From: Topomyia yanbarensis
Lineage: Eukaryota > Arthropoda > Insecta > Diptera > Culicidae
DNA length: 64,000 bases
Assembly: GCF_030247195.1 (NCBI RefSeq)
Contig: NC_080672.1
Span: 185,698,372 to 185,762,371, forward strand
Reading direction: 5' to 3'
Made by a program: the position numbers and the translations under genes. The notes below the pieces were generated by a model that worked only from the letters and a program-made list of their open reading frames with translations, searched no databases and had not been told where the DNA came from. Below, piece after piece: positions 1-64,000 of this stretch (positions are counted from its first letter, which is position 1; every line of letters starts with the position of its first letter).

Positions 1-635
1 TCGTGACTTTTCTGTATGGCTTGCACCAGTGAAATCCGTTTAAGATTGCTCTTAGAACTACCTTGATACGTAAGATAGGCATTGACAAATAAATAATCCC
101 ATATCCTTGTATGCGGTATTCAGCAATGTGATTGCTCGGTAGTTTCAGCAATTCAGCTTTCATCGTTTTTGTAAATGGTGCTAACTATTCTAACTATGCT
201 CATAATACAATCCTCCAGTAAAATCTCTTCCTCTTAAATCTTCTAAATCACCCAGTGGAGTGCTTTCGCCAATTACCCCCCTCTGTTGTTCTTTATTATT
301 CTTCAACCATACTATCTCCCTCTGAACCTCAACTAGATTCGGTGTTGGGAATCTGTTGTCGGCTGCGCACGTCAACCCGTATTCGCGCTACTCTTATCGT
401 CTGCTGATTCGCTATTTATATGTTGGTCATAATACTGCTTCCACATATCGATTATTTCAAACACTACGACTTGTGCCGTCTTCACGAGAATTAACGTGTC
501 TTCCCGCTTTTTTCGTTCGAATACCTTTTTCTGATCCACGCTTGTCTGTGTTCACCCTCGTACGGTGCTTTCTCGCCTTGTTCACCCTCGTACGGTGCAT
601 TCTCGCCTATACCGTATTCTTCTCTTCTACTCAGT
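1..635. other. No recognisable gene (left edge)
   Basis: Only short open frames without recognisable domains are seen here. The stretch contains a two-unit 30 bp tandem repeat at 550-609, listed separately. It ends where the left terminal motif of the 0.6-1.9 kb MITE begins. It may be part of an older repeat that continues outside the window. Confidence 0.6.
550..609. repeat. 30 bp tandem repeat, two units
   Basis: Two adjacent 30 bp units, each beginning GTTCACCCTCGTACGGTGC, differ by one or two bases. No function is implied. Confidence 0.9.
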
Positions 636-1941
636 AGTGCTACTTATGGTAAAACTTATGGTAAAACCCCACAACATTTCCTAGAAATCAAATGTTTATT
701 CATTTCATAATGATACATTATTATTAGTACGATTATTTAGAGCATTTGAAGAAAAATTGGATTTACGTTAGTACGCCGAATGTCATATAAATAAACAAAC
801 CATACGACAGCAGCGTTCATATTCGTTAGCTTTTTAAATCACCACATTTTTCAGTACCTATTATTATCGGCCTGTCCTATGATCAACTAGGTGTATTGAA
901 GACGAGTTTGAGAAATTCAATATTTTTAAATGCTTTTATAAAAAATGTGCGCTGTTGGGGTAAAACCGACACCCTGTGGTTAGGGTAAAACCTACACCCT
1001 GTGGTTAGGGTAAAACCGACACGCTGTTAAGATGGTTGTGTATACTTGCGATTCATTTTAAAATACTGGGGATCTTTGTGACACTTCAATTAGCCTATTA
1101 GAACACTATAGTATTAGCAGAAATACACAGAAATACTTTTATTGTGTTTATTTCTTGTAAGTCTCTTTAAAAAAATTGCTTTTCTGTTTCTATAGAAGCT
1201 TTTGCTATTTCTGCAAAAAGCTCATCAAACCGAATTTCTAGTGTTCTCTTGGTTTGTCATAGACGAACTTTATCACAATGAGACAATGATCTTATGTATA
1301 CCCCAATAGATCGTTGATGATCAGAGTCCGAAAAATCAAATCTGAAAAAGATAGTTTTACTAAGAAGTGTGTGTCACTTATAAGTGAATGAATCCAATTA
1401 GCAGAACGTGGAACGCTTGCAAATCTTCTCTTACGAAATAAAATGACACTGGAGGTGGCAATGATGTGCGCAAGGATTATTTGGAAATACTCATATCAAT
1501 AAATAATCCTATAGCATAAAATACTCTTATTTATAGTACTACGCTTTCGAACTTTCTTTCCCTCACTGCATGATGAAGCAATAAAAAGCACATATTTGCA
1601 TTATACATACTCACACTTTATTAATCACGCATATATCTCATTTTTAATAAAGATAAAGATTTTAATAAAGTGGAGAGAAAATAAATTAAAGGGGATGTCG
1701 ATCTTACCCCTATGGGGTGTCGGTTTTACCCGCAGTGCCTACAAAAAGTCACTTTGTTTTCCAAGTTTTACAACCAATAATTTTTAATGAAATTAATTTT
1801 TTGAAGCGCTGAAAAAATTAAGTCTTTTTAAGAATTTTCTGAAGAAGAATTCTGCATAAAAACTATAATTTTATTGGTTTTGTGGCAACTTAGAAAAATT
1901 GTTAAGCTTAAGGTGTCGGTTTTAACCATAATTCCCCTACT
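636..1941 (+). mobile_element. Non-autonomous TA-flanked DNA element (MITE), copy 1
   Basis: The ends carry the motif GGTAAAAC at the left and its inverse, as GTCGGTTTTAACC followed by TTCCCCTAC, at the right. Subterminal copies of GGGTAAAACCGACAC lie near 958-1027 and 1690-1735. The whole stretch matches 27098-28407 read in the opposite direction, including an internal CACTTATAAGTGAATGA-type block and an internal CAACCAATAATTTTTAATGAA block. There is no coding capacity. The related copy is flanked by TA, which fits the Tc1/mariner-pogo superfamily. The left end of this copy is more decayed, so that boundary is good to about 10 bp. Confidence 0.7.
958..1030 (+). repeat. 25 bp subterminal tandem repeats
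   Basis: Two full units and one partial unit of the pattern GGGTAAAACCGACACCCTG plus GTGGTTA stand head to tail. They reproduce the terminal motif of the enclosing MITE, so they may be multiplied transposase-binding sites (inference). Confidence 0.85.
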
Positions 1942-2119
1942 TAATAAGTTGCTCCAGCCATCTTCGGGAGTAGCCACTCCGACCTCATCTTCCGTTGGTA
2001 GTGCCGTATCCAGCTGCTGTGCGTATTTCCGCAGCACAATCGAAGTAAAATTCGGCAAGGGTGAACCTCCAGTATAAAAATCGTTTAAAAATAAATAAAT
2101 CGCTCGTAGGAGCATCCGC
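1942..2119. other. Unassigned DNA between two elements
   Basis: On the minus strand an open frame continues for about 60 codons (residues such as FYTGGSPLPNFTS) up to the poly-A of the next insertion. It may be a remnant of a coding exon or an older element. I could not assign it to a family. Confidence 0.4.
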
Positions 2120-2130
2120 ATATCTTGATT

Positions 2131-2478
2131 TTTTTTATTCAATTCGTTTATTTGATAAGGCACGTTTGCGTTAGCTTAAAGCTGCCATTTTTCATTGTTT
2201 TACATATAGATATAAACTTTCAGTTTCCGGCATCGGGAATCAACGACAAGGGTTACAAATTCGGATGGATGCATCAAGTATTGGGACTCCGGGCGGTCTT
2301 TTTCGAGCCGGCAGGGATTCCTCCAGACGACTTCGTAATACGGCTCAGTTGCGGATCGGCAACACACCGCGTTGCACGTGTGAGGTTGTACTGTAGGTCT
2401 CGTGTTGTTAGGTAATTCGACAGATGTTTTGTCTCGTCTTGGAGTCGCATAAAACCATCGTTGGGGTACGGTAGGCGT
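2131..2478 (-). mobile_element. Short retroposed insertion with poly-A and target duplication
   Basis: The segment is bracketed by the 11 bp direct repeat ATATCTTGATT at 2120-2130 and 2479-2489. The left edge is a T-run, so the poly-A is on the minus strand. It is preceded in minus orientation by a TCAAATAAACGAATTG tail that contains AATAAA. At about 350 bp it is either a SINE or a heavily 5'-truncated LINE. Its 3' tail resembles those of the I-group elements in this window. I found no convincing tRNA-like head. Confidence 0.65.
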
Positions 2479-2489
2479 ATATCTTGATT

Positions 2490-3250
2490 TTCAAGATTAA
2501 AAGTCGGCTAACAAAAACTACTTTGTAAGAATCGGAAGTATTTCTTTCCGGTTTTTTTACTGAGTTTTTTTTACCTGACTCACAAAGGAATGTCCCTTTC
2601 CAATTTTTATATTTGAAGTTTGTATCCGGTTTTTATATTCTAATACATATATTTGAAATTAGTTTTACGAAGCATGTTCCGTTCTTGCGACTTTTATTTT
2701 CGGTCGCTCATATCGGTCATAGAAACGATGCAATTCCGCCTAAAATGCATCTTTCTGGTTCGCCGGTCTCGTTTTGTGTGAGTAATGAATGTTGATGATA
2801 CGGTAGTTGAAGAAACGGGCTTTTGCATACTCTCGCTGCTACTTGATCAAGCGTGGGCGGATCTTGTTCAGCATTATAAAGTCCAACTTGTACATTGTGC
2901 CACCGCTCTGGTAGAATGTGATCGATATCCGCTTTTTCACACATTCTGTCCTGCCAAGCAAAGTTCCTACAATGCTAATACCCCGAAGCTGCGAGTTTGC
3001 AGCTCGTCGTGCAAAATTCGGGCGATCTCCTGGAAACCCAATATTCAATAGCACTCTTTTTTTCATTGCATGACTTGATTGTTCTGATCCGTACGCAAAG
3101 CTATGTTTCCGGGCGGCTTGTTGGACCTGTACAAAACTGCTATCTGGTCGGAAGCTTCTCACTTCACTACAGGAGGCGACGATAGTCCACAGATTAACCG
3201 TTGTGTGTCCCACAAAAAGAAAAACAGGTCGCACTCGAGTACCCAGCAAA
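2490..3250. other. No recognisable gene
   Basis: Minus-strand frames of 75 and 136 codons overlap here (2717-2944, 2839-3249). They lack any motif I know and run through AT-rich, repeat-like sequence. They could be fragments of a decayed element. I do not call a gene. Confidence 0.5.
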
Positions 3251-3534
3251 TTTAAAAGACCATAACTATGGCAAATTTACCCGAATTAGAGCACTTTTGG
3301 ATGTTTTGAGTTTAGGAAATCATCCACTTTTAGAACCTATGAAATTGAACCTGACGGATGCATCTGGTTCCTACTAATCCGGATTTCCGGAGGGATATTC
3401 TAGTACTGGGAAATAATTCGTGAATACTAATAAGATTCTATAGGTATAAAGAATTCTTGGAGTTGTCTCAGAAGGTGCACTATGAAGTGCAGTCTTCTGA
3501 GTCAATCCCAAGAATTTTGATACCCATATTGCCA
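3251..3534. repeat. Dispersed repeat, left half (split by CR1-like element)
   Basis: The right part contains AATTTTGATACCCATATTGC, which recurs at about 43112 and 50080. The left part (about 3251-3420) matches the 43190-43320 block in reverse complement (landmark: CCACTTTTAGAACC against GGTTCTAAAAGTGG). The arrangement is that of a fold-back repeat. The right half of the same repeat resumes after 18160, so the CR1-like element was inserted into it. Confidence 0.65.
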
Positions 3535-3657
3535 GTATTGCATTGCATTCAAGTCGTCGTTACAGTTCGGTCGCGTTTCCATTTGCGCCGCTTAAAGTTT
3601 AACCATGCGTGTTTTAATTTGTATTGTTTTCATTTATCATTGCTGCCTAAGTAAAAC

Positions 3658-4870
3658 ATGCCGTGCGCGATTAATAATTGTACAGTGAGTGACGACAAAC
3701 ATGTGTGGTACTGCCATGGATCATGCGGGAAAAAATTCCACGCTGCATGCGTTGGTGCTCAGAGGAATCATGAGCAAAGGATACTAACATACATGCTGCC
3801 AATATGGTACGAGTGCCAGAAGCGTCTCGTGATGGAGTTAAATTTCGATAAACTGTACAGACAACAACAAGAAGCCATCAACCTCAACAAGCTAGTTATG
3901 GACTCGAATCACAAACTCGCATCCACATTTAGCAACTTCAATGTCTGAGATGGATTTGAATGTATCGAAATGCTTTTAAACGAGTTGAAAGGCGAAATTA
4001 AAACAACTAATCATAATAACGCGGTTGCACATATAGCCAAATCCTCGGAGTTGTGGAATGAGCTGGCTGCTTCCAACAAAACTGGCAAAACTGATGTCGT
4101 TGCCACAAAAAATCACTTAACGTCATTATTCGACATATCGATGAAAGCTACGAAAAACAACATCGCAGCCTATGTCAATGAACTGACCACCGATATGACA
4201 CGCGAGTTGAAACAAATTTGTTCAGAAATTGAAAAGGTCAGCAGCGTGATAACTGACATGGCTAACAACTGTTCGGCACAGAATATGAGTTATGTAAACC
4301 CAACATTCACGGATGATATTATCGATGAGTTAAAGCAAATTTCTAGTTAAAGTTATAGCAAGCGCAGTAAACTCACTGGAACAAAAGACTGTTGCTTCAC
4401 CCACAACAGATTTCTCCCTTAGTTTAGAGATGTCTGAGATGTCCGTCGAGGCAGCCAGTAACTCAGGCTGGCGTTTCCTTGGCAACTCTAAGGTATGGAA
4501 GGCTGATTGGTCCGAATACGACGCACGTAAATTGCGTCGTCTCAATCAACAAAAAGCGGCGGAGAAAGCAAGAATAAAGAAGAAACGGAATAAACAGAGG
4601 CCCGCTAATGCACTTGACACCACCCGTAACAGTAATAATAATACCAAGCGTCGCAAGAATCACGGTTACAAGCACCACACAATTTTCGACAAAATAACGG
4701 ATGTAATTACAACCACAGCAGATTTGCGTACCATGACAACAAACGCCGTGACATCGACAATCTTCCCTTGGATAGAGAGCTACCGGCTGAGGCAAAGAAA
4801 CGTTTTTCGAGGCCACCTTCAACTTCGTTCAGACCTTCCATTGCATTCCAGAGAGGCGATGTTTTAAACC
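3658..4870 (+). pseudogene. CR1-like ORF1 (PHD-finger gag), frameshifted
   Basis: This is the nucleic-acid-binding ORF1 product of the LINE. The first 50 codons hold a Cys/His-rich PHD-like finger (CAINNC, WYCHGSCGKKFHAAC, YEC), followed by a helical, coiled-coil-like stretch of about 200 residues and a basic Lys/Arg-rich region near 4510-4620. A TGA near 3946 and a TAA near 4348 interrupt it, with continuity in the same or shifted frames to about 4870. It compares with the intact 292-residue ORF1 at 45361-46239, which has the same finger type but little sequence identity elsewhere. It is not functional. Confidence 0.65.
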
Positions 4871-5914
4871 CGTGCCCTACCGACCAACCTAGCACCTCAC
4901 ATCGAACAGCTGCTGCCACACATATGTACCCCTCCGGAATTGGCGCCTGTCAGTGTTTTTGCCGCAATCGACGCGCTCATTAGAGCAAGGTAGTAATGAA
5001 TTGACAAATCATGTTGTGCTTCAAGATGAAGAAGAGGTAGAGCTAGGTCTAATTAATTCCCATTCAACTAACACTTCTCCAAAAGAATCTCAGTCAAGAA
5101 CAGAAATCTTGGTCTATTGCCAAAACTTTAACAGCATGAAAAGTGCAGCTAAGATGAATGTGATTCAAAACAAAATATTAGGTTGTCATTACTCCGTAAT
5201 TTTAGCAACTGAGACTAATTGGGACGAAACAGTGAGAAGTGAAGAAGTTTTCGGAAGCAATTACAATGTCTTTAGGGATTACCGTGATTGTCATGTATCT
5301 GGTAAGAAGTCAGGAGGGGGCGCTTTGTTTGCGATTTCAGCAAAACTAAATGCAGAAGTTATCAAAACTATAAAATCAAAAGAATTCGAGCATGTGTGGG
5401 TGAAAGTACATGTTAAAGACGAAACTCACGTTTTCGCTTCGGTGTATTTTCCTCCAAATTTTGCTCGAAAAACGACTTACGAAAAGTTTTATCATGCTGC
5501 TGAATGAATTATTAATAGTCCCCGCACGTAAAAGTTCACATATACGGCGATTTCAATCAACGCGGTATTGATTTCATACCAGATGCTGATAATGAGAGCA
5601 TCCTACTTCCTGTTGTAGGGGAAAATGAAACTTTGCAGTTCATTTGCGATAAATCTGCCAGTTTAGGCCTTAATCAAATAAATCACATAAGAAATCAGCG
5701 GCATTGTTATTTAGATTTATTAATGACGAATATATACGAAGACTTCTGTGTAACGGAATCACTTACTCCCTTGTGGAAGAATGAAGCTTATCATACAGCC
5801 ATTCAGTTTTCTATATTCTTGCATTTTAACGACAGACCTGGTGATAGTGAATTTGAGGAGGTATTTGATTACGAGTCCGCTAACTATGAAAGCTTGAGGC
5901 AAAAAATTAATGCT

Positions 5915-6244
5915 TTTTTTTCCTAAAACGTTTATTTGACACGGCATTTGCAAAAGCTTTTTTACGCCGGGGTTTTTTTTTTACATAACATGTTACAAAA
6001 GTTCTTAAGACTATCACGTTATAAAAAAAATCACTTTCTAATGCTAACACTGAGGATAATCATCATTTTGAATGTTTTTAATTATAATCTATTTTCTTGA
6101 ATTTCATTGTAAACCTATTGATAGTTTTTCTGTAATCTTTGTTTTTTTTTCTTTATATCGTTTTATCTAACTTAACTAACTGCGAAGAAATCTAAATTGT
6201 TTGTGGGTAGCAAGGGAAAAAAACTAGAAACATTGTGGGGATAA
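5915..6244 (-). other. 3'UTR and poly-A of I-group copy 1
   Basis: A non-coding, AT-rich tail follows the ORF2 stop. Near its end is the motif GCAAATGCCGTGTCAAATAA, shared with copy 2 at about 55952-55971, so it is the conserved 3' terminus probably recognised by the element's reverse transcriptase (inference from LINE biology). Confidence 0.75.
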
Positions 6245-9200
6245 TTATATTTGAATATTTATTGATTTCAGGAAATGATAAATATGGCTCATGTATGTAA
6301 GATCTCGTAAAGCGAGGATATCACGAACAGGTACATAGGGTGGTTTTCTTCTGGCTCGTAAGGAGTCTATTAATTGGGATCTGGCTTCACGATATTCAAT
6401 GCAAGACCAAACAACATGTTCAATGTCTTCGTAACCCTCTCCGCAAGCACATTGATTATCTTCTGCGATCCCAATACGGCGGAGATGCGCATTCAACGTA
6501 TAATGGTTGGACATGAGTCTAGACATCACACGAATGAAGTTTCGACTTACATCCAACCCTTTGAACCATGCCTTCGTTGATACTTTAGGGATAATTGAGT
6601 GCAACCACCGTCCCAGATCTCCATTGTCCCATGATGTTTGCCAACTAGTAAGCGTCCTCTGACGAGAAGCGCTATAAAATTCATTGAAGGCAATAGGTCT
6701 TTCATAGATGTCACCGTCCAGCGCCTCTATTTTGGCTAAATTATCCGCTCTCTCATTACCCGGTATGGAGCAATGAGCGGGAATCCACACTAAGGTAATT
6801 TGATAAGATTTATTTGTTAATTTGGTTAAGTATTCTCGTATCTTCTTCAAAAAGAACGGAGCGTGATTATCAAGCTTTAATGAGTGTAGTGCCTTAATTG
6901 TGCTGAGGCTATCTGTGAGGATGAAATAATGGCTCGGAAGTAAAGTATCAATGATTTCCAGACTATGGTGAACTGCTGCTAGTTCGGCTGTGTAAACAGA
7001 GGCAGGTTCTGCAAGCTTGAAAGAGATCGCGGTGTTATGGTTGAAAATACCGAAGCCAGTGCCCTCATTGATTCGTGACCCATCAGTGTAGAACATTTTA
7101 TGGCAGTCAATGTGTTGGTATTTACTTATGAATATTTTAGGGATCTCCACAGAGCGCTGGTGATCCGGGATTCCACGAATTTCCTCTTGCATGGACGTGT
7201 CGAAAAATAAAGTGGAATCGGGAGTATCTAGTATATTAACACATGTCAGAACATAACTAGAAGGCGTTATTTCTTGTGACATGTGATTGAAGTACACTGT
7301 CATGAATCTGGTTTGGGATTGAAGCTCGACAAGTCTTTCGAAATTTTCAATTACAAGTGGATTCATAACCTCACATCGTATAAGTAAACGAGAGGAGAGA
7401 TCCCAGAATCGATCTTTTAAGGGAAGAACTCCCGCTAGAACTTCAAGACTCATCGTATGTGTCGATTGCATGGAACCTAAGGCGATTCGTAAACAACGAT
7501 ACTGTATTCGTTCCAATTTAATAATGTGAGTGTTTGCAGCTGAACGGAAACAGAAGCACCCATATTCCATTACTGAAAGTATCGTTGTTTGATACAATCT
7601 TATCACGTCACTTGGATGAGCACCCCACCAAGATCCGGTTATTGTTCGGAGAAAATTTATCCTTTGTTGGCACTTCTTTATCAGATACCTAATGTGGCCT
7701 CCCCATGTACCTTTAGAATCGAACCAAATTCCGAGATATTTAAAGGTCATGACTTGGGCTATCATTCTACCAACCAACTGAAGCTGAAGCTGAGCTGGAT
7801 CACGCTTCCTTGAAAAAACAACCAACTCTGTTTTCTCCGTAGAGAAATCGATGCCTAACTTCAAAGCCCAACTTGATAAATTATCCAAACTATCTTGCAG
7901 TGGTTGTTGTAAATTTATGGCTTTTGGTCCTGTGACAGAAACCACGCCATCATCTGCAAGTTGCCTTAGAGTGCATGGGCTGACAATACAATTATCAATG
8001 TCATTCACGTAAAAATTGTAGAGAAGGGGGCTTAAACAAGAACCTTGTGGGAGACCCATGTAACTTATTCTGAATGTTGCCAAATCGCCATATGAAAAAT
8101 GCATGTGCTTTTCTGACAATAAGTTGTATAAATAATTATTTAATATTGGTGAAAGACCACATTGATGTAGTTTCTCTGAGAGAACATCAATGGAAACAGA
8201 GTCGAATGCTCCTTTTATGTCTAAGAACACAGACGCCATTTGTTCTTTTTTTGCGTAAGCTAGTTGGATTTCTGACGAAAGTAGCGCCAGACAATCATTC
8301 GTTCCCTTTCCCCTCCGAAAACCAAACTGGGTATCTGAGAGCAAGCCGTTCGCCTCAACCCAATTGTCGAGACGTCGGAGGATAATTTTTTCCAACAATT
8401 TCCTGATGCAGGATAGCATTGCAATCGGTCGATACGAGTTATGGTCGGAGGCTGGTTTTCCCGGTTTTGGAATGGCGATAACTCTCACTTGTCTCCAGTC
8501 GTGCGGGACTATGTTCTGCTCAAGAAGCTTATTGAATAAATTCAACAAGCGTCTTTTTGCTAGGTCAGGCAGATTTTTCACCAAGTTGAATTTAATTCTG
8601 TCTGGACCCGGAGCATTATTGTTGCATGAGAGGAGTGCAATTGAAAATTCCATCATTGTCAAAGGCGAATCTATGGAATCGTTACTTGTGGGAGCATCGC
8701 GAATGATTTTCTGCGCAGGAGCAGAATCTGGACAAACTTTCTTGGCAAAATTAAATATCCAGCGATTCGAAAAATCTTCGCTTTCATTAGTTACGTTTCG
8801 ATTCCTCATTCTTCTGGCTGTGTTCCAAAGAGTACTCATTGATGTTTCTCTTGACAAGCCATCAACGAAACGTCACCAATAACTAGACTTTTTGGCACGA
8901 CGGAGACTGTCAAATTTGTTTTGTAAAATCGAATAATTTTCAAAGTTTGCACGTGTACACCCTTTCCGTTTCATAATTTCTTTGTAAGCAACTTGTTTAG
9001 CTTCATATGCATCCGAGCACTCTTTGTCCCACCAGGGATTAGGAGGCCGGCTGTTCATTATCATGCCAGGATTGCATTTCGTTTGGGTTTGTTCTGCTGC
9101 TTCAATAATCAAATCCGCTAGAAATTCATATTCTTCGGTAGGTGGTAGCTCTTCCGTCGAAACAAGAGAAGTGGAAATTAACGATTGGTATTTTTTCCAA

Positions 9201-9809
9201 TCAATATTTCGTGTCAAGTCATAAGGTACCCAAGTAACCAATAAGCCGTAAAAATGGCACCAATTCGGTTCTATAGGTACATATAGAACAAGGTTAATAG
9301 TGCCTGGAAGAACTATAGTGTACTTTAGTGCTGCCCAAAAGCCACTTTTGGCGATTTATTTAGCTGATATACTGCCTACCCCCATTTATCAACGCGCCCA
9401 TGGATCGAAACGTCAAAACTTTTTCGGTAGCGGCTGCTACCAGCGAAAAAAGAAAAGAACGAAAACGTTTGTTTTGTTTTTCTCTAACCTCCTGGAAAAA
9501 AGTTTTTTTTCTCTTTTGCTCGAGTCAAGTGTCCGTGATTTTCCCATGTGTGTATTTGTCGTCGCTCCGTCAGTCAGCCAAGCAAGTTCGGGAAGTTTTT
9601 TTTTCGTTGGCGTCGGTGTGTAGGAGTCCGGCTCGAACTTGTGACTCATTAGATGATTGTGATTGTGCTCCTCCAGCGCGTTAGCTCCTTGATCCATCTA
9701 GGCGTTGCGTTTCAACTTCGCTGTGAGTCGTTTTAAACCTGATATTGTGAAGTAAGTTTTTTATTTGGAATGGGATAAAAAAAATATTTGTTGTATTTTT
9801 TTTCTAGTT

Positions 9810-10682
9810 ATGTCTGGTACGAAAAAAAGTCAGAAAAAGGCTACGACAGCAGAATTACTTCAAGGGATCCAGCAGCAGAGTACAAGACGCATGCTCTCAG
9901 ATCCGGAAGTAAGGCATGTATGTTCGCAGACGGAAACGGAGGAAACTGTTGCGGCTCACGAGAGCTTGGAGAATAAATTGAACAAGTGCTTATTGTTGCT
10001 AGCACACTTAAATACTAAGTTCGATGCATTTGCTTCAATGCAATGTCAACCAGTGAAAACATCTCCCAGCGTTACGCTAAGTAAAATAAATTTGCAACCT
10101 GTAAACAGTTACGCCGATCTCGAACGTTTGGAGGAAAATTGTCGTGATGAAAATTTTTTGAAAACAACGGTTGAATCAATAGGCAGAATCCACGGTCATC
10201 ACCGATTTCCTGGCCAAGGCACAACAGTATGCCTTCAAATAATTGACTACTTTTTCACTCGTAGTTTTCTACTAAAATGTTCATGGACAGGAACTGGACG
10301 CGCTTCTGGTAAGCATGATCCTAAGAAGCATAAAATTCCTTTTATGAAGTTTGACAGAACAATCGACTTATTCTATCAAACGGTACTTTATTCGGACGCA
10401 ACATATACAAAAACCGACTGTAACAGTTTTTTACATCGGTGTTTAAAAAATGCGAAGCAAAGATTCGAGGAAGTGGCCGGAATCAGAAAACCAGTTTCAC
10501 GTAAGCGAAAGCGTATTATACCTGGCGATCGTCTTAGCACAGAAGAACACGAGAATGACAGTAACACCAATGAAATAATCGATGAAAAACTAACGGAAGA
10601 AGCTGCTGAAAATACATCATGCACTACAAATTGGACGATCGAGTATTTGGAGATGAACGAAGATATTCCAAGGGATGATTGA
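9810..10682 (+). CDS. DUF4806-like protein of the DNA transposon
   Basis: A 290-residue protein. I chose the ATG at 9810 because it lies two bases behind a splice acceptor (TTTTTTTCTAG, ending at 9807). The preceding donor GTAAGT starts at 9752, so a 5'UTR exon is joined through a 56 bp intron. The N-terminal third is Lys/Gln-rich and likely disordered. The middle (about residues 100-225) resembles the DUF4806 domain: VNSYADLERLEENCRDENF, then a region with FFTRSFLLKCSWTGTGR and KHKIPFMKF. The C-terminus has a basic KRKRI patch, a possible nuclear signal, followed by an acidic tail. Function unknown. Its place inside a transposon opposite the transposase suggests an accessory or DNA-binding role (inference). 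AATAAA at 10759 is its likely poly-A signal. Confidence 0.7.
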   Translation: MSGTKKSQKKATTAELLQGIQQQSTRRMLSDPEVRHVCSQTETEETVAAHESLENKLNKCLLLLAHLNTKFDAFASMQCQPVKTSPSVTLSKINLQPVNSYADLERLEENCRDENFLKTTVESIGRIHGHHRFPGQGTTVCLQIIDYFFTRSFLLKCSWTGTGRASGKHDPKKHKIPFMKFDRTIDLFYQTVLYSDATYTKTDCNSFLHRCLKNAKQRFEEVAGIRKPVSRKRKRIIPGDRLSTEEHENDSNTNEIIDEKLTEEAAENTSCTTNWTIEYLEMNEDIPRDD

Positions 10683-10758
10683 AATCAAAGTGTAAACCGT
10701 TGAGTGCGGGAAATTGAGAGACTGTATCACACTGTACCGTCAAAAATATGATCTCTTG

Positions 10759-10797
10759 AATAAATCCGAATATTGAAACAAATTTTGCATTTTTATT
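10759..10797. terminator. Convergent poly-A signals of the two transposon genes
   Basis: The plus-strand AATAAA at 10759-10764 serves the DUF4806-like gene. The minus-strand AATAAA at 10797-10792 serves the transposase. They lie 28 bp apart, so the two transcripts likely overlap at their 3' ends. Confidence 0.7.
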
Positions 10798-10808
10798 TAC
10801 AGCATATC

Positions 10809-12975
10809 TTATTTCCCTGGTAATGTGTGATGAAGTGGTACAAAAACAGTTTCTCCGTTAATTTGTATAGCGACTAATTTGCAAAATATATCATCAAAAG
10901 CGTAAACCTTGCTTGGATTAAAATCATGGTCTGAGATTGTTTTAAAAACATACAAAATATTCGATGGAAATGGACGTTGAATGAGAGCTTCAGAATGCTT
11001 AAGTTCAGAACCATTTATACCGCTATGGTACGCAAAATTCATCGCAATAATTTTTCTTTCCTTTGAAAGGAACCATTTATCCTGAAAATTATTTTTCAAC
11101 GTGAACCCATCGTGTATTATGCAGCACATAAAGATTGCTTGATCGTTTTTTGCAGGTTGTTTCATAATAGGATATGTTTGATTGACTTGGCTTTTACAAA
11201 GATGATACTGATGCGTTTCCGAAATCCTGTTGATTATTTGATTTAGCGGTAATCTTCCAGACCGTACCATGTTTTTTATTTGGTATAAAAAATTTTCAAA
11301 TGGATATGACGATATTGTAGGCAATGGACCAAATTTTATCACCTCATCTACAATATGAACAAGATTGTGTGTGTTACTAGAAATTATGTGAAAAAAACTA
11401 TTGTAATTTTCTATAAATGTTTCGAAAAGATTCTGAGCAACAGGAAGATATTTCTTATGGTGTTCACTTGAACAAATCGTTACGGCATAAAACAAATTAA
11501 TAAAATTTTCGTAATGTTGTTCGTTAATAAAATTTTTGAGAAGCGCTATTCCGATATAGTTCAAAAATGAAGCGCATTCTGATGCCTTCCAATGACATAG
11601 AAAACGTAATCCCCGTACTTTACGATGTATTTCCAATGGCAACATTATATTGCTTAAAATGCTGTCTATTCTTTCGGTACTAGATTTTGGCCACTTAACA
11701 TGGTGCTTTTGACCTTCCTTATAAATAGTCAGCAGCTTTTTCATAACTCCTAGATGCAACAGATGCAGCGAATCTGACACTATAATATCTTCAACCATAT
11801 CAATAGGCAGACGCAGTAGAGGTGTTTCGACGAATATCTTTTTAAATTTTCCACCTTCTCTGATTTTGTAAATCTGATGATGTTCACCATATGACCGGCT
11901 ACGGTACCCTTCATCTGTTCGCTTTGAGGCCTTCGTTACAGGAAATACATTCACGTGTAGATCGTTGGAACGTTCTCCAACAATACTGCATTTAAGACAA
12001 CCATGAAACGAATTGAAATTCACTGATCCTGTAAATGGTACATAAGATAATAGACAAAATTATAACATTGAATTAAATTATCTTTAATAAATGCCCTCGC
12101 GGGGGAGTCACAGATCAATGCTCTTATTTTGACTGATAGTATTTTGTTGTTGATAGTGACCCCGAATTTCAAAATATATTCAGCTTCATCCACAAAAGGC
12201 TTTAAGAATTCCTCAATAAATTTTGGTTTGGTCTTGCCGTGAAATATGCCTATGATCATTGGTTTCATTTCCGGAAATTCGAATATGTTAATCAAAATTG
12301 GCCATACTTGATCGGTACCGTTTTTGAAAAGCGGTAATCCATCAATATTTATATTTATAGATATTGATCGAGACTCACTGAGGTCCCAAAATACTCGCCG
12401 AAGACATGCATCTGTAAAGAAATTATAAACTTTGGCAAGGCTTCAACGCAATACAAATGCAATATTTTACCTAATCCCTGATGCCAATATTGTCCACCTT
12501 CGAAATTGAGCAAATCAGGTTCTTTACGAGAGGTTCCCAGCAATCTTCGCGGATCTGTGGGAAGTGATCGGTTATAACAACATAGTCGATTTAGTAGTGG
12601 TTTTAGTGCAGAGTGTGGAATTCGATGTTCAATGCTCCAAAGTTGAAGGAATGTGGCTAAACTCGTAGTATTATCTTCTTCGGAATCTGTTCCTTCATCA
12701 GGACTGTAGTCGATGCACACTTCAACGTCAGAATCTAGATCAGAACTGTAGTTGGGAGGATCATCCTTATTTGCCGGATCCACACAAACATTTAGTCGAC
12801 TTTCAGCTGTGCTATACGCTTCATAATTTCTTTTGCAGCTGTAACTGGATTGCAGTGCAAAACTTTTGCTAGACGATGGATTGCAATCATTATTCGAATA
12901 TTGCTTGTACTTGACCAACTTTCGCCGGTAAGTTCCGCTTTTAAGAAATTTTTGCCAGATTTCACTTCCATCCAT
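10809..12975 (-). CDS. TNP2/CACTA-like transposase, three exons, no internal stop
   Basis: Exons on the minus strand: 12975-12471, 12411-12067 and 12022-10809. The two introns (59 and 44 bp) have GT/AG borders and restore one frame of 687 residues. Exon 1 carries a basic N-terminus and an acidic, Ser-rich linker, then RLLGTSRK and GGQYWHQGL. Exon 2 holds INIDGLPLFKNGTDQVWPIL, a conserved core with an Asp followed by the LPLFK box, and the CDSPARAF box with a second Asp. Exon 3 holds a CLKCSIVGE finger, a RTDEGY box, LLRLPIDMVEDIIVSDSLHL, LLHLGVMKKL, WKASECASFL, HNLVHIVDEV, and FENFLYQIKNMVRSG. These boxes occur in the same order in the TNP2-like transposases widespread in insects and cnidarians (family knowledge). 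The proposed catalytic role is cutting and joining of the CCAA ends. AATAAA at 10797-10792 follows the stop. The intron positions are inferred; the rest is read directly. Confidence 0.8.
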
Positions 12976-13064
12976 TTTGAATTTTACTTTGATTTGTTTT
13001 TAAGATATTAGAATTATGGAAAAGTCATTTATCACATGCCTTAAAACGGCTACGTTTATTACCG

Positions 13065-13254
13065 GTATCGGGCTTATAGCCACCGGGCTTACAGGCTCTA
13101 TATTATAGTTTCATATACCCATATACGGCTTAGTTTACTGCTTGTTGTCATTAAAGCTTATAAACATTAGAAACGCTTATATAAAGCCTATAGACATTAG
13201 AAAGCCATTATATAGTGAATATAAAGCTTACTTTAGTGCTTAGTGGTTTGTTGG
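13065..13254. repeat. Subterminal GCTTA-rich repeats at the transposon's right end
   Basis: About eight copies of a GCTTA/GCCTA motif occur within 190 bp (for example GGGCTTATAG, CGGCTTAG, AAAGCTTATAAAC, ACGCTTATAT). They include two tandem 30-31 bp units at 13153-13213 built around ACATTAGAAA. Arrays of short subterminal motifs are typical transposase-binding sites in CACTA-type elements. Binding here is inferred. Confidence 0.65.
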
Positions 13255-13958
13255 GTACATTGATTGAATTCGTGAGGCCTAATTCACTGTTAATTGAAAT
13301 AACGACTGGCAAATGATCGCTACCGTGAGGATCAGGTACAACCTTCCACGTGCAATCTAACCGAAGTGATGTCGAGCATAGAGATAGATCTAATGCACTT
13401 GGTCGTGCGGGTGGTCTGGGAATGCGTGTTGCTTCGCCTGTATTTAAAACTGTCATATTGAGCTCGTCACAAACATTGTAAATCAAAGAGGATCGATTAT
13501 CATTGAAGAGGGAACCCCACAATACTCCGTGCGAGTTGAAGTCTCCCAGTATCAGCCGCGGAGCAGCCATGGATTCCACTACCTCAAAAATCTGACGTTG
13601 TCCAATTTGAGCTTTGGGAGGTATATATATAGAAGCGATAGACATGTCTTTGCCTTTAATATTCGTTTGGACAGCTACAGCCTCAATGCCCGCAAACAAG
13701 GGGATGTTAGTTCTATAGAAAGGATAGCACTTTTTAATTCCTAGAAGCACTCCTCCATATGGGGTGTCTCGGTCTAGGCGAATAATGTTGAAATCATTCA
13801 AGTTGAAATTAATGTTTGAGGTAAGCCATGTTTCACATAAAGCAAAAGCATCGCATTTCAAATTATGCAGCAAAATTTTTAAGGAGTCAATTTTAGGTAT
13901 GATACTTCTGCAATTCCACTGTAAAACAGTGATGGAATCTTTCATTGGAGGAGGTGAA

Positions 13959-15287
13959 TTACCCATTGAAAGATACAATCGCTGCAAGGATGGGCCATTG
14001 AGCAATCAGCTGCTCTAAAAATGTTCTAATTGTTGGGAGGAACGCTGAAAGTATACTTTTTAGTGGTTCAGAAATATTGAATGCTTTGAAAATCCAATCA
14101 ACAATTTCAGAAAATTTCAATAAACCTATCCCCGGTTGAGGCTCGGAGGAATTTGAAGTTTTATTATTTCCAGTAATGGTGTTCTGTTTGGATTGTACAT
14201 TACCAAAACCGGGAGGGACTGGCTTCGGTATTGCATCGGAATTCTTTTGCTTTGGCCGCAATTTATTTGTTGGAGGAGAAATTTTAAGGCCCTTGCTTGG
14301 CAGTTTGGGAAAAGAGGATTGTTTTCTTTTCCTGGATCCTCTAGGTAAAACAAATGATGTACCTTCGGACGCTTCGTCAGAGTCAGACTCTTTCGGCAAT
14401 AGAATAGCGTATCTGTTTTCTGGGACCGTGGGTTCAGGAGTAGCATTTTTCAGTATTTCTGCATAAGAGCGCTTAGATCTCTCCTTCAAGGATCGTTTAA
14501 TTTTCTCCTCCCGCATTTTATATATGGGACATGCAAGGAGCTCGTGTGAAGTTTCTCCGCAATGTAAACATTTTTCTAAGTTTTTATTGCATGTATCCTC
14601 TTGATGAGGCCCCCCACATTTGCCACACCGTACCTTATTGGAACAGTAAGTGGCTGTGTGGCCAAGCTGTTTACAATTGAGGCAATTCATCACACGAGGG
14701 ATGAAAAGGCGAACGGGGAGACGAATTTTATTAATGAGAACATGGCTAGGCAAAGCAGACCCAGCGAAAGTTACACGAAATGAATAGGATGGTCGGTAAA
14801 CTTTTTTCTCTTCTTCAATTGATACTGAGTACAATTGCTTAACATCGAGTATTTTTACTTTATTAAGCAGGGTGTTCTTGAAACAACCAACACCATGCTT
14901 AAGTATATCCTCGGCAGTGAGGCTGGGTTCGGAGATGACTCCATCGCATTCTATATCGCGCGAAAGTATATAAACTTTATATTCGCGCGTGAAGAGTTCG
15001 CATGCTACTATCTCGTTAGCTTGTCTAATGTTATCAATGCTAACTCGAAGTTTATCTTTATTTACTTTCACGATCTCTGTTACAGCAGAAAATCGTGAAG
15101 TCAGATCCCGTGCAATTTGCACAAGGTTTAATGGCTTTCCTTTCCGCCTGAAGAAAACCTGCCAAGGTCCAGAAGACCCTTGGGGGTATAATTTTATTCT
15201 AAGGGGAGTTGAGGGAGGGGGATCAGAAGAGTTTTGCTCTTGTGAAATGGAGGATTCCATCTCACTATCCTCCATCTCGCCTACCAT
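13959..15287 (-). CDS. I-group ORF1 (gag-like RNA-binding protein), intact
   Basis: A 442-residue protein that would coat the element's RNA. The start at 15287 gives MVGEMEDSEM; a second Met four codons on is also possible. The N-terminal 180 residues (RIKLYPQGSSGPWQVFFRRK and following, with VNKDKLRVS) fit the RRM-like fold common in I-group and R1-group gags (inference). Three zinc knuckles follow at about residues 215-265: CLNCKQLGHTATYC, CGKCGGPHQEDTC and CLHCGETSHELLAC. The rest is a basic, Ser/Lys/Pro-rich tail. There is no internal stop. Its end overlaps the ORF2 start. Copy 2 has the same protein with frameshifts and about two thirds identity, so the two copies belong to related subfamilies. 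Confidence 0.88.
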   Translation of the reverse strand: MVGEMEDSEMESSISQEQNSSDPPPSTPLRIKLYPQGSSGPWQVFFRRKGKPLNLVQIARDLTSRFSAVTEIVKVNKDKLRVSIDNIRQANEIVACELFTREYKVYILSRDIECDGVISEPSLTAEDILKHGVGCFKNTLLNKVKILDVKQLYSVSIEEEKKVYRPSYSFRVTFAGSALPSHVLINKIRLPVRLFIPRVMNCLNCKQLGHTATYCSNKVRCGKCGGPHQEDTCNKNLEKCLHCGETSHELLACPIYKMREEKIKRSLKERSKRSYAEILKNATPEPTVPENRYAILLPKESDSDEASEGTSFVLPRGSRKRKQSSFPKLPSKGLKISPPTNKLRPKQKNSDAIPKPVPPGFGNVQSKQNTITGNNKTSNSSEPQPGIGLLKFSEIVDWIFKAFNISEPLKSILSAFLPTIRTFLEQLIAQWPILAAIVSFNG

Positions 15288-15368
15288 ACACAGTAAGTAA
15301 ATTAAATACTAACACTAGCAAAATTATATTAAAATCTACCTGTCCTTCGAAGAGTTGCAGATTCTCGC

Positions 15369-15838
15369 TGTCTCCCTCTGTCACGCTCGGGTTGAACACA
15401 GCGCAACCACTACTACCAAGATGGAGCCGCTGTTTACCTGTGGGTCCAGGGGTATTTCCTTACTATGCAGCGTGGCTAGGTACACAAATACACAAAAGCC
15501 CGTTTCTGCACTAGCACAGATGAATAAGTGATGATGAAACGAGACGCTTCACCAACAAGAAGCTCTGTCTCACTTAGCGCCGACTGTATGCAGCGTAACC
15601 ACTACCACCACCAAGGTGGGGCCGCCGCTTACCTGTGGGTCCAGAGGTATTCCCCTACTACGCAGCGTGGCTAGGTACACAAATACTCAAAATCCCGTAT
15701 CTGCACTAATACGGATGAATGAATGATGATGAAGCGATCCGCTTCACCAACCAGATGCAGTTCTGTCTCACTCCGTCGCAAGCGCCGGTTGTATGCAGCG
15801 CAACCACTACTACCACCAAGGTGGGGCGCCGCTTACCT
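15369..15838 (-). repeat. Tandem 5'UTR monomers of I-group copy 1
   Basis: Two ~200 bp units (about 15440-15631 and 15632-15838) and one partial unit (15369-15439) share blocks such as CAGCGTGGCTAGGTACACAA, GCGCAACCACTACTACC and CGCCGCTTACCTG. They lie upstream of ORF1, where LINE promoters reside. Repeated promoter monomers are known from other LINEs; promoter activity here is inferred. Confidence 0.75.
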
Positions 15839-16056
15839 GAGACTTCGTTGCCTTCGCACCAACACTCGCTTATCGCGTGGTACCACCACCAAACGACCGC
15901 TCTCGCAACAAACAATCCTGCCTGTCTCCGCACCAACACGGCATCAAATACTGACACGGTACACAAACTTCTAGCCTATTCACGGCTTGCACAGCCTTGG
16001 TTGCTACAACCAATCAGCAAACACAACCTTTCAAGGCGAAGGCTAAAACTGTTATG
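15839..16056 (-). promoter_or_regulatory. 5' leader of I-group copy 1
   Basis: A non-coding GC-richer leader upstream of the monomers, starting with CATAACAG at 16056. LINEs of this kind carry an internal promoter at the very 5' end, so transcription on the minus strand likely starts here (inference). Confidence 0.4.
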
Positions 16057-18159
16057 AAAAAAAAAATTAATGCTATAAACTGGCAAATGATTTTAAGAAA
16101 TGAAGAAAATGTTGAAGCTGCCGTAGACATCTTCTACAAAATATATTTTAAGTCATTCACGAAGATAACTATAACTAGACTATAACTCAAAACATCCCAT
16201 CTGGTTTAAGAGAGAAATCAAAAATTTAAAAAATCGTAAGCAGAAAGCACACAAAATCTACAAAAATATAACAGCGAAGATAATTTAACAAACTATTTAA
16301 ATCTATGTGATCAATTGAACCTTGCCATTGATATCGCGTTTAAAGAGTACAATGCAAGAACAAAACGCAATATAAAAACTTGACCAAAAAACTTCTTTAA
16401 TTACGTAAAAACTAAAATAAAATCGGATTATTTCCCAACAAAAATGCATCTTTATGGAAAGGTGGGCGATAACTCAGAGAAAATCTGAGATCTTTTTGCA
16501 ACATTCTTCCAAAAAGTTTACACTACATTTACAGAGAAGGATCGAGAGCGTGAATACTTTTCATTCCTCCCAGAACTTTTAAGAGATATTAACATTAAAC
16601 AGATAAAAGTACATACAATCATGGATGCCTTAAAAAACTTGGATAGCTCTAAAAGCCCTGGACCTGATGGCGTTCCACCGGTGTTTTTAAAAACTTTATC
16701 AATGGAACTAACCGCTCCTTTATTTTGGCTTTTTAACATGTCTCTAGAATCAGGTTGTTTTCCTAAAACATGGAAAAGCTCTTTCCTAGTTCCAATTTTT
16801 AAAAATGGTGAAAAATCCGATGTACGTAACTATCGTGGAATAGCTATCATCTCGTGCATTCCCAAGATTTTCGAGGCGATTGTTAATGAAAATTTATTCC
16901 ACCAAATCAAGAACAGAATTGCCCATGTGCAACATGGGTTTTTCAAAGGGCGTTCTACAAGTACAAATCTACTCGAGTTCATTAACTACACATTAACAGC
17001 AATGGATAACGGAAACCACGTTGAAGCTCTTTATACAGATTTTAGCAAAGCATTTGATCGCATCGATATACCCGTGCTACTTTTTAAATTAGAAAAAATA
17101 GGGTTTGAGCCAGGACTTCTTACATATCTTACAAATCATGAACAAGCCGTTAGATTTAAAGGGATAAAATCAATCCCAATTCAAGTTACATCAGGAGTCC
17201 CTCAAGGGTCTCATTAAGGCCCGCTATTCTTTATTTTATTTGTTAACGACATTTCCTTTATTCTCAAAAATGTAAAAGTTCTTATATATGCTGATGATAT
17301 GAAACTATTTCTAGAAATAAGAAATTTTGAAGATTTTCAGACATTTCAAAACGAAGTAAATATATTTTATACATGGTGTAATAAAAACCTTCTGAAACTG
17401 AATGTAAAAAATGTAATTCCATAACATCGAGTAGAAAGAATAATATACGGAACAATAGAATCTTATTGGGAAATCCACAAGTAGAAAAGTGTGATAGAAT
17501 AAGAGATCTAGGAGTTATTATAGATTCCAAAATAACATTCATAGATCATTATAACACAATAATTAACAAAGCAAACAGTACACCAGGTTTTATTAAACGC
17601 TTCAGCTATAATTTCCAAGATCCCTACACAATAAAAACATTGTGCGTTCAACACTAGAATATTGTAGTATAGTTTGGTCGCCTTTTTCAGCAACGCATGC
17701 AAATCGGATAGAATCAGTACAAAAGCAGTTTTTGATGTTCGCTCTTCGTAACCTAGGTTGGACTGGACTACATTTGCCATCTTATGAAGCACGGTGCATG
17801 CTAATTGACATTCAAACCTTGAAAGATCGTTTTGAATTTTCTATGGTATCATTTGTAAACGACATTGTATCACATCGTATTGATTCAATCGAACTGTTAT
17901 CGAAACTACATTTTTATGCTCCTTCTCGACAACTACGGAACCGCAGCATCTTTTGTCTAATTATGCCAAGTTTGGCCCTTTAAACCAAATGATGAATATT
18001 TACAACAAGCATTGCGAAAGCATTGACTTCACTATGTCGAAAACAAAACTTAAGCAGCAGTTTAAAGTAAACCAAAATTTTAACTAGTGTTAAGTTAGTT
18101 TAATAATTATTGTAAGAAACCGGTCTACATCTGATTGACGACTTGAAATAAATAAATAA

Positions 18160-18520
18160 GTATTCCATTGAAATTCACAATTGAAATACATACCTGGAAC
18201 ATACCTCCGGATATCTGAATTACCGGGAACCAGATGCATTTTCACAGATTCTAAAAGTGGGTGTGTTCCTGAATTCAAAAGATCCAAATGTATCTATACC
18301 GCATATAAATACCATAGTTATGAGTATTTCGGTTTTGGGGGTACTCAGATACGCTGTCGGCCTGTTACGTGAAAATCCAAAAGTCATTCTTTAAGCCTCA
18401 GATTACTGTATCAATAGTTTTATACCCCCAAAAGCTATGCTTGGTGATATTCTAAGATGTCACTAGGTAGCAATTTCCAGCTTGGGAAAGACTAGGGGTT
18501 TGCTCAAAAGGACAAATTAT
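18160..18520. repeat. Dispersed repeat, right half
   Basis: It continues the repeat cut at 3534. The text TATTCCATTGAAATTCACAA matches the 43134-43155 block, and the later CAGATTCTAAAAGTGGG and ATAGTTATGAGTATTTCGG match 43240-43325. A further block, ATTCTAAGATGTCACTAGG at about 18450, recurs near 50412 and 56065. It is one old repeat family with at least four representatives in the window. Confidence 0.65.
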
Positions 18521-19454
18521 GTTTTCGTATTTTGGAGCTAGCGTCAATCCGGCGCTAGATTAGTCCTATCACCAAGTTAGTGTCGGATTCTTATAAGAGG
18601 AACTCGAAACGCCTCTCCAATAACTAGTTTAAATAAAGAGTACTGCAATTTCATAGATTAAAATCTGCAAAGGAGTACCCCGTCGCACAGTGTCGCCTGG
18701 CCGGACAAAACCTTAAAATTTTATTTTGTATTTTTCATGATATAACATTTTTTTCTGTTAGTAAACAGGTTGAATAGAGTCTTCTCAAAATATTATGTCT
18801 TGAGAACGAAAGTTAGATTTTTTACAGAACTTCAAAGGTGAAAAGAAGATCAATTTTGGAAAAAAAACCTATATTCTAACCTATGTTATTCAAATGATTA
18901 TGACTTTTTAGTTCAGATTTCGATTAGGGTCGAACTGGTTTCATTTGAAAGTTTATTTGCTGGACTTATACTTGCTATTCTATTTAGTCGATGCAAGCCT
19001 TTCTTCTCGCTCAGACATGAAGAACAAAAAATAAATCGCGTATTAAATTAAAATTATAATGTTCAAAGTGGCTGTACTTTTTTTGAAACAGTTCGGAAAG
19101 ATCGCTTTTTTTGAAACAGTTCGGAAAGATCGCTTGTAGTTAATGACACTGTAATGTTAGTGTACTTTTCGAAAATGAATGTCTTGTTTTGCCTCCTTCT
19201 GTCCCGAGGTATGAAAAAAGGTGATTTTTCATTATATGTCCAAAGCAGACGCATGGTAGTGTTTGATTACCCAGGGCTCATAATATAATTTATAAATATC
19301 TCACAACATTATCAACAATTGAAAAAATGTGTATTCTGCTGAAAATTCACTACATTATTTTTTAATGAATTTTATATTCGTAAATGTTGAATTTTCGAAG
19401 CACCTTAAGTACCAAAATTTTGAGGTAAAAAAAAATAAAAAAAACATCAGACAG
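18521..19454. other. No recognisable gene
   Basis: AT-rich sequence with short frames only. It contains a two-unit 28 bp tandem repeat at 19078-19133 (unit with GAAACAGTTCGGAAAGATCG). Nothing else stands out. Confidence 0.6.
19078..19133. repeat. 28 bp tandem repeat, two identical units
   Basis: Two units identical over 28 bp (each T-rich start, then GAAACAGTTCGGAAAGATCG) stand directly head to tail, which indicates a recent duplication. Confidence 0.9.
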
Positions 19455-19840
19455 CCTTTCTCGGCATGTATTATACAAATTGTAACGATACAACGGATGA
19501 ACCGATTCACGCTTCTAGCTCATCGTACGACTCTCGCAGTAAGCTGCTACCGCCCCGTTCCTGCTCTCCGCATTGCGTCATCGGGTTTCAACGCATACTG
19601 GGGCGCACCGCTGTTGGCACTATGGAAGCCCTCGATCTCCCCGCCACTATGGAAGCCCTCGATCTCCCCGCCACAGTCGAGCACTTGCAGCCAGCGATCA
19701 TCAGTCGTCCCGGTCCTGTGTGTGGGATGGGTGAAAGGGATTTCCAACCTGCCGCAAATGGCAAGTATACATCTGTTCCGAACACTTCAAGCGCTGATGT
19801 ATTCTTCGCTTCCAGTTTTTTGCCTTTTGCTCCGACATTT
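19455..19840 (+). mobile_element. CR1-like element fragment (ORF2 leader region)
   Basis: About 385 bp match 46384-46745 of the intact CR1-like element at high identity (landmarks GTATTATACAAATTGTAACG, CCCGGTCCTGTGTGTGGGAT). A 27 bp piece starting ATGGAAGCCCTCGATC is tandemly doubled here. The fragment ends at the T-run of the following I-group copy, so it was probably truncated or interrupted by that insertion. Confidence 0.8.
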
Positions 19841-19904
19841 TTTTTTATGCAGTTCGTTTATTTAAGAGGCACAAATGCTTTAGCTTGGCGGTGCCAAATT
19901 CTTT

Positions 19905-20235
19905 TTTTTAGCATTTTGGATATCTTAAAACTAGGAGGTTACAAAGTTGAAGTATGTTTTTTATATAAAGAGGAAAAAAATTACAGCTATCTTATAACTA
20001 GAAATACAATTCAATATACAAGAGTGGGAACAATAGTGTTTTATAGGCAAATTTTCAACAATCTTAAAACTAGGAATTCAGTTTGATACTCAAGAGGGAG
20101 AACATAAGTTTTTTTATGAAAAATTTTACAGCTATCTTAGAACTAAGAATACAATTTGATATACAAGAAGGGGAACAAGTGTGTATAAGAAATTTTACAG
20201 CTATCTTAAAACTAGGAATACAGCATACAAATTTG
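19905..20235. repeat. ~75 bp tandem repeats in the 3'UTR of copy 3
   Basis: Five degenerate units start near 19921, 19988, 20063, 20133 and 20208 with the block ATCTTAAAACTAGGAATACA, and each contains ACAAGAGTGGGAACA-like text. The tandem array lies between the LINE tail and the coding end. Confidence 0.8.
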
Positions 20236-20545
20236 ATTTATTTACAACATCGGTGTAGCTTCAGTTGTGTCAGGGACAGGACATGATGACAGATAAAGAA
20301 GAACAAACTTTCGGGCAAACGGGAGATCAGCGACATGACTTAGAGCCGCAGGCTACCAAGATGTCAAGAACTGGGTTGATGGGTGAAATTCATCGGACCC
20401 CCGGGGAATCGGGTCACTCTCGCTACAAGTTCTTTTTTTGCAGGGGTGATAAGGGCGACTGCGGTCACATAATGGCACTCTGGTGCTGGTCGGGTCCACA
20501 AGGCAGGGCAGGGAACTTCTAAAAATGAGAAATAAAAGAGAGGGC
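20236..20545. other. Unassigned segment of copy 3's 3'UTR
   Basis: About 300 bp of GC-richer, non-coding sequence lie between the tandem repeats and the ORF2 stop. No motif was recognised. It is probably part of the LINE 3'UTR. Confidence 0.4.
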
Positions 20546-22302
20546 CTAAATTGGGATATTTATCGTTTTAATGAAATTGTAAATAAGGGACATATAGGGG
20601 AGATCGCGATTTGCTAGCATATCCCTGACTGGGACATTGGGTGGTCTACCTCGGGCCCGTAGGGAATCCTTTAACAGAGACCTGGCGTAACAATACTCAG
20701 CACAAACACAGACAACGTGGTCGATGCCGTGATATCCTTCGTCACAAGCATACAGACTACTCTCCGTAAGCCCAATACGCCGCAAATGTGCATTTAACGT
20801 GTAGTGGTTAGACATGAGCCGGGACATTACACGAATAAAATCCCGACCCACATACATCTCCCTGAACCATGGATTCGTTGATACCTTCGGGATAATGGAA
20901 TGTAACCATCGTCCAAGTTCCCCATTGCTTCACGAGGTTTGTCAGAGTGCCCTCTGACGACAGATGCTGAAAAATTCGTTGAAGCAAATTGGTCTTTCAT
21001 AGGTGTCCTTCTAATGCGCCCACCTTTGCTAAAGACTCGGCCTTTTCATTCCCCGGGATAGAGCAATGACCCAAACAAAGGTTTTCTGGTAAGATTTTTT
21101 CAGATAACGTATACAAGGACTCCCGTATCTTCCCCTGAAAATACGGAAATTGTTTTTTGGGCTTCATCGCACGAAGAGCCTCGATAGAGCTGAGGCTGTC
21201 CGAGATGATGAAGTAGTGGGCAGAATGTCGATGATCCCAAGGGTGTACTGAATAGCAGCTAATTCTGTGACGTAAACTGAAGCGGGATCATTGAGCTTGA
21301 ATGAAGCGGTGATAGTATTATTGAAGCCAGTGGACCCATCGAGATTTGATCCGTCAGTGTAGAGCATTTTGTCACAGTCGACTTCTCGGAATTTATTATA
21401 AAATATATTGGGGATCACTTGTGGGAGTATATGATCCGGTATTCTACGAATCTCTTCCTTCATGGATGTGTCGAAGAATACAGTATAATCAGAAGTATCT
21501 AGGAAGTGGACACGGTTGGGATTATACGAAGAAGGATTAATGCTCTGTGCCATGTAGTCGAAGTATAAGGACATAAAACGGGTTTGAGAATTAAGCTCGA
21601 CGAGCCTTTCGAAGTTTTCAATCACCAACGGGTTCAAGATGTCGCATCGGATGAGCAATCGATATGAGAGTTCCCAAAATCGATTTTTCAGCGGGAGAAC
21701 GCCCGCCAGCACGTCGAGACTCATCGTATGGGGCGATTGCATGCAACCCAAGACAATGCGGATGCAACGATACTGGATTCTCTCCAGTTTGATGAATTGT
21801 ATGTTGGCAGGGGAGCGGAAACAGAAACAGCCGTACTCCATCACCGACAATATCGTTGTTTGGTATAACCTGATCTGGTCTCCTGGGTGGGCACCCCACT
21901 ATGTTCCAGTTATTGTCCGGAGAAAATTGATACTTTGTTGGCATTTCTGTTTCAGATACCTAATGTGACATCCCCAGGAGTTGCGCCGGCTCACGCTTCC
22001 TAGAAAAGACGACCAGCTCAGTTTTCTCCGTGGAAAACTCGATACCCAGCTGAAGAGCCCAAGCAGACAAATTGTCCTAAGTATCTTGTAATGGTCCTTG
22101 CAAATCGGCAGTTTTGGGCCCTGTAACAGAGACTACCCCGTCATCGGCAAGTTGCCTTAGCGTACATGAATTGGCAAGACAATCGTCAATGTCATTCACA
22201 TAAAAATTGTAGAGTAGGGGGCTTAGACATGAGCCCTGGGGAAGACCCATGTAGCTAAATCGCGATGTTGTTAAGTCGTCATGCAAAAAATGCATATGGG
22301 TC
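20546..22302 (-). pseudogene. I-group ORF2 fragment (reverse transcriptase C-half and RNase H), broken
   Basis: Remnants in order on the minus strand: YMGLPQGSCLSPLLYNFYVN and LADDGVVSVTG (22077-22302), the thumb region MEYGCFCFRSPAN to SRLFVR (21850-21164) including RNase H motifs YTDGSNLDGS and VTELAAI, and the C-terminal tail RDFIRVMSRLMSNHYTLNAH with CDEGYHGIDHVV (20546-20857). At least three frameshifts and several stops separate them. The sequence is closest to copies 1 and 2 but clearly more diverged. Confidence 0.85.
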
Positions 22303-22643
22303 ATTCCACGCGAAGTGGTCAAGGCACCTGTAATCTACCTTCACGGATTTGAACCAACTTTGTAGGAATTGTTCATATAGGGGCCATATATAAAAACCCA
22401 AATTTTTGTGTCAATTGAACCACCCCTCGGGTCATGGACCCCCCTTTTTGACAAATTGCCAAAACCCTTGGTTTTCTTTTGATCATATCTTTGGTTCTAT
22501 TTACTCTAGAATCAAACCGCAAGATGGCTTTTGAAGAAAATTATTCAAGGAGTCTAAAAAAATATATTAATTTTTGGCGGTAGTGCTGCCAATTGTGCAA
22601 TTTTTTCAGTTCAATATTAAAAATTAATTTTTCTCTCAATACA
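22303..22643. other. Unassigned repeat-like DNA
   Basis: Non-coding. It begins with GTCATTCCACGCGAAGTGG, directly at the I-group breakpoint. It may be one arm of a repeat whose other arm lies beyond 24586, but I could not align the two convincingly. Confidence 0.4.
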
Positions 22644-22645
22644 TA

Positions 22646-24583
22646 TACCTCGTTCACCTCGATTTAACATACTCACGATTTAACATAACCTCGATGTAAC
22701 ATATTTCGATATAACGCAATTTTTACCTCGATTTAACATACATGTTCAAAAAAATTTTAATGTCAATGTTACTAAATCGAAACGTTAAGAATCAATACTA
22801 ATTTTATTCTATTATCCACTTCCAATGCTTAAAGAAACATAATTTATTTTCGTTTTTTCGTTAGATTATGTTTAAGATTCTGAAATACAAAAACATTCTT
22901 ATTTTGATACCGCACAGTAAAATGAATACACGAATTTGTGGTTCAAGTTATTTCCTGATAATAGTTTTATGGGTTTTTATGTGTAAGCTAAAAATAGATA
23001 ACTGGAAAGATATGGTTGATTGAAGGTATTGGGCGGTGACGAGATATTGGCGGACGGTGAGTCCCACTAATAGGCATTGGGGCTGTAGCAGTTATTACGA
23101 AACTGTTAGAAATTTTTAATGAAGTCATGACAGTTCCTCGATATTAACGCATCCAACTAAAGCTTGAAAGAATGTAAGCTCGATTCCTGCTAAAGATAAT
23201 ATTTTTTCTAAGTCTGTATTGAACAGGTAAATTTCTCAGTGCATGTGGACATTTTTCGAAAAGAAACTTCATTATGGATCGATTCCTCTTGCAAAAAATG
23301 CAATAGACGATAATGATGGAAGATAAAATTCTTCCTTCAATGTACGACTCCTGGTAAGCTCACGGTGTTTATTTATCAATACCGGTGCCAGTCATTACTT
23401 AATCTAAACAGAGGAAGCACGCCAAAGCAATGTTAGTCTGACACTGATTGTGATTATATTCTTCATATATTACTGCGTATTCTGTATATCTGTATATATT
23501 ACTCTCAACAACTGCAACAGGTAGAGAATGGTCGTTAGTAGAGATTGGGATTCGAATAAACTGTACTGGTATTTGCGTACGATTTAAGATGATCGAAGAC
23601 TCTGGATACTTGGGCCCCAGGAGTACCATAATAAATGTTCACGTTTAAATAGAAATCTTGGAGATAGATCCAATAAATAATAAGCTAATAAAATGTGTAA
23701 GAAAAGGAGATAGATCCAAAAAAATGAAAAGAAGATTTCCGTCTTTGTCGCCTGTTACAACGTGGGAGCAGGAAACCAGTGGATCAATTGTTGGCTTTAG
23801 ACATCACATGCTACGCGGCTATTTTGGATATCGATAATAGTGACATCTACACTCCAGTGAATTTCACCTCCTCGTCGTACATAAGGATTAAACGATTTTT
23901 TTAAATATTTTTATATTGTAATTAAAATGTCTTATTCATTCTGATGAGTTCGACTTTTAACTGAGGTATTGTATCTGTCGTGTACAAAATGATTTAATCC
24001 AACTTTTTCCTTAAGGAGAACTATAGCGCTACAATGGCTCGATTTGGTTGTTTTTTTCCTGTGCTTCAAAAGTTCGTGACTAGTCGTTTGCTCATGAACT
24101 CAAGTAGTGTTCTCTTTTTGAATTCTGCGATTATCTGACGGACAGGTTGGGCTACCAAGATAAAGATGAGACAAAATAGAAACACAAATTTTCTTACTTA
24201 CTAAAATTAGGCATTGTGCTCTTCATGCACACAATGGTTAATCCAACTTTGTTGACTATTCTTATAAGTTATCCTGAATTCTGAGAAAATTTTGCGACGA
24301 ACTTTTTGAAATGAATATCTGTTAGAATTGGCGAATACTTGGCAAGGTTAAGATAAATATGTTGTTTATGTTCAGAAGAACAATCTAATTGTTTAATTGT
24401 GAATATGTGGTTCCTATGTCACTTAAGTGGATACAATCAGTAATATCCTCGTAAATATTTCGTGTGATAAATAAAAAAAATAATTCTATTCTAAAACAAA
24501 TATTTCTTTTGTGTTTCGATTTTACATAAAATTAGATTTAACGTACATGATTGAATCGGAAAATGTATGTTAAATCGAGGTAT
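22646..24583. mobile_element. TA-flanked DNA element with Tigger-like termini, non-coding
   Basis: The left end TACCTCGTTCACCTCGATTT is mirrored at the right end (inverse TACCTCGATTTAACATACAT), and each end is flanked by TA. Extra copies of CTCGATTTAACATA follow at the left end (22660-22745). The TACCTCG terminus resembles pogo/Tigger inverted repeats (family knowledge). The 1.9 kb interior has only short frames with no transposase motif, so the element is non-autonomous or badly decayed. Confidence 0.5.
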
Positions 24584-24630
24584 ACGTGTATTTTAATTTT
24601 GAAAATACCCATTCTATCGTATTCCTCAGA

Positions 24631-24998
24631 CATTTTTACATAAGAAATACTTATAATCTCAATATAATTTGAGCGGATCCTGAGATACACCGTTTTGAAG
24701 GGAAAAACTCGCATTTTCCCAATAAAATCGCAAGCGCACAACACTAAAAAACAAACTTGAGTATTCTGAGTTCAAACATGATTTTTCGTGAAGTAGGCGA
24801 GAAATGATGAAAAACTACGTTTTTGTTTTGCTTCTAGCAGATCAGGGTCGATTTTTATGACCGCTTGAAGATTTTCTCAATTTCGGTCTATAAAAATGGA
24901 TTTTTATATGAGAAAATGCGAGTTTTTTCCTTCAAAACGGTGTATCTCAGGATGCGCTCAAATTATATTGAGATTATAAGTGTTTCTTATGTAAAAAG
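24631..24998. repeat. Imperfect inverted repeat (hairpin), ~95 bp arms
   Basis: Left arm about 24631-24722 and right arm about 24888-24998. The left arm has CTCAATATAATTTGAGCGGA and CACCGTTTTGAAGGGAAAAA; the right arm has the inverse, as TTCAAAACGGTGTATCTCAG and GCTCAAATTATATTGAGATT. About 165 bp of loop separates them. It could be a fold-back MITE or the ends of one element. Transcription would give a stable hairpin. Confidence 0.8.
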
Positions 24999-25384
24999 AT
25001 GGGTGGGTAATGTCAGAGACATAACCGGAGTGAAGTAGAATACACTTTAGACTGGTTATACAAATGCTACAATTTTGACTATCTTCTGATAGGTTGTATT
25101 AAAAGCAGATATTTCGTTATTTCTTAAGGAAATACCGAAATATCGATACACGTACATTGAAATCTAAAATATTCGAACATATTTATCTATATAATAAATT
25201 GAATCATTACACGAAACTGTCAACAAATCATACAAATGATAACTTTTTATTTCGTGCCATTCTACGGCATGCCGATGATATTGTTCACAAGAGGCTCACT
25301 TACTACTATCCAACGCTCTTGGCAAGCCACTTTCTGATGCTTGTAATAACAAAACTTCAATTCGATTCTTTGTTGATAAATGAT

Positions 25385-25400
25385 GGCCCTGAAAAGGGCC
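25385..25400 (-). terminator. Histone 3' stem-loop remnant (H2B copy 1)
   Basis: On the minus strand the sequence GGCCCTTTTCAGGGCC has the 6 bp stem and TTTC-type loop of the animal replication-dependent histone mRNA 3' end. It lies about 25 bp past the H2B-like stop codon. Confidence 0.85.
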
Positions 25401-25424
25401 TTTTGTTGGGGCAGTATTCGGAAT

Positions 25425-25510
25425 TTAGTTGGAGCTAGTGTATTTGTGGCATCTGAGACGGCGTGCTTGGTGAACTTTTCTGACAGCTACAAACGGACGG
25501 CCGCTTCTTC
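25425..25510 (-). pseudogene. Histone H2B pseudogene, copy 1 (C-terminal remnant)
   Basis: Read from 25510 downward, the residues are AAVRL, a stop, LSEKFTKHAVSDATN and finally KYTSSN with a stop at 25427-25425. This follows the H2B C-terminus (TAVRLLLPGELAKHAVS, ending YTSSK). A small deletion shifts the frame before KYTSSN. The middle and N-terminus are gone. The histone stem-loop follows at the right distance. A divergent H2A remnant lies about 170 bp away, as in an H2A-H2B pair. Confidence 0.8.
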
Positions 25511-25676
25511 TTGTATCCTTTAACAATGTTCGGAAATATTTAGATTGACGTATATGGTACGACGATACAAACTAACTGATATTGAGCAGCAGCAGCATAC
25601 TAAGTTTTTATACCTGACTACAGCACAATGTAAGCACGTCCTTTTTTGTGTTGTCCTCATTATGTGTTCTTCGTAG
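25511..25676. promoter_or_regulatory. Remnant of the H2B/H2A divergent promoter, copy 1
   Basis: It lies between the divergent remnants and shares the block TTTTTATACCTGACTACAGC with the copy at 28860-28880. On the minus strand this reads CAGGTATAAAAAC, which looks like the H2B TATA box. Activity is unlikely because both genes are broken. Confidence 0.5.
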
Positions 25677-25953
25677 CTCCTCCCCTTCGTTGGTCGATAC
25701 ACAAGCAAATTGTGTTGAACGCGTCGGAGTGCCGTTTACTTAGTAGCTGTAATGGAATACCTTGCTGTTAGAGTGTTGAAATTGGAAGGAAATGCTGCCC
25801 GTGACAACAAAAAGACGAATTATCCCACGTCTGCAACAGCTGGCGATTCGTAACATCGAAAAGTTGAACAAACAAGTAACCATTGCTCAAGGTGGTGTGT
25901 TGCAAAACATCCAATCAGTAGTGCTGCCCAAGAAGACCGAAAAGAAAGCATAA
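25677..25953 (+). pseudogene. Histone H2A pseudogene, copy 1
   Basis: The frames read [43 protein letters not shown] and then, after a frameshift, [25 protein letters not shown] and LPKKTEKKA with TAA at 25951-25953. This follows H2A in order ([41 protein letters not shown]). The N-terminus and part of the histone-fold loop are deleted and there are at least three frameshifts. A stem-loop-like GTCCTTTTCGGGAC follows at 26001-26014. Confidence 0.88.
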
Positions 25954-26000
25954 ATCGAACGCTGAAACTCGCAAATGAAATGCATATTGCTGTAAAAACT

Positions 26001-26014
26001 GTCCTTTTCGGGAC
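26001..26014 (+). terminator. Histone 3' stem-loop remnant (H2A copy 1)
   Basis: The 14 bases GTCCTTTTCGGGAC have the histone stem-loop layout but a weakened stem. They lie 47 bp after the H2A-like stop. Confidence 0.6.
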
Positions 26015-26353
26015 GATCACACATTTTTGATTATGAACAAAACTGAAATTGCGTATGTGAATGGGCCAATCGACTAACTGCATTGCTATCAAGCAAATTT
26101 ACCCGCTAAAAAACCATTTCCCGACAGAAAATTCTGTGCTGGAACAGCAATTTCTTTGCGATTTTGTCGTCTTTTGCACATACATAGTTTATTTGGAGTA
26201 TTTTTGGAATTATCAAGTTGTCAATTTGCAACATTCTTTGAAAATATTGTTGAACTTTTATAAATGAAGGCACGAAAACGAGCGTTTGACCGTCGTCCTA
26301 CTACCAGCATCAGAGAAGTAGCAGATCAGCATTTTTCGCCCCGTCCACCGCCT

Positions 26354-26482
26354 CCCCGCAAGCAGTAAGCAACGAAGGCCGTGTAAAAGTGCCCCACTCA
26401 CGGTTGGCGTTAAGAAGCCTCATCGCTACCGAACAGAAACTGTTGCCCTGCGAGAAATTCACAGCTATCAGAAATCGAGCGG
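26354..26482 (+). pseudogene. Histone H3 pseudogene fragment
   Basis: Residues PRKQ, stop, ATKAV, stop, then, after a frameshift, [20 protein letters not shown] and YQKS. These follow the H3 N-terminal third (APRKQLATKAARKS, then [20 protein letters not shown]). Both ends are missing. In copy 2 of the unit an H4 remnant lies after H2A instead, so the original order was probably H2B, H2A, H4, H3 (inference). Confidence 0.8.
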
Positions 26483-27095
26483 GCCTAAATTGTGACCCAA
26501 AATAAACCACAAACCAACAAGTTCTTTTCAGGACCAGCCAATTATATTTCAGTAAGATATATATGAAATTTTCGTTTTCCATTGCCTTACCTCTCTCCCC
26601 TTTTCATCCCGGCTTGAATTACTATCAATCTTGATGATGCCGGGCCGGAGGTGGCACTAGTTTCCATTATAATGGAAAATTTAGGTTTGCGCGGTTTTTC
26701 CCAAAAGTTTTTTAGCTGTGCTGTTTTCAAGGAAGTTGTAGTTGAATTCAAAATAAAATAGTTTACTTCTATTGTCAGAGGTGGTCCAACGAAAACTAGT
26801 CTGGCCTGCTTGGAATCGAATTGTACGGACCAACCACTGCTTTGACAAAATCCGTTATTTTCAGTAATTGTACATTCTACAGAATTGTTGTCGTTTTTTT
26901 AGTTGATATTTTTCGGTGATGAAGTCAGAATTAGTCACAACTATTTCCAATCAGCGCAAAAATCGAAGGTTTTCATTCAGTACAACAGCAGATTTTCACG
27001 TTTAAAAAAACAGGCAGCATTCTGGCCGAAAATTTTGAAACGGAGCACCTATATCGAAACACTAGAAAACGTTCGATTTTTGTAAATTGAATCAT
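26483..27095. other. Non-coding spacer of the decayed histone repeat
   Basis: No gene was found. The block near 27030-27095 (TTTTGAAACGG, then ATCGAAAC, then AATTGAATCATTA) has relatives near 25170-25205 and 38690-38740, consistent with spacer DNA between tandem histone units. An H1 gene was looked for by eye and not found. Confidence 0.5.
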
Positions 27096-27097
27096 TA

Positions 27098-28407
27098 GGG
27101 GACCGCGAGGCAAGTCCGACACCTTAAGCGCAATAATTTTTCTAAAATTCCACAAAGCTCCTAAAATTGTATATTCTGTGCATAATCCTTGTTTAGGTGG
27201 TTCTTAACAAAATATAATTTTTTTAGCGTTTCAAAAAATTGAATTCATTAAAAATTATTGGTTGCCAAAAAACGGAGAAAAATGACATTTTAAAAACGCT
27301 GCGGGTAAGACCGACACTCCAAAGGGGCAAGAGCGACCCCCTTTTTAATTTTCTTTTTATACAATTTTTTCCATTAAAGATGTATTGTGTATGTGTGATA
27401 AAGTGCAACTATGTGTATATGAGTATGTGTGATGCAAACGCATACTTTCTGTAGTTTCATCGCGTAGCAAGAGGAAGAACATTCGAATGCGTGGTGTTAT
27501 GAATAAATAATGTTTAACGCATGGTTTATATTATGGTACGGGTTTTCTCAAGTAATTCTTTCGAGCTTGTATAGCCATTATAACGAAGAGCTGTTCTGCA
27601 AGCAGATTATATAGGCTGTTACTAGGACTCATTCACTTAAAAGTGACGCACGCTTCGTAATAAGCTATCCGGTCCGTGTTGGGATTTTTCGGAACACCGT
27701 TGATCAATAATCCGACAGTCAATGAAATTTTTTTCATCAATATCATTTCAAAATCTCATATTGGATTATACTTTTCATTTCTTTTTGTAATATAACTATG
27801 AATCACGTTCAATTTAATTCTTAATTTTTTTTGGTCGGCTTGAGATAATACTGATAAATAAATGTAAAAAAATAGTTTCCGTGTATTTCAATTATTAACA
27901 TGACGTAATTATAGTATAATTGAACACAACAAATATACCCAGTCGTTTGTATCGAATCAAAAACGAACCCAATCATCTGAACACCGTGTCGGTCTTACCC
28001 CTCCCAAAACCTGTCGGTCTTACCCCAACATCGCCCATTTTTGTTAAATGCTCAATTAACAGTGTTGAAATACTCAAACTTATCTTCAATACACACTAAC
28101 AACGATATGGAGAGTAGAATAGAATGTGTGACACAAAAACTGGTTATTTTCAAAGCTTTTGTGTTATTAACACCTTAAAATGTATCAACTAAAAATAACA
28201 TCCAAAAGCCCATCAACTTTGCTTTCGCTTGTTTTGTTTATTTCGTTGACGTTTAATGAATCCATATGGCATCGATGTGTATCGAAATGACTAAAATAAT
28301 CGTACTAATAATATCCTGTCATTATTGTATGATTTAAAATTTGATATCTGGGACAAGTCGTGGGGTGTCGGGCTTACCCAGGATGTCGGGCTTACCCCCA
28401 GTTCCCC
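27098..28407 (-). mobile_element. Non-autonomous TA-flanked DNA element (MITE), copy 2
   Basis: The left end GGGGACCGCGAGGCAAGTCC and the right end (inverse GGGGAACTGGGGGTAAGCCC) form the terminal inverted repeat, with TA on both sides (27096-27097, 28408-28409). The related site at 25190-25215 reads AATTGAATCATTACACGAAA without an insertion, so the TA target is proven by an empty site in the window. Internal motif clusters GTCGGTCTTACCCC lie at 27990-28027. There is no coding sequence. It is homologous over its length to 636-1941. Confidence 0.85.
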
Positions 28408-28578
28408 TACACTAAACTGTCTACAAATCGCAAATAACTTTTGATTTTGTGCCATTCTACGTGAAAGCGACGGTATTGTTCACAAGTGGCTCACTTACCA
28501 TCCAACGCTCTTGACAAGCCACTTTCTGATGCTTGTAATAACAAAACTTCAATTTCATTCTTTGTCGATAAATTGATC

Positions 28579-28592
28579 GCCCTGAAAAGGGC
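28579..28592 (-). terminator. Histone 3' stem-loop remnant (H2B copy 2)
   Basis: The minus strand reads GCCCTTTTCAGGGC, the core of the histone 3' hairpin, 26 bp beyond the H2B stop. The outermost pair has been lost by mutation. Confidence 0.85.
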
Positions 28593-28617
28593 CTTTTGTT
28601 TGGGTAGTGTTCGGAAT

Positions 28618-28799
28618 TTACTTGGAGCTGGTGTATATGGTAACAACTTTGGTGCCATCTGAGACGGCATGCTTGGCCAACTCTTCTGACCGCAGCCCAC
28701 GGCGGCGGTTTGAATTTCGCGGGAGATTATTGTCAAGCGCTTGTTGTAATGAGTCAGGCCAGATTTGTTACCGGCCCTTCCACTGGCTTTCGGAGACAT
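28618..28799 (-). pseudogene. Histone H2B pseudogene, copy 2 (internal deletion)
   Basis: The start MSPKASGRAGNKSG (ATG at 28799-28797) is followed at once by LTHYNKRLTIISREIQTA, then a frameshift, and the end VTIYTSSK with TAA at 28620-28618. This keeps the H2B N-terminal tail and the C-terminal helix but lacks the middle, roughly 60 residues including most of the histone fold. It cannot make a working histone. Confidence 0.88.
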
Positions 28800-28919
28800 T
28801 TCGACCGACGCACAGTTACGATGCTGCAAACGAACTGAGCGTGAGCAACAGTATGCTGAGTTTTTATACCTGACTACAGCACAATGTAAGCTCGTCCTCA
28901 ATATGTGTTGTTCGTAGCT
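28800..28919. promoter_or_regulatory. Remnant of the H2B/H2A divergent promoter, copy 2
   Basis: It matches copy 1 (TTTTTATACCTGACTACAGC and the CGTCCTCA block). The minus-strand TATAAAAA about 65 bp upstream of the H2B ATG fits a TATA box. Confidence 0.5.
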
Positions 28920-29011
28920 TGTGTTGAACGCGTCGGAGTGCCGTTTACTTAGTAGCTGTAATGGAATACCTTGCTGCTAAAGTGTTTAAATTGGAAGGAA
29001 ATTGTGCCCGT
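28920..29011 (+). pseudogene. Histone H2A pseudogene, copy 2, 5' part
   Basis: The frames read [24 protein letters not shown] and CAR, as in copy 1, and stop abruptly at 29011, where a 7.4 kb insertion begins. The 3' part resumes at 36447. Confidence 0.88.
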
Positions 29012-29070
29012 TATTAAAAAACCTGTTTTAATCCACCTAGAGGTGCAATTGTGCCTTTCTCATTTCTCCA

Positions 29071-30043
29071 AACTGTGATTTAATAGCTGGTTCGTACAAT
29101 ATAACATTATGGAAATGTCTGCATTCTTATTACACTTGGTAAATATATATAAGAGCACCTTGTTGCATTCATCGCGCTATCGGTTTGAATCAGAGTTTTC
29201 TATGTGATCGCACTCCACAATTCTTAACTCCGGAGCCAGAAGTCGGATGGAGATGGAATTTAATATCAGTTTCCGGGGACGCAACACCTTTCATTTGAGA
29301 CTAAGTTGATCAAATCGGTCCAGCCATTTTCGAGAAACCAATATAACCGTTATTCTGAATTTGGATGCTTCCGGATCCGTCGATGGTGGCCAGTGTGGCC
29401 AAAGAGACTGAATGACTGTTGGTGACCTAGATCTACAAATTCAACAGTTGTGTTTACATTTTGGAAAAAATGGAAATGGTGCGGCGACGCAATACTCAAC
29501 TGCATATTTTGTCTTCCATTTGAGACTTGGTTTGAGAAAATCGGTTCAGTCATCACCGAAGAACCGATGTGACTGGTATTTTGGGATATGCCCGGAATTC
29601 CGGACTTCCGGAATCGTCGATAGTGGACAATATATTCAAAGAATGTTTGATTGGCAATCAGTGATCTAGATCTGCGATTAGAAGTAATTTGGTGACCATT
29701 TCAAAAGCTTTTAGCCTCTGAGGTATTACGATTGTACCGATTTATATGGGAAATTCCATTACTAACACCCCTGAGGAATTCCACGAAGAGCCGTCCAATT
29801 TTGTAAAAAATCGTGACCGACCATCTTCGATTTTGATGAAACTTTTTACGTTGCGCCTATGTGGGAAATTAAGTATATTCAAGAGATAATCAAATCATTT
29901 TGTCTCAAGGGCAACTTTTTAAAAGGGCGTATGTGTTTTTGCGCGCACTACTTTCTAAAAAATATTGTTCAAGAACCATAATTTTTACAGCAAAACTATT
30001 CGAGAATGCGTTGCAGGGCATTCATTAATCTTTTTAAAAAAAA
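29071..30043. other. Non-coding repeat arm left of the nested transposon
   Basis: It contains phrases typical of the array unit family, such as ACTCCGGAGCCAGAAGTCGG and CAAATCGGTCCAGCCATTTT, and diverged duplicates of them. No gene was seen. Confidence 0.55.
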
Positions 30044-30047
30044 TATA

Positions 30048-33000
30048 CACTGAAAAAAAATGCACCGATTTTCAAAAAAATTATAATTTATATTAAAAAT
30101 TGAAATTAAAAAAACCCATTTTTTTAATTTTTTATTTTTTGCCAGCGAAAACCTAAATAAAAAAGAAACATTTTAAGTCTAATTTCATGTTGGAGAAGTT
30201 ATCAATAAAAAAGTTTTTCTAACAATAACTTTGTACATGTTTTTCAATTCTGCACTATTTTACAGACAAAAATATATTTTTTATCGATTGTGATTCTAAA
30301 TGTCATTTCAATTGAAAATGCTCTTTACAGAAATCTTCGAAAATGTAGTCGTTTTCAAGATATTTTAAAGTTTGTTTCGACAAAAAGTAATAATTCGTTA
30401 AATTTTCATAAGTTATTCGTGTTTCTCCATCAACAATCGTACGATTTTCATAATAGTCATAATACATTCTACAACTTTCCTCTTTACACCAAGACGGTAT
30501 AACAAACCATTAAAAAACTACAGGAAAATTATAAACTTTATTTGACTACATAGAAATTGAATTCTCTAAAAATGTTTTCAGCGCCAAGCTGATAATATTC
30601 GGATAATTAGTTCAATTTGTACGTTATTTAAGTCGCACATTTGAGAATTACTCTTTATTCTGGAGAAACCATAGGAGGACATAGATTTTACCTGCCAATG
30701 TTTTCTGAAGCAAAATAGTTGATACCTGTATGAACCATGTATTAAAACTTACCTATATTTTACATTGAAATAGGTTAACATATTAAAGAGACTTAGTCAG
30801 TACGGTGTTTTGGTGTCAACAAGAGCAAATTATTATGGATATCAATAAAGTAAGGTGTTGTAAGCCATTTCCTATTAAACGGTGTTCATCGAAGCTTCGC
30901 AAAGTAACGCAAAAAAATATTGAAATTTTAAAATCCACAGAGTGTAAAATTCAATTGGATGAGTCTGTTTTTATATGTGATACTTGAAGGTTGCAGGCAT
31001 GCAATTCTGACAATATAAAATATCTGCAGTTACCGAGCATCTACACTACAGAACCACAATCATCACCTTCAGGATATGATCCAGTAGACATACCATCGGA
31101 AAGCGATGTGCAGGATTATTGCAGAATACATAACATTGAAATATTCAATAAATGAGTCCTGGGAATCAACGTTTCACCAATAGCAATAAACAAGTTTCAA
31201 CAAGTCAATTATTCCAATAGTAAATATTCGAATATTTCACATGGAATACGAAAACATTTATTCGGGTTTAATGTAGAAAATGATGAGCTGGAGTTATTAT
31301 AAACGAAAGCTGCTGACCTTGATGATATAATTTCTCAACTGAAAGAGAGATTTGCAGATTCAGGATGTTCAAGAAACGATCAAGTGAGTTTATTGTCTAT
31401 TTTACCAAAATCTTGGTCAAATCAAAAGGTAATGGATGAATTTCATGCAAGCAAACACATTGTATCGCAAGCTAGGTTGTTAGCAGAAGGAAAACATCAC
31501 AACAACAAGAACAACAACAACGAAAAGATGGTGCATACTTTGGATTCACAAACAAAAAACACAGTGTTGGAGTTCTATGATAGCGACCAGATTAGCAGAG
31601 CCATGCCTGGACTAAACGACTGTTTCTGTGAAAAAGGATGGTAAGCGTCAACATGTACAAAAACGTCTGTTAATTTGTTCATTGAAAGAGGCTTTTAATA
31701 GGTTTAAGGAAATTAGTGAATTTACTATTGGATTTAGTTCATTTGCATCATTGAGACCGAAGAATTGCAAGCTATTAGGAAGTTCAGGTTTTCATAACAT
31801 TTGTGTTTGTACGATTCACGAGAATATTATTTTAATGCTCCATAGTCTACAAAAATATTCTTTCGAAAAAGATTACAAGTTGTATTTCGAAAAAATGTTG
31901 TGTAGTGCATCGTCAAGATCAAAAGATTGTTATCTTCGTGAATGTGACCGCTGTCCAAATCTTTCAATGTTTGAACACAATTTTTCGGGAGAATTGGAGG
32001 AACGTTGTGTTCGAGAAATAACTTTCGAACAATGGGTTGCTACCGATAGATGTAATCTAGAAACACTCGTCAAACCAGTTGATGAGTTTGTAACATATTT
32101 TGGTGGAAAAATTGATAAATCATGATTATATAAAAAATCAACAGTCTATTTTTTTTAAATGAATCAAAATCGTCTTTAAAAATAGGCGAAGATTTAGTAA
32201 TTTGTGATTTTTCTGAGAATTACTCATTTGTTTTGCAGGATGCTTCTCAGAGTAGTTATTGGAACAATGATCAAGCTACAATTCATCCGTTTGTTATTTA
32301 TTATATGGACTCTGGAATAATAAAAATTTAAGTTTTGTAATAATATCCGAAGTTCTAAAACATGATACAATCGCGGTGCAGGTATTCATTTCAAAGTTAC
32401 TAACTTTTCTAAAACCAAAAATGCAATTAAAGAAGGCTATATTTATGTCTGATGGAGCTGCTTCTCAATACAAAAATAGAAAAAAAATTGCTAGTCTTTG
32501 TAAATATAAAACTAATTATAACATTGATGCTGAGTGGCACTTTTTTGCAACTTCTCATGGAAAAGGACCCTGTGACGCAATTGGCGGGACATTGAAACGA
32601 ATGGCAAGAAATGCGAGCTTAGCAATAGCACACGAACATCCAATCACAAGTGCAGAAGAGTTATATAAATGGGCTAACCAGCAAAGTAATGAACAATTAA
32701 CAAAAATTTCGTTTTGTTATGTATCACAAGAAGAATACGAACAGGGAGCAGCTGAATGGATTAGCCTGTATCAGAAGGCAAAAATGATTCCAGGTACACA
32801 GAAATATCACTCTTTTGTTCCTATTTCAGAAAATAGAATTGCCGCGAAACTGTTTTCGAATGACGAAACACCAAGTGTTTTTAGCATATATAAACGAACA
32901 AAGTGTTAAGGTGTATATAGAAGATAGGAATTGCATATAATAGGAAGAAGTAAATTTTAGTATAAAAAATGACCGATAGTAATTCTATAAATCGGACCTA

Positions 33001-33484
33001 TAACTTGCAACATTATCCTCTTATCATCTTGGTGTCAAAAGGTAAGTTGTAGAACTTATCATGACTATTATGAAAATCGTACGATTGTTGATGGAGAAAC
33101 GCGAATAACTTATGAAAAGGGCGTAATTTAACGAATTATTACTTTTTGTCTAAACAAAATTTAAAATATCTTGAAAACGACTACATTTTTGAAGATTTTT
33201 GTAAAGAGCATTTTGATTCGAAATGACATTGGGAATCACATTCTATAAAAAAATATATTTTTGTCTGTAACATAGTATAGAATTGAAAAACATGTACCAA
33301 TTTGTTGTTAGAAAAACTTTTTTATTGATAACTTCTCCATCATAAAATTAGACTTAAAATATTTCTTTTTTATTTAGGTTTTCGCTGGCAAAAAATAAAA
33401 AATTAAAAAAATGGTTTTTTTTAATTCCAATTTTTAATATAAATTATAATTTTTTTGAAAATCGGCACAATTTTTTTTTCAGTG
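30048..33484 (+). mobile_element. DNA transposon with ~450 bp terminal inverted repeats
   Basis: The ends start CACTGAAAAAAAATGCACCG at the left, with the inverse at the right, each flanked by TATA (30044-30047, 33485-33488). The inverted repeats run to about 30500 and down to about 33030, with shared landmarks AGAAAAACTTTTTTATTGAT (right) and CAACAATCGTACGATTTTCA (left). The 2.5 kb between them encodes a decayed transposase on the plus strand. Such long inverted repeats with a 4 bp AT-rich duplication do not let me name the superfamily. Confidence 0.8.
30835..32909 (+). pseudogene. Decayed DDE-type transposase of the long-TIR transposon
   Basis: Starting at MDINKVRCCKPFP (30835), a Cys-rich N-terminus leads to FICDT followed by TGA. 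A helix-turn-helix-like stretch LPKSWSNQKVMDEF lies near 31410. Later come QKRLLICSLKEAF, GFSSFASLRPKNCKLLGSSG, VCTIHENIILM, FEQWVATDRCNLETL, then VICDFSENYSFVLQDASQSS, TIHPFVIYY, MSDGAASQYKNRKK and EWHFFATSHGKGPCDAIGG. This order of boxes is found in a widespread group of insect and cnidarian transposase-like proteins; I recall the group but cannot name it with certainty. Stops at about 30985, 31153, 31300, 32123 and 32330 and a frameshift near 31630 kill it. The uninterrupted form would be about 690 residues. Confidence 0.75.
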
Positions 33485-33492
33485 TATATTTT

Positions 33493-35045
33493 GCCTTTCT
33501 CATATAGAAAGGTTATGCAATCACTCTGAAAAACGTCCACCTAATCCCGGCCCGGAGGGCCGAGTGTCATATCCCATTCGACTCAGTTCGTCGAGATCGG
33601 AAAAAGTCTGTATGTGTGTGTGTATGTGTGTGTATGTGTGTGTGTATGTGTGTGTGTATGTGTGTGTGTATGTGTGTGCGTATGTGTCAAATAATCTCAC
33701 TCATTTTTCTCAGAGATGTCTGGACCGATTTGCCCAAACTTAGTCTCAAATGAAAGGTGCAACCTTCCCATCGGCTGCTATTGAATTTTGGATCGATCGG
33801 AATTCTGGTTCCGGAATTACGGGTTTCAGAGTGCGGCCACACAGAAATTTCTCATATAAACTATAGGAAAAATTAAAAATAGAATTTTTATTTTTGATGT
33901 TAAATGTGTTCAAGGTGCATGAAACGTCGAGATTTGATGCAAACTCGAAAAAAAATTTGACGACGATTCACTTTTTTGGATTTTGGCACATTTTTGCCTT
34001 TCTCATATAGAAAGGTTATGCAATCACTCTGAAAAACGTCAACCTAATCCCGGCCCGGAGGGCCGAGTGTCATATCCCATTCGACTCAGTTCGTCGAGAT
34101 CGGAAAAAGTCTGTAGTGTGTGTGTATGTATGTATGTGTGTATGTGTGTGTATGTGTGTGTGTATGTATGTGCGTATGTGTCAAATAATGTCACTCATTT
34201 TTCTCAGAGATGGCTGGACCGATTTGCACAAACTTAGTCTCAAATGAAAGGTGCAACCTTCCCATCGGCTGCTATTGAATTTTGGATCGATCGGAATTCT
34301 GGTTCCGGAATTACGGGTTTCAGAGTGCGGCCACACAGAAATTTCTCATATAAACTATAGGAAAAATTAAAAATAGAATTTTTATTTTTGATGTTAAATG
34401 TGTTCAAGGTGCATGAAACGTCGAGATTTGATGCAAACTCGAAAAAAAATTTGACGACGATTCACTTTTTTGGATTTTGGCACATTTTTGCCTTTCTCAT
34501 ATAGAAAGGTTATGCAATCACTCTGAAAAACGTCAACCTAATCCCGGCCCGGAGGGCCGAGTGTCATATCCCATTCGACTCAGTTCGTCGAGATCGGAAA
34601 AAGTCTGTATGTGTGTGTGTATGTATGTGTGTATGTGTATGTGTGTGTGTATGTGTGTGTATGTATGTGCGTATGTGTCAAATAATGTCACTCATTTTTC
34701 TCAGAGATGGCTGGACCGATTTGCCCAAACTTAGTCTCAAATGAAAGGTGCAACCTTCCCATCGGCTGCTATTGAATTTTGGATCGATCGGAATTCTGGT
34801 TCCGGAATTACGGGTTTCAGAGTGCGGCCACACAGAAATTTCTCATATAAACTATAGGAAAAATTAGAAATAGAATTTTTATTTTTGATGTTAAATGTGT
34901 TCAAGGTGCATGAAACGTCGAGATTTGATGCAAACTCGAAAAAAAATTTGACGACGATTCACTTTTTTGGATTTTGGCACATTTTTGCCTTTCTCATATA
35001 GAAAGGTTATGCAATCACTCTGAAAAACGTCAACCTAATCCCGGC
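33493..35045 (+). repeat. Tandem array of a ~500 bp mosquito-type repeat
   Basis: Unit starts at 33493, 33996, 34490 and 34987 (GCCTTTCTCATATAGAAAGG) give periods of 503, 494 and 497 bp. The differences come from a (TG)n/TATG microsatellite inside each unit (33611-33690, 34114-34180, 34612-34675). The last unit is cut at 35045. Identity between units is very high, so the amplification is recent. No protein is encoded; the Val/Cys-rich frames across the microsatellite are artefacts. Confidence 0.92.
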
Positions 35046-35535
35046 CAAAATTTTTTTTCGACTCTCATAAGGTTTCTGGATTTTAACAGGGGCGTAGTTG
35101 ATTGTTTACGGAGAGGGGTTACACCCCCCCCCCCTCTACTGTTCACTTCCCTCCTTTAAAAATCTCCTTAAATCACCCCTCAGACCACCACCCCATCCAG
35201 CCCTCATACCCCTCCCTTTCAACCCCATCATCTTTAAACCACCACTATATCACAAAGCATACCAATTTAAGCTCGGGAGTCGTTCGTTCATGGGACTTTC
35301 GCCCTCCTCACATACCCACCCCCGCATGACAAAATGAGTTAGCAAGCAGATAACATTGATCTAATGCTGATTAGGCTAATGGAGTATTATATTTTTTTAT
35401 TTCAAGTGTTTCACCGTCAACACGTAGCTCATCAAGTTCGTGGCTGGCATGCCATTGTGTATAACTGCAAAGTGTACTAAGAATGTAATGGACATTTCCA
35501 CAATTATGTTGAACAAAATAAGCCTCCGTGCCATA
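35046..35535. other. Non-coding C-rich segment
   Basis: It follows the break of the fourth array unit. Poly-C and CCACCACCCCATCC text gives stop-free frames of low complexity. No domain is recognised. Confidence 0.5.
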
Positions 35536-36446
35536 GTTTAGAGAAATGAGAAAGGCACAATTGCACCGCTAGGTGGATTAAAACAGGTTTTTTTTACAAA
35601 GATTAATGAATGCCCTGCAACTCATTCTCGAATAGTTTTGCTGAACAAATTATGGTTTTCGTATTATTATTGTTTGTTCATTGTGCATGCAAAAACACAT
35701 ACGCCCTTTTAAAAAAAGCTCTTGCGTCAAAATGGTCTAATAACCTGTGGAAGTCATGGAGACTCATAAACCCAAAATAGCTGCAAATTTTTGTTAAAAT
35801 CGGAGATGGTGGATTTTTATGGTCGGCCACTTCCCCGTGGAATTCCTCCCCTGTAACTCCGGAAGCAAGAGTCAGAACCGAATGACATTCAGCAGCAGTC
35901 AATGGCATTGCTGTATCTTTCATTTGAAATCAAGTTTGTGAAAATCGGTAGAGAATTCGTTGGGGAATGGGTGTGTTATTAGCTTAGGAACTTGGCGGGT
36001 TCCCCGGGGGCGTCGTGAATAGGTGGCCAATGTGGTCAAAGCTTCTTTGATTGATCATTAGTGATCCAGACCCGCAAACTAGAGTAATGTTACATCAATT
36101 TTAATGTTTTACATCATTTGATCATCATGGTGGTACCAGTTTATATGGGAATTTGCTGTGTGACCGCACTCTTCAACCCGTAACTCCGGAACCGGAAGTC
36201 GGATCAACTAAAAATTCAATTGCAGTTTATGGGAGCGTTATACCTTTCAGATGAAACTAAGTTTGCGAAAATCGGTTCAGCCATCTCTGAGAAAATTGTG
36301 TGAGTTTAAATGACACACACACACATACACACACATACATTTGCCGATCTCGACGAACTGAATCGACTGACACTCAGCCCTCCGGGCCCCCGTTAAAAAG
36401 TCGATTTTTACATTGATTGCATATCCTTTCTTTATATAAAAAAGGC
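35536..36446 (-). repeat. Inverted, diverged copy of the array unit
   Basis: Read on the minus strand, it begins near 36446 with GCC, TTTTTTATATAAAGAAAGGA and continues with CAGTTCGTCGAGATCGGCAA, a TG-rich stretch and CAGAGATGGCTGAACCGATT. This is the unit of 33493-35045 at lower identity. Its far end is GGAAGTCATGG and then the AGGTGGATTAAAACAGG block at 35560-35583. Confidence 0.75.
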
Positions 36447-36588
36447 AAAAAGGACGAATTATCCCACGTCTTCAGCAGCTGGTGATTCGTTGAACTAACT
36501 GCTCTCTGGAGTGGCAATTGCTTAGGGCGGTGTGTTGCCAAATATCCAAGCCGTACTACTTCCCAAGAAGACCGAAAAGAAAGCATAA
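36447..36588 (+). pseudogene. Histone H2A pseudogene, copy 2, 3' part
   Basis: [12 protein letters not shown], then after frameshifts [20 protein letters not shown] with TAA at 36586-36588. The end matches H2A exactly over about 18 residues and is better preserved than in copy 1. A degraded stem-loop (TTATTTTCAGGAC) follows at about 36633-36645. Confidence 0.88.
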
Positions 36589-36946
36589 ATCGAACGCTGA
36601 GACTTACCAAAGAAATGCTCTTGTAAAAACCGTTATTTTCAGGACGACCACATATTTTTTGATAAAGAACAAAATTGAAATTCTGTTTCCAATACGGAGA
36701 TTATCGAACACTCAGGGTAAAGAGAGTAATGTAATACGGCACCTTGGTAAAATGTTTGAGAATTGAAACCTTTTTTGAATGCGCCTAGTAAAAATGTTTT
36801 CCATTTAACTTCAGTTTGTTTCTGACCATATTTGCAATTTGCGTACTGAAATAAATCATAATTTAGGGTTTAACCCAAATTGCTCTCCAGGGAGAAACAG
36901 TCCATGAAACAAAAAATGCAAACTTATTCTTTGAAATGATTTTGGT

Positions 36947-36962
36947 GGCCCTGAAAAGGGCC
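36947..36962 (-). terminator. Histone 3' stem-loop remnant (H4)
   Basis: The minus strand reads GGCCCTTTTCAGGGCC, a perfect 6 bp stem with TTTC-type loop, about 40 bp beyond the H4-like end. It is identical to the hairpin at 25385-25400. Confidence 0.88.
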
Positions 36963-37000
36963 TTTTTTATAATGATACAAGTGAGTTCTACCTTTTCAAC

Positions 37001-37241
37001 TTCCAAATCCATACAAAGTGCGTCCCTGCCACTTCAGAGTATAGACGACATTCATTGCGGTTTTGCGTTTGGCGTGATCAGTGTAGGTCACGGCATCTCG
37101 GATGACATTTTCATGCACACCATCAGCATTCGTAGATTAAATCGGAGATGCATTTTACACCACCACGACGAGCCAGACACCGAATGGCGGATTTGGTGAT
37201 TCCATGGATTTTATCACGAAGTACCTTTCGATGACGCTTGG
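37001..37241 (-). pseudogene. Histone H4 pseudogene
   Basis: Read from 37241 downward: [38 protein letters not shown], a frameshift, [20 protein letters not shown], then [17 protein letters not shown]. This follows H4 from residue 15 to the end with a few substitutions (for example Cys for Arg twice), and about ten codons are lost around the frameshift. The start codon and N-terminal Gly-rich tail are missing. It lies after H2A copy 2, facing it. Confidence 0.88.
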
Positions 37242-37934
37242 TACGGGAACGCAAACATGATACCGCTCATTGTACCATCTGGACGAGCATGTTGCTCGTG
37301 TGGTAAGCGAGCACCCACTGATACAAAACAAGCTCGCGTGACCTGTATATATAACATTCCCGTATATAATGAAACGCTTACATGCTCCTTTTTGACGGCT
37401 CTGCGTGAGATATGCTTGCAAATTGCGCATTTTCCTCGCTGTTTTCGAAAGATTTTCTAAAAATCCTTGTTTTGGTTTATTTATTTACCCAAAACTCGGC
37501 CGTAATACCTTCACGGTAATAAGAAAAAAATGCTCTAATAGCAAGACGTTTCATGCTAAAACGGTCACAACTTCTCTGCGTCGCACTCATGTTTCATCAA
37601 TTCTTATTCAATAAACATTATCGCGTCGGATTGTCTGGAAGTGTGTAGCGCTTCGCTTGTCATTGTATTGCGCATCAAGTGAAGTGAACACTGTGTGGAC
37701 AAAGACGAGATTCGATTTTCTCTACACGACACATTCCGTATTTGAAGATCGGCTCACACTCGGCTAGCTTCAAAGCACAGTCAGAGAAAAACGACTCGGA
37801 ATAGTGGTTGGGTATTTCGGCTGGTGTTAAATTGAAATTTCTTTTCTATCACGGACGTTAACCGCAAGGTAGCGGCTGCATAAAACATGAACAGTCCTTC
37901 CCGTCATCTACGGGAAGCAAGACCTATGGTTTGG
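37242..37934. other. Spacer upstream of the H4 remnant; no H3 found
   Basis: An H3 gene divergent from H4 would be expected here. I looked for H3 boxes (APRKQLA, KKPHRYRP, RLVREIAQDF) by eye and did not see them. The sequence near 37320-37345 could be the former H4 promoter (TATATATAAC). Confidence 0.5.
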
Positions 37935-38160
37935 ATCCACGTATCCGAACCGAGGGTCCGGATCCAGACACTTGTCTGGATTTAAGCAGCAGGTCTGGGT
38001 CTGGTTCAGGTTCGGACTTGGTAAGGGGAAAAGGGGATGGGCTAGATCCGGGTACTGGTCCGGATCCGGGTACTGGTCCAGATCCGGGAACTGGTTCGGA
38101 TCTGGGCACGTGTCTGGATTTAGGGACTGGTCCGGATCTGGCAGCTAGGCCGGATCTGGA
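37935..38160 (+). repeat. 18 bp minisatellite
   Basis: Six clean units of 18 bp (GATCCGGGTACTGGTCCG and variants) run from 38045 to 38152, with more decayed units back to 37935. Because 18 is a multiple of three, the frame stays open and reads as a Asp-Pro-Gly-Thr-Gly-Pro repeat on the plus strand. I regard this as a by-product of the repeat. Confidence 0.9.
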
Positions 38161-38878
38161 AACCGCCTACACTTTTAATTCCACTATCCAACCTACCCAG
38201 TAAAAAATCCGTAATTCTGGCTGGTTTCTGCCAATATTGGGGCAGAATTTAGCCTGAATTTGGTCAGAGATCCGCCAGGATTCCGGTTGGTTTGACTCGG
38301 AACTAATACTATCATAGCAATCGACCGAATTATCCTACATCCAAACAGAGCCGAGGTTGACACATACTGAAAAAGTGTTTGATTGTGTGATGCGCATACA
38401 TGAACAGCAACCGAAATTCGTCATTCCACCGTTTACTACCTTTGCGGGAATATGAGTTTAATACCGCAATGCGCAATTGCGTGGTCTGTTACCGAAAACA
38501 CAATAGAATCTTACCCAAAAGTAATAGAAACATACCCGTCGGATTTTGGGTACAGTAGTCGCACTAATTCCGAAATTTAATACGAAATACGTGCACGAAT
38601 TTCCGATCAGATAGTGCAAAAATATTGCGATTTCGATCAGTAGAACGGAAGATATTCGCATTTCAAACCTGGGAAAATTTCTCAACTGAAATTTTTGAAA
38701 CGGGACCCCATATTGAAACGTTAGAAGTATTCTACTTCAAAAATAAAAGAAGTTTTAATTGCCGACCAGCAAGATGGTACAACATTAAAAGATTCCAATT
38801 TATCAATAGCTCTTATATTACAAAACTAAACCTGAATTAATACTAATAAATAAGTCATCTTCAGTTGAAATACCTCAA
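38161..38878. other. Non-coding spacer
   Basis: No gene was found. The block near 38640-38740 (AGTAGAACGGAAGAT, then TTTTTGAAACGGGACCCCAT) is a relative of 26975-27060, so it may mark the start of a third, lost histone unit. Confidence 0.45.
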
Positions 38879-39090
38879 TTTCTGGGAAATGGTTTTTTTT
38901 CTGGGGTATGAACTTCTGGGTATTTGTTCATTCTGGGTAACGGTTTTCTAGGCAAAAATACTTTCTGTGAAAAGGTTTTCTGGTAATTGGTACTTTCGAC
39001 GGAATGGTATTCTGCAGAATGGTTCTTTTTGGGGAAAAAACTTCGGTGTTTTAGTTTCTGGGGAATGGTTTTCGGGGGAAAGTCGTACAA
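38879..39090. repeat. Degenerate short repeats (TTCTGGGGAATGG type)
   Basis: About eight degenerate units of roughly 20-26 bp contain TTCTGGG plus AATGGTTTT. The pattern is imperfect and drifts. It gives a Pro/Lys-rich frame on the minus strand that I do not regard as a gene. Confidence 0.7.
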
Positions 39091-39159
39091 CTATTTACAG
39101 TAAACACACTAGAAATATGAGCAAAAGTAAGTTTTCGTTATTTTCTTCAAATTTATGTA

Positions 39160-40000
39160 AATAGGATAGGGCAGCTGACCCAATAGTTGCGATAGCAGGT
39201 GTAGTTGTGATAGTGATGAAAATTGGTTGTTTTTGATCATTCAAATAACGTTAATGGAAAATATCAGTTTATAAATTTCATATTTCTAATATTACTTAGA
39301 ATACTATAAGAATTTGTGCTGTAATACTATCAAATATCTGCATAAAATGCTTTTTCTTTGCGGACTACATAACGACGGTAGCGCGCTAACCATTTCTCTA
39401 GCAGGAGTAGTTTTTTTTTCTATGCGTATAACTAAGTGAAAACTAAACCGATCGTGCATATTTTTACATATACTTTCTACTAAGAAGTTAAACCGTACTT
39501 TCCAATATCAAACGTCACTGTTTTGACTATTCTTTCGCATAAAAACGTGTATTACAACTATTGGGCCAGGGTAACCTAACATGTCGGTATAGTTGTAATA
39601 ATAGAGCCAGTTGTTTTTCTAAGTCCATAACTAAGTGAAAACAACCCACCATGCATATTTTTACATATGCATTATAATACTAAGTTAAACTGTACTTTTC
39701 AATATCAAAAGGTATAGTTTTGGCTACTTTTTCGCATAAAACGTATATTACCGCCATGTCGGTATAGTTGTAATAGTAATAGCTTTATTTTTCTAACTGC
39801 AAAGCTAAGTAAAAACAAAATGCAACATGAATATTTATACATATGCATAAATATAAGTTAAACTGCAGTTTCCAGTATCAAAAAATAGCTTTGGCTATTT
39901 GTTCTCATAAAAACGTATAGCACGACTATTGGGTCAAATCAGCCTGTCATGTTGGTATAGTTGTGTTACCTGTTGCATTAGTTGTACTACCATTTCCGTT
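39160..40000. repeat. ~190 bp tandem repeats, three units
   Basis: Units start at 39431, 39630 and about 39803 with ACTAAGTGAAAAC-like text and contain CATGCATATTTTTACATATG, AAGTTAAACTGTACTTT, TTCGCATAAAACGTAT and GTCGGTATAGTTGTAATA. Spacing is 199 and 173 bp. The motif CTATTGGGTC occurs near the ends (39178 inverse, 39927), so this may be the interior of a DNA element with internal repeats. Confidence 0.75.
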
Positions 40001-41238
40001 CATCCCAAACTGGTACGAATAGATGTTTTCTTTTTTGTTTCCACTGCTGCTCACATACTCTTATTCTGGTTCACTTTTAAATCGCCTGCTCTCTCAGTCC
40101 AGCTACCACTTATATGAGAGTTGTGTTTCTATTCTCTACATACATAGTTTGGGAATATGAAACATCTTTTTTTCATTCAATAGATTGGGGTCATTTTAAC
40201 GAGGTTGACAACTTCAAAGTGACAATAAATTACGAAAATTACGTTCAATGGAAAAATAGAAATAAGTACACAAGTAGCCAGTTGTTAAATTGATTATTCG
40301 TAATTATCCTCGTTTATTATTTTTACTCTTTATGATTTTTAACCAACAACATAAAAAAACATTTACTACAAACCTTTAAAAACCAAAAATCAAATTTGTT
40401 ACAATTGTTTCAAAAATCTGTTATTCATCGTTCCCGATCAGAAAGAAATAACAAAATTATTACAGACTGAGTTACTTTGTTATGGTGACAAGTTGTGTTA
40501 TAACTTTGGTCTCGTTAGTTGGTAAAATAACAGAAAACATAACAGAAATTCTTCTAGTATATATCAAAAATATGACAACCTGTGATAGGCTTCTATCAGA
40601 ATTATAACAAAATTTGTTAGGTTCTTCCACGGCCAATATAGCTTTTATTACCTATTGTATAGTATCAACGAATTTAGCGTGCAGGTCTAAAAATAGAATA
40701 AAATAGAAAAATATAGCATACATTAAGGCGCTTTCCATTTGGAAGCAAAAAGCTTCATGTAGCAAAAGCTTTCTATAGTTTTGTCAAATGATTGCATACA
40801 TGCTTGGCTGATTGTTATTATGAATATATGACACGCTAATTGTTGTTTGTGGATATAGCGATTTGAACCTGGGTATTCTGAGATTTATGGGGATGTTTAC
40901 TGCATGAACCAACGACATTGCTTTCGACCGATGTTTAATTTTAGCATAATATTCTACGCATTCATCAACGGCAAAACGATTATAGATGCAGAAGCTGTTT
41001 CCAGAACGCACACATTGAACTTTGCCAAAACCAAAGGACTGTTTGTTTTCCTTGTATAATACGCTTTGTTTTTATACAGTTTTGCTCACTACTACAGCTG
41101 CCTTTATTGCGATAGACTGAATAGCTTTATAATATCTTTTCAGATTAGGAAAGTGGGACTATTTTTAGATTCTGAATAGTGCGCTTCGGTGCTTCTCTTG
41201 TACGTTAACATGTTTTACACGATTTTTATAAAAAAATG
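40001..41238. other. No recognisable gene
   Basis: AT-rich sequence without long frames or clear repeats. It runs up to the left edge of the 2.16 kb tandem duplication. Confidence 0.6.
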
Positions 41239-43400
41239 TTACTTATGATTCCGAATAGATTCAAAGACATAAATACCAAAGTTTTGAGGCTTGCATTTTG
41301 AGATTTCAAGTAAAGTCGCTTTTGGGGTTTTGTTATTGGCATTTTTAAAATGGGGAAGATTAAGCAAACCAGTACAATTATCTCAATCTAATAAATTCGC
41401 AGAAATACAATTTTTTACAATAGTTCAATCTATCAACTGCGAATATTATAACAGATAATAATAAAATTCGAGAAATTGTTGAAGATTCTTCGGTTTGACG
41501 AATTTTATAATATTTCATGTTTTCTAAAATACATTTTCTTTTCGAAATTTTATTTAGTTTTAAGGAGGTAATTATTCTATATTTTTACATTAAAGTTTTT
41601 AGCTATTTCAAGCACTATCTAAAACACATATTTAAATTGTAACAGCAAACAATAATACCAGCTGGGATGTGTATTTATTCAGAGATTTCTAGGCCATTTT
41701 GAAATATTGATAGCGTTATGTAGCATACTCACAAATATTAATCTTTCAACAATTTGAACAGGTCGCATTATTCCTTTTTTATCTTTCTACAAAATGAATC
41801 AAGTATCCTGATTATAACGAAAATTTGTTAGTTCAATGTTTTTAAGGCGAACGAAGCACCATCGAATACAACGGAAACATTAGTACATATGCGTATTCAA
41901 AGTAATTGTCAGTTCATTGTAAATGTCAAACTGTCTTAGGTGGAATGAAAAGATACAATCTCAAACTCAAACATTTTTATGCGGGGGTTTAAATAAAAAA
42001 ATGCAATGTTTTGATAATTCAGAGAACGCACAAAATCAGATACCCACAAACTGGACACGTTTCGGTTGTTTATGAAAAACCCGCATAAATTGAAGAAATC
42101 GGACTGAAGATCCCCAAAATTCATAACGGTATTGTGGAAATCAGTATATATCAAACAGTTTTTTAAGTTCTGGAAATTCGTTTTCGCAATATGCACAATT
42201 AATTAAAAAAAAATTTATAGAATCATTTGACTAAACCATAACAAATAGTTTAAAAAATGTTTTATTTGAATCCGCGTTCCTTTATTTCATCTGGAGTGCT
42301 TGATACTTCCTACATCTTCTTAAAAATAAATTTTATATGAAAATTATATTCTTTAGAATAGCTTGTTGATAACTTTGCGATTCCAAAACTTTTTGAATAA
42401 AGGCTTCAATATTGAAGTCAAAGGCCACATATTCGAAATTGCGTGTCAGACGAGTGTCTCAGAAAATAGGTAATCTCTTAATCAAAATGCATTCAAGTAA
42501 GTTAAACACCTTATTTTCAAATTTTCCGACCACTTGCATCTAAAACTTATCTATTCTCAAAATAGTGGAACTTTGAATGTCCATGTGGAAAACGTAAATA
42601 TAAGGAAATCAATAAAAATTTCGAAAATTTGCTTTAAAAAGTTGAATAAATACGCATAAAAAGAGGCTTCAGCGTATTAGCAAATAGACGATCATTTGTG
42701 TAATATAACAATCATTCACAGTTGATTGATTGATTTGTTTATTGGGGCTTTAACCAAATGGTCTTTTGCCCGCTTTACAGTTTACAGTTAGCAATCAATG
42801 ATAATTGTGAAAGAATATGTAATATATTATAACACCATCGTTATATGCGTACATTAAAATCATATTAGCAGTTCAATGATATTACCAGAAGATATAATCT
42901 TGATATAAGTTTGCTTGCCTTGCTGATTGGGATATCACAAAAATAACACAGTGAGTAATAAATATCAACATGAGATATAAATTTGATAGTTTTCTGTTAT
43001 GTCGTTCTGATCGGGTTACGGGACCATATGATACTTTGACATCCAAACGGCAACCCACGGCTCCACGAAAACCTGTTCAGAAATGTCCGTTTCGAATTTT
43101 GAATTTTTCACGAATTTTGATACCCATATTGCCAGTATCCCATTGAAATTTACAAATGGTATTCCAATACCGGATCATTCTTCCGGAAACATCCGAAATC
43201 CCGACAACCAGATGAATTCATCCGGTTCATTTTCACAGAGTCTAAAAGTAGATGGATTTCTGACTCCAAAACAGCTAAAAGAGTCCAAATTGGTTAGAAA
43301 ATGCCGCAGTTATGAGCATTTCAGTTTTTGGATATCCGGGTGCTCTTGTCGGCTGTTACGGGGTAAAAAAAATCTAGTAGCCCTTGCTCAGGCCCCCGTT
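41239..43400. repeat. 2162 bp tandem duplication, unit 1
   Basis: The unit begins TTACTTATGATTCCGAATAG and ends GGCCCCCGTT. Unit 2 starts at 43401 and differs only by scattered single-base changes and one 3 bp insertion (in ACGACAATCTC near 44118). Only non-coding DNA is duplicated. Within it lies a minus-strand LINE-like tail near 42722-42790 (inverse reads GGGGCTTTAACC near CAATAAACAAATCAATC) and the dispersed-repeat block at 43100-43380. The small frames at 41936-42196 and 43083-43463 are not considered genes. Confidence 0.92.
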
Positions 43401-45360
43401 TTACTTATGATTCCGAATAGATTCAAAGACATAAATACCAAAGTTTTGAGGCTTGCATTTTGAGATTTCAAGTAAAGTCGCTTTTGGGGTTTTGTTATTG
43501 GCATTTTTAAAATGGGGAAGATTAAGCAAACCAGTACAATTATCTCAATCTAATAAATTCGCAGAAATACAATTTTTTACAATAGTTCAATCTATCAACT
43601 GCGAATATTATAACAGATAATAATAAAATTCGAGAAATTGTTGAAGATTCTTCGGTTTGACGAATTTTATAATATTTCATGTTTTCTAAAATACATTTTC
43701 TTTTCGAAATTTTATTTAGTTTTAAGGAGGTAATTATTCTATATTTTTACATTAAAGTTTTTAGCTATTTCAAGCACTATCTAAAACACATATTTAAATT
43801 GTAACAGCAAACAATAATACCAGCTGGGATGTGTATTTATTCAGAGATTTCTAGGCCATTTTGAAATATTGATAGCGTTATGTAGCATACTCACAAATAT
43901 TAATCTTTCAACAATTTGAACAGGTCGCATTATTCCTTTTTTATCTTTCTACAAAATGAATCAAGTATCCTGATTATAACGAAAATTTGTTAGTTCGATG
44001 TTTTTAAGGCGAACGAAGCACCATCGAATACAACGGAAACATTAGTACATATGCGTATTCAAAGTAATTGTCAGTTCATTGTAAATGTCAAACTGTCTTA
44101 GGTGGAATGAAAAGATACGACAATCTCAAACTCAAACATTTTTATGCGGGGGTTTAAATAAAAAAATGCAATGTTTTGATAATTCAGAGAACGCACAAAA
44201 TCAGATACCCACAAACTGGACACGTTTCGGTTGTTTATGAAAAACCCGCATAAATTGAAGAAATCGGACTGAAGATCCCCAAAATTCATAACGGTATTGT
44301 GGAAATCAGTATATATCAAACAGTTTTTTAAGTTCTGGAAATTCGTTTTCGCAATATGCACAATTAATTAAAAAAAAATTTATAGAATCATTTGACTAAA
44401 CCATAACAAATAGTTTAAAACATGTTTTATTTGAATCCGCGTTCCTTTATTTCATCTGGAGTGCTTGATACTTCCTACATCTTCTTAAAAATAAATTTTA
44501 TATGAAAATTATATTCTTTAGAATAGCTTGTTGATAACTTTGCGATTCCAAAACTTTTTGAATAAAGGCTTCAATATTGAAGCCAAAGGCCACATATTCG
44601 AAATTGCGTGTCAGACGAGTGTCTCAGAAAATAGGTAATCTCTTAATCAAAATGCATTCAAGTAAGTTAAACACCTTATTTTCAAATTTCCCGACCACTT
44701 GCATCTAAAACTTATCTATTCTCAAAATAGTGGAACTTTGAATGTCCATGTGGAAAACGTAAATATAAGGAAATCAATAAAAATTTCGAAAATTTGCTTT
44801 AAAAAGTTGAATAAATACGCATAAAAAGAGGCTTCAGCGTATTAGCAAATAGACGATCATTTGTGTAATATAACAATCATTCACAGTTGATTGATTGATT
44901 TGTTTATTGGGGCTTTAACCAAATGGTCTTTTGCCCGCTTTACAGTTTACAGTTAGCAATCAATGATAATTGTGAAAGAATATGTAATATATTACTGGTT
45001 CAGTGTATTTTCACCGATTAGTTGTTTGTGTTGATCGCTCCAGTTATTTTTTTAATATTTGACGTGATTTGTGCCGTTTAATCGTCGTTTATCGTATCAG
45101 TCGATCTTAAATTTTGTTTGCGCCCTTGGTATTGTGAAGTTTTAAAGTGTTTTCTACAAATTTTGTTTTGTGTCGTGAAAAAGTCCAGTGAAAATCGAGA
45201 TTGTTTTCATCACCGGACCTGTGTGTAATTACCCACAAAAAATTCACGCGCTCATTTCGCCATCTGCACGCGAGTAGAGGAAAGTATTTCCCACCTTAAC
45301 TTGGCGCACAGTGAGACGAAAACGAAAAGTCGGATCTAGGGCGGGTAGAAAATCGGCATT

Positions 45361-46239
45361 ATGACAAGTGCATGCGATCACTTCGCGAAAACCGTCAAAT
45401 CGGACGATGACTTTATCGAGTGCATGGGATTTTGCAAAAATGTGGTGCATATGCAGTGCGGTAAACAACTCAACAAGCCGTTCTTGAAAAAACTTGCCGA
45501 AAATCCAAATTTATTTTGGATGTGCAATGAATGTGTCAAGTTGATGAAGTTTGCTCGCTTTCGCGACACCGTTTCCTCGCTTGGATGTGTTATCGCTGCT
45601 ATCGCTGGGAAAACGGATGACGTCTGTGCTGAACTAAAGGCAGAGTTATCAAAAAATAACCAGCAAATTTCGCACCTCGCCAGAAAGGTTTCAACAGCCA
45701 CTCCAGTCCGGCCAAATTCCGGTACATCTCGACCACCTCAGAAACGTCGTCGCGAGGATGGTCCTGATCCGAGCAGTATTCTTGTCGGCGGTCGAAAGCT
45801 AGTCGATAATAGCAACATTCTCACGGTTCCTCCTCCCACTCCGTTGCTCTGGATGTATCTTTCCCGCTTTCATCCCAGCGTTAGCAAGGAGACAGTCGAA
45901 AAAATGTCCAAAGAAGGGCTAAACTGCAACGAGGAAATAAAGGTCATTCCGCTTGTTAAAAAAGGCATAGACGTCAGTACTCTGAACTTCATATCTTTCA
46001 AAGTTGGAGTTCACCCAAAGTACCGTGAAGCAGCTCTTAACCCTGACACATGGCCGCAAGGCATATTGTTCAGGGAATTTGAGGATAGCCGTACCCAGAA
46101 CATTTGGTGCCCACCGACTGATTTTCCTACGCCTTCGGAAGCCGCATGTATTCCGCTAAGTCAACCCGGCCCATCAACCCTACAGAGGACTCCGCAACGA
46201 TTGGCAATGCCACTATACCAAGCTACACCGCCATTGTGA
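45361..46239 (+). CDS. CR1-like ORF1 (PHD-finger gag)
   Basis: A 292-residue RNA-binding protein expected to coat the element's RNA. Residues 5-60 form a Cys/His-rich PHD-like finger (CDHF, ECMGFCKNVVHMQCG, WMCNEC). A helical region at about 70-115 (AELKAELSKNNQQISHL) could form a coiled coil. A basic nuclear-signal-like patch PPQKRRR follows at about 125, and a second folded part at about 160-240 (WMYLSRFHPSVSKETV, FKVGVHPKYREAALNP) resembles the C-terminal domain of PHD-type gags. The Pro-rich tail ends at TGA 46237-46239. Start chosen at the first ATG in good context before the finger. Confidence 0.85.
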   Translation: MTSACDHFAKTVKSDDDFIECMGFCKNVVHMQCGKQLNKPFLKKLAENPNLFWMCNECVKLMKFARFRDTVSSLGCVIAAIAGKTDDVCAELKAELSKNNQQISHLARKVSTATPVRPNSGTSRPPQKRRREDGPDPSSILVGGRKLVDNSNILTVPPPTPLLWMYLSRFHPSVSKETVEKMSKEGLNCNEEIKVIPLVKKGIDVSTLNFISFKVGVHPKYREAALNPDTWPQGILFREFEDSRTQNIWCPPTDFPTPSEAACIPLSQPGPSTLQRTPQRLAMPLYQATPPL

Positions 46240-46249
46240 AGGAGTGTCG

Positions 46250-46790
46250 ACGCTGATCGCATACTGGGACGCAATGCAGTTGGCACAATGGAAGCCCTCG
46301 ATCCCCCCGCTACAGTCGAGCCCTTGCAGCCAGCGTTCAGCAGTCGTCCCGGTCCTGTATGTGTGGGTGGAGAAGGGGTCTTCCAAGCCGCCTTTCTCGG
46401 CAAGTATTATACAAATTGTAACGATACAACGGTTAAACCGATTCACGCTTCTAGTTCATCGTCCAACACTCGCCGTAAGCTACTACCGTCCCGTTCCTGC
46501 TCTCCGCATCGCTCCATCGGGGTTCAACGCATACTGGGACGCACCGCAGTTGGCACTATGGAAGCCCTCGAGCCCCCCGCCACAGTCGAGCAATTGCAGC
46601 CAGCGATCATCAGTCGTCCCGGTCCTGTGTGTGGGATGGGTGAAAGGGTCTTCCAACCCGCCACAAATGGCAAGTATACATCTGATCCGAACACTTCAAG
46701 CGCTGATGTATTCTTCGCTTCCAGTAATTTGCCTTTTGCTCTAACATCTTGTGACGAGATGTCAACTATTTCTGTCGCCGATGATGATCG
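46250..46790 (+). repeat. 270 bp tandem duplication in the ORF1-ORF2 junction
   Basis: The block with CGCATACTGGGACGCA, then ATGGAAGCCCTCGA, occurs at 46258/46288 and again at 46528/46558. The period of 270 bp is divisible by three, so both copies stay in frame, giving MEALDPPATVEPLQP and MEALEPPATVEQLQP. The fragment at 19455-19840 has one copy plus a further 27 bp doubling. Confidence 0.88.
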
Positions 46791-49731
46791 CTGCATTCTG
46801 GAGCGCGATGCAGTTGATTCGCCCTCTGCAGAACCTGATCCGTCATCCAATAACATCGAGATTTACTACCAGAATGTTGGTGGCTTAAATTCATCAACGG
46901 ACAGCTATTTGCTCGCGACCACGGGCTGCTGTTATGACGTCATCGCCTTAACCGAGACGTGGCTCAACAACCGTACTCTGTCTCAGCAGGTGTTTGGTTC
47001 AACATTTGATGTCTTCCGCTGTGATCGCAATGCCCTCAACAGCCGCAAGACATCAGGTGGTGGTGTACTCATCGCCGTTCGCCATGGTATAAAAGCCCGA
47101 GTGATCAACGATGAGCGGTGGGAGAGCTCCGAGCAAGTGTGGATATCAGTGAAACTTGCCGATCGCAATCTCTTCCTGTGTGTCGTGTATTTTCCACCTG
47201 ACCGAATTCGTGATTACAGCCTGATCGATGTACATCTTTCCTCCGTTTCTTTCATCACCTCGATCGCTGCCCCATCTGATGATATTGTTATACTGGGCGA
47301 CTTTAACTTACCTGGCTTGACCTGGTGCCCAGCAAGTAATGGATTTCTACGATTGGATATCGAAAAATCTGTGCTTATCAACAATGCCAGTTGTATCTTG
47401 GACAACTACAGTAGCGCAACTCTTCGGCAAATTAATAATATCATCAACGAGAACGGACGTACATTGGACCTCTGCTTTGTAAGTGCCCGGGACTACGCTC
47501 CGTACTGCTGCGCCGCTCCGACACCTTTAGTTCAGCATGTGCGCCATCATCCCCCACTACATCTTGGACTCGCTGGTAACCTAGGAGTGAGTTTTGAAGA
47601 CGTCTCAAGCTCTATCGTCTACGATTTTAAAAACGCTGACTACGACAGCATCGTTAGCACGCTGTTGGATATAAACTGGGACGAAAATCTTAACAATGAT
47701 GACGCGAACGAAGCAGCGATGACGTTTTCTAATATTCTTAACTACCTAATCGACCGTCATGTGCCAAAACGAACAGTCAGCACAAATCAACACCCTCCCT
47801 GGCAATCAACAGTGCTTAGACGATTAAAAACTGCCAAACGAGCCGCATTTAAAAAGTTCTCGAAGCATAAGACACTTGCATTACGAAACTACTACTTTCA
47901 ACTCAACCACGAATACAAACAGCAAAGCAGACGTGCCTTTTTTAGATATCAGCGAAACGTCGAACGTCAACTGAAATCCAAGCCCAAGTCGTTTTGGAAA
48001 TATGTGAACGAGCAGCGAAAAGAATCCGGGTTACCATCTTGTATGTCATTAAATGGAGTTTTAGGCACCGACACTAAGGAAATTTGCCAATTGTTTTCCG
48101 ACAAATTTTCAAGCGTTTTTTCCGACGAGAACCTTTCCCCACAACAAGTCGCTGCCGCTTCAAATCTAACTCCTTCTCTAGGACGAACCATCAACCGAAT
48201 TTGTGTCGATAATGCTGCCATTCTTGCAGCAAATTCCAAGCTGAAAGCATCTAGTTCCCCGGGTCCAGATGGCGTTCCTTCGATTTTTGTCAAAAAGTGC
48301 ATCAGCGGGCTTCTTGAACCACTTCGGCGAGTCTTTGTGCTATCACTCAATACTGGAACATTCCCTTCCTGCTGGAAAGCAGCGCACATGTTTCCAGTTC
48401 ACAAAAAAGGAAACAAATCGAACATTGACAATTATCGAGGAATCTCGTGTTTAAGTGCAGTATCAAAACTATTCGAGCTGGTTGTCTTAGACCCTCTTTT
48501 CTTTCACTGCAAACACTACATTGCAGACGATCAACACGGATTTATGCCTAAACGATCGACAACGACTAACCTGCTCTCGTTCACAACATATGCAATGGAT
48601 GGATTCGCTGACGGATTGCAAACCGATGCTATTTACATGGATCTATCTGCGGCCTTCGACAAAATCAATCATGATATCGCAATAGCGAAGCTGGACAAAC
48701 TCGGTATTCATGGACAACTTCTGCGCTGGTTTCGTTCCTACCTCGATGGAAGGCAACTTCAAATCAGCATTAAGGACTGTCTATCTACACCATTCTTCGC
48801 TACATCCGGCATCCCACAAGGAAGCCATCTCGGTCCAATGATATTCCTCCTCTACTTTAATGACGTCAACATCAAATTACAAGGACCCCGCCTTTCTTTT
48901 GCCGACGACATGAAAATTTTTCAACAAATACGGGATAAAACCGATGCCGAGCTTCTTCAGAGGGAATTGGACAGCTTTAGTACGTGGTGTGATCTAAACA
49001 GAATGGTTTTAAACCCGAGCAAATGCTCAATCGTTACGTTCACGCGGAAACGCCATCCGATTCAGTTTAACTACCATCTCTTCGACTCGAGTATTCCAAG
49101 ACACTCTAACGTCAAGGATCTCGGAGTCATCATGGATTCGGCACTAACGTTCAAACCACATACATCATCCATTGTGGATAAGGCTTCAAGACAGCTTGGG
49201 TTCATCTTCCGAATAGCGAAAAACTTTAAGGACGTATACTGTTTAAAATCTCTCTATTGTGCGCTGGTTCGCTCAACACTGGAATATTGTTCTGCTGTTT
49301 GGAACCCTTACTACCAGAACGGTGTCGACAGAATCGAGGCCGTCCAACGCCGGTTCATACGCTTTGCACTCCGACATCTTCCTTGGCAAAACAGATTTCA
49401 GCTGCCGAGCTACGAAAACCGTTGTCAGTTAATACAGCTCGATACTCTAAGCATCCGGAGGGACTGCTCTCGAGCCCTGTTCGTCTCGGACTTACTGTCT
49501 GCCAGGGTGGATTGCCCTACAATCCTCGGACGCCTCGATCTTCAAGCTCGCGTTCGAGCTCTGCGCAATAACTCTCTTCTGCGAGTCCCATTCAGGAGAA
49601 CTAACTATGGGCGCCAGGGCGCTGTTACCGGACTCCAGCGTGTGTTTAACAGTGTGGCGACGGCGTTTGACTTCAACCTGACAAGGAATTCGATAAAAAC
49701 TAAAATAATTCGTATTCTGAAATGTAATTAG
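46288..49731 (+). CDS. CR1-like ORF2 (endonuclease and reverse transcriptase)
   Basis: Up to 1147 residues. The open frame begins at 46288, but the enzyme part begins after the Met at residue 158 (46759, MSTISVADD). That Met may be the real start, since the first 157 residues are the duplicated leader. Endonuclease at about 190-430: IYYQNVGGLNS, LTETWLNN, ILGDFNLPG. Reverse transcriptase at about 640-920: SSPGPDGVPSIF, NYRGISCLSAVS, DQHGFMPKRSTTTNLL, YMDLSAAFDKINH, SGIPQGSHLGP and LSFADDMKIF with the catalytic Asp pair. A C-terminal thumb follows, with LYCALVRSTLEYCSAVW. No RNase H. No stop and no frameshift is seen, so the copy may be active or very young. Confidence 0.88.
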   Translation: MEALDPPATVEPLQPAFSSRPGPVCVGGEGVFQAAFLGKYYTNCNDTTVKPIHASSSSSNTRRKLLPSRSCSPHRSIGVQRILGRTAVGTMEALEPPATVEQLQPAIISRPGPVCGMGERVFQPATNGKYTSDPNTSSADVFFASSNLPFALTSCDEMSTISVADDDRCILERDAVDSPSAEPDPSSNNIEIYYQNVGGLNSSTDSYLLATTGCCYDVIALTETWLNNRTLSQQVFGSTFDVFRCDRNALNSRKTSGGGVLIAVRHGIKARVINDERWESSEQVWISVKLADRNLFLCVVYFPPDRIRDYSLIDVHLSSVSFITSIAAPSDDIVILGDFNLPGLTWCPASNGFLRLDIEKSVLINNASCILDNYSSATLRQINNIINENGRTLDLCFVSARDYAPYCCAAPTPLVQHVRHHPPLHLGLAGNLGVSFEDVSSSIVYDFKNADYDSIVSTLLDINWDENLNNDDANEAAMTFSNILNYLIDRHVPKRTVSTNQHPPWQSTVLRRLKTAKRAAFKKFSKHKTLALRNYYFQLNHEYKQQSRRAFFRYQRNVERQLKSKPKSFWKYVNEQRKESGLPSCMSLNGVLGTDTKEICQLFSDKFSSVFSDENLSPQQVAAASNLTPSLGRTINRICVDNAAILAANSKLKASSSPGPDGVPSIFVKKCISGLLEPLRRVFVLSLNTGTFPSCWKAAHMFPVHKKGNKSNIDNYRGISCLSAVSKLFELVVLDPLFFHCKHYIADDQHGFMPKRSTTTNLLSFTTYAMDGFADGLQTDAIYMDLSAAFDKINHDIAIAKLDKLGIHGQLLRWFRSYLDGRQLQISIKDCLSTPFFATSGIPQGSHLGPMIFLLYFNDVNIKLQGPRLSFADDMKIFQQIRDKTDAELLQRELDSFSTWCDLNRMVLNPSKCSIVTFTRKRHPIQFNYHLFDSSIPRHSNVKDLGVIMDSALTFKPHTSSIVDKASRQLGFIFRIAKNFKDVYCLKSLYCALVRSTLEYCSAVWNPYYQNGVDRIEAVQRRFIRFALRHLPWQNRFQLPSYENRCQLIQLDTLSIRRDCSRALFVSDLLSARVDCPTILGRLDLQARVRALRNNSLLRVPFRRTNYGRQGAVTGLQRVFNSVATAFDFNLTRNSIKTKIIRILKCN

Positions 49732-50366
49732 TTTAAGTAACCACCATTGGGGCCAAGGGGTCTGTTGGTGACGGTACAACAAATAAACAAATAAACAAAC
49801 ACCATCGTTATATGCGTACATTAAAATCATATTAGCAGTTCAATGATATTACCAGAAGATATAATCTTGATATAAGTTTGCTTGCCTTGCTGATTGGGAT
49901 ATCACAAAAATAACACAGTGAGTAATAAATATCAACATGAGATATAAATTTGATAGTTTTCTGTTATGTCGTTCTGATCGGGTTACGGGACCATATGATA
50001 CTTTGACATCCAAACGGCAACCCACGGCTCCACGAAAACCTGTTCAGAAATGTCCGTTTCGAATTTTGAATTTTTCACGAATTTTGATACCCATATTGCC
50101 AGTATCCCATTGAAATTTACAAATGGTATTCCAATACCGGATCATTCTTCCGGAAACATCCGAAATCCCGACAACCAGATGAATTCATCCGGTTCATTTT
50201 CACAGAGTCTAAAAGTAGATGGATTTCTGACTCCAAAACAGCTAAAAGAGTCCAAATTGGTTAGAAAATGCCGCAGTTATGAGCATTTCAGTTTTTGGAT
50301 ATCCGGGTGCTCTTGTCGGCTGTTACGGGGTAAAAAAATCTAGCAGCCCTTGCTCAGGCCCCCGTT

Positions 50367-50429
50367 TTCCACATAATCAATTTTATTCCCCAAAACGCTA
50401 AGCTTGGGGATGTTCTAAGATGTGTTACT
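50367..50429. repeat. Dispersed repeat flank with I-group target site
   Basis: It contains GATGTTCTAAGATGTGTTAC, related to 18450 and 56060. AGATGTGTTACT (50418-50429) and AGATGTGCTACT (55992-56003) are the 12 bp target duplication, with one mismatch, of I-group copy 2. Confidence 0.75.
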
Positions 50430-50629
50430 CATAGCAGTTTTTGCAACCGACCGAGACGGTTGTGCCTCCAGGTGGAAGGTTTTGTTCTCGAGAGAGTGAC
50501 GGAGTGCGAGACGCTGTATGCGTTATTGTGGGAGAGAGAGAGAGAGAGACCAGCTTGTTAAGTGTGAGTCGACAGTTGATACGTCGGAGGCGTGGTCAAC
50601 GGCATCCTCGACAAGTGGTGTTTTGACAG

Positions 50630-50996
50630 CAAACCGCGGGTAGACGAATTTGCCTACCGCGGTGGAAGAAATCGACAGTGATCGTGCATGTACACACAGA
50701 AAAAAATATAGTGTATTGGTGTCGTCGGGCAATTCTAATCGACGAGAGGGAAGCGTCACAGGTAGACTCATTTGCTCTATTTGTCTACCGCAGAAGTGGT
50801 ACGACGAATAAGGAAAACAAGTGGCACCGAAAAGTACTGCATCGACAGTGGGATTTTCGCAGCAAGCCACAGGTAGCCACATTTGTCTACCGAGGTGGTG
50901 GCAACAGAGAGAGCGCGCTTGTGGTGGTGATACCGACGAGCAGCTTAATCGGAGAGAGTTTTGAAGTGTTGCAGGTAGGACTATTTCTCTACTGAA
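50630..50996 (+). repeat. 5'UTR repeats of I-group copy 2
   Basis: Four spaced copies of a motif of the type GGTAGAC..ATTTG..CTACCG occur near 50637, 50760, 50871 and 50971, about 110 bp apart, each preceded by GACAG or CACAG text. They are unrelated in sequence to the monomers of copy 1. A promoter role is inferred from position. Confidence 0.7.
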
Positions 50997-51167
50997 GAAG
51001 CAACGCGACGAAGAAGGACAGCAAGTGTCACATTGTCAAACAACGGGCACCGAGATTACAACGTAACACATGAGGTGTGTTCTACCGGTGTCTTCGTCAC
51101 CTAATAGATAGCAGATAATAGGTATATTTTTCATTCCTTTTTGTGATAGTTTTTCTTACTAGGTAAA

Positions 51168-52466
51168 ATGGATGAAGAGATTGGAGAACGAGTAACAGAC
51201 CCTCCCCCTAAGCCTTCTGCTGAAAATGTAAATCCGACTAGAATTAAAATTTACCCAGAGTCGTCAACGGGACCATGGATTGTATTTATTAGGCGTAAAG
51301 CAAAGGCGCTAAATATCATTCAAATTTCTAAAGATTTGACTTCGCGATTCTCGGATGTAAAAGAGATCGTCAAAGTTAATAAAGATAAAATACGCATTGT
51401 CGTTGGTAGTCTCAAACAAGCCAATGCAATTGCTTCTTGCGAGCTTTTTACGCGTGAATATAGAGCGTATATTCCTTCAAAGGAAATTGAAATTGATGGG
51501 GTCATCACAGAGTCGAGTTTGACTGTTGATGACTTAGTTAAGCATGGGGTTGGTCGTTTCAAAGACACCATACTTAAAGACGTAAAAATACTTGAATGCA
51601 AGCAATTGCATTCAGTATCACACGAAGGAGATAAAAAAGTTTATCGACTGTCTGACTCATTTCGAGTGACTTTCGCTGGGTGCTGCCCAACTATGTCATT
51701 ATCGATAAGATTCGTCTCCCTGTTCGCCTTTTTATCCCTCGTGTAATGAATTGCCTTAATTGCAAACAGCTTGGCCACACAGCCACTTACTGTTCCAATA
51801 AGGCACGGTGTGGCAAATGTGGGGCTCATCAAGAGAATACATGCAATGAAAATTCAGATAAATGTTTAATGTGCGGAGAAAACTCGCATGAGCTCCCTGC
51901 ATGCCCCATTTATAAATTGCGTGAGGATAAAATTAAACGATCCTTGAAGGAGAGGTCTAAGCGCTCCTATGCAGAAATGTTGAAAAATGCTACCCCTAAA
52001 CCCATCTTCTTAGAAAACACTTACACATCTCTATTTTCGGAACAGTCTGACTCTGACGGAGCGTGCATCATTTGTTTTACCCGGAAATTCCAGAAAAAGA
52101 AAACAGTCTTCTATTCCCAAGCTGCCAAGAAAGGGCTTTAAAATTTCTCCACCAATAGATAAACTGCGCCCAAAACCGAAAAATTCCGATTCAAAACCGA
52201 AATCAATTCCGCCCGGTTTTGGGAACGTACAATCCAAACAGAACACCATTACTGGAAATAATAAAATTTCGACTTCCTCTGAGCCTCAGCCGGGGGTAGG
52301 ATTATTGAAATTTTCTGAAATTGTTGATTGGATTTTTAAAGCATTCAATATTTCTGAACCACTAAAGAGTATACTTTCAGCTTTCCTCCCAACAATTAGA
52401 ACATTTTTAGAGCAGCTGATTGCTCAATGGCCCATCCTTGCAGCAATTATATCTTTCAATGGTTAA
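51168..52466 (+). pseudogene. I-group ORF1, copy 2, frameshifted
   Basis: It starts MDEEIGERVTDPPPK and follows the copy 1 gag to about residue 170 (FRVTFAG), where bases lost near 51681 change the frame. It continues in frame 2 through the knuckles CLNCKQLGHTATYC, CGKCGAHQENTC (one residue short) and CLMCGENSHELPAC to about 52065, then shifts again and ends at TAA 52464-52466. It cannot give a full protein. Confidence 0.85.
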
Positions 52467-55400
52467 TTCAACTCCTAAGGTGAAAGACTCCATCACTGTT
52501 TCACAGTGGAATTGCAGAAGTATCATACCAAAAATTGATTCCTTAAAAATTTTACTGCATAATTTAAAATGCGATGCTTTTGCTCTATGTGAAACATGGC
52601 TTACCTCAAACATTAATTTCAACTTAAATGATTTCAACATTATTCGCCTAGACCGAGACACCCCGTATGGAGGAGTGCTTCTAGGAATTAAAAAGTGCTA
52701 TTCTTTCTATAGAATTAACATCCCCTTGTTTGCGGGCATTGAGGCTGTAGCTGTCCAAACGAACATTAAAGGCAAAGACATGTCTATCGCTTCTATATAT
52801 ATACCTCCCAAAGTTCAAATTGGACAACGTCAAATTTTTGAGGTAGTGGAATCCATGGATGCTCCGCGTCTGATACTGGGAGACTTCAACTCGCACGGAG
52901 TATTGTGGGGTTCCCTCTACAATGATAATCGATCCTCTTTGATATACAATGTGTGTGACGAATTTAATATGACAGTTTTAAATACTGGCGAAACAACACG
53001 CATCCCCAGACCTCCTGCACGTCCAAGTGCATTAGATCTATCTCTGTGCTCGACATCACTTCGGTTAGATTGCACGTGGAAGGTTGTACCTGATCCTCAC
53101 GGTAGCGATCATTTGCCAATCGTTGTTTCAATTAACAGTGAATTAGGCCTTACGAATTCAATCAATGTCCCTTATGACTTAACACGAAATATTGATTGGA
53201 AAACATACGAAATATTAATTTCCACTTCTCTTGCTTCGACAGAAGAGCTACCCCCTACCGAAGAATATGAATTCTTAGCGGGTTTAATTATTGAAGCAGC
53301 AGAACAAGCCCAAACGAAATGCAATCCTGGAATCACAATAAATAGACGGCCCCCTAATCCTTGGTGGGACAAAGAGTGCTCTGATGCATATGAAGCTAAA
53401 CAAGTTGCCTACAAAGAAGTTATGAAACAGAAAGGGGGTATACGTGAGAACTTTGAAAATTATTTCATTTTGCAAAACAAATTTGACAGTATACGTCGTG
53501 CCAAAAAGTCTAGTTATTGGAGACACTTCGTTAATGGATTGTCAAGAGAAACCTCAATGAGTACTCTTTGGAACACAGCCAGAAGAATGAGGAATCGAAA
53601 CGTGACTAATGAAAGCGAAGATTTTTCGAATCGTTGGATATTTAATTTTGCCTAGAAAATTTGTCCAGATTCTGCTCCTGCGTAGAAAATCACTCGCGAT
53701 GCTCCCACAAGTAACGATTTCATAGATTCGCCTTTGACAATGATGGAATTCTCAATTGCACTCCTCTCATGCAACAATAATGCTCCGGGACTAGACAGAA
53801 TTAAATTCAACTTGGTGAAGAATCTGCCTGACCCAGCAAAAAGACGCTTGTTGAATTTATTCAATAAGCTTCTTGAGCAGAACATTGTCCCGCACGACTG
53901 GAGACAAGTGAGAGTTATCGCTATTTCAAAACCGGGAAAACCAGCCTCCGATCATAACTCGTATCGACCGATTGCAATGCTATCCTGCATCAGGAAATTG
54001 TTGGAAAAAATTATCCTACGACGTCTCGACAATTGGGTTGAGGCGAACGACTTGCTATCAGATACCCAGTTTGGTTTTCGGAGGGGAAAGGGAACGAATG
54101 ATTGTCTGGCGCTACTTTCGTCAGAAATCCTCTCGCTTACGCAAAAAAAGAACAAATGGCGTCTGTGTTCTTAGACATAAAAGGAGCATTCGACTCAGTC
54201 TCCATTGATGTTCTCTCGGAGAAGCTACATCAATGTGGTCTTTCACCGATATTAAATAATTATTTATACAATTTATTATCAGAAAAGCACATGCATTTTT
54301 CATATGGCGATTTGGCGACACTCAGAACAAGTTACATGGGCCTCCCACAAGGCTCTTGTCTAAGCCCCCTTCTCTATAATCTTTACGTGAATGACATTGA
54401 TAATTGTATTGTCAGCCCATGCACTTTAAGACAACTTGCAGATGATGGGGTGGTTTCTGCCACAGGACCAAAAGCTATAAATTTACAACAACCATTGCAA
54501 GATAGCTTGGATAATTTATCAATTTGGGCTTTAAAGCTGGGCATCGATTTCTCTAGGTTATGAACCCACTGGTAATTGAAAATTTTGAAAGACTTGTCGA
54601 GCTTCAACCCCAAACCAGATTCATGACAGTGTATTTCAATCACATGTCACAAGAAATAACGCCTGCTAGGTATGTTCCCACATACGTCAATATACTAGAT
54701 ACTCCTGAATCCACCTTATTCTTCGACACGTCCATGCAAGCAGAGATTCGTGGAATTCCGGATCATCTACGCTCGCGGGAGATCCCTAAAATATTCACAA
54801 GTAAATATCAACACATAGACTGCCTTAAAATGTTTTACACTGATGGGTCACGAATCAGTGAGGCCACTGGTATTTTCAACAATAATTTTTCAATTTCTCT
54901 CAAACTTGCAGAACCCGCCTCTGTTTATATAGCGGAACTAGCAGCAGTTCACTATAGTTTGCAAATAATTAATACTTTACCCCCGAACCATTACTTTATC
55001 CTCACTGATAGTCTCAGCACAATTGCAGCTCTACGCTCAAAGAGGATTGATAATCACGATCCATTCTTTTTGGGGAAGATACGAGAATCTCTGAGTAACC
55101 TAACAAGAAAATGTTATAAATTTACCCTAGTGTGGCTCCCCGCCCATTGCTCTATTGCGGGCAATGAGAAAGCTGATAATTTAGCCAAGATTGGTGCACT
55201 AGATGGTGAAATATATGAAAGACCCATCGCTTACAATGAATTTTATAGCGCTTCTCTACAGAGGACACTTGCTAGTTGGCAAACATCTTGGGACAATGGA
55301 GATATGGGACGATGGCTACACTCAATTATCCCTAAAGTATCAACGAAGGCATGGTTCAAAGGATTGGATGTAAGTCGGGACTTCATCCGTGTGATGTCTA

Positions 55401-55675
55401 GGCTCATGTCCAATCATTATACTTTAGATGCGCATCTCCGTCGTATTGGGCTCGCTGAAGCTAATCATTGTGCTTGTGGAGAGGGTTACCACGACATTGA
55501 TCATGTTGTTTGGTCCTGCACTGAATATCGTGAAGCCAGATCACAATTAGTAGATTCTTTACAAGTCCGAGGAAGACCAATCCATGTTCCTGTTAGAGAC
55601 ATCCTGGCGTATCGCGATCCTCTATACATGGAACTTATCTATCATTTTCTAAAAACAGCGTCTGTCAAAATTTAA
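52420..55675 (+). pseudogene. I-group ORF2, copy 2, broken
   Basis: The endonuclease and linker are open from 52420 to the TAG at 53653-53655, and a second TAG follows about 10 codons later. The reverse transcriptase is open from 53734 to about 54130, shifts frame there (near AYAKKEQMASVFLDIKGAFD) and continues to 54553, where the residues GIDFS jump to NPLVIENFERL. Comparison with copy 1 shows a deletion of about 470 bp removing the thumb. RNase H and tail (54560-55675) are open, with YTDGSRI, IAELAAV, LTDSLST and NEKADNLAK. Confidence 0.88.
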
Positions 55676-56003
55676 TTAAATTCATCTCCTCATACTCTCA
55701 TCCAAGGCTAATCATTCACCAATTAAAGTGTCCTAGAATATTCAGTTTTTAAATTTAGACAATAACAGAAAAAAGTAAATAAATACACCCGAAAATACTA
55801 GATCATTATGAAATACAACAATGTAAGGAAAAAAGCAAACAATAAAGTGATTTCAGTGTTAGTTTTAGACAAATTACTAGTATAGTTAAAATTAGTCTTA
55901 AGGATTTTTGTAACGTGCTATGTAAAAAAAGAAACTGGCGTAAAAAGCTTTTGCAAATGCCGTGTCAAATAAACGTATGGAAAAAAAAAAAAGATGTGCT
56001 ACT

Positions 56004-56484
56004 ATGTTTTAATTGCCGCAAGGTTCTACTGTATCGATTTTGTTGGCTATTTTCGGCAATGTTCTAAGATGTCACTAAATACCAATCCCCAGCTTGGAGA
56101 AGAACACTGGAATTTCATGGATTGAAATATGAAAAGATACCCGGGTATCCTGTCGAACACATTACTGTAAAACTAAAAAACTGATAATACATTAATAATG
56201 GTTTATACTATTTATACTATTATACTATTATTATACTATTAGAGTTCGATAATGTTTAATGCTCCAATCATTATATTCGTTAAATTGGTACGAAATAACC
56301 CATGTGGATGAGCGAAAATAAATATTACAACTATAGGAACATAGACTTCCAACTATAGGAACACAATCACAACTATTGGGTCTTACACAGCGTTTCGTTT
56401 TTTTGAACATTTTGCAAAAAGTAGAGGTTTAACTTAGATGTATAAATTTTTTTAGCTGTAGAATTGAAAAATCTTTCAAATAAA
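56004..56484. other. Non-coding flank of I-group copy 2
   Basis: The first part is dispersed-repeat sequence (TTCTAAGATGTCACTAAATA at about 56062). An AACTATAGGAAC motif repeated near 56325-56360 and CAACTATTGGGTC at about 56370 recall the 39.2-40.0 kb repeats. No gene. Confidence 0.5.
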
Positions 56485-56486
56485 TA

Positions 56487-57185
56487 GGGTAAGGTGGGGC
56501 AAATCCGACCTAGTAAATGGTTTTGGCTGTAAAATGCTCATTTTACATCGGATCAAGTCGTTTTATATACCATATTAAAGGTTAGACTCCTGGGCAACTT
56601 TCTGTATATAGCATTCTACCTGGATTTCAGGAATATTTTGAGATACAAGCGTTTTACAAAAATGTTCATTTTTGCTGTTTTTAAAAATGGTGGGGTAAAC
56701 CCGACCCCCTATGTTTTTGGTTGATTTAGTGCAGATATTACTCTAATTTTACGCTTTTTCAATAATAAATCAATGAATGAGGTGTTATTGAATTGTAACA
56801 TGAAGAAAATGGAGTTCAATGTCAATCTTGGAATGCTAAAATTACGAGCAGTAGCACGTAATGATATTCCCATTTGCATCGGAGCAATTGCTCGACGAAT
56901 ACTATAATCATTACGTTTTAGTGTCTTTCGTTTGTAATTATGAACCATTTTGCATAAAAATAATAAATAATAACAAAAAAATATTTTTCAATTTGATAAA
57001 TAAAAAAATTTTTAGCAAAAAAGCGGTCGGATTTACCCCAATATTTAGAGGTCGGCTTTGCCCCACCGCGTCATTTCTCATTACGATGCAATTAAAAAAA
57101 ATATGAAAAAGGTTGAACTAAATTCATCTATGCACTTTGTAGGAATTAAATCAAAGAATTTAAATCCACTTACATTTATTATTTC
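56487..57185 (-). mobile_element. psq-HTH (pogo-like) DNA element, copy A
   Basis: The left end GGGTAAGGTGGGGCAAATCC is preceded by TA. Internal inverted motifs are GGTGGGGTAAACCCGACC (56689), GGTCGGATTTACCCC (57026) and GGTCGGCTTTGCCCC (57048). It holds a minus-strand fragment of a transposase N-terminus. Homology to copy B in the opposite direction continues to about 57185. The catalytic region is absent, so it is non-autonomous. Confidence 0.75.
56808..56948 (-). pseudogene. Pogo-like transposase N-terminal psq HTH fragment, copy A
   Basis: Starting at the ATG 56948-56946 the frame reads MVHNYKRKTLKRNDYSIRRA, then IAPMQMGISLRATARNFSIP and RLTLN. This follows the psq/pogo DNA-binding motif (M-x-NYKRKT, helix, A-x-x-x-GIP-R-S-T-L). 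The rest of a transposase (DDE core) is missing; the frame ends in AT-rich sequence. Such HTH remnants are kept in deletion derivatives by chance or for binding; I cannot tell which. Confidence 0.7.
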
Positions 57186-57298
57186 TCGACCTAGGAGAGT
57201 TGAAACACCTTGTATTTTATCCATGGCGTCTCGCGACAAGACCTACATATGTATCATAACCTTCAAGCTCATCTTGGATATTTAATTTGTATTTTCAG
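57186..57298. other. Intron end before Vps34 exon
   Basis: AT-rich with a polypyrimidine/AG acceptor TTTGTATTTTCAG ending at 57298. No upstream Vps34 exon was found within the window. Confidence 0.6.
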
Positions 57299-58162
57299 AC
57301 TGACATTTCTAACCACAGGCCCCACTGAGTATGTGGCAATTTTCAAACATGGAGACGATTTAAGACAAGATCAATTAATCCTACAAATGATAACATTAAT
57401 GGATAAACTGTTGCAGAAAGAAAACTTGGATTTAAAACTAACGCCATACCGCGTTTTAGCAACTAGTTCGAAGCATGGATTTATGCAATATGTGGAATCA
57501 ATAACGGTGGCAGAGGTACTGAATGCTGAAGGAAGTATACTTAACTTTTTCCGGAAACATCATCCCTGTGAGGCAGGTCCTTACGGTATTCTTGCTGATG
57601 TTATGGACACATATATTAAAAGCTGCGCTGGGTACTGTGTAATAACTTACTTGTTAGGTAAACATATAATGTAGAATACAATTGCAGCATTGCGTAAGTT
57701 TTTTTTTTGCTTCTAGGTGTAGGAGATCGTCACTTGGACAACCTTCTTCTAACAGATACTGGCAAATTGTTTCATATCGATTTTGGTTACATTTTGGGCC
57801 GAGACCCAAAACCAATGCCTCCACCAATGAAACTTAGCAAAGAAATGGTTGAAGCTATGGGTGGATTGTATTCCGAACACTACCACGAGTTCCGAAAACT
57901 TTGTTATACTGCTTTTCTACATCTACGGCGTCATGCAAACGTCATGCTCAATTTATTTGGCCTAATGGTCGATGCATCAATTCCGGATATCGCTCTGGAG
58001 CCGGATAAGGCAGTCAAAAAAGTAGAAGATAATTTACGTTTAGATCTTTCTGATGAAGAAGCTGTACAGCACTTGCAAAACCTTTTAGACTTTTCAATAA
58101 CAGCAGTCATGCCAGCATTGGTTGAGCAAATTCACAAATTAGCTCAATATTGGAGAAAATGA
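57299..58162 (+). CDS. Vps34: Class III phosphatidylinositol 3-kinase (Vps34) C-terminal exons
   Basis: Two exons, 57299-57657 and 57717-58162, joined across a 59 bp GT-AG intron (phase 1), encode the last 267 residues. Vps34 phosphorylates phosphatidylinositol at the 3 position on endosome and autophagosome membranes, in complex with Vps15 and Beclin 1 (family knowledge). Exon 1 has [19 protein letters not shown] and the region to [12 protein letters not shown]. Exon 2 has the catalytic loop [12 protein letters not shown] and the DFG-type motif [15 protein letters not shown], then [13 protein letters not shown], the helices of the C-lobe, and the end [12 protein letters not shown], a typical Vps34 terminus. 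No stop or frameshift. The first base completes a split Arg codon, so more exons lie upstream. Two inverted pogo-like elements flank the exons. In flies this gene is Pi3K59F. Confidence 0.96.
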
Positions 58163-58799
58163 ATAACACATGTAATTAGTCCTATACGTATCGATTTTCT
58201 TTTTCGCTGTGAGCAATGGATAAGAAACAGAAACCCCAGTCCCGCATACGAAAACTGTTTTTAATTATTTTCCGCTGTCCCTATGTTGGTATCATTTCTA
58301 GTTGACAGAAACTTTCAAAATCAAAAAAAACCCGAACTCTAAAATCTTGTAAACAGTTGAATATATTTTAACTTTAATCAAATACACTACCCGTCATAAG
58401 TTTGTAATCACTTTAATAAGTATTCACTGTATCGATTTATGTAATAAGTTCTGTAACACCCATATTGAATATTGCAACACCCCCCGAAAAGTTGAGCATC
58501 ATCTAGGAAAGGCTGAATTCAAGATGCCCTATCTCGAAATCGTGACTATCGACATATTTCTCGACAAACATATGATTACGGCGTAAAATGCCAACTGTCA
58601 AAATTTGAAAATTGCAGACAAACCGTTACTCGCCAATCACAGATGTTGGTAGTAACTAAAGATAAATTTTTTCTCTTCATAAACTGCTAGGAACTGTGTT
58701 CGGCCAGTAACGGTTTGTCCGGAATTTTCCTTCAAAGAGAATTGGGCTTTTACGTTGTAATCATATGTTTGTCGAGATTTGATCTATTCAGCAAAGTTA
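58163..58799. other. 3' region of Vps34, no further gene
   Basis: It probably contains the 3'UTR. No canonical AATAAA is obvious in the first 250 bp; AATAAG occurs near 58414. The text GTAACGGTTTGTC at 58707-58719 and its inverse GACAAACCGTTACTCGCC at about 58617 suggest a small inverted repeat. Confidence 0.5.
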
Positions 58800-59460
58800 G
58801 GGTAAGGTGGGGCAGATCCGACCGTTGGGTAAACCCGACCATCCTCTGTTATCGAAAATCGGAAGCATTGCGCGAACTAATATCAATGTTGTCGTGTGGA
58901 GCATCGAAAATAATCGGAATGGTGGCATGACAGCATTTTATTAGTCTACATTGAGATGCTCAAACGACAATAAGTGTGTTTTTACAACTTTTGATTTGAT
59001 TTATGTGCGTCATTGACTTCAGGATATTTCAGATTGTTAATGTGATTGCATAAAAAAATGTAAGTGAATCTAAATTCTTTGATTAAAGTCCTACAAAGTG
59101 CATAGATGAAGTTTGTCCAACTTTTTTCATATTTTTTTTTAATTGCATCGTAATAAAAAATAACTCGATGGGGCAAATCCGACCTCTAAATCGTGGGGTA
59201 AATCCGACGGCTTTTTTGCTAAGAAAATGTTTATATATCAAATTGAAATATATTTTTATTATTATAATGTATTATTTTTTTGCACAATGGTTCAAAATTA
59301 CAAGCGGAAGACACAAAAACGTGATGAATATAGTATTCGTCGAGCAATTGCTCCGATGCAAATCGGAATATCTTTCCGTGCTACTGCTTATGATTTTGAC
59401 ATTCTAAGATTGACATTGAATTTAATTTTCTTCTTGTTACAATTCAATAACATAACATTT
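58800..59460 (+). mobile_element. psq-HTH (pogo-like) DNA element, copy B
   Basis: The left end GGGTAAGGTGGGGCAGATCC is preceded by TA (58798-58799) and followed by GTTGGGTAAACCCGACC. A second motif cluster GGGGCAAATCCGACC and GGGGTAAATCCGACGG lies at 59170-59210. From about 58990 to 59450 it is the inverse of copy A. The right terminus is not found, so this copy is truncated there. Confidence 0.75.
59287..59421 (+). pseudogene. Pogo-like transposase N-terminal psq HTH fragment, copy B
   Basis: The frame MVQNYKRKTQKRDEYSIRRA, IAPMQIGISFRATAYDFDIL, RLTLN is about 80 percent identical to copy A over 45 codons. It leads to a longer but meaningless hydrophobic frame to 59604. No catalytic domain. 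Confidence 0.7.
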
Positions 59461-59880
59461 ATTTATTTATTAGGTATTTTCTTTTTCTTCTTATCTGCAG
59501 AACTCAATATAATACGCATATACGATACTCATATGAATGTATGCGTGCACGCGAATGAAATGAATGATTTCTTCAACCTGCTTTTTCTCTCACTTTTCTC
59601 ATAAAACTACCCAAGTGTAGTATACCATTAGATTCGTAAGAATGCAAGGAAACTAATGGTAGCAAGTAAAACCAGATTTGAAAAACTTCATGGTAACGTT
59701 TTTCAATTTTCCCGTCGCACGCATTATATCGTCGCTTGTTCCGCGCTGTAGAAAAACACAGGGTTTGTGCTAAATTAGTACTACCCGAAAGCTTGGTGTA
59801 GGGGCTAATTATAAATTATGTCACACTTGTGTTGAGGGAGGGACTATGAAAAATGTCAACATTTTGTGAAGTATTGTTGG
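59461..59880. other. No recognisable gene
   Basis: Non-coding spacer between the pogo-like copy B and the hexanucleotide satellite. Nothing distinctive. Confidence 0.6.
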
Positions 59881-60376
59881 TCTTTGTCTTTGTCTTTGTC
59901 TTTGTCTTTGTCTTTGTCTTTGTCTTTGTCTTTGTCTTTGTCTTTGTCTTTGTCTTTGTCTTTGTCTTTGTCTTTGTCTTTGTCTTTGTCTTTGTCTTTG
60001 TCTTTGTCTTTGTCTTTGTCTTTGTCTTTGTCTTTGTCTTTGTCTTTGTCTTTGTCTTTGTCTTTGTCTTTGTCTTTGTCTTTGTCTTTGTCTTTGTCTT
60101 TGTCTTTGTCTTTGTCTTTGTCTTTGTCTTTGTCTTTGTCTTTGTCTTTGTCTTTGTCTTTGTCTTTGTCTTTGTCTTTGTCTTTGTCTTTGTCTTTGTC
60201 TTTGTATTTGTCTTTGTCTTTGTCTTTGTCTTTGTCTTTGTCTTTGTCTTTGTCTTTGTCTTTGTCTTTGTGTTTGTCTTTGTCTTTGCCTTTGCCTTTG
60301 CCTTTGCCTTTGTCTTTGCCTTTGCCTTTGCCTTTGCCTTTCTCTTTCTCTTTCTCTTTGTCTTTGTGTTTGTCTT
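59881..60376. repeat. Hexanucleotide satellite (TCTTTG)n, ~500 bp
   Basis: About 82 units of TCTTTG. The first 52 or so are nearly pure; one TATTTG near 60205 and one TGTTTG near 60270 break the run. From about 60286 units change to GCCTTT and then CTCTTT. The hexamer has no stop codon in most frames, which creates spurious 170-195 codon frames (alternating Val-Phe, Leu-Ser or Lys-Asp). Confidence 0.98.
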
Positions 60377-60421
60377 TTGAAGTATGATTAAACTTCGCGG
60401 AACGAGACGTTTTACTGGAGG

Positions 60422-61045
60422 TGTGATAATTGGTTATGAACAAAACACACTAACTTATTTCTTAACTCTATGGCTTGATAGCCGATTGTCGGGATGGACG
60501 TGCGTCCGCCGAGTCGGGTCAAACCAAATCAAGTGAGCCTCGTTTATTATCCAAATTCTACTTATATACCCTTTTCGGGTTCTAACGCTAGCTGACAATA
60601 AGAATCTTCCTTATAGCTAAAAAGAGACATGATATGAAGCGAGGACCAAACATGCTTATCCTGCAATATTGATTTTATTGATTGTTTTAAGGTTGCGTTG
60701 CTGTGCACCGAGGCAAGCGCCTGCTCGGTGTAAAGTGGGAAAAACTGTTCCTATCGTGTGTAACTTGAGATTGCATGCGCACTGTCTTATTCATTGCGTT
60801 TGGTCGGGAAGCGAGCCAAGCGCTGGGAGGTAGTAAAGCGTATGTAATCTAATTGCATCGAGTACGGGTTTGCGATGACTTATTTACTGCATGTTAATAT
60901 GGTCATAGCCCTGTTTCGGTAGTTAAGTTAGGTTTGGTATTATTTGGTTGCACAAGATATGTAATAAGAATGTGCCTAACTTGATTAATATGTTTATTCG
61001 GATTTTAGTTTCTCTGGTAGCTTACAAAGAGTGGTGTATACTACA
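60422..61045 (-). mobile_element. Probable LTR of a retrotransposon
   Basis: On the minus strand it starts TGTAGTATACACCAC at 61045 and ends AATTATCACA at 60422, so TG...CA ends are present. Directly before it stands a polypurine tract AAAGGGGGAAGG (61058-61047), as expected at a 3' LTR. Inside, TATATAAG at about 60577 is followed 18 bp later by AATAAA, a compact U3/R layout. No gag-pol coding is seen upstream, so only an LTR and a scrap of the internal region remain. The left border is the weaker of the two. Confidence 0.5.
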
Positions 61046-61058
61046 CCTTCCCCCTTTA

Positions 61059-61775
61059 AGAAAAATAATGGAATTATTTTGTTTTTGTGCTTCTACGTTT
61101 GTTTTTGTATCTATGAATTTTGTCTCTTTTCGGTATAATATTTTCTTGAATTTAACAATGTTTAAATTAATCCTAAACGTTACAGGGTGGCAGCTTTATT
61201 GTTTTTGCTTGTTCACTCGATTTAATGTTTTGAGCTAGTATCGTCTCCACAATAATGTTGCCTTAAGTTCTAATTTCCTGCTCAACAAATTTTAATATTT
61301 TAATAATTGTTCAAGTTGTATTTTCATTAATCTCGTTAAAATCAAGTGCGGGTGAAACGCTTGAATGTACATTATTTTCGCGTCAGTTGACGATTGAAAA
61401 GGTAGGGGATCGGGACTGACGGATGCGATCGAACAAAACTATACACATATTCCACAGTCTCAAAAGATTCAACTGAGATGAGTTTCCGATTGCACTTGAA
61501 GTCGTGGGAGTATGCAGACTAATTTGCTGGAATTAAACCAGGAAGCTCTATCATATACAAGGTGTTTGGTTCATCGTTATCAAATCTCAAATATTACAAA
61601 GTTATTTAACTTTTTCCGTAAACACCTTGTTTGTCTTTTAATGTCTCCAACTGAAAAAGTATACTTTGTGTTTTCAATATTTTAAATTCATTGGAAAGGG
61701 TGTTCCTTTCCTGTTATGTGTAACGGGTGCGTTGGTCCAGCATAGCCGATAAGACAACCGGTCTAATAAGTGTTC
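61059..61775. other. No recognisable gene
   Basis: AT-rich. The part next to the polypurine tract may be internal sequence of the LTR element. There is no gag or pol motif in any frame. Confidence 0.55.
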
Positions 61776-61777
61776 TA

Positions 61778-62029
61778 CACACTTAAAAATATTTACATCT
61801 CGCAAGATGCACATAAAAGGAGCGTCATAATTCACTTCAATTTACATTCAAGAACATGTAAAAATGCGTTTTGTTCACAAGTCTACATCTCCATTCAGCC
61901 GAGTTCTACATCAAAAGAGACACAATATTTTATTTCACATCTCGAAACATGTCAAATTTCATTATTAGACAGCAAAATACGTCGCAATGTTGTTTACGTC
62001 AAATGTAATTTTCATTTTTTCTAAGTGTG
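61778..62029. mobile_element. 252 bp TA-flanked MITE
   Basis: The ends CACACTTAAAAAT and (inverse of TTTTTTCTAAGTGTG) CACACTTAGAAAAA form a 14 bp inverted repeat with one mismatch and small drift. TA lies on both sides (61776-61777, 62030-62031). No coding sequence. Size and TA target fit a Tc1/mariner-type MITE. Confidence 0.75.
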
Positions 62030-62031
62030 TA

Positions 62032-62715
62032 TAGAAGGTTAGTTTCGTGCGGTAGCATACGTTTTTCGACCGAATGGTTTTTTTTTGGAAGCGGCGATTA
62101 GCAAGGGGTAAACAAACAAACATTTTTTGTTCACTGATTTCTAGACGGAAGATTATCCGAGAGCTTAAAAACGATAAGGCCGTTAGGAAGACAAGACGCA
62201 CCCGGCGTTTGAATAAATTTTCTTTAGAAATGACTTTATAAATTTATTCTCAGTCCGAAATATCATATTTGAATTCAAAAACGCTTTTAATCCACCTAAC
62301 AGTGTGATGAGACATTTCTTATAACTCTCATCACTCTCTTCGGATATTATATCGTTTGAGAACATTTAGAACTTGATGCTTCGCGATGTTTTTGATAACA
62401 CATACCACATGGGATAGTGGTAGGATTCAGAGAATCGCTCAAATCAGCATAGGACAACATCAGTGCTAGAAATCTCAAACCAAATCAATGGGAAAGCGAA
62501 AAAATGGCCCATAAAATGGACATACCAACGAATTATTGTTAATGCTCTGTTAATAAAATATCTAAATTGTGGTGGGTAAACTGAATTTTCCAAAAGGGGT
62601 TTTATATTGTACTGAGCCAAAAAAATCGAAATTTTTTTTTTGAGTCGATTTGAAGTTTATACTTTACTCAAATTTCCAACGCGACTGAGAACTAAGAAAT
62701 CAACGCTTTTTCTTG
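62032..62715. other. No recognisable gene
   Basis: Short frames only. Nothing distinctive apart from A/T-rich runs. Confidence 0.6.
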
Positions 62716-63448
62716 AAAAGGGCGATACTAGCAGTGATACCATTCAAAGAAAATAAACAGTGAATATTTCCAGACTTGGTTTCATTTTCTATTTAAGAAC
62801 TATTGTGTTTTTACATCCTAGATTGCATGATTCAGTGATCGAAACCCAAAACTTCATAAAGTTTTTGAAATTATTAAATTAAAATTTGTTGTTTCTATTG
62901 AAATTGACAAAATGATAGTATCACCCCTTTGCATGATTCAGTGATCGAAACCTAAAACTTCATGAAGTATTTGAAATTATTAAATTAAAATTTGTTGTTT
63001 CTATTGAAATTGACAAAATGATAGTATCGCCCCTTTGGCGATATTTACTTTTTCGGTCCCACCTATCAGCATTGAAGTATCGCCCTTACGTTTTTTTACA
63101 ATAACTACCGTTATACACCACCGATTTCGTCCGTGTTTGTTCAAAAGCGATCATTGTTACTATCTACAGCTGGTATCAGCTTGATAATCCTAAAAAAATA
63201 CGAAAATAGCAGTTTCGCCTCTAAACTGCTAGCAAAAAAAGTATCGCCCTGTTTGTTTGCATGGAGCGTGGAGGGCGAAACTTTAAATAAACAAACAAAA
63301 ATACAGTTTCGCCCGTTGTATTTTTTGCTGTAGTTTAAGAAAGCAATATCGTAGAATCAAAATTTTTAGGTTAATTTGTTGCGTTTCAAAGCCCTCATTC
63401 GCATGTATGAAAAAAGCATTATGTTTACATTTGTAAGTATCGCCCTTT
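62716..63448. repeat. Cluster of AGGGCGATACT motifs in both orientations
   Basis: AAGGGCGATACT at 62718 and inverse forms AGTATCGCCCTT or GTATCGCCC at about 63021, 63076, 63240 and 63437, with GTTTCGCC variants at 63212 and 63306. Arrangement in opposed pairs resembles terminal and subterminal motifs of a DNA element, similar in style to the GGGTAAAACCGAC family. No element could be delimited with certainty. Confidence 0.55.
62825..63036. repeat. 106 bp tandem repeat, two units
   Basis: Units start at 62825 and 62931 with GCATGATTCAGTGATCGAAA and end in ATGATAGTATCRCCCCTTT. They differ at only a few positions, so the duplication is recent. Confidence 0.92.
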
Positions 63449-64000
63449 TCACAAAAAAGCGTTGAAATGAAATCGCAGCTCCTGATATCACGCGATCTCT
63501 GAAGTGCATGCGTGCATAGTTCCAAATTTTTCTTCGACATCGACTTTTTCTAAAGGGACTTCCCAGTAGTATCCTTGATTTGAATTATTATCGCTAATCC
63601 TAATGCCAAAGAACAAATAAAAACCTCTCGAAAACGAACCGTTTGGGAAAATCATCATCATTACTGGAATTTTCATTTTCACGAATCTTTTCGATAACCT
63701 TCCATCACTTGCGTTAAAGCACTGGGTGCACAGTACTCTGAAAATCTAGCGAAATCGTATTAGGGCACCAGCGGGTCTAATTCAGAGCCATCTGCGCGGC
63801 GAGTTAAATCTGTAAAGAATACTAAAAATTAATTTCATACTTTTCAGTTCAGCAATTCGAGAGATCGTGCTCACCGCAAGCCATGAAAAATAGACTACGT
63901 TGTGAAGTGATGGTCACTATTTATTAAAAAATCACGGTTAAATAAAAAATAAAACTATTAAAAAATTTAAAATAGTTTATAAATTTCACAAACTTATTAG
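63449..64000. other. No recognisable gene (right edge)
   Basis: Short frames without known motifs. Nothing else is visible up to the end. Confidence 0.6.

What the first reader, a model, noticed from the sequence alone, without database searches (positions are those of the whole stretch)
9230..13254. A complete two-gene DNA transposon: uninterrupted TNP2-like transposase plus a convergent DUF4806-like gene
The element is delimited exactly by the LINE reading frame it interrupts. It has inverted repeats starting CCAA, a 4 bp GTAC target duplication, an apparently intact three-exon transposase of 687 residues and a second intact gene of 290 residues on the other strand. CACTA/TNP2 elements usually start with CACTA and make 2-3 bp duplications, so termini and target size are unusual. 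The pairing with a DUF4806-like protein suggests that this protein family, often annotated as host 'uncharacterized', is a transposon accessory factor. This is the best candidate for an under-described system in the window.
Basis: partly seen in the sequence, partly recalled or inferred. Interest (0 to 1): 0.82.

Follow-up and report, generated by a model that had tools for sequence, protein, structure and literature searches.

The report
Two-gene CACTA-type mosquito transposon
This is a recently inserted DNA transposon in a mosquito genome whose cut-and-paste enzyme is paired, tail to tail, with a gene for a DNA-binding-type protein (DUF4806) usually filed as an unknown host gene; the same pairing recurs in several divergent transposons of this genome, so these proteins look like transposon parts.

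Summary
The element is real, sits in a LINE of a mosquito genome (matches Topomyia yanbarensis), and 40 of 40 scored LINE copies match the empty site. Two details are wrong. (1) Other copies show it is one base longer at each end (9229-13255, CCCAAGTAACC...GGTTTGTTGGG) with a 2-bp duplication (TA); 'GTAC' is coincidence. CCC ends and 2-bp duplications are the published signature of animal TRC elements of the CACTA superfamily, so the ends are ordinary. (2) The transposase frame is open, but this copy's intron-2 donor is AT where five other copies have GT, so it is probably not intact. The main idea is strongly supported: of 47 DUF4806 matches in the genome, 35 have a TNP2-like transposase beside them in convergent orientation (about 0.05 expected by chance within 10 kb), in at least eight divergent families, and the two proteins' distances correlate (r 0.83, 10 pairs). 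The DUF4806 model resembles BEN DNA-binding domains (already stated in print). A homologous transposase's model resembles RAG1/Transib plus a C-terminal BAH-like domain. Inferred function: DUF4806 protein binds subterminal repeats (TAAGC array) and assists or regulates transposition, as TNPA does in maize Spm.

The parts
9229..13255 (.). Whole element, TRC-type CACTA transposon, corrected ends CCC...GGG (reader: 9230-13254)
   Evidence: Shared ends of other copies; empty site in 40 of 40 scored LINE copies
9227..9228 (.). Left copy of the 2-bp target duplication (TA)
13256..13257 (.). Right copy of the 2-bp target duplication (TA)
9229..9246 (+). Left terminal inverted repeat CCCAAGTAACCAATAAGC
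13238..13255 (-). Right terminal inverted repeat, read inward CCCAACAAACCACTAAGC (imperfect)
9752..9807 (+). Possible 5'UTR intron of the DUF4806 gene (GT...AG by eye; untested)
   Evidence: sequence only
9810..10682 (+). DUF4806 gene, 290 residues: helix 45-78, BEN-like domain about 95-223, basic stretch near 226-238
   Evidence: PF16064 E 4.1e-12; model; BEN domains top fold matches
12471..12975 (-). Transposase exon 1
12082..12411 (-). Transposase exon 2 (catalytic D192 and D270)
12029..12081 (-). Intron 2; begins AT in this copy, GT in the five other aligned copies
10809..12028 (-). Transposase exon 3 with stop (C(2)C motif, catalytic E523, C-terminal domain that is BAH-like in the homologue's model)
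   Evidence: homologue model
10813..11109 (.). Segment missing in three other copies (L011 and both of L012): transposase residues about 585-684
13072..13242 (-). Subterminal array: TAAGC seven times, all in one orientation

Best explanation
A TRC-type (animal CACTA/EnSpm) cut-and-paste transposon with two convergent genes. Shown here by sequence: CCC..GGG ends, mostly clean 2-bp target duplications, a three-exon DDE transposase gene, and a second gene on the other strand for a DUF4806 protein; and, across this genome, the same tail-to-tail pairing in at least eight divergent families whose two proteins have diverged together, so it is an old architecture and not a one-off capture. Shown at model level: the DUF4806 core has a BEN-like fold, and a homologous transposase has a RAG1/Transib-like core plus a C-terminal BAH-like domain. 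Inferred: the DUF4806 protein binds family-specific subterminal repeats (the TAAGC array here), possibly as an oligomer through its long helix, and so helps the transposase recognise or pair the ends and/or regulates the element, as TNPA does beside TNPD in maize Spm (recalled). The BAH-like domain may tie the transposase to chromatin (inferred, weaker).
Confidence: 0.7

Rival explanations
1. The DUF4806 protein is mainly a self-regulator: it binds the element's own promoter or ends and represses or times transposase expression, rather than taking part in the transposition complex.
For: A BEN-like DNA-binding-type domain fits a repressor as well as a synapsis factor. In the three deletion copies the DUF4806 frame stays full length while the transposase is truncated, with DUF4806 dN/dS 0.34-0.46 against 0.85-1.43 for the transposase, on small counts.
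Against: Nothing here separates repression from assistance; TNPA in Spm does both (recalled).
Confidence: 0.15
2. The DUF4806 protein mainly acts on host chromatin or silencing (anti-silencing or targeting), in concert with the BAH-like domain of the transposase.
For: Other transposons of the same large clade carry chromatin-acting genes, e.g. TET/JBP in fungal elements (PMC12730594, passages); BAH-like transposase end in a homologue's model.
Against: No direct evidence; only a DNA-binding-type domain and a long helix are recognisable.
Confidence: 0.09
3. A captured host gene or passenger with no role in the element's life cycle; the adjacency reflects a chance capture spread by copying.
For: Some DUF4806 matches stand without a detected transposase (11 of 47), including the best-scoring one.
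Against: Convergent pairing in at least eight divergent families, matrix correlation 0.69-0.88 and purifying selection do not fit a recent passenger.
Confidence: 0.05

Closest known systems
TRC elements, animal branch of the CACTA/EnSpm superfamily (SmTRC1; Aedes aegypti and Tribolium TRC; DeMarco et al. 2006, PMC1636069, abstract and passages)
   Same: CCC ends, 2-bp duplications, Transposase_21-related transposase, presence in mosquitoes
   Different: The passages I saw describe alternative splice products and a second ORF in one clone, not a convergent DUF4806 gene
Spongebob, Hydra CACTA element (PMC4298943, passages)
   Same: TIR CCCAGCCAAC..., 2-bp duplication, placed in TRC
   Different: No transposase could be read there; no second gene mentioned in the passages seen
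Plant CACTA element En/Spm with TNPA and TNPD (recalled; partly in PMC1636069 passages)
   Same: DDE transposase plus a second protein; subterminal repeat arrays
   Different: In Spm the proteins come from one transcription unit by splicing; here two convergent genes, and the partner is of BEN type
ProtoRAG (PMC8289069, passage)
   Same: RAG1-like catalytic protein with a second gene tail to tail, inside TIRs
   Different: 5-bp duplications; partner is RAG2-like, not BEN-type; no homology of the partners shown
DUF4806 as a BEN subtype (Pan et al. 2023 as cited in PMC11075544, passage)
   Same: Same Pfam family and BEN-like fold
   Different: There for zebrafish genes annotated as host; no transposon pairing in the passage I saw; the 2023 paper itself was not available here

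Membership tests
TRC group, CACTA superfamily | TIR beginning CCC | tested here: met
   CCC ends in the window family and in L029, L033/L034 (both ends) and L041 (both ends, by pattern)
TRC group, CACTA superfamily | 2-bp target duplication | tested here: met
   12 of 18 insertions perfect, 6 not
TRC group, CACTA superfamily | Transposase_21 (PF02992) domain | tested here: inconclusive
   E 8.6e-4, below the curated cut-off, for the window protein; 14 of 33 relatives match at E <= 10, best 8e-9
TRC group, CACTA superfamily | L/V/I-D-X-L/M-H-X3-L-G motif of animal TRC transposases | tested here: inconclusive
   Window protein has SDSLHLLHLG at 363: fits from D onward, first position is S
CMC/CMCT clade DDE transposases | DDE triad and C(2)C motif | tested here: met
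   D192, D270, E523 and GCLKC at 288 in the window protein; conserved in A3; RAG1-like core in homologue model
CMC/CMCT clade DDE transposases | H(3-4)H motif | not tested
   Only the DSLH histidine was counted
DUF4806 (PF16064) | Match above Pfam's curated cut-off | tested here: met
   46.7 bits against 25; 24 of 24 relatives match
BEN domain (PF10523 / fold) | BEN sequence profile above cut-off | tested here: not met
   Window protein has no BEN match; 6 of 24 relatives match weakly, the one shown at 15 bits against a cut-off of 23.2
BEN domain (PF10523 / fold) | BEN fold | tested here: inconclusive
BAH domain (transposase C-terminus) | BAH fold | tested here: inconclusive
Spm-like two-component system (TNPA/TNPD) | Second protein binds subterminal repeats | not testable with these tools
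   Only the repeat array was tested
ProtoRAG / RAG transposon | RAG2-like partner and 5-bp duplication | tested here: not met
   Partner is DUF4806; duplication is 2 bp

The most novel reading that the evidence does not exclude
DUF4806 as a metazoan family is at root a transposon-borne BEN lineage: the second, tail-to-tail gene of TRC/CACTA elements whose RAG1-like transposase carries a BAH-like reader. Its lineage-specific 'expansions' in insects, Hydra and fish would then be transposon bursts, and some BEN-type regulators would be domesticated transposon end-binding proteins, a parallel to the RAG1/RAG2 story.
Probability: 0.3. Interest if true: 0.8.

Novelty: new variant of a known kind. 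Interest (0 to 1): 0.55.

Why it matters
DUF4806 genes appear as host genes in genome papers: in a differentiation/selection table for Anopheles (PMC11445403), as an enriched family 'for future functional characterisation' in a beetle (PMC13270666), and in a domain-count table with 69 and 54 copies in two Hydra species against 0-6 in the others (PMC7642931) (passages only). If they are transposon genes, such lists need re-reading. The pairing also gives animal CACTA elements a candidate TNPA-like partner with a recognisable DNA-binding-type fold, which makes the question of how these elements recognise their ends directly testable. The tail-to-tail pairing with a RAG1-like enzyme is an independent comparison for ProtoRAG.

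Tried and rejected
4-bp GTAC duplication: rejected from the ends of other copies. Intron 2 with a GT donor in the window copy: the four GT donors tried all run into a stop by residue 289. Canonical BEN genes as partners of transposase loci lacking DUF4806: only two BEN matches, not near any transposase locus by coordinates. Rfam: nothing at gathering scores in 9000-13500. PDB sequence searches with the DUF4806 protein and with its alignment: no match. Viral-contig scans with both alignments: pattern matches but no relatives. A second DUF4806 protein search with alignment A1 returned 18 proteins, 6 of them new. A Sipha flava protein named 'DUF4806 domain-containing' in UniRef turned out to be a transposase homologue without a DUF4806 match, so it is no evidence of fusion. 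An excess of CTATA at the left end was post hoc and the left end failed the unbiased test. Four head-to-head copy pairs (coordinates) all have the DUF4806 ends inward; 4 of 4 is not significant for two polarities.

Literature (open-licence PubMed Central library only): 'DUF4806' 4 papers; in the passages read none links it to a transposon. BEN domain+CACTA+transposase: 1 paper, its BEN mention is in the reference list. BAH domain+transposase+CACTA: 0. BEN domain+DNA transposon: 2. Bromo-adjacent homology+DNA transposon+transposase: 3, listing only. Four of CACTA, accessory protein, subterminal repeat, TNPA, animal: 0. Repbase and subscription papers could not be searched.

Full report
WHERE IT LIES. 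The window is on contig 3 (428,584,394 bp) of a 1.17-Gb genome. A 99% match to the 290-residue protein, LOC131688326 of Topomyia yanbarensis, lies on a contig of that same length; this is a sabethine mosquito. Its residue differences fit the second full-length copy, L009, not the window copy.

OBSERVATION. The element interrupts a LINE. 150 bp of each flank joined with a single TA match 40 of 40 scored LINE copies end to end at 99% (2347 candidates, 40 scored). The genome holds one more full-length copy at 99%, one split by a 3.2-kb insertion, three copies sharing a 297-bp deletion, older and partial copies, and roughly 1-kb relatives that share only the end regions at 73-83%. Six aligned copies differ pairwise by 0.13-1.31%.

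ENDS. The base before CCAA is C in 13 of 14 listed 5' ends and the base after the 3' end is G in 13 of 13, so they belong to the element: 9229-13255. Duplications are then 2 bp, perfect in 12 of 18 insertions with both ends seen, in five groups (window family, the 1-kb relatives, L029, L033, L041), imperfect in 6. L018+L031 is taken as one split element and the L041 ends rest on a pattern match; both are inferences. Related starts (CCCAAGTAAC or CCCAGGTAAC) are seen in L029, L033/L034, L035 and L037. DeMarco et al. 2006 (PMC1636069; abstract and passages) report CCC ends and 2-bp duplications for animal TRC elements, with an Aedes aegypti example starting CCCAGTCAAC; PMC4298943 (passages) reports the same for a Hydra element.

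GENES. The DUF4806 ORF is full length in 5 of 6 copies. The transposase frame is open over three exons, but intron 2 starts AT in the window copy and GT in the five others. L009 stops after residue 653, L010 is frameshifted, L011 and both L012 copies lack about the last 100 residues, with further frame damage in L012. So none of the 6 copies has an undamaged transposase; whether the AT donor is used is unknown. The two stop codons are 126 bp apart and each strand has an AATAAA in the gap. dN/dS of DUF4806 between window and L017 is 0.23 with dS 1.09.

PAIRING. PF16064 has 47 matches in the genome, canonical BEN only 2. A homologous transposase, P0040, gives 87 matches, grouped into 59 loci; a lower bound, as 65 of 349 candidates were scored. 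Of the 47, 29 have a transposase within 10 kb: 28 convergent, 1 not (a 32-position fragment); 23 of the 28 lie 229-816 bp apart; expected under uniform placement 0.05. Seven more have a convergent partner in fetched DNA (L036, L038, L042; L010, both L012 copies, L013). Total 35 of 47 convergent, 1 other, 11 without a detected partner: 5 with DNA fetched (L017, L030, L032, L039, L044) and 6 judged by coordinates only. 30 of 59 transposase loci have no DUF4806 match. The pairs are not independent: 8 of the 35 are the window's family and several others are duplicates. Among eight families with DNA in hand (window, L029, L033, L035, L037, L038, L040, L041) protein p-distances run 0.36-0.78 for DUF4806 and 0.28-0.66 for the transposase, and with two pairs from other species (assigned by equal contig lengths) the matrices correlate at r 0.83 (10 pairs, P 5e-5, the floor of 20,000 permutations); dropping more pairs gives 0.81 (9) and 0.69 (8, P 0.002).

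SUBTERMINAL REPEATS. TAAGC occurs 7 times, all one way, in the right 250 bp; 0 of 500 shuffles reach 7 for any 5-mer. L034's left end has TAAAAC five times (0 of 500). The other 10 of 12 tests are not significant. Four 1-kb relatives have 5-8 TAAGC, all one way. Against eight relatives, identity is 0.77-0.86 inside the motif and 0.54-0.74 outside; these relatives are not independent, and L020 shows almost no difference (0.77 against 0.74).

READING. A two-gene TRC/CACTA transposon. Ends, pairing and co-divergence are shown; DNA binding by DUF4806 and its part in transposition are inferred from fold, repeat array and analogy to TNPA. The tail-to-tail layout with a RAG1-like enzyme recalls ProtoRAG (PMC8289069, passage); whether more than analogy is unknown.

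Noticed in passing
L012 (C3:350252000-350260100): Two 99.9% identical copies head to head, 38 bp apart by the corrected ends, with 2-bp duplications swapped between them, as expected if the spacer was inverted by recombination or aberrant transposition.
   Followed up: partly
C2:258204246/258207741, C2:270534961/270538174, C2:280531700/280534972, C3:350254881/350256940: Four inverted pairs of DUF4806 elements, each with the DUF4806 ends inward; local hopping or assembly effects not separated. In L029 both copies have TA duplications.
   Followed up: partly
L011 and L012: A 297-bp deletion derivative lacking the transposase C-terminus has spread to separate sites, so it was mobilised in trans or the domain is dispensable.
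   Followed up: partly
L010 positions 1907-5121: A 3,215-bp insertion with CAGGC ends and an 8-bp duplication (TTCTCCGT), hAT-like, between the two genes of one copy; no long ORF.
   Followed up: partly
L021-L028: Short (about 1 kb) elements with CCCAAGTAACCACTAAGC ends and an enlarged repeat array containing AATGTTTATAAGC; no DUF4806 or transposase match. Probably non-autonomous relatives.
   Followed up: partly
G000 C2:430526459-430526704: Best-scoring DUF4806 match in the genome has no transposase match within 10 kb; possible domesticated gene or undetected partner.
   Followed up: no
window 8873-9228 and 13256-15308: The interrupted LINE is very numerous: 2347 candidates at the insertion site, the 40 scored all 99% identical.
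   Followed up: no
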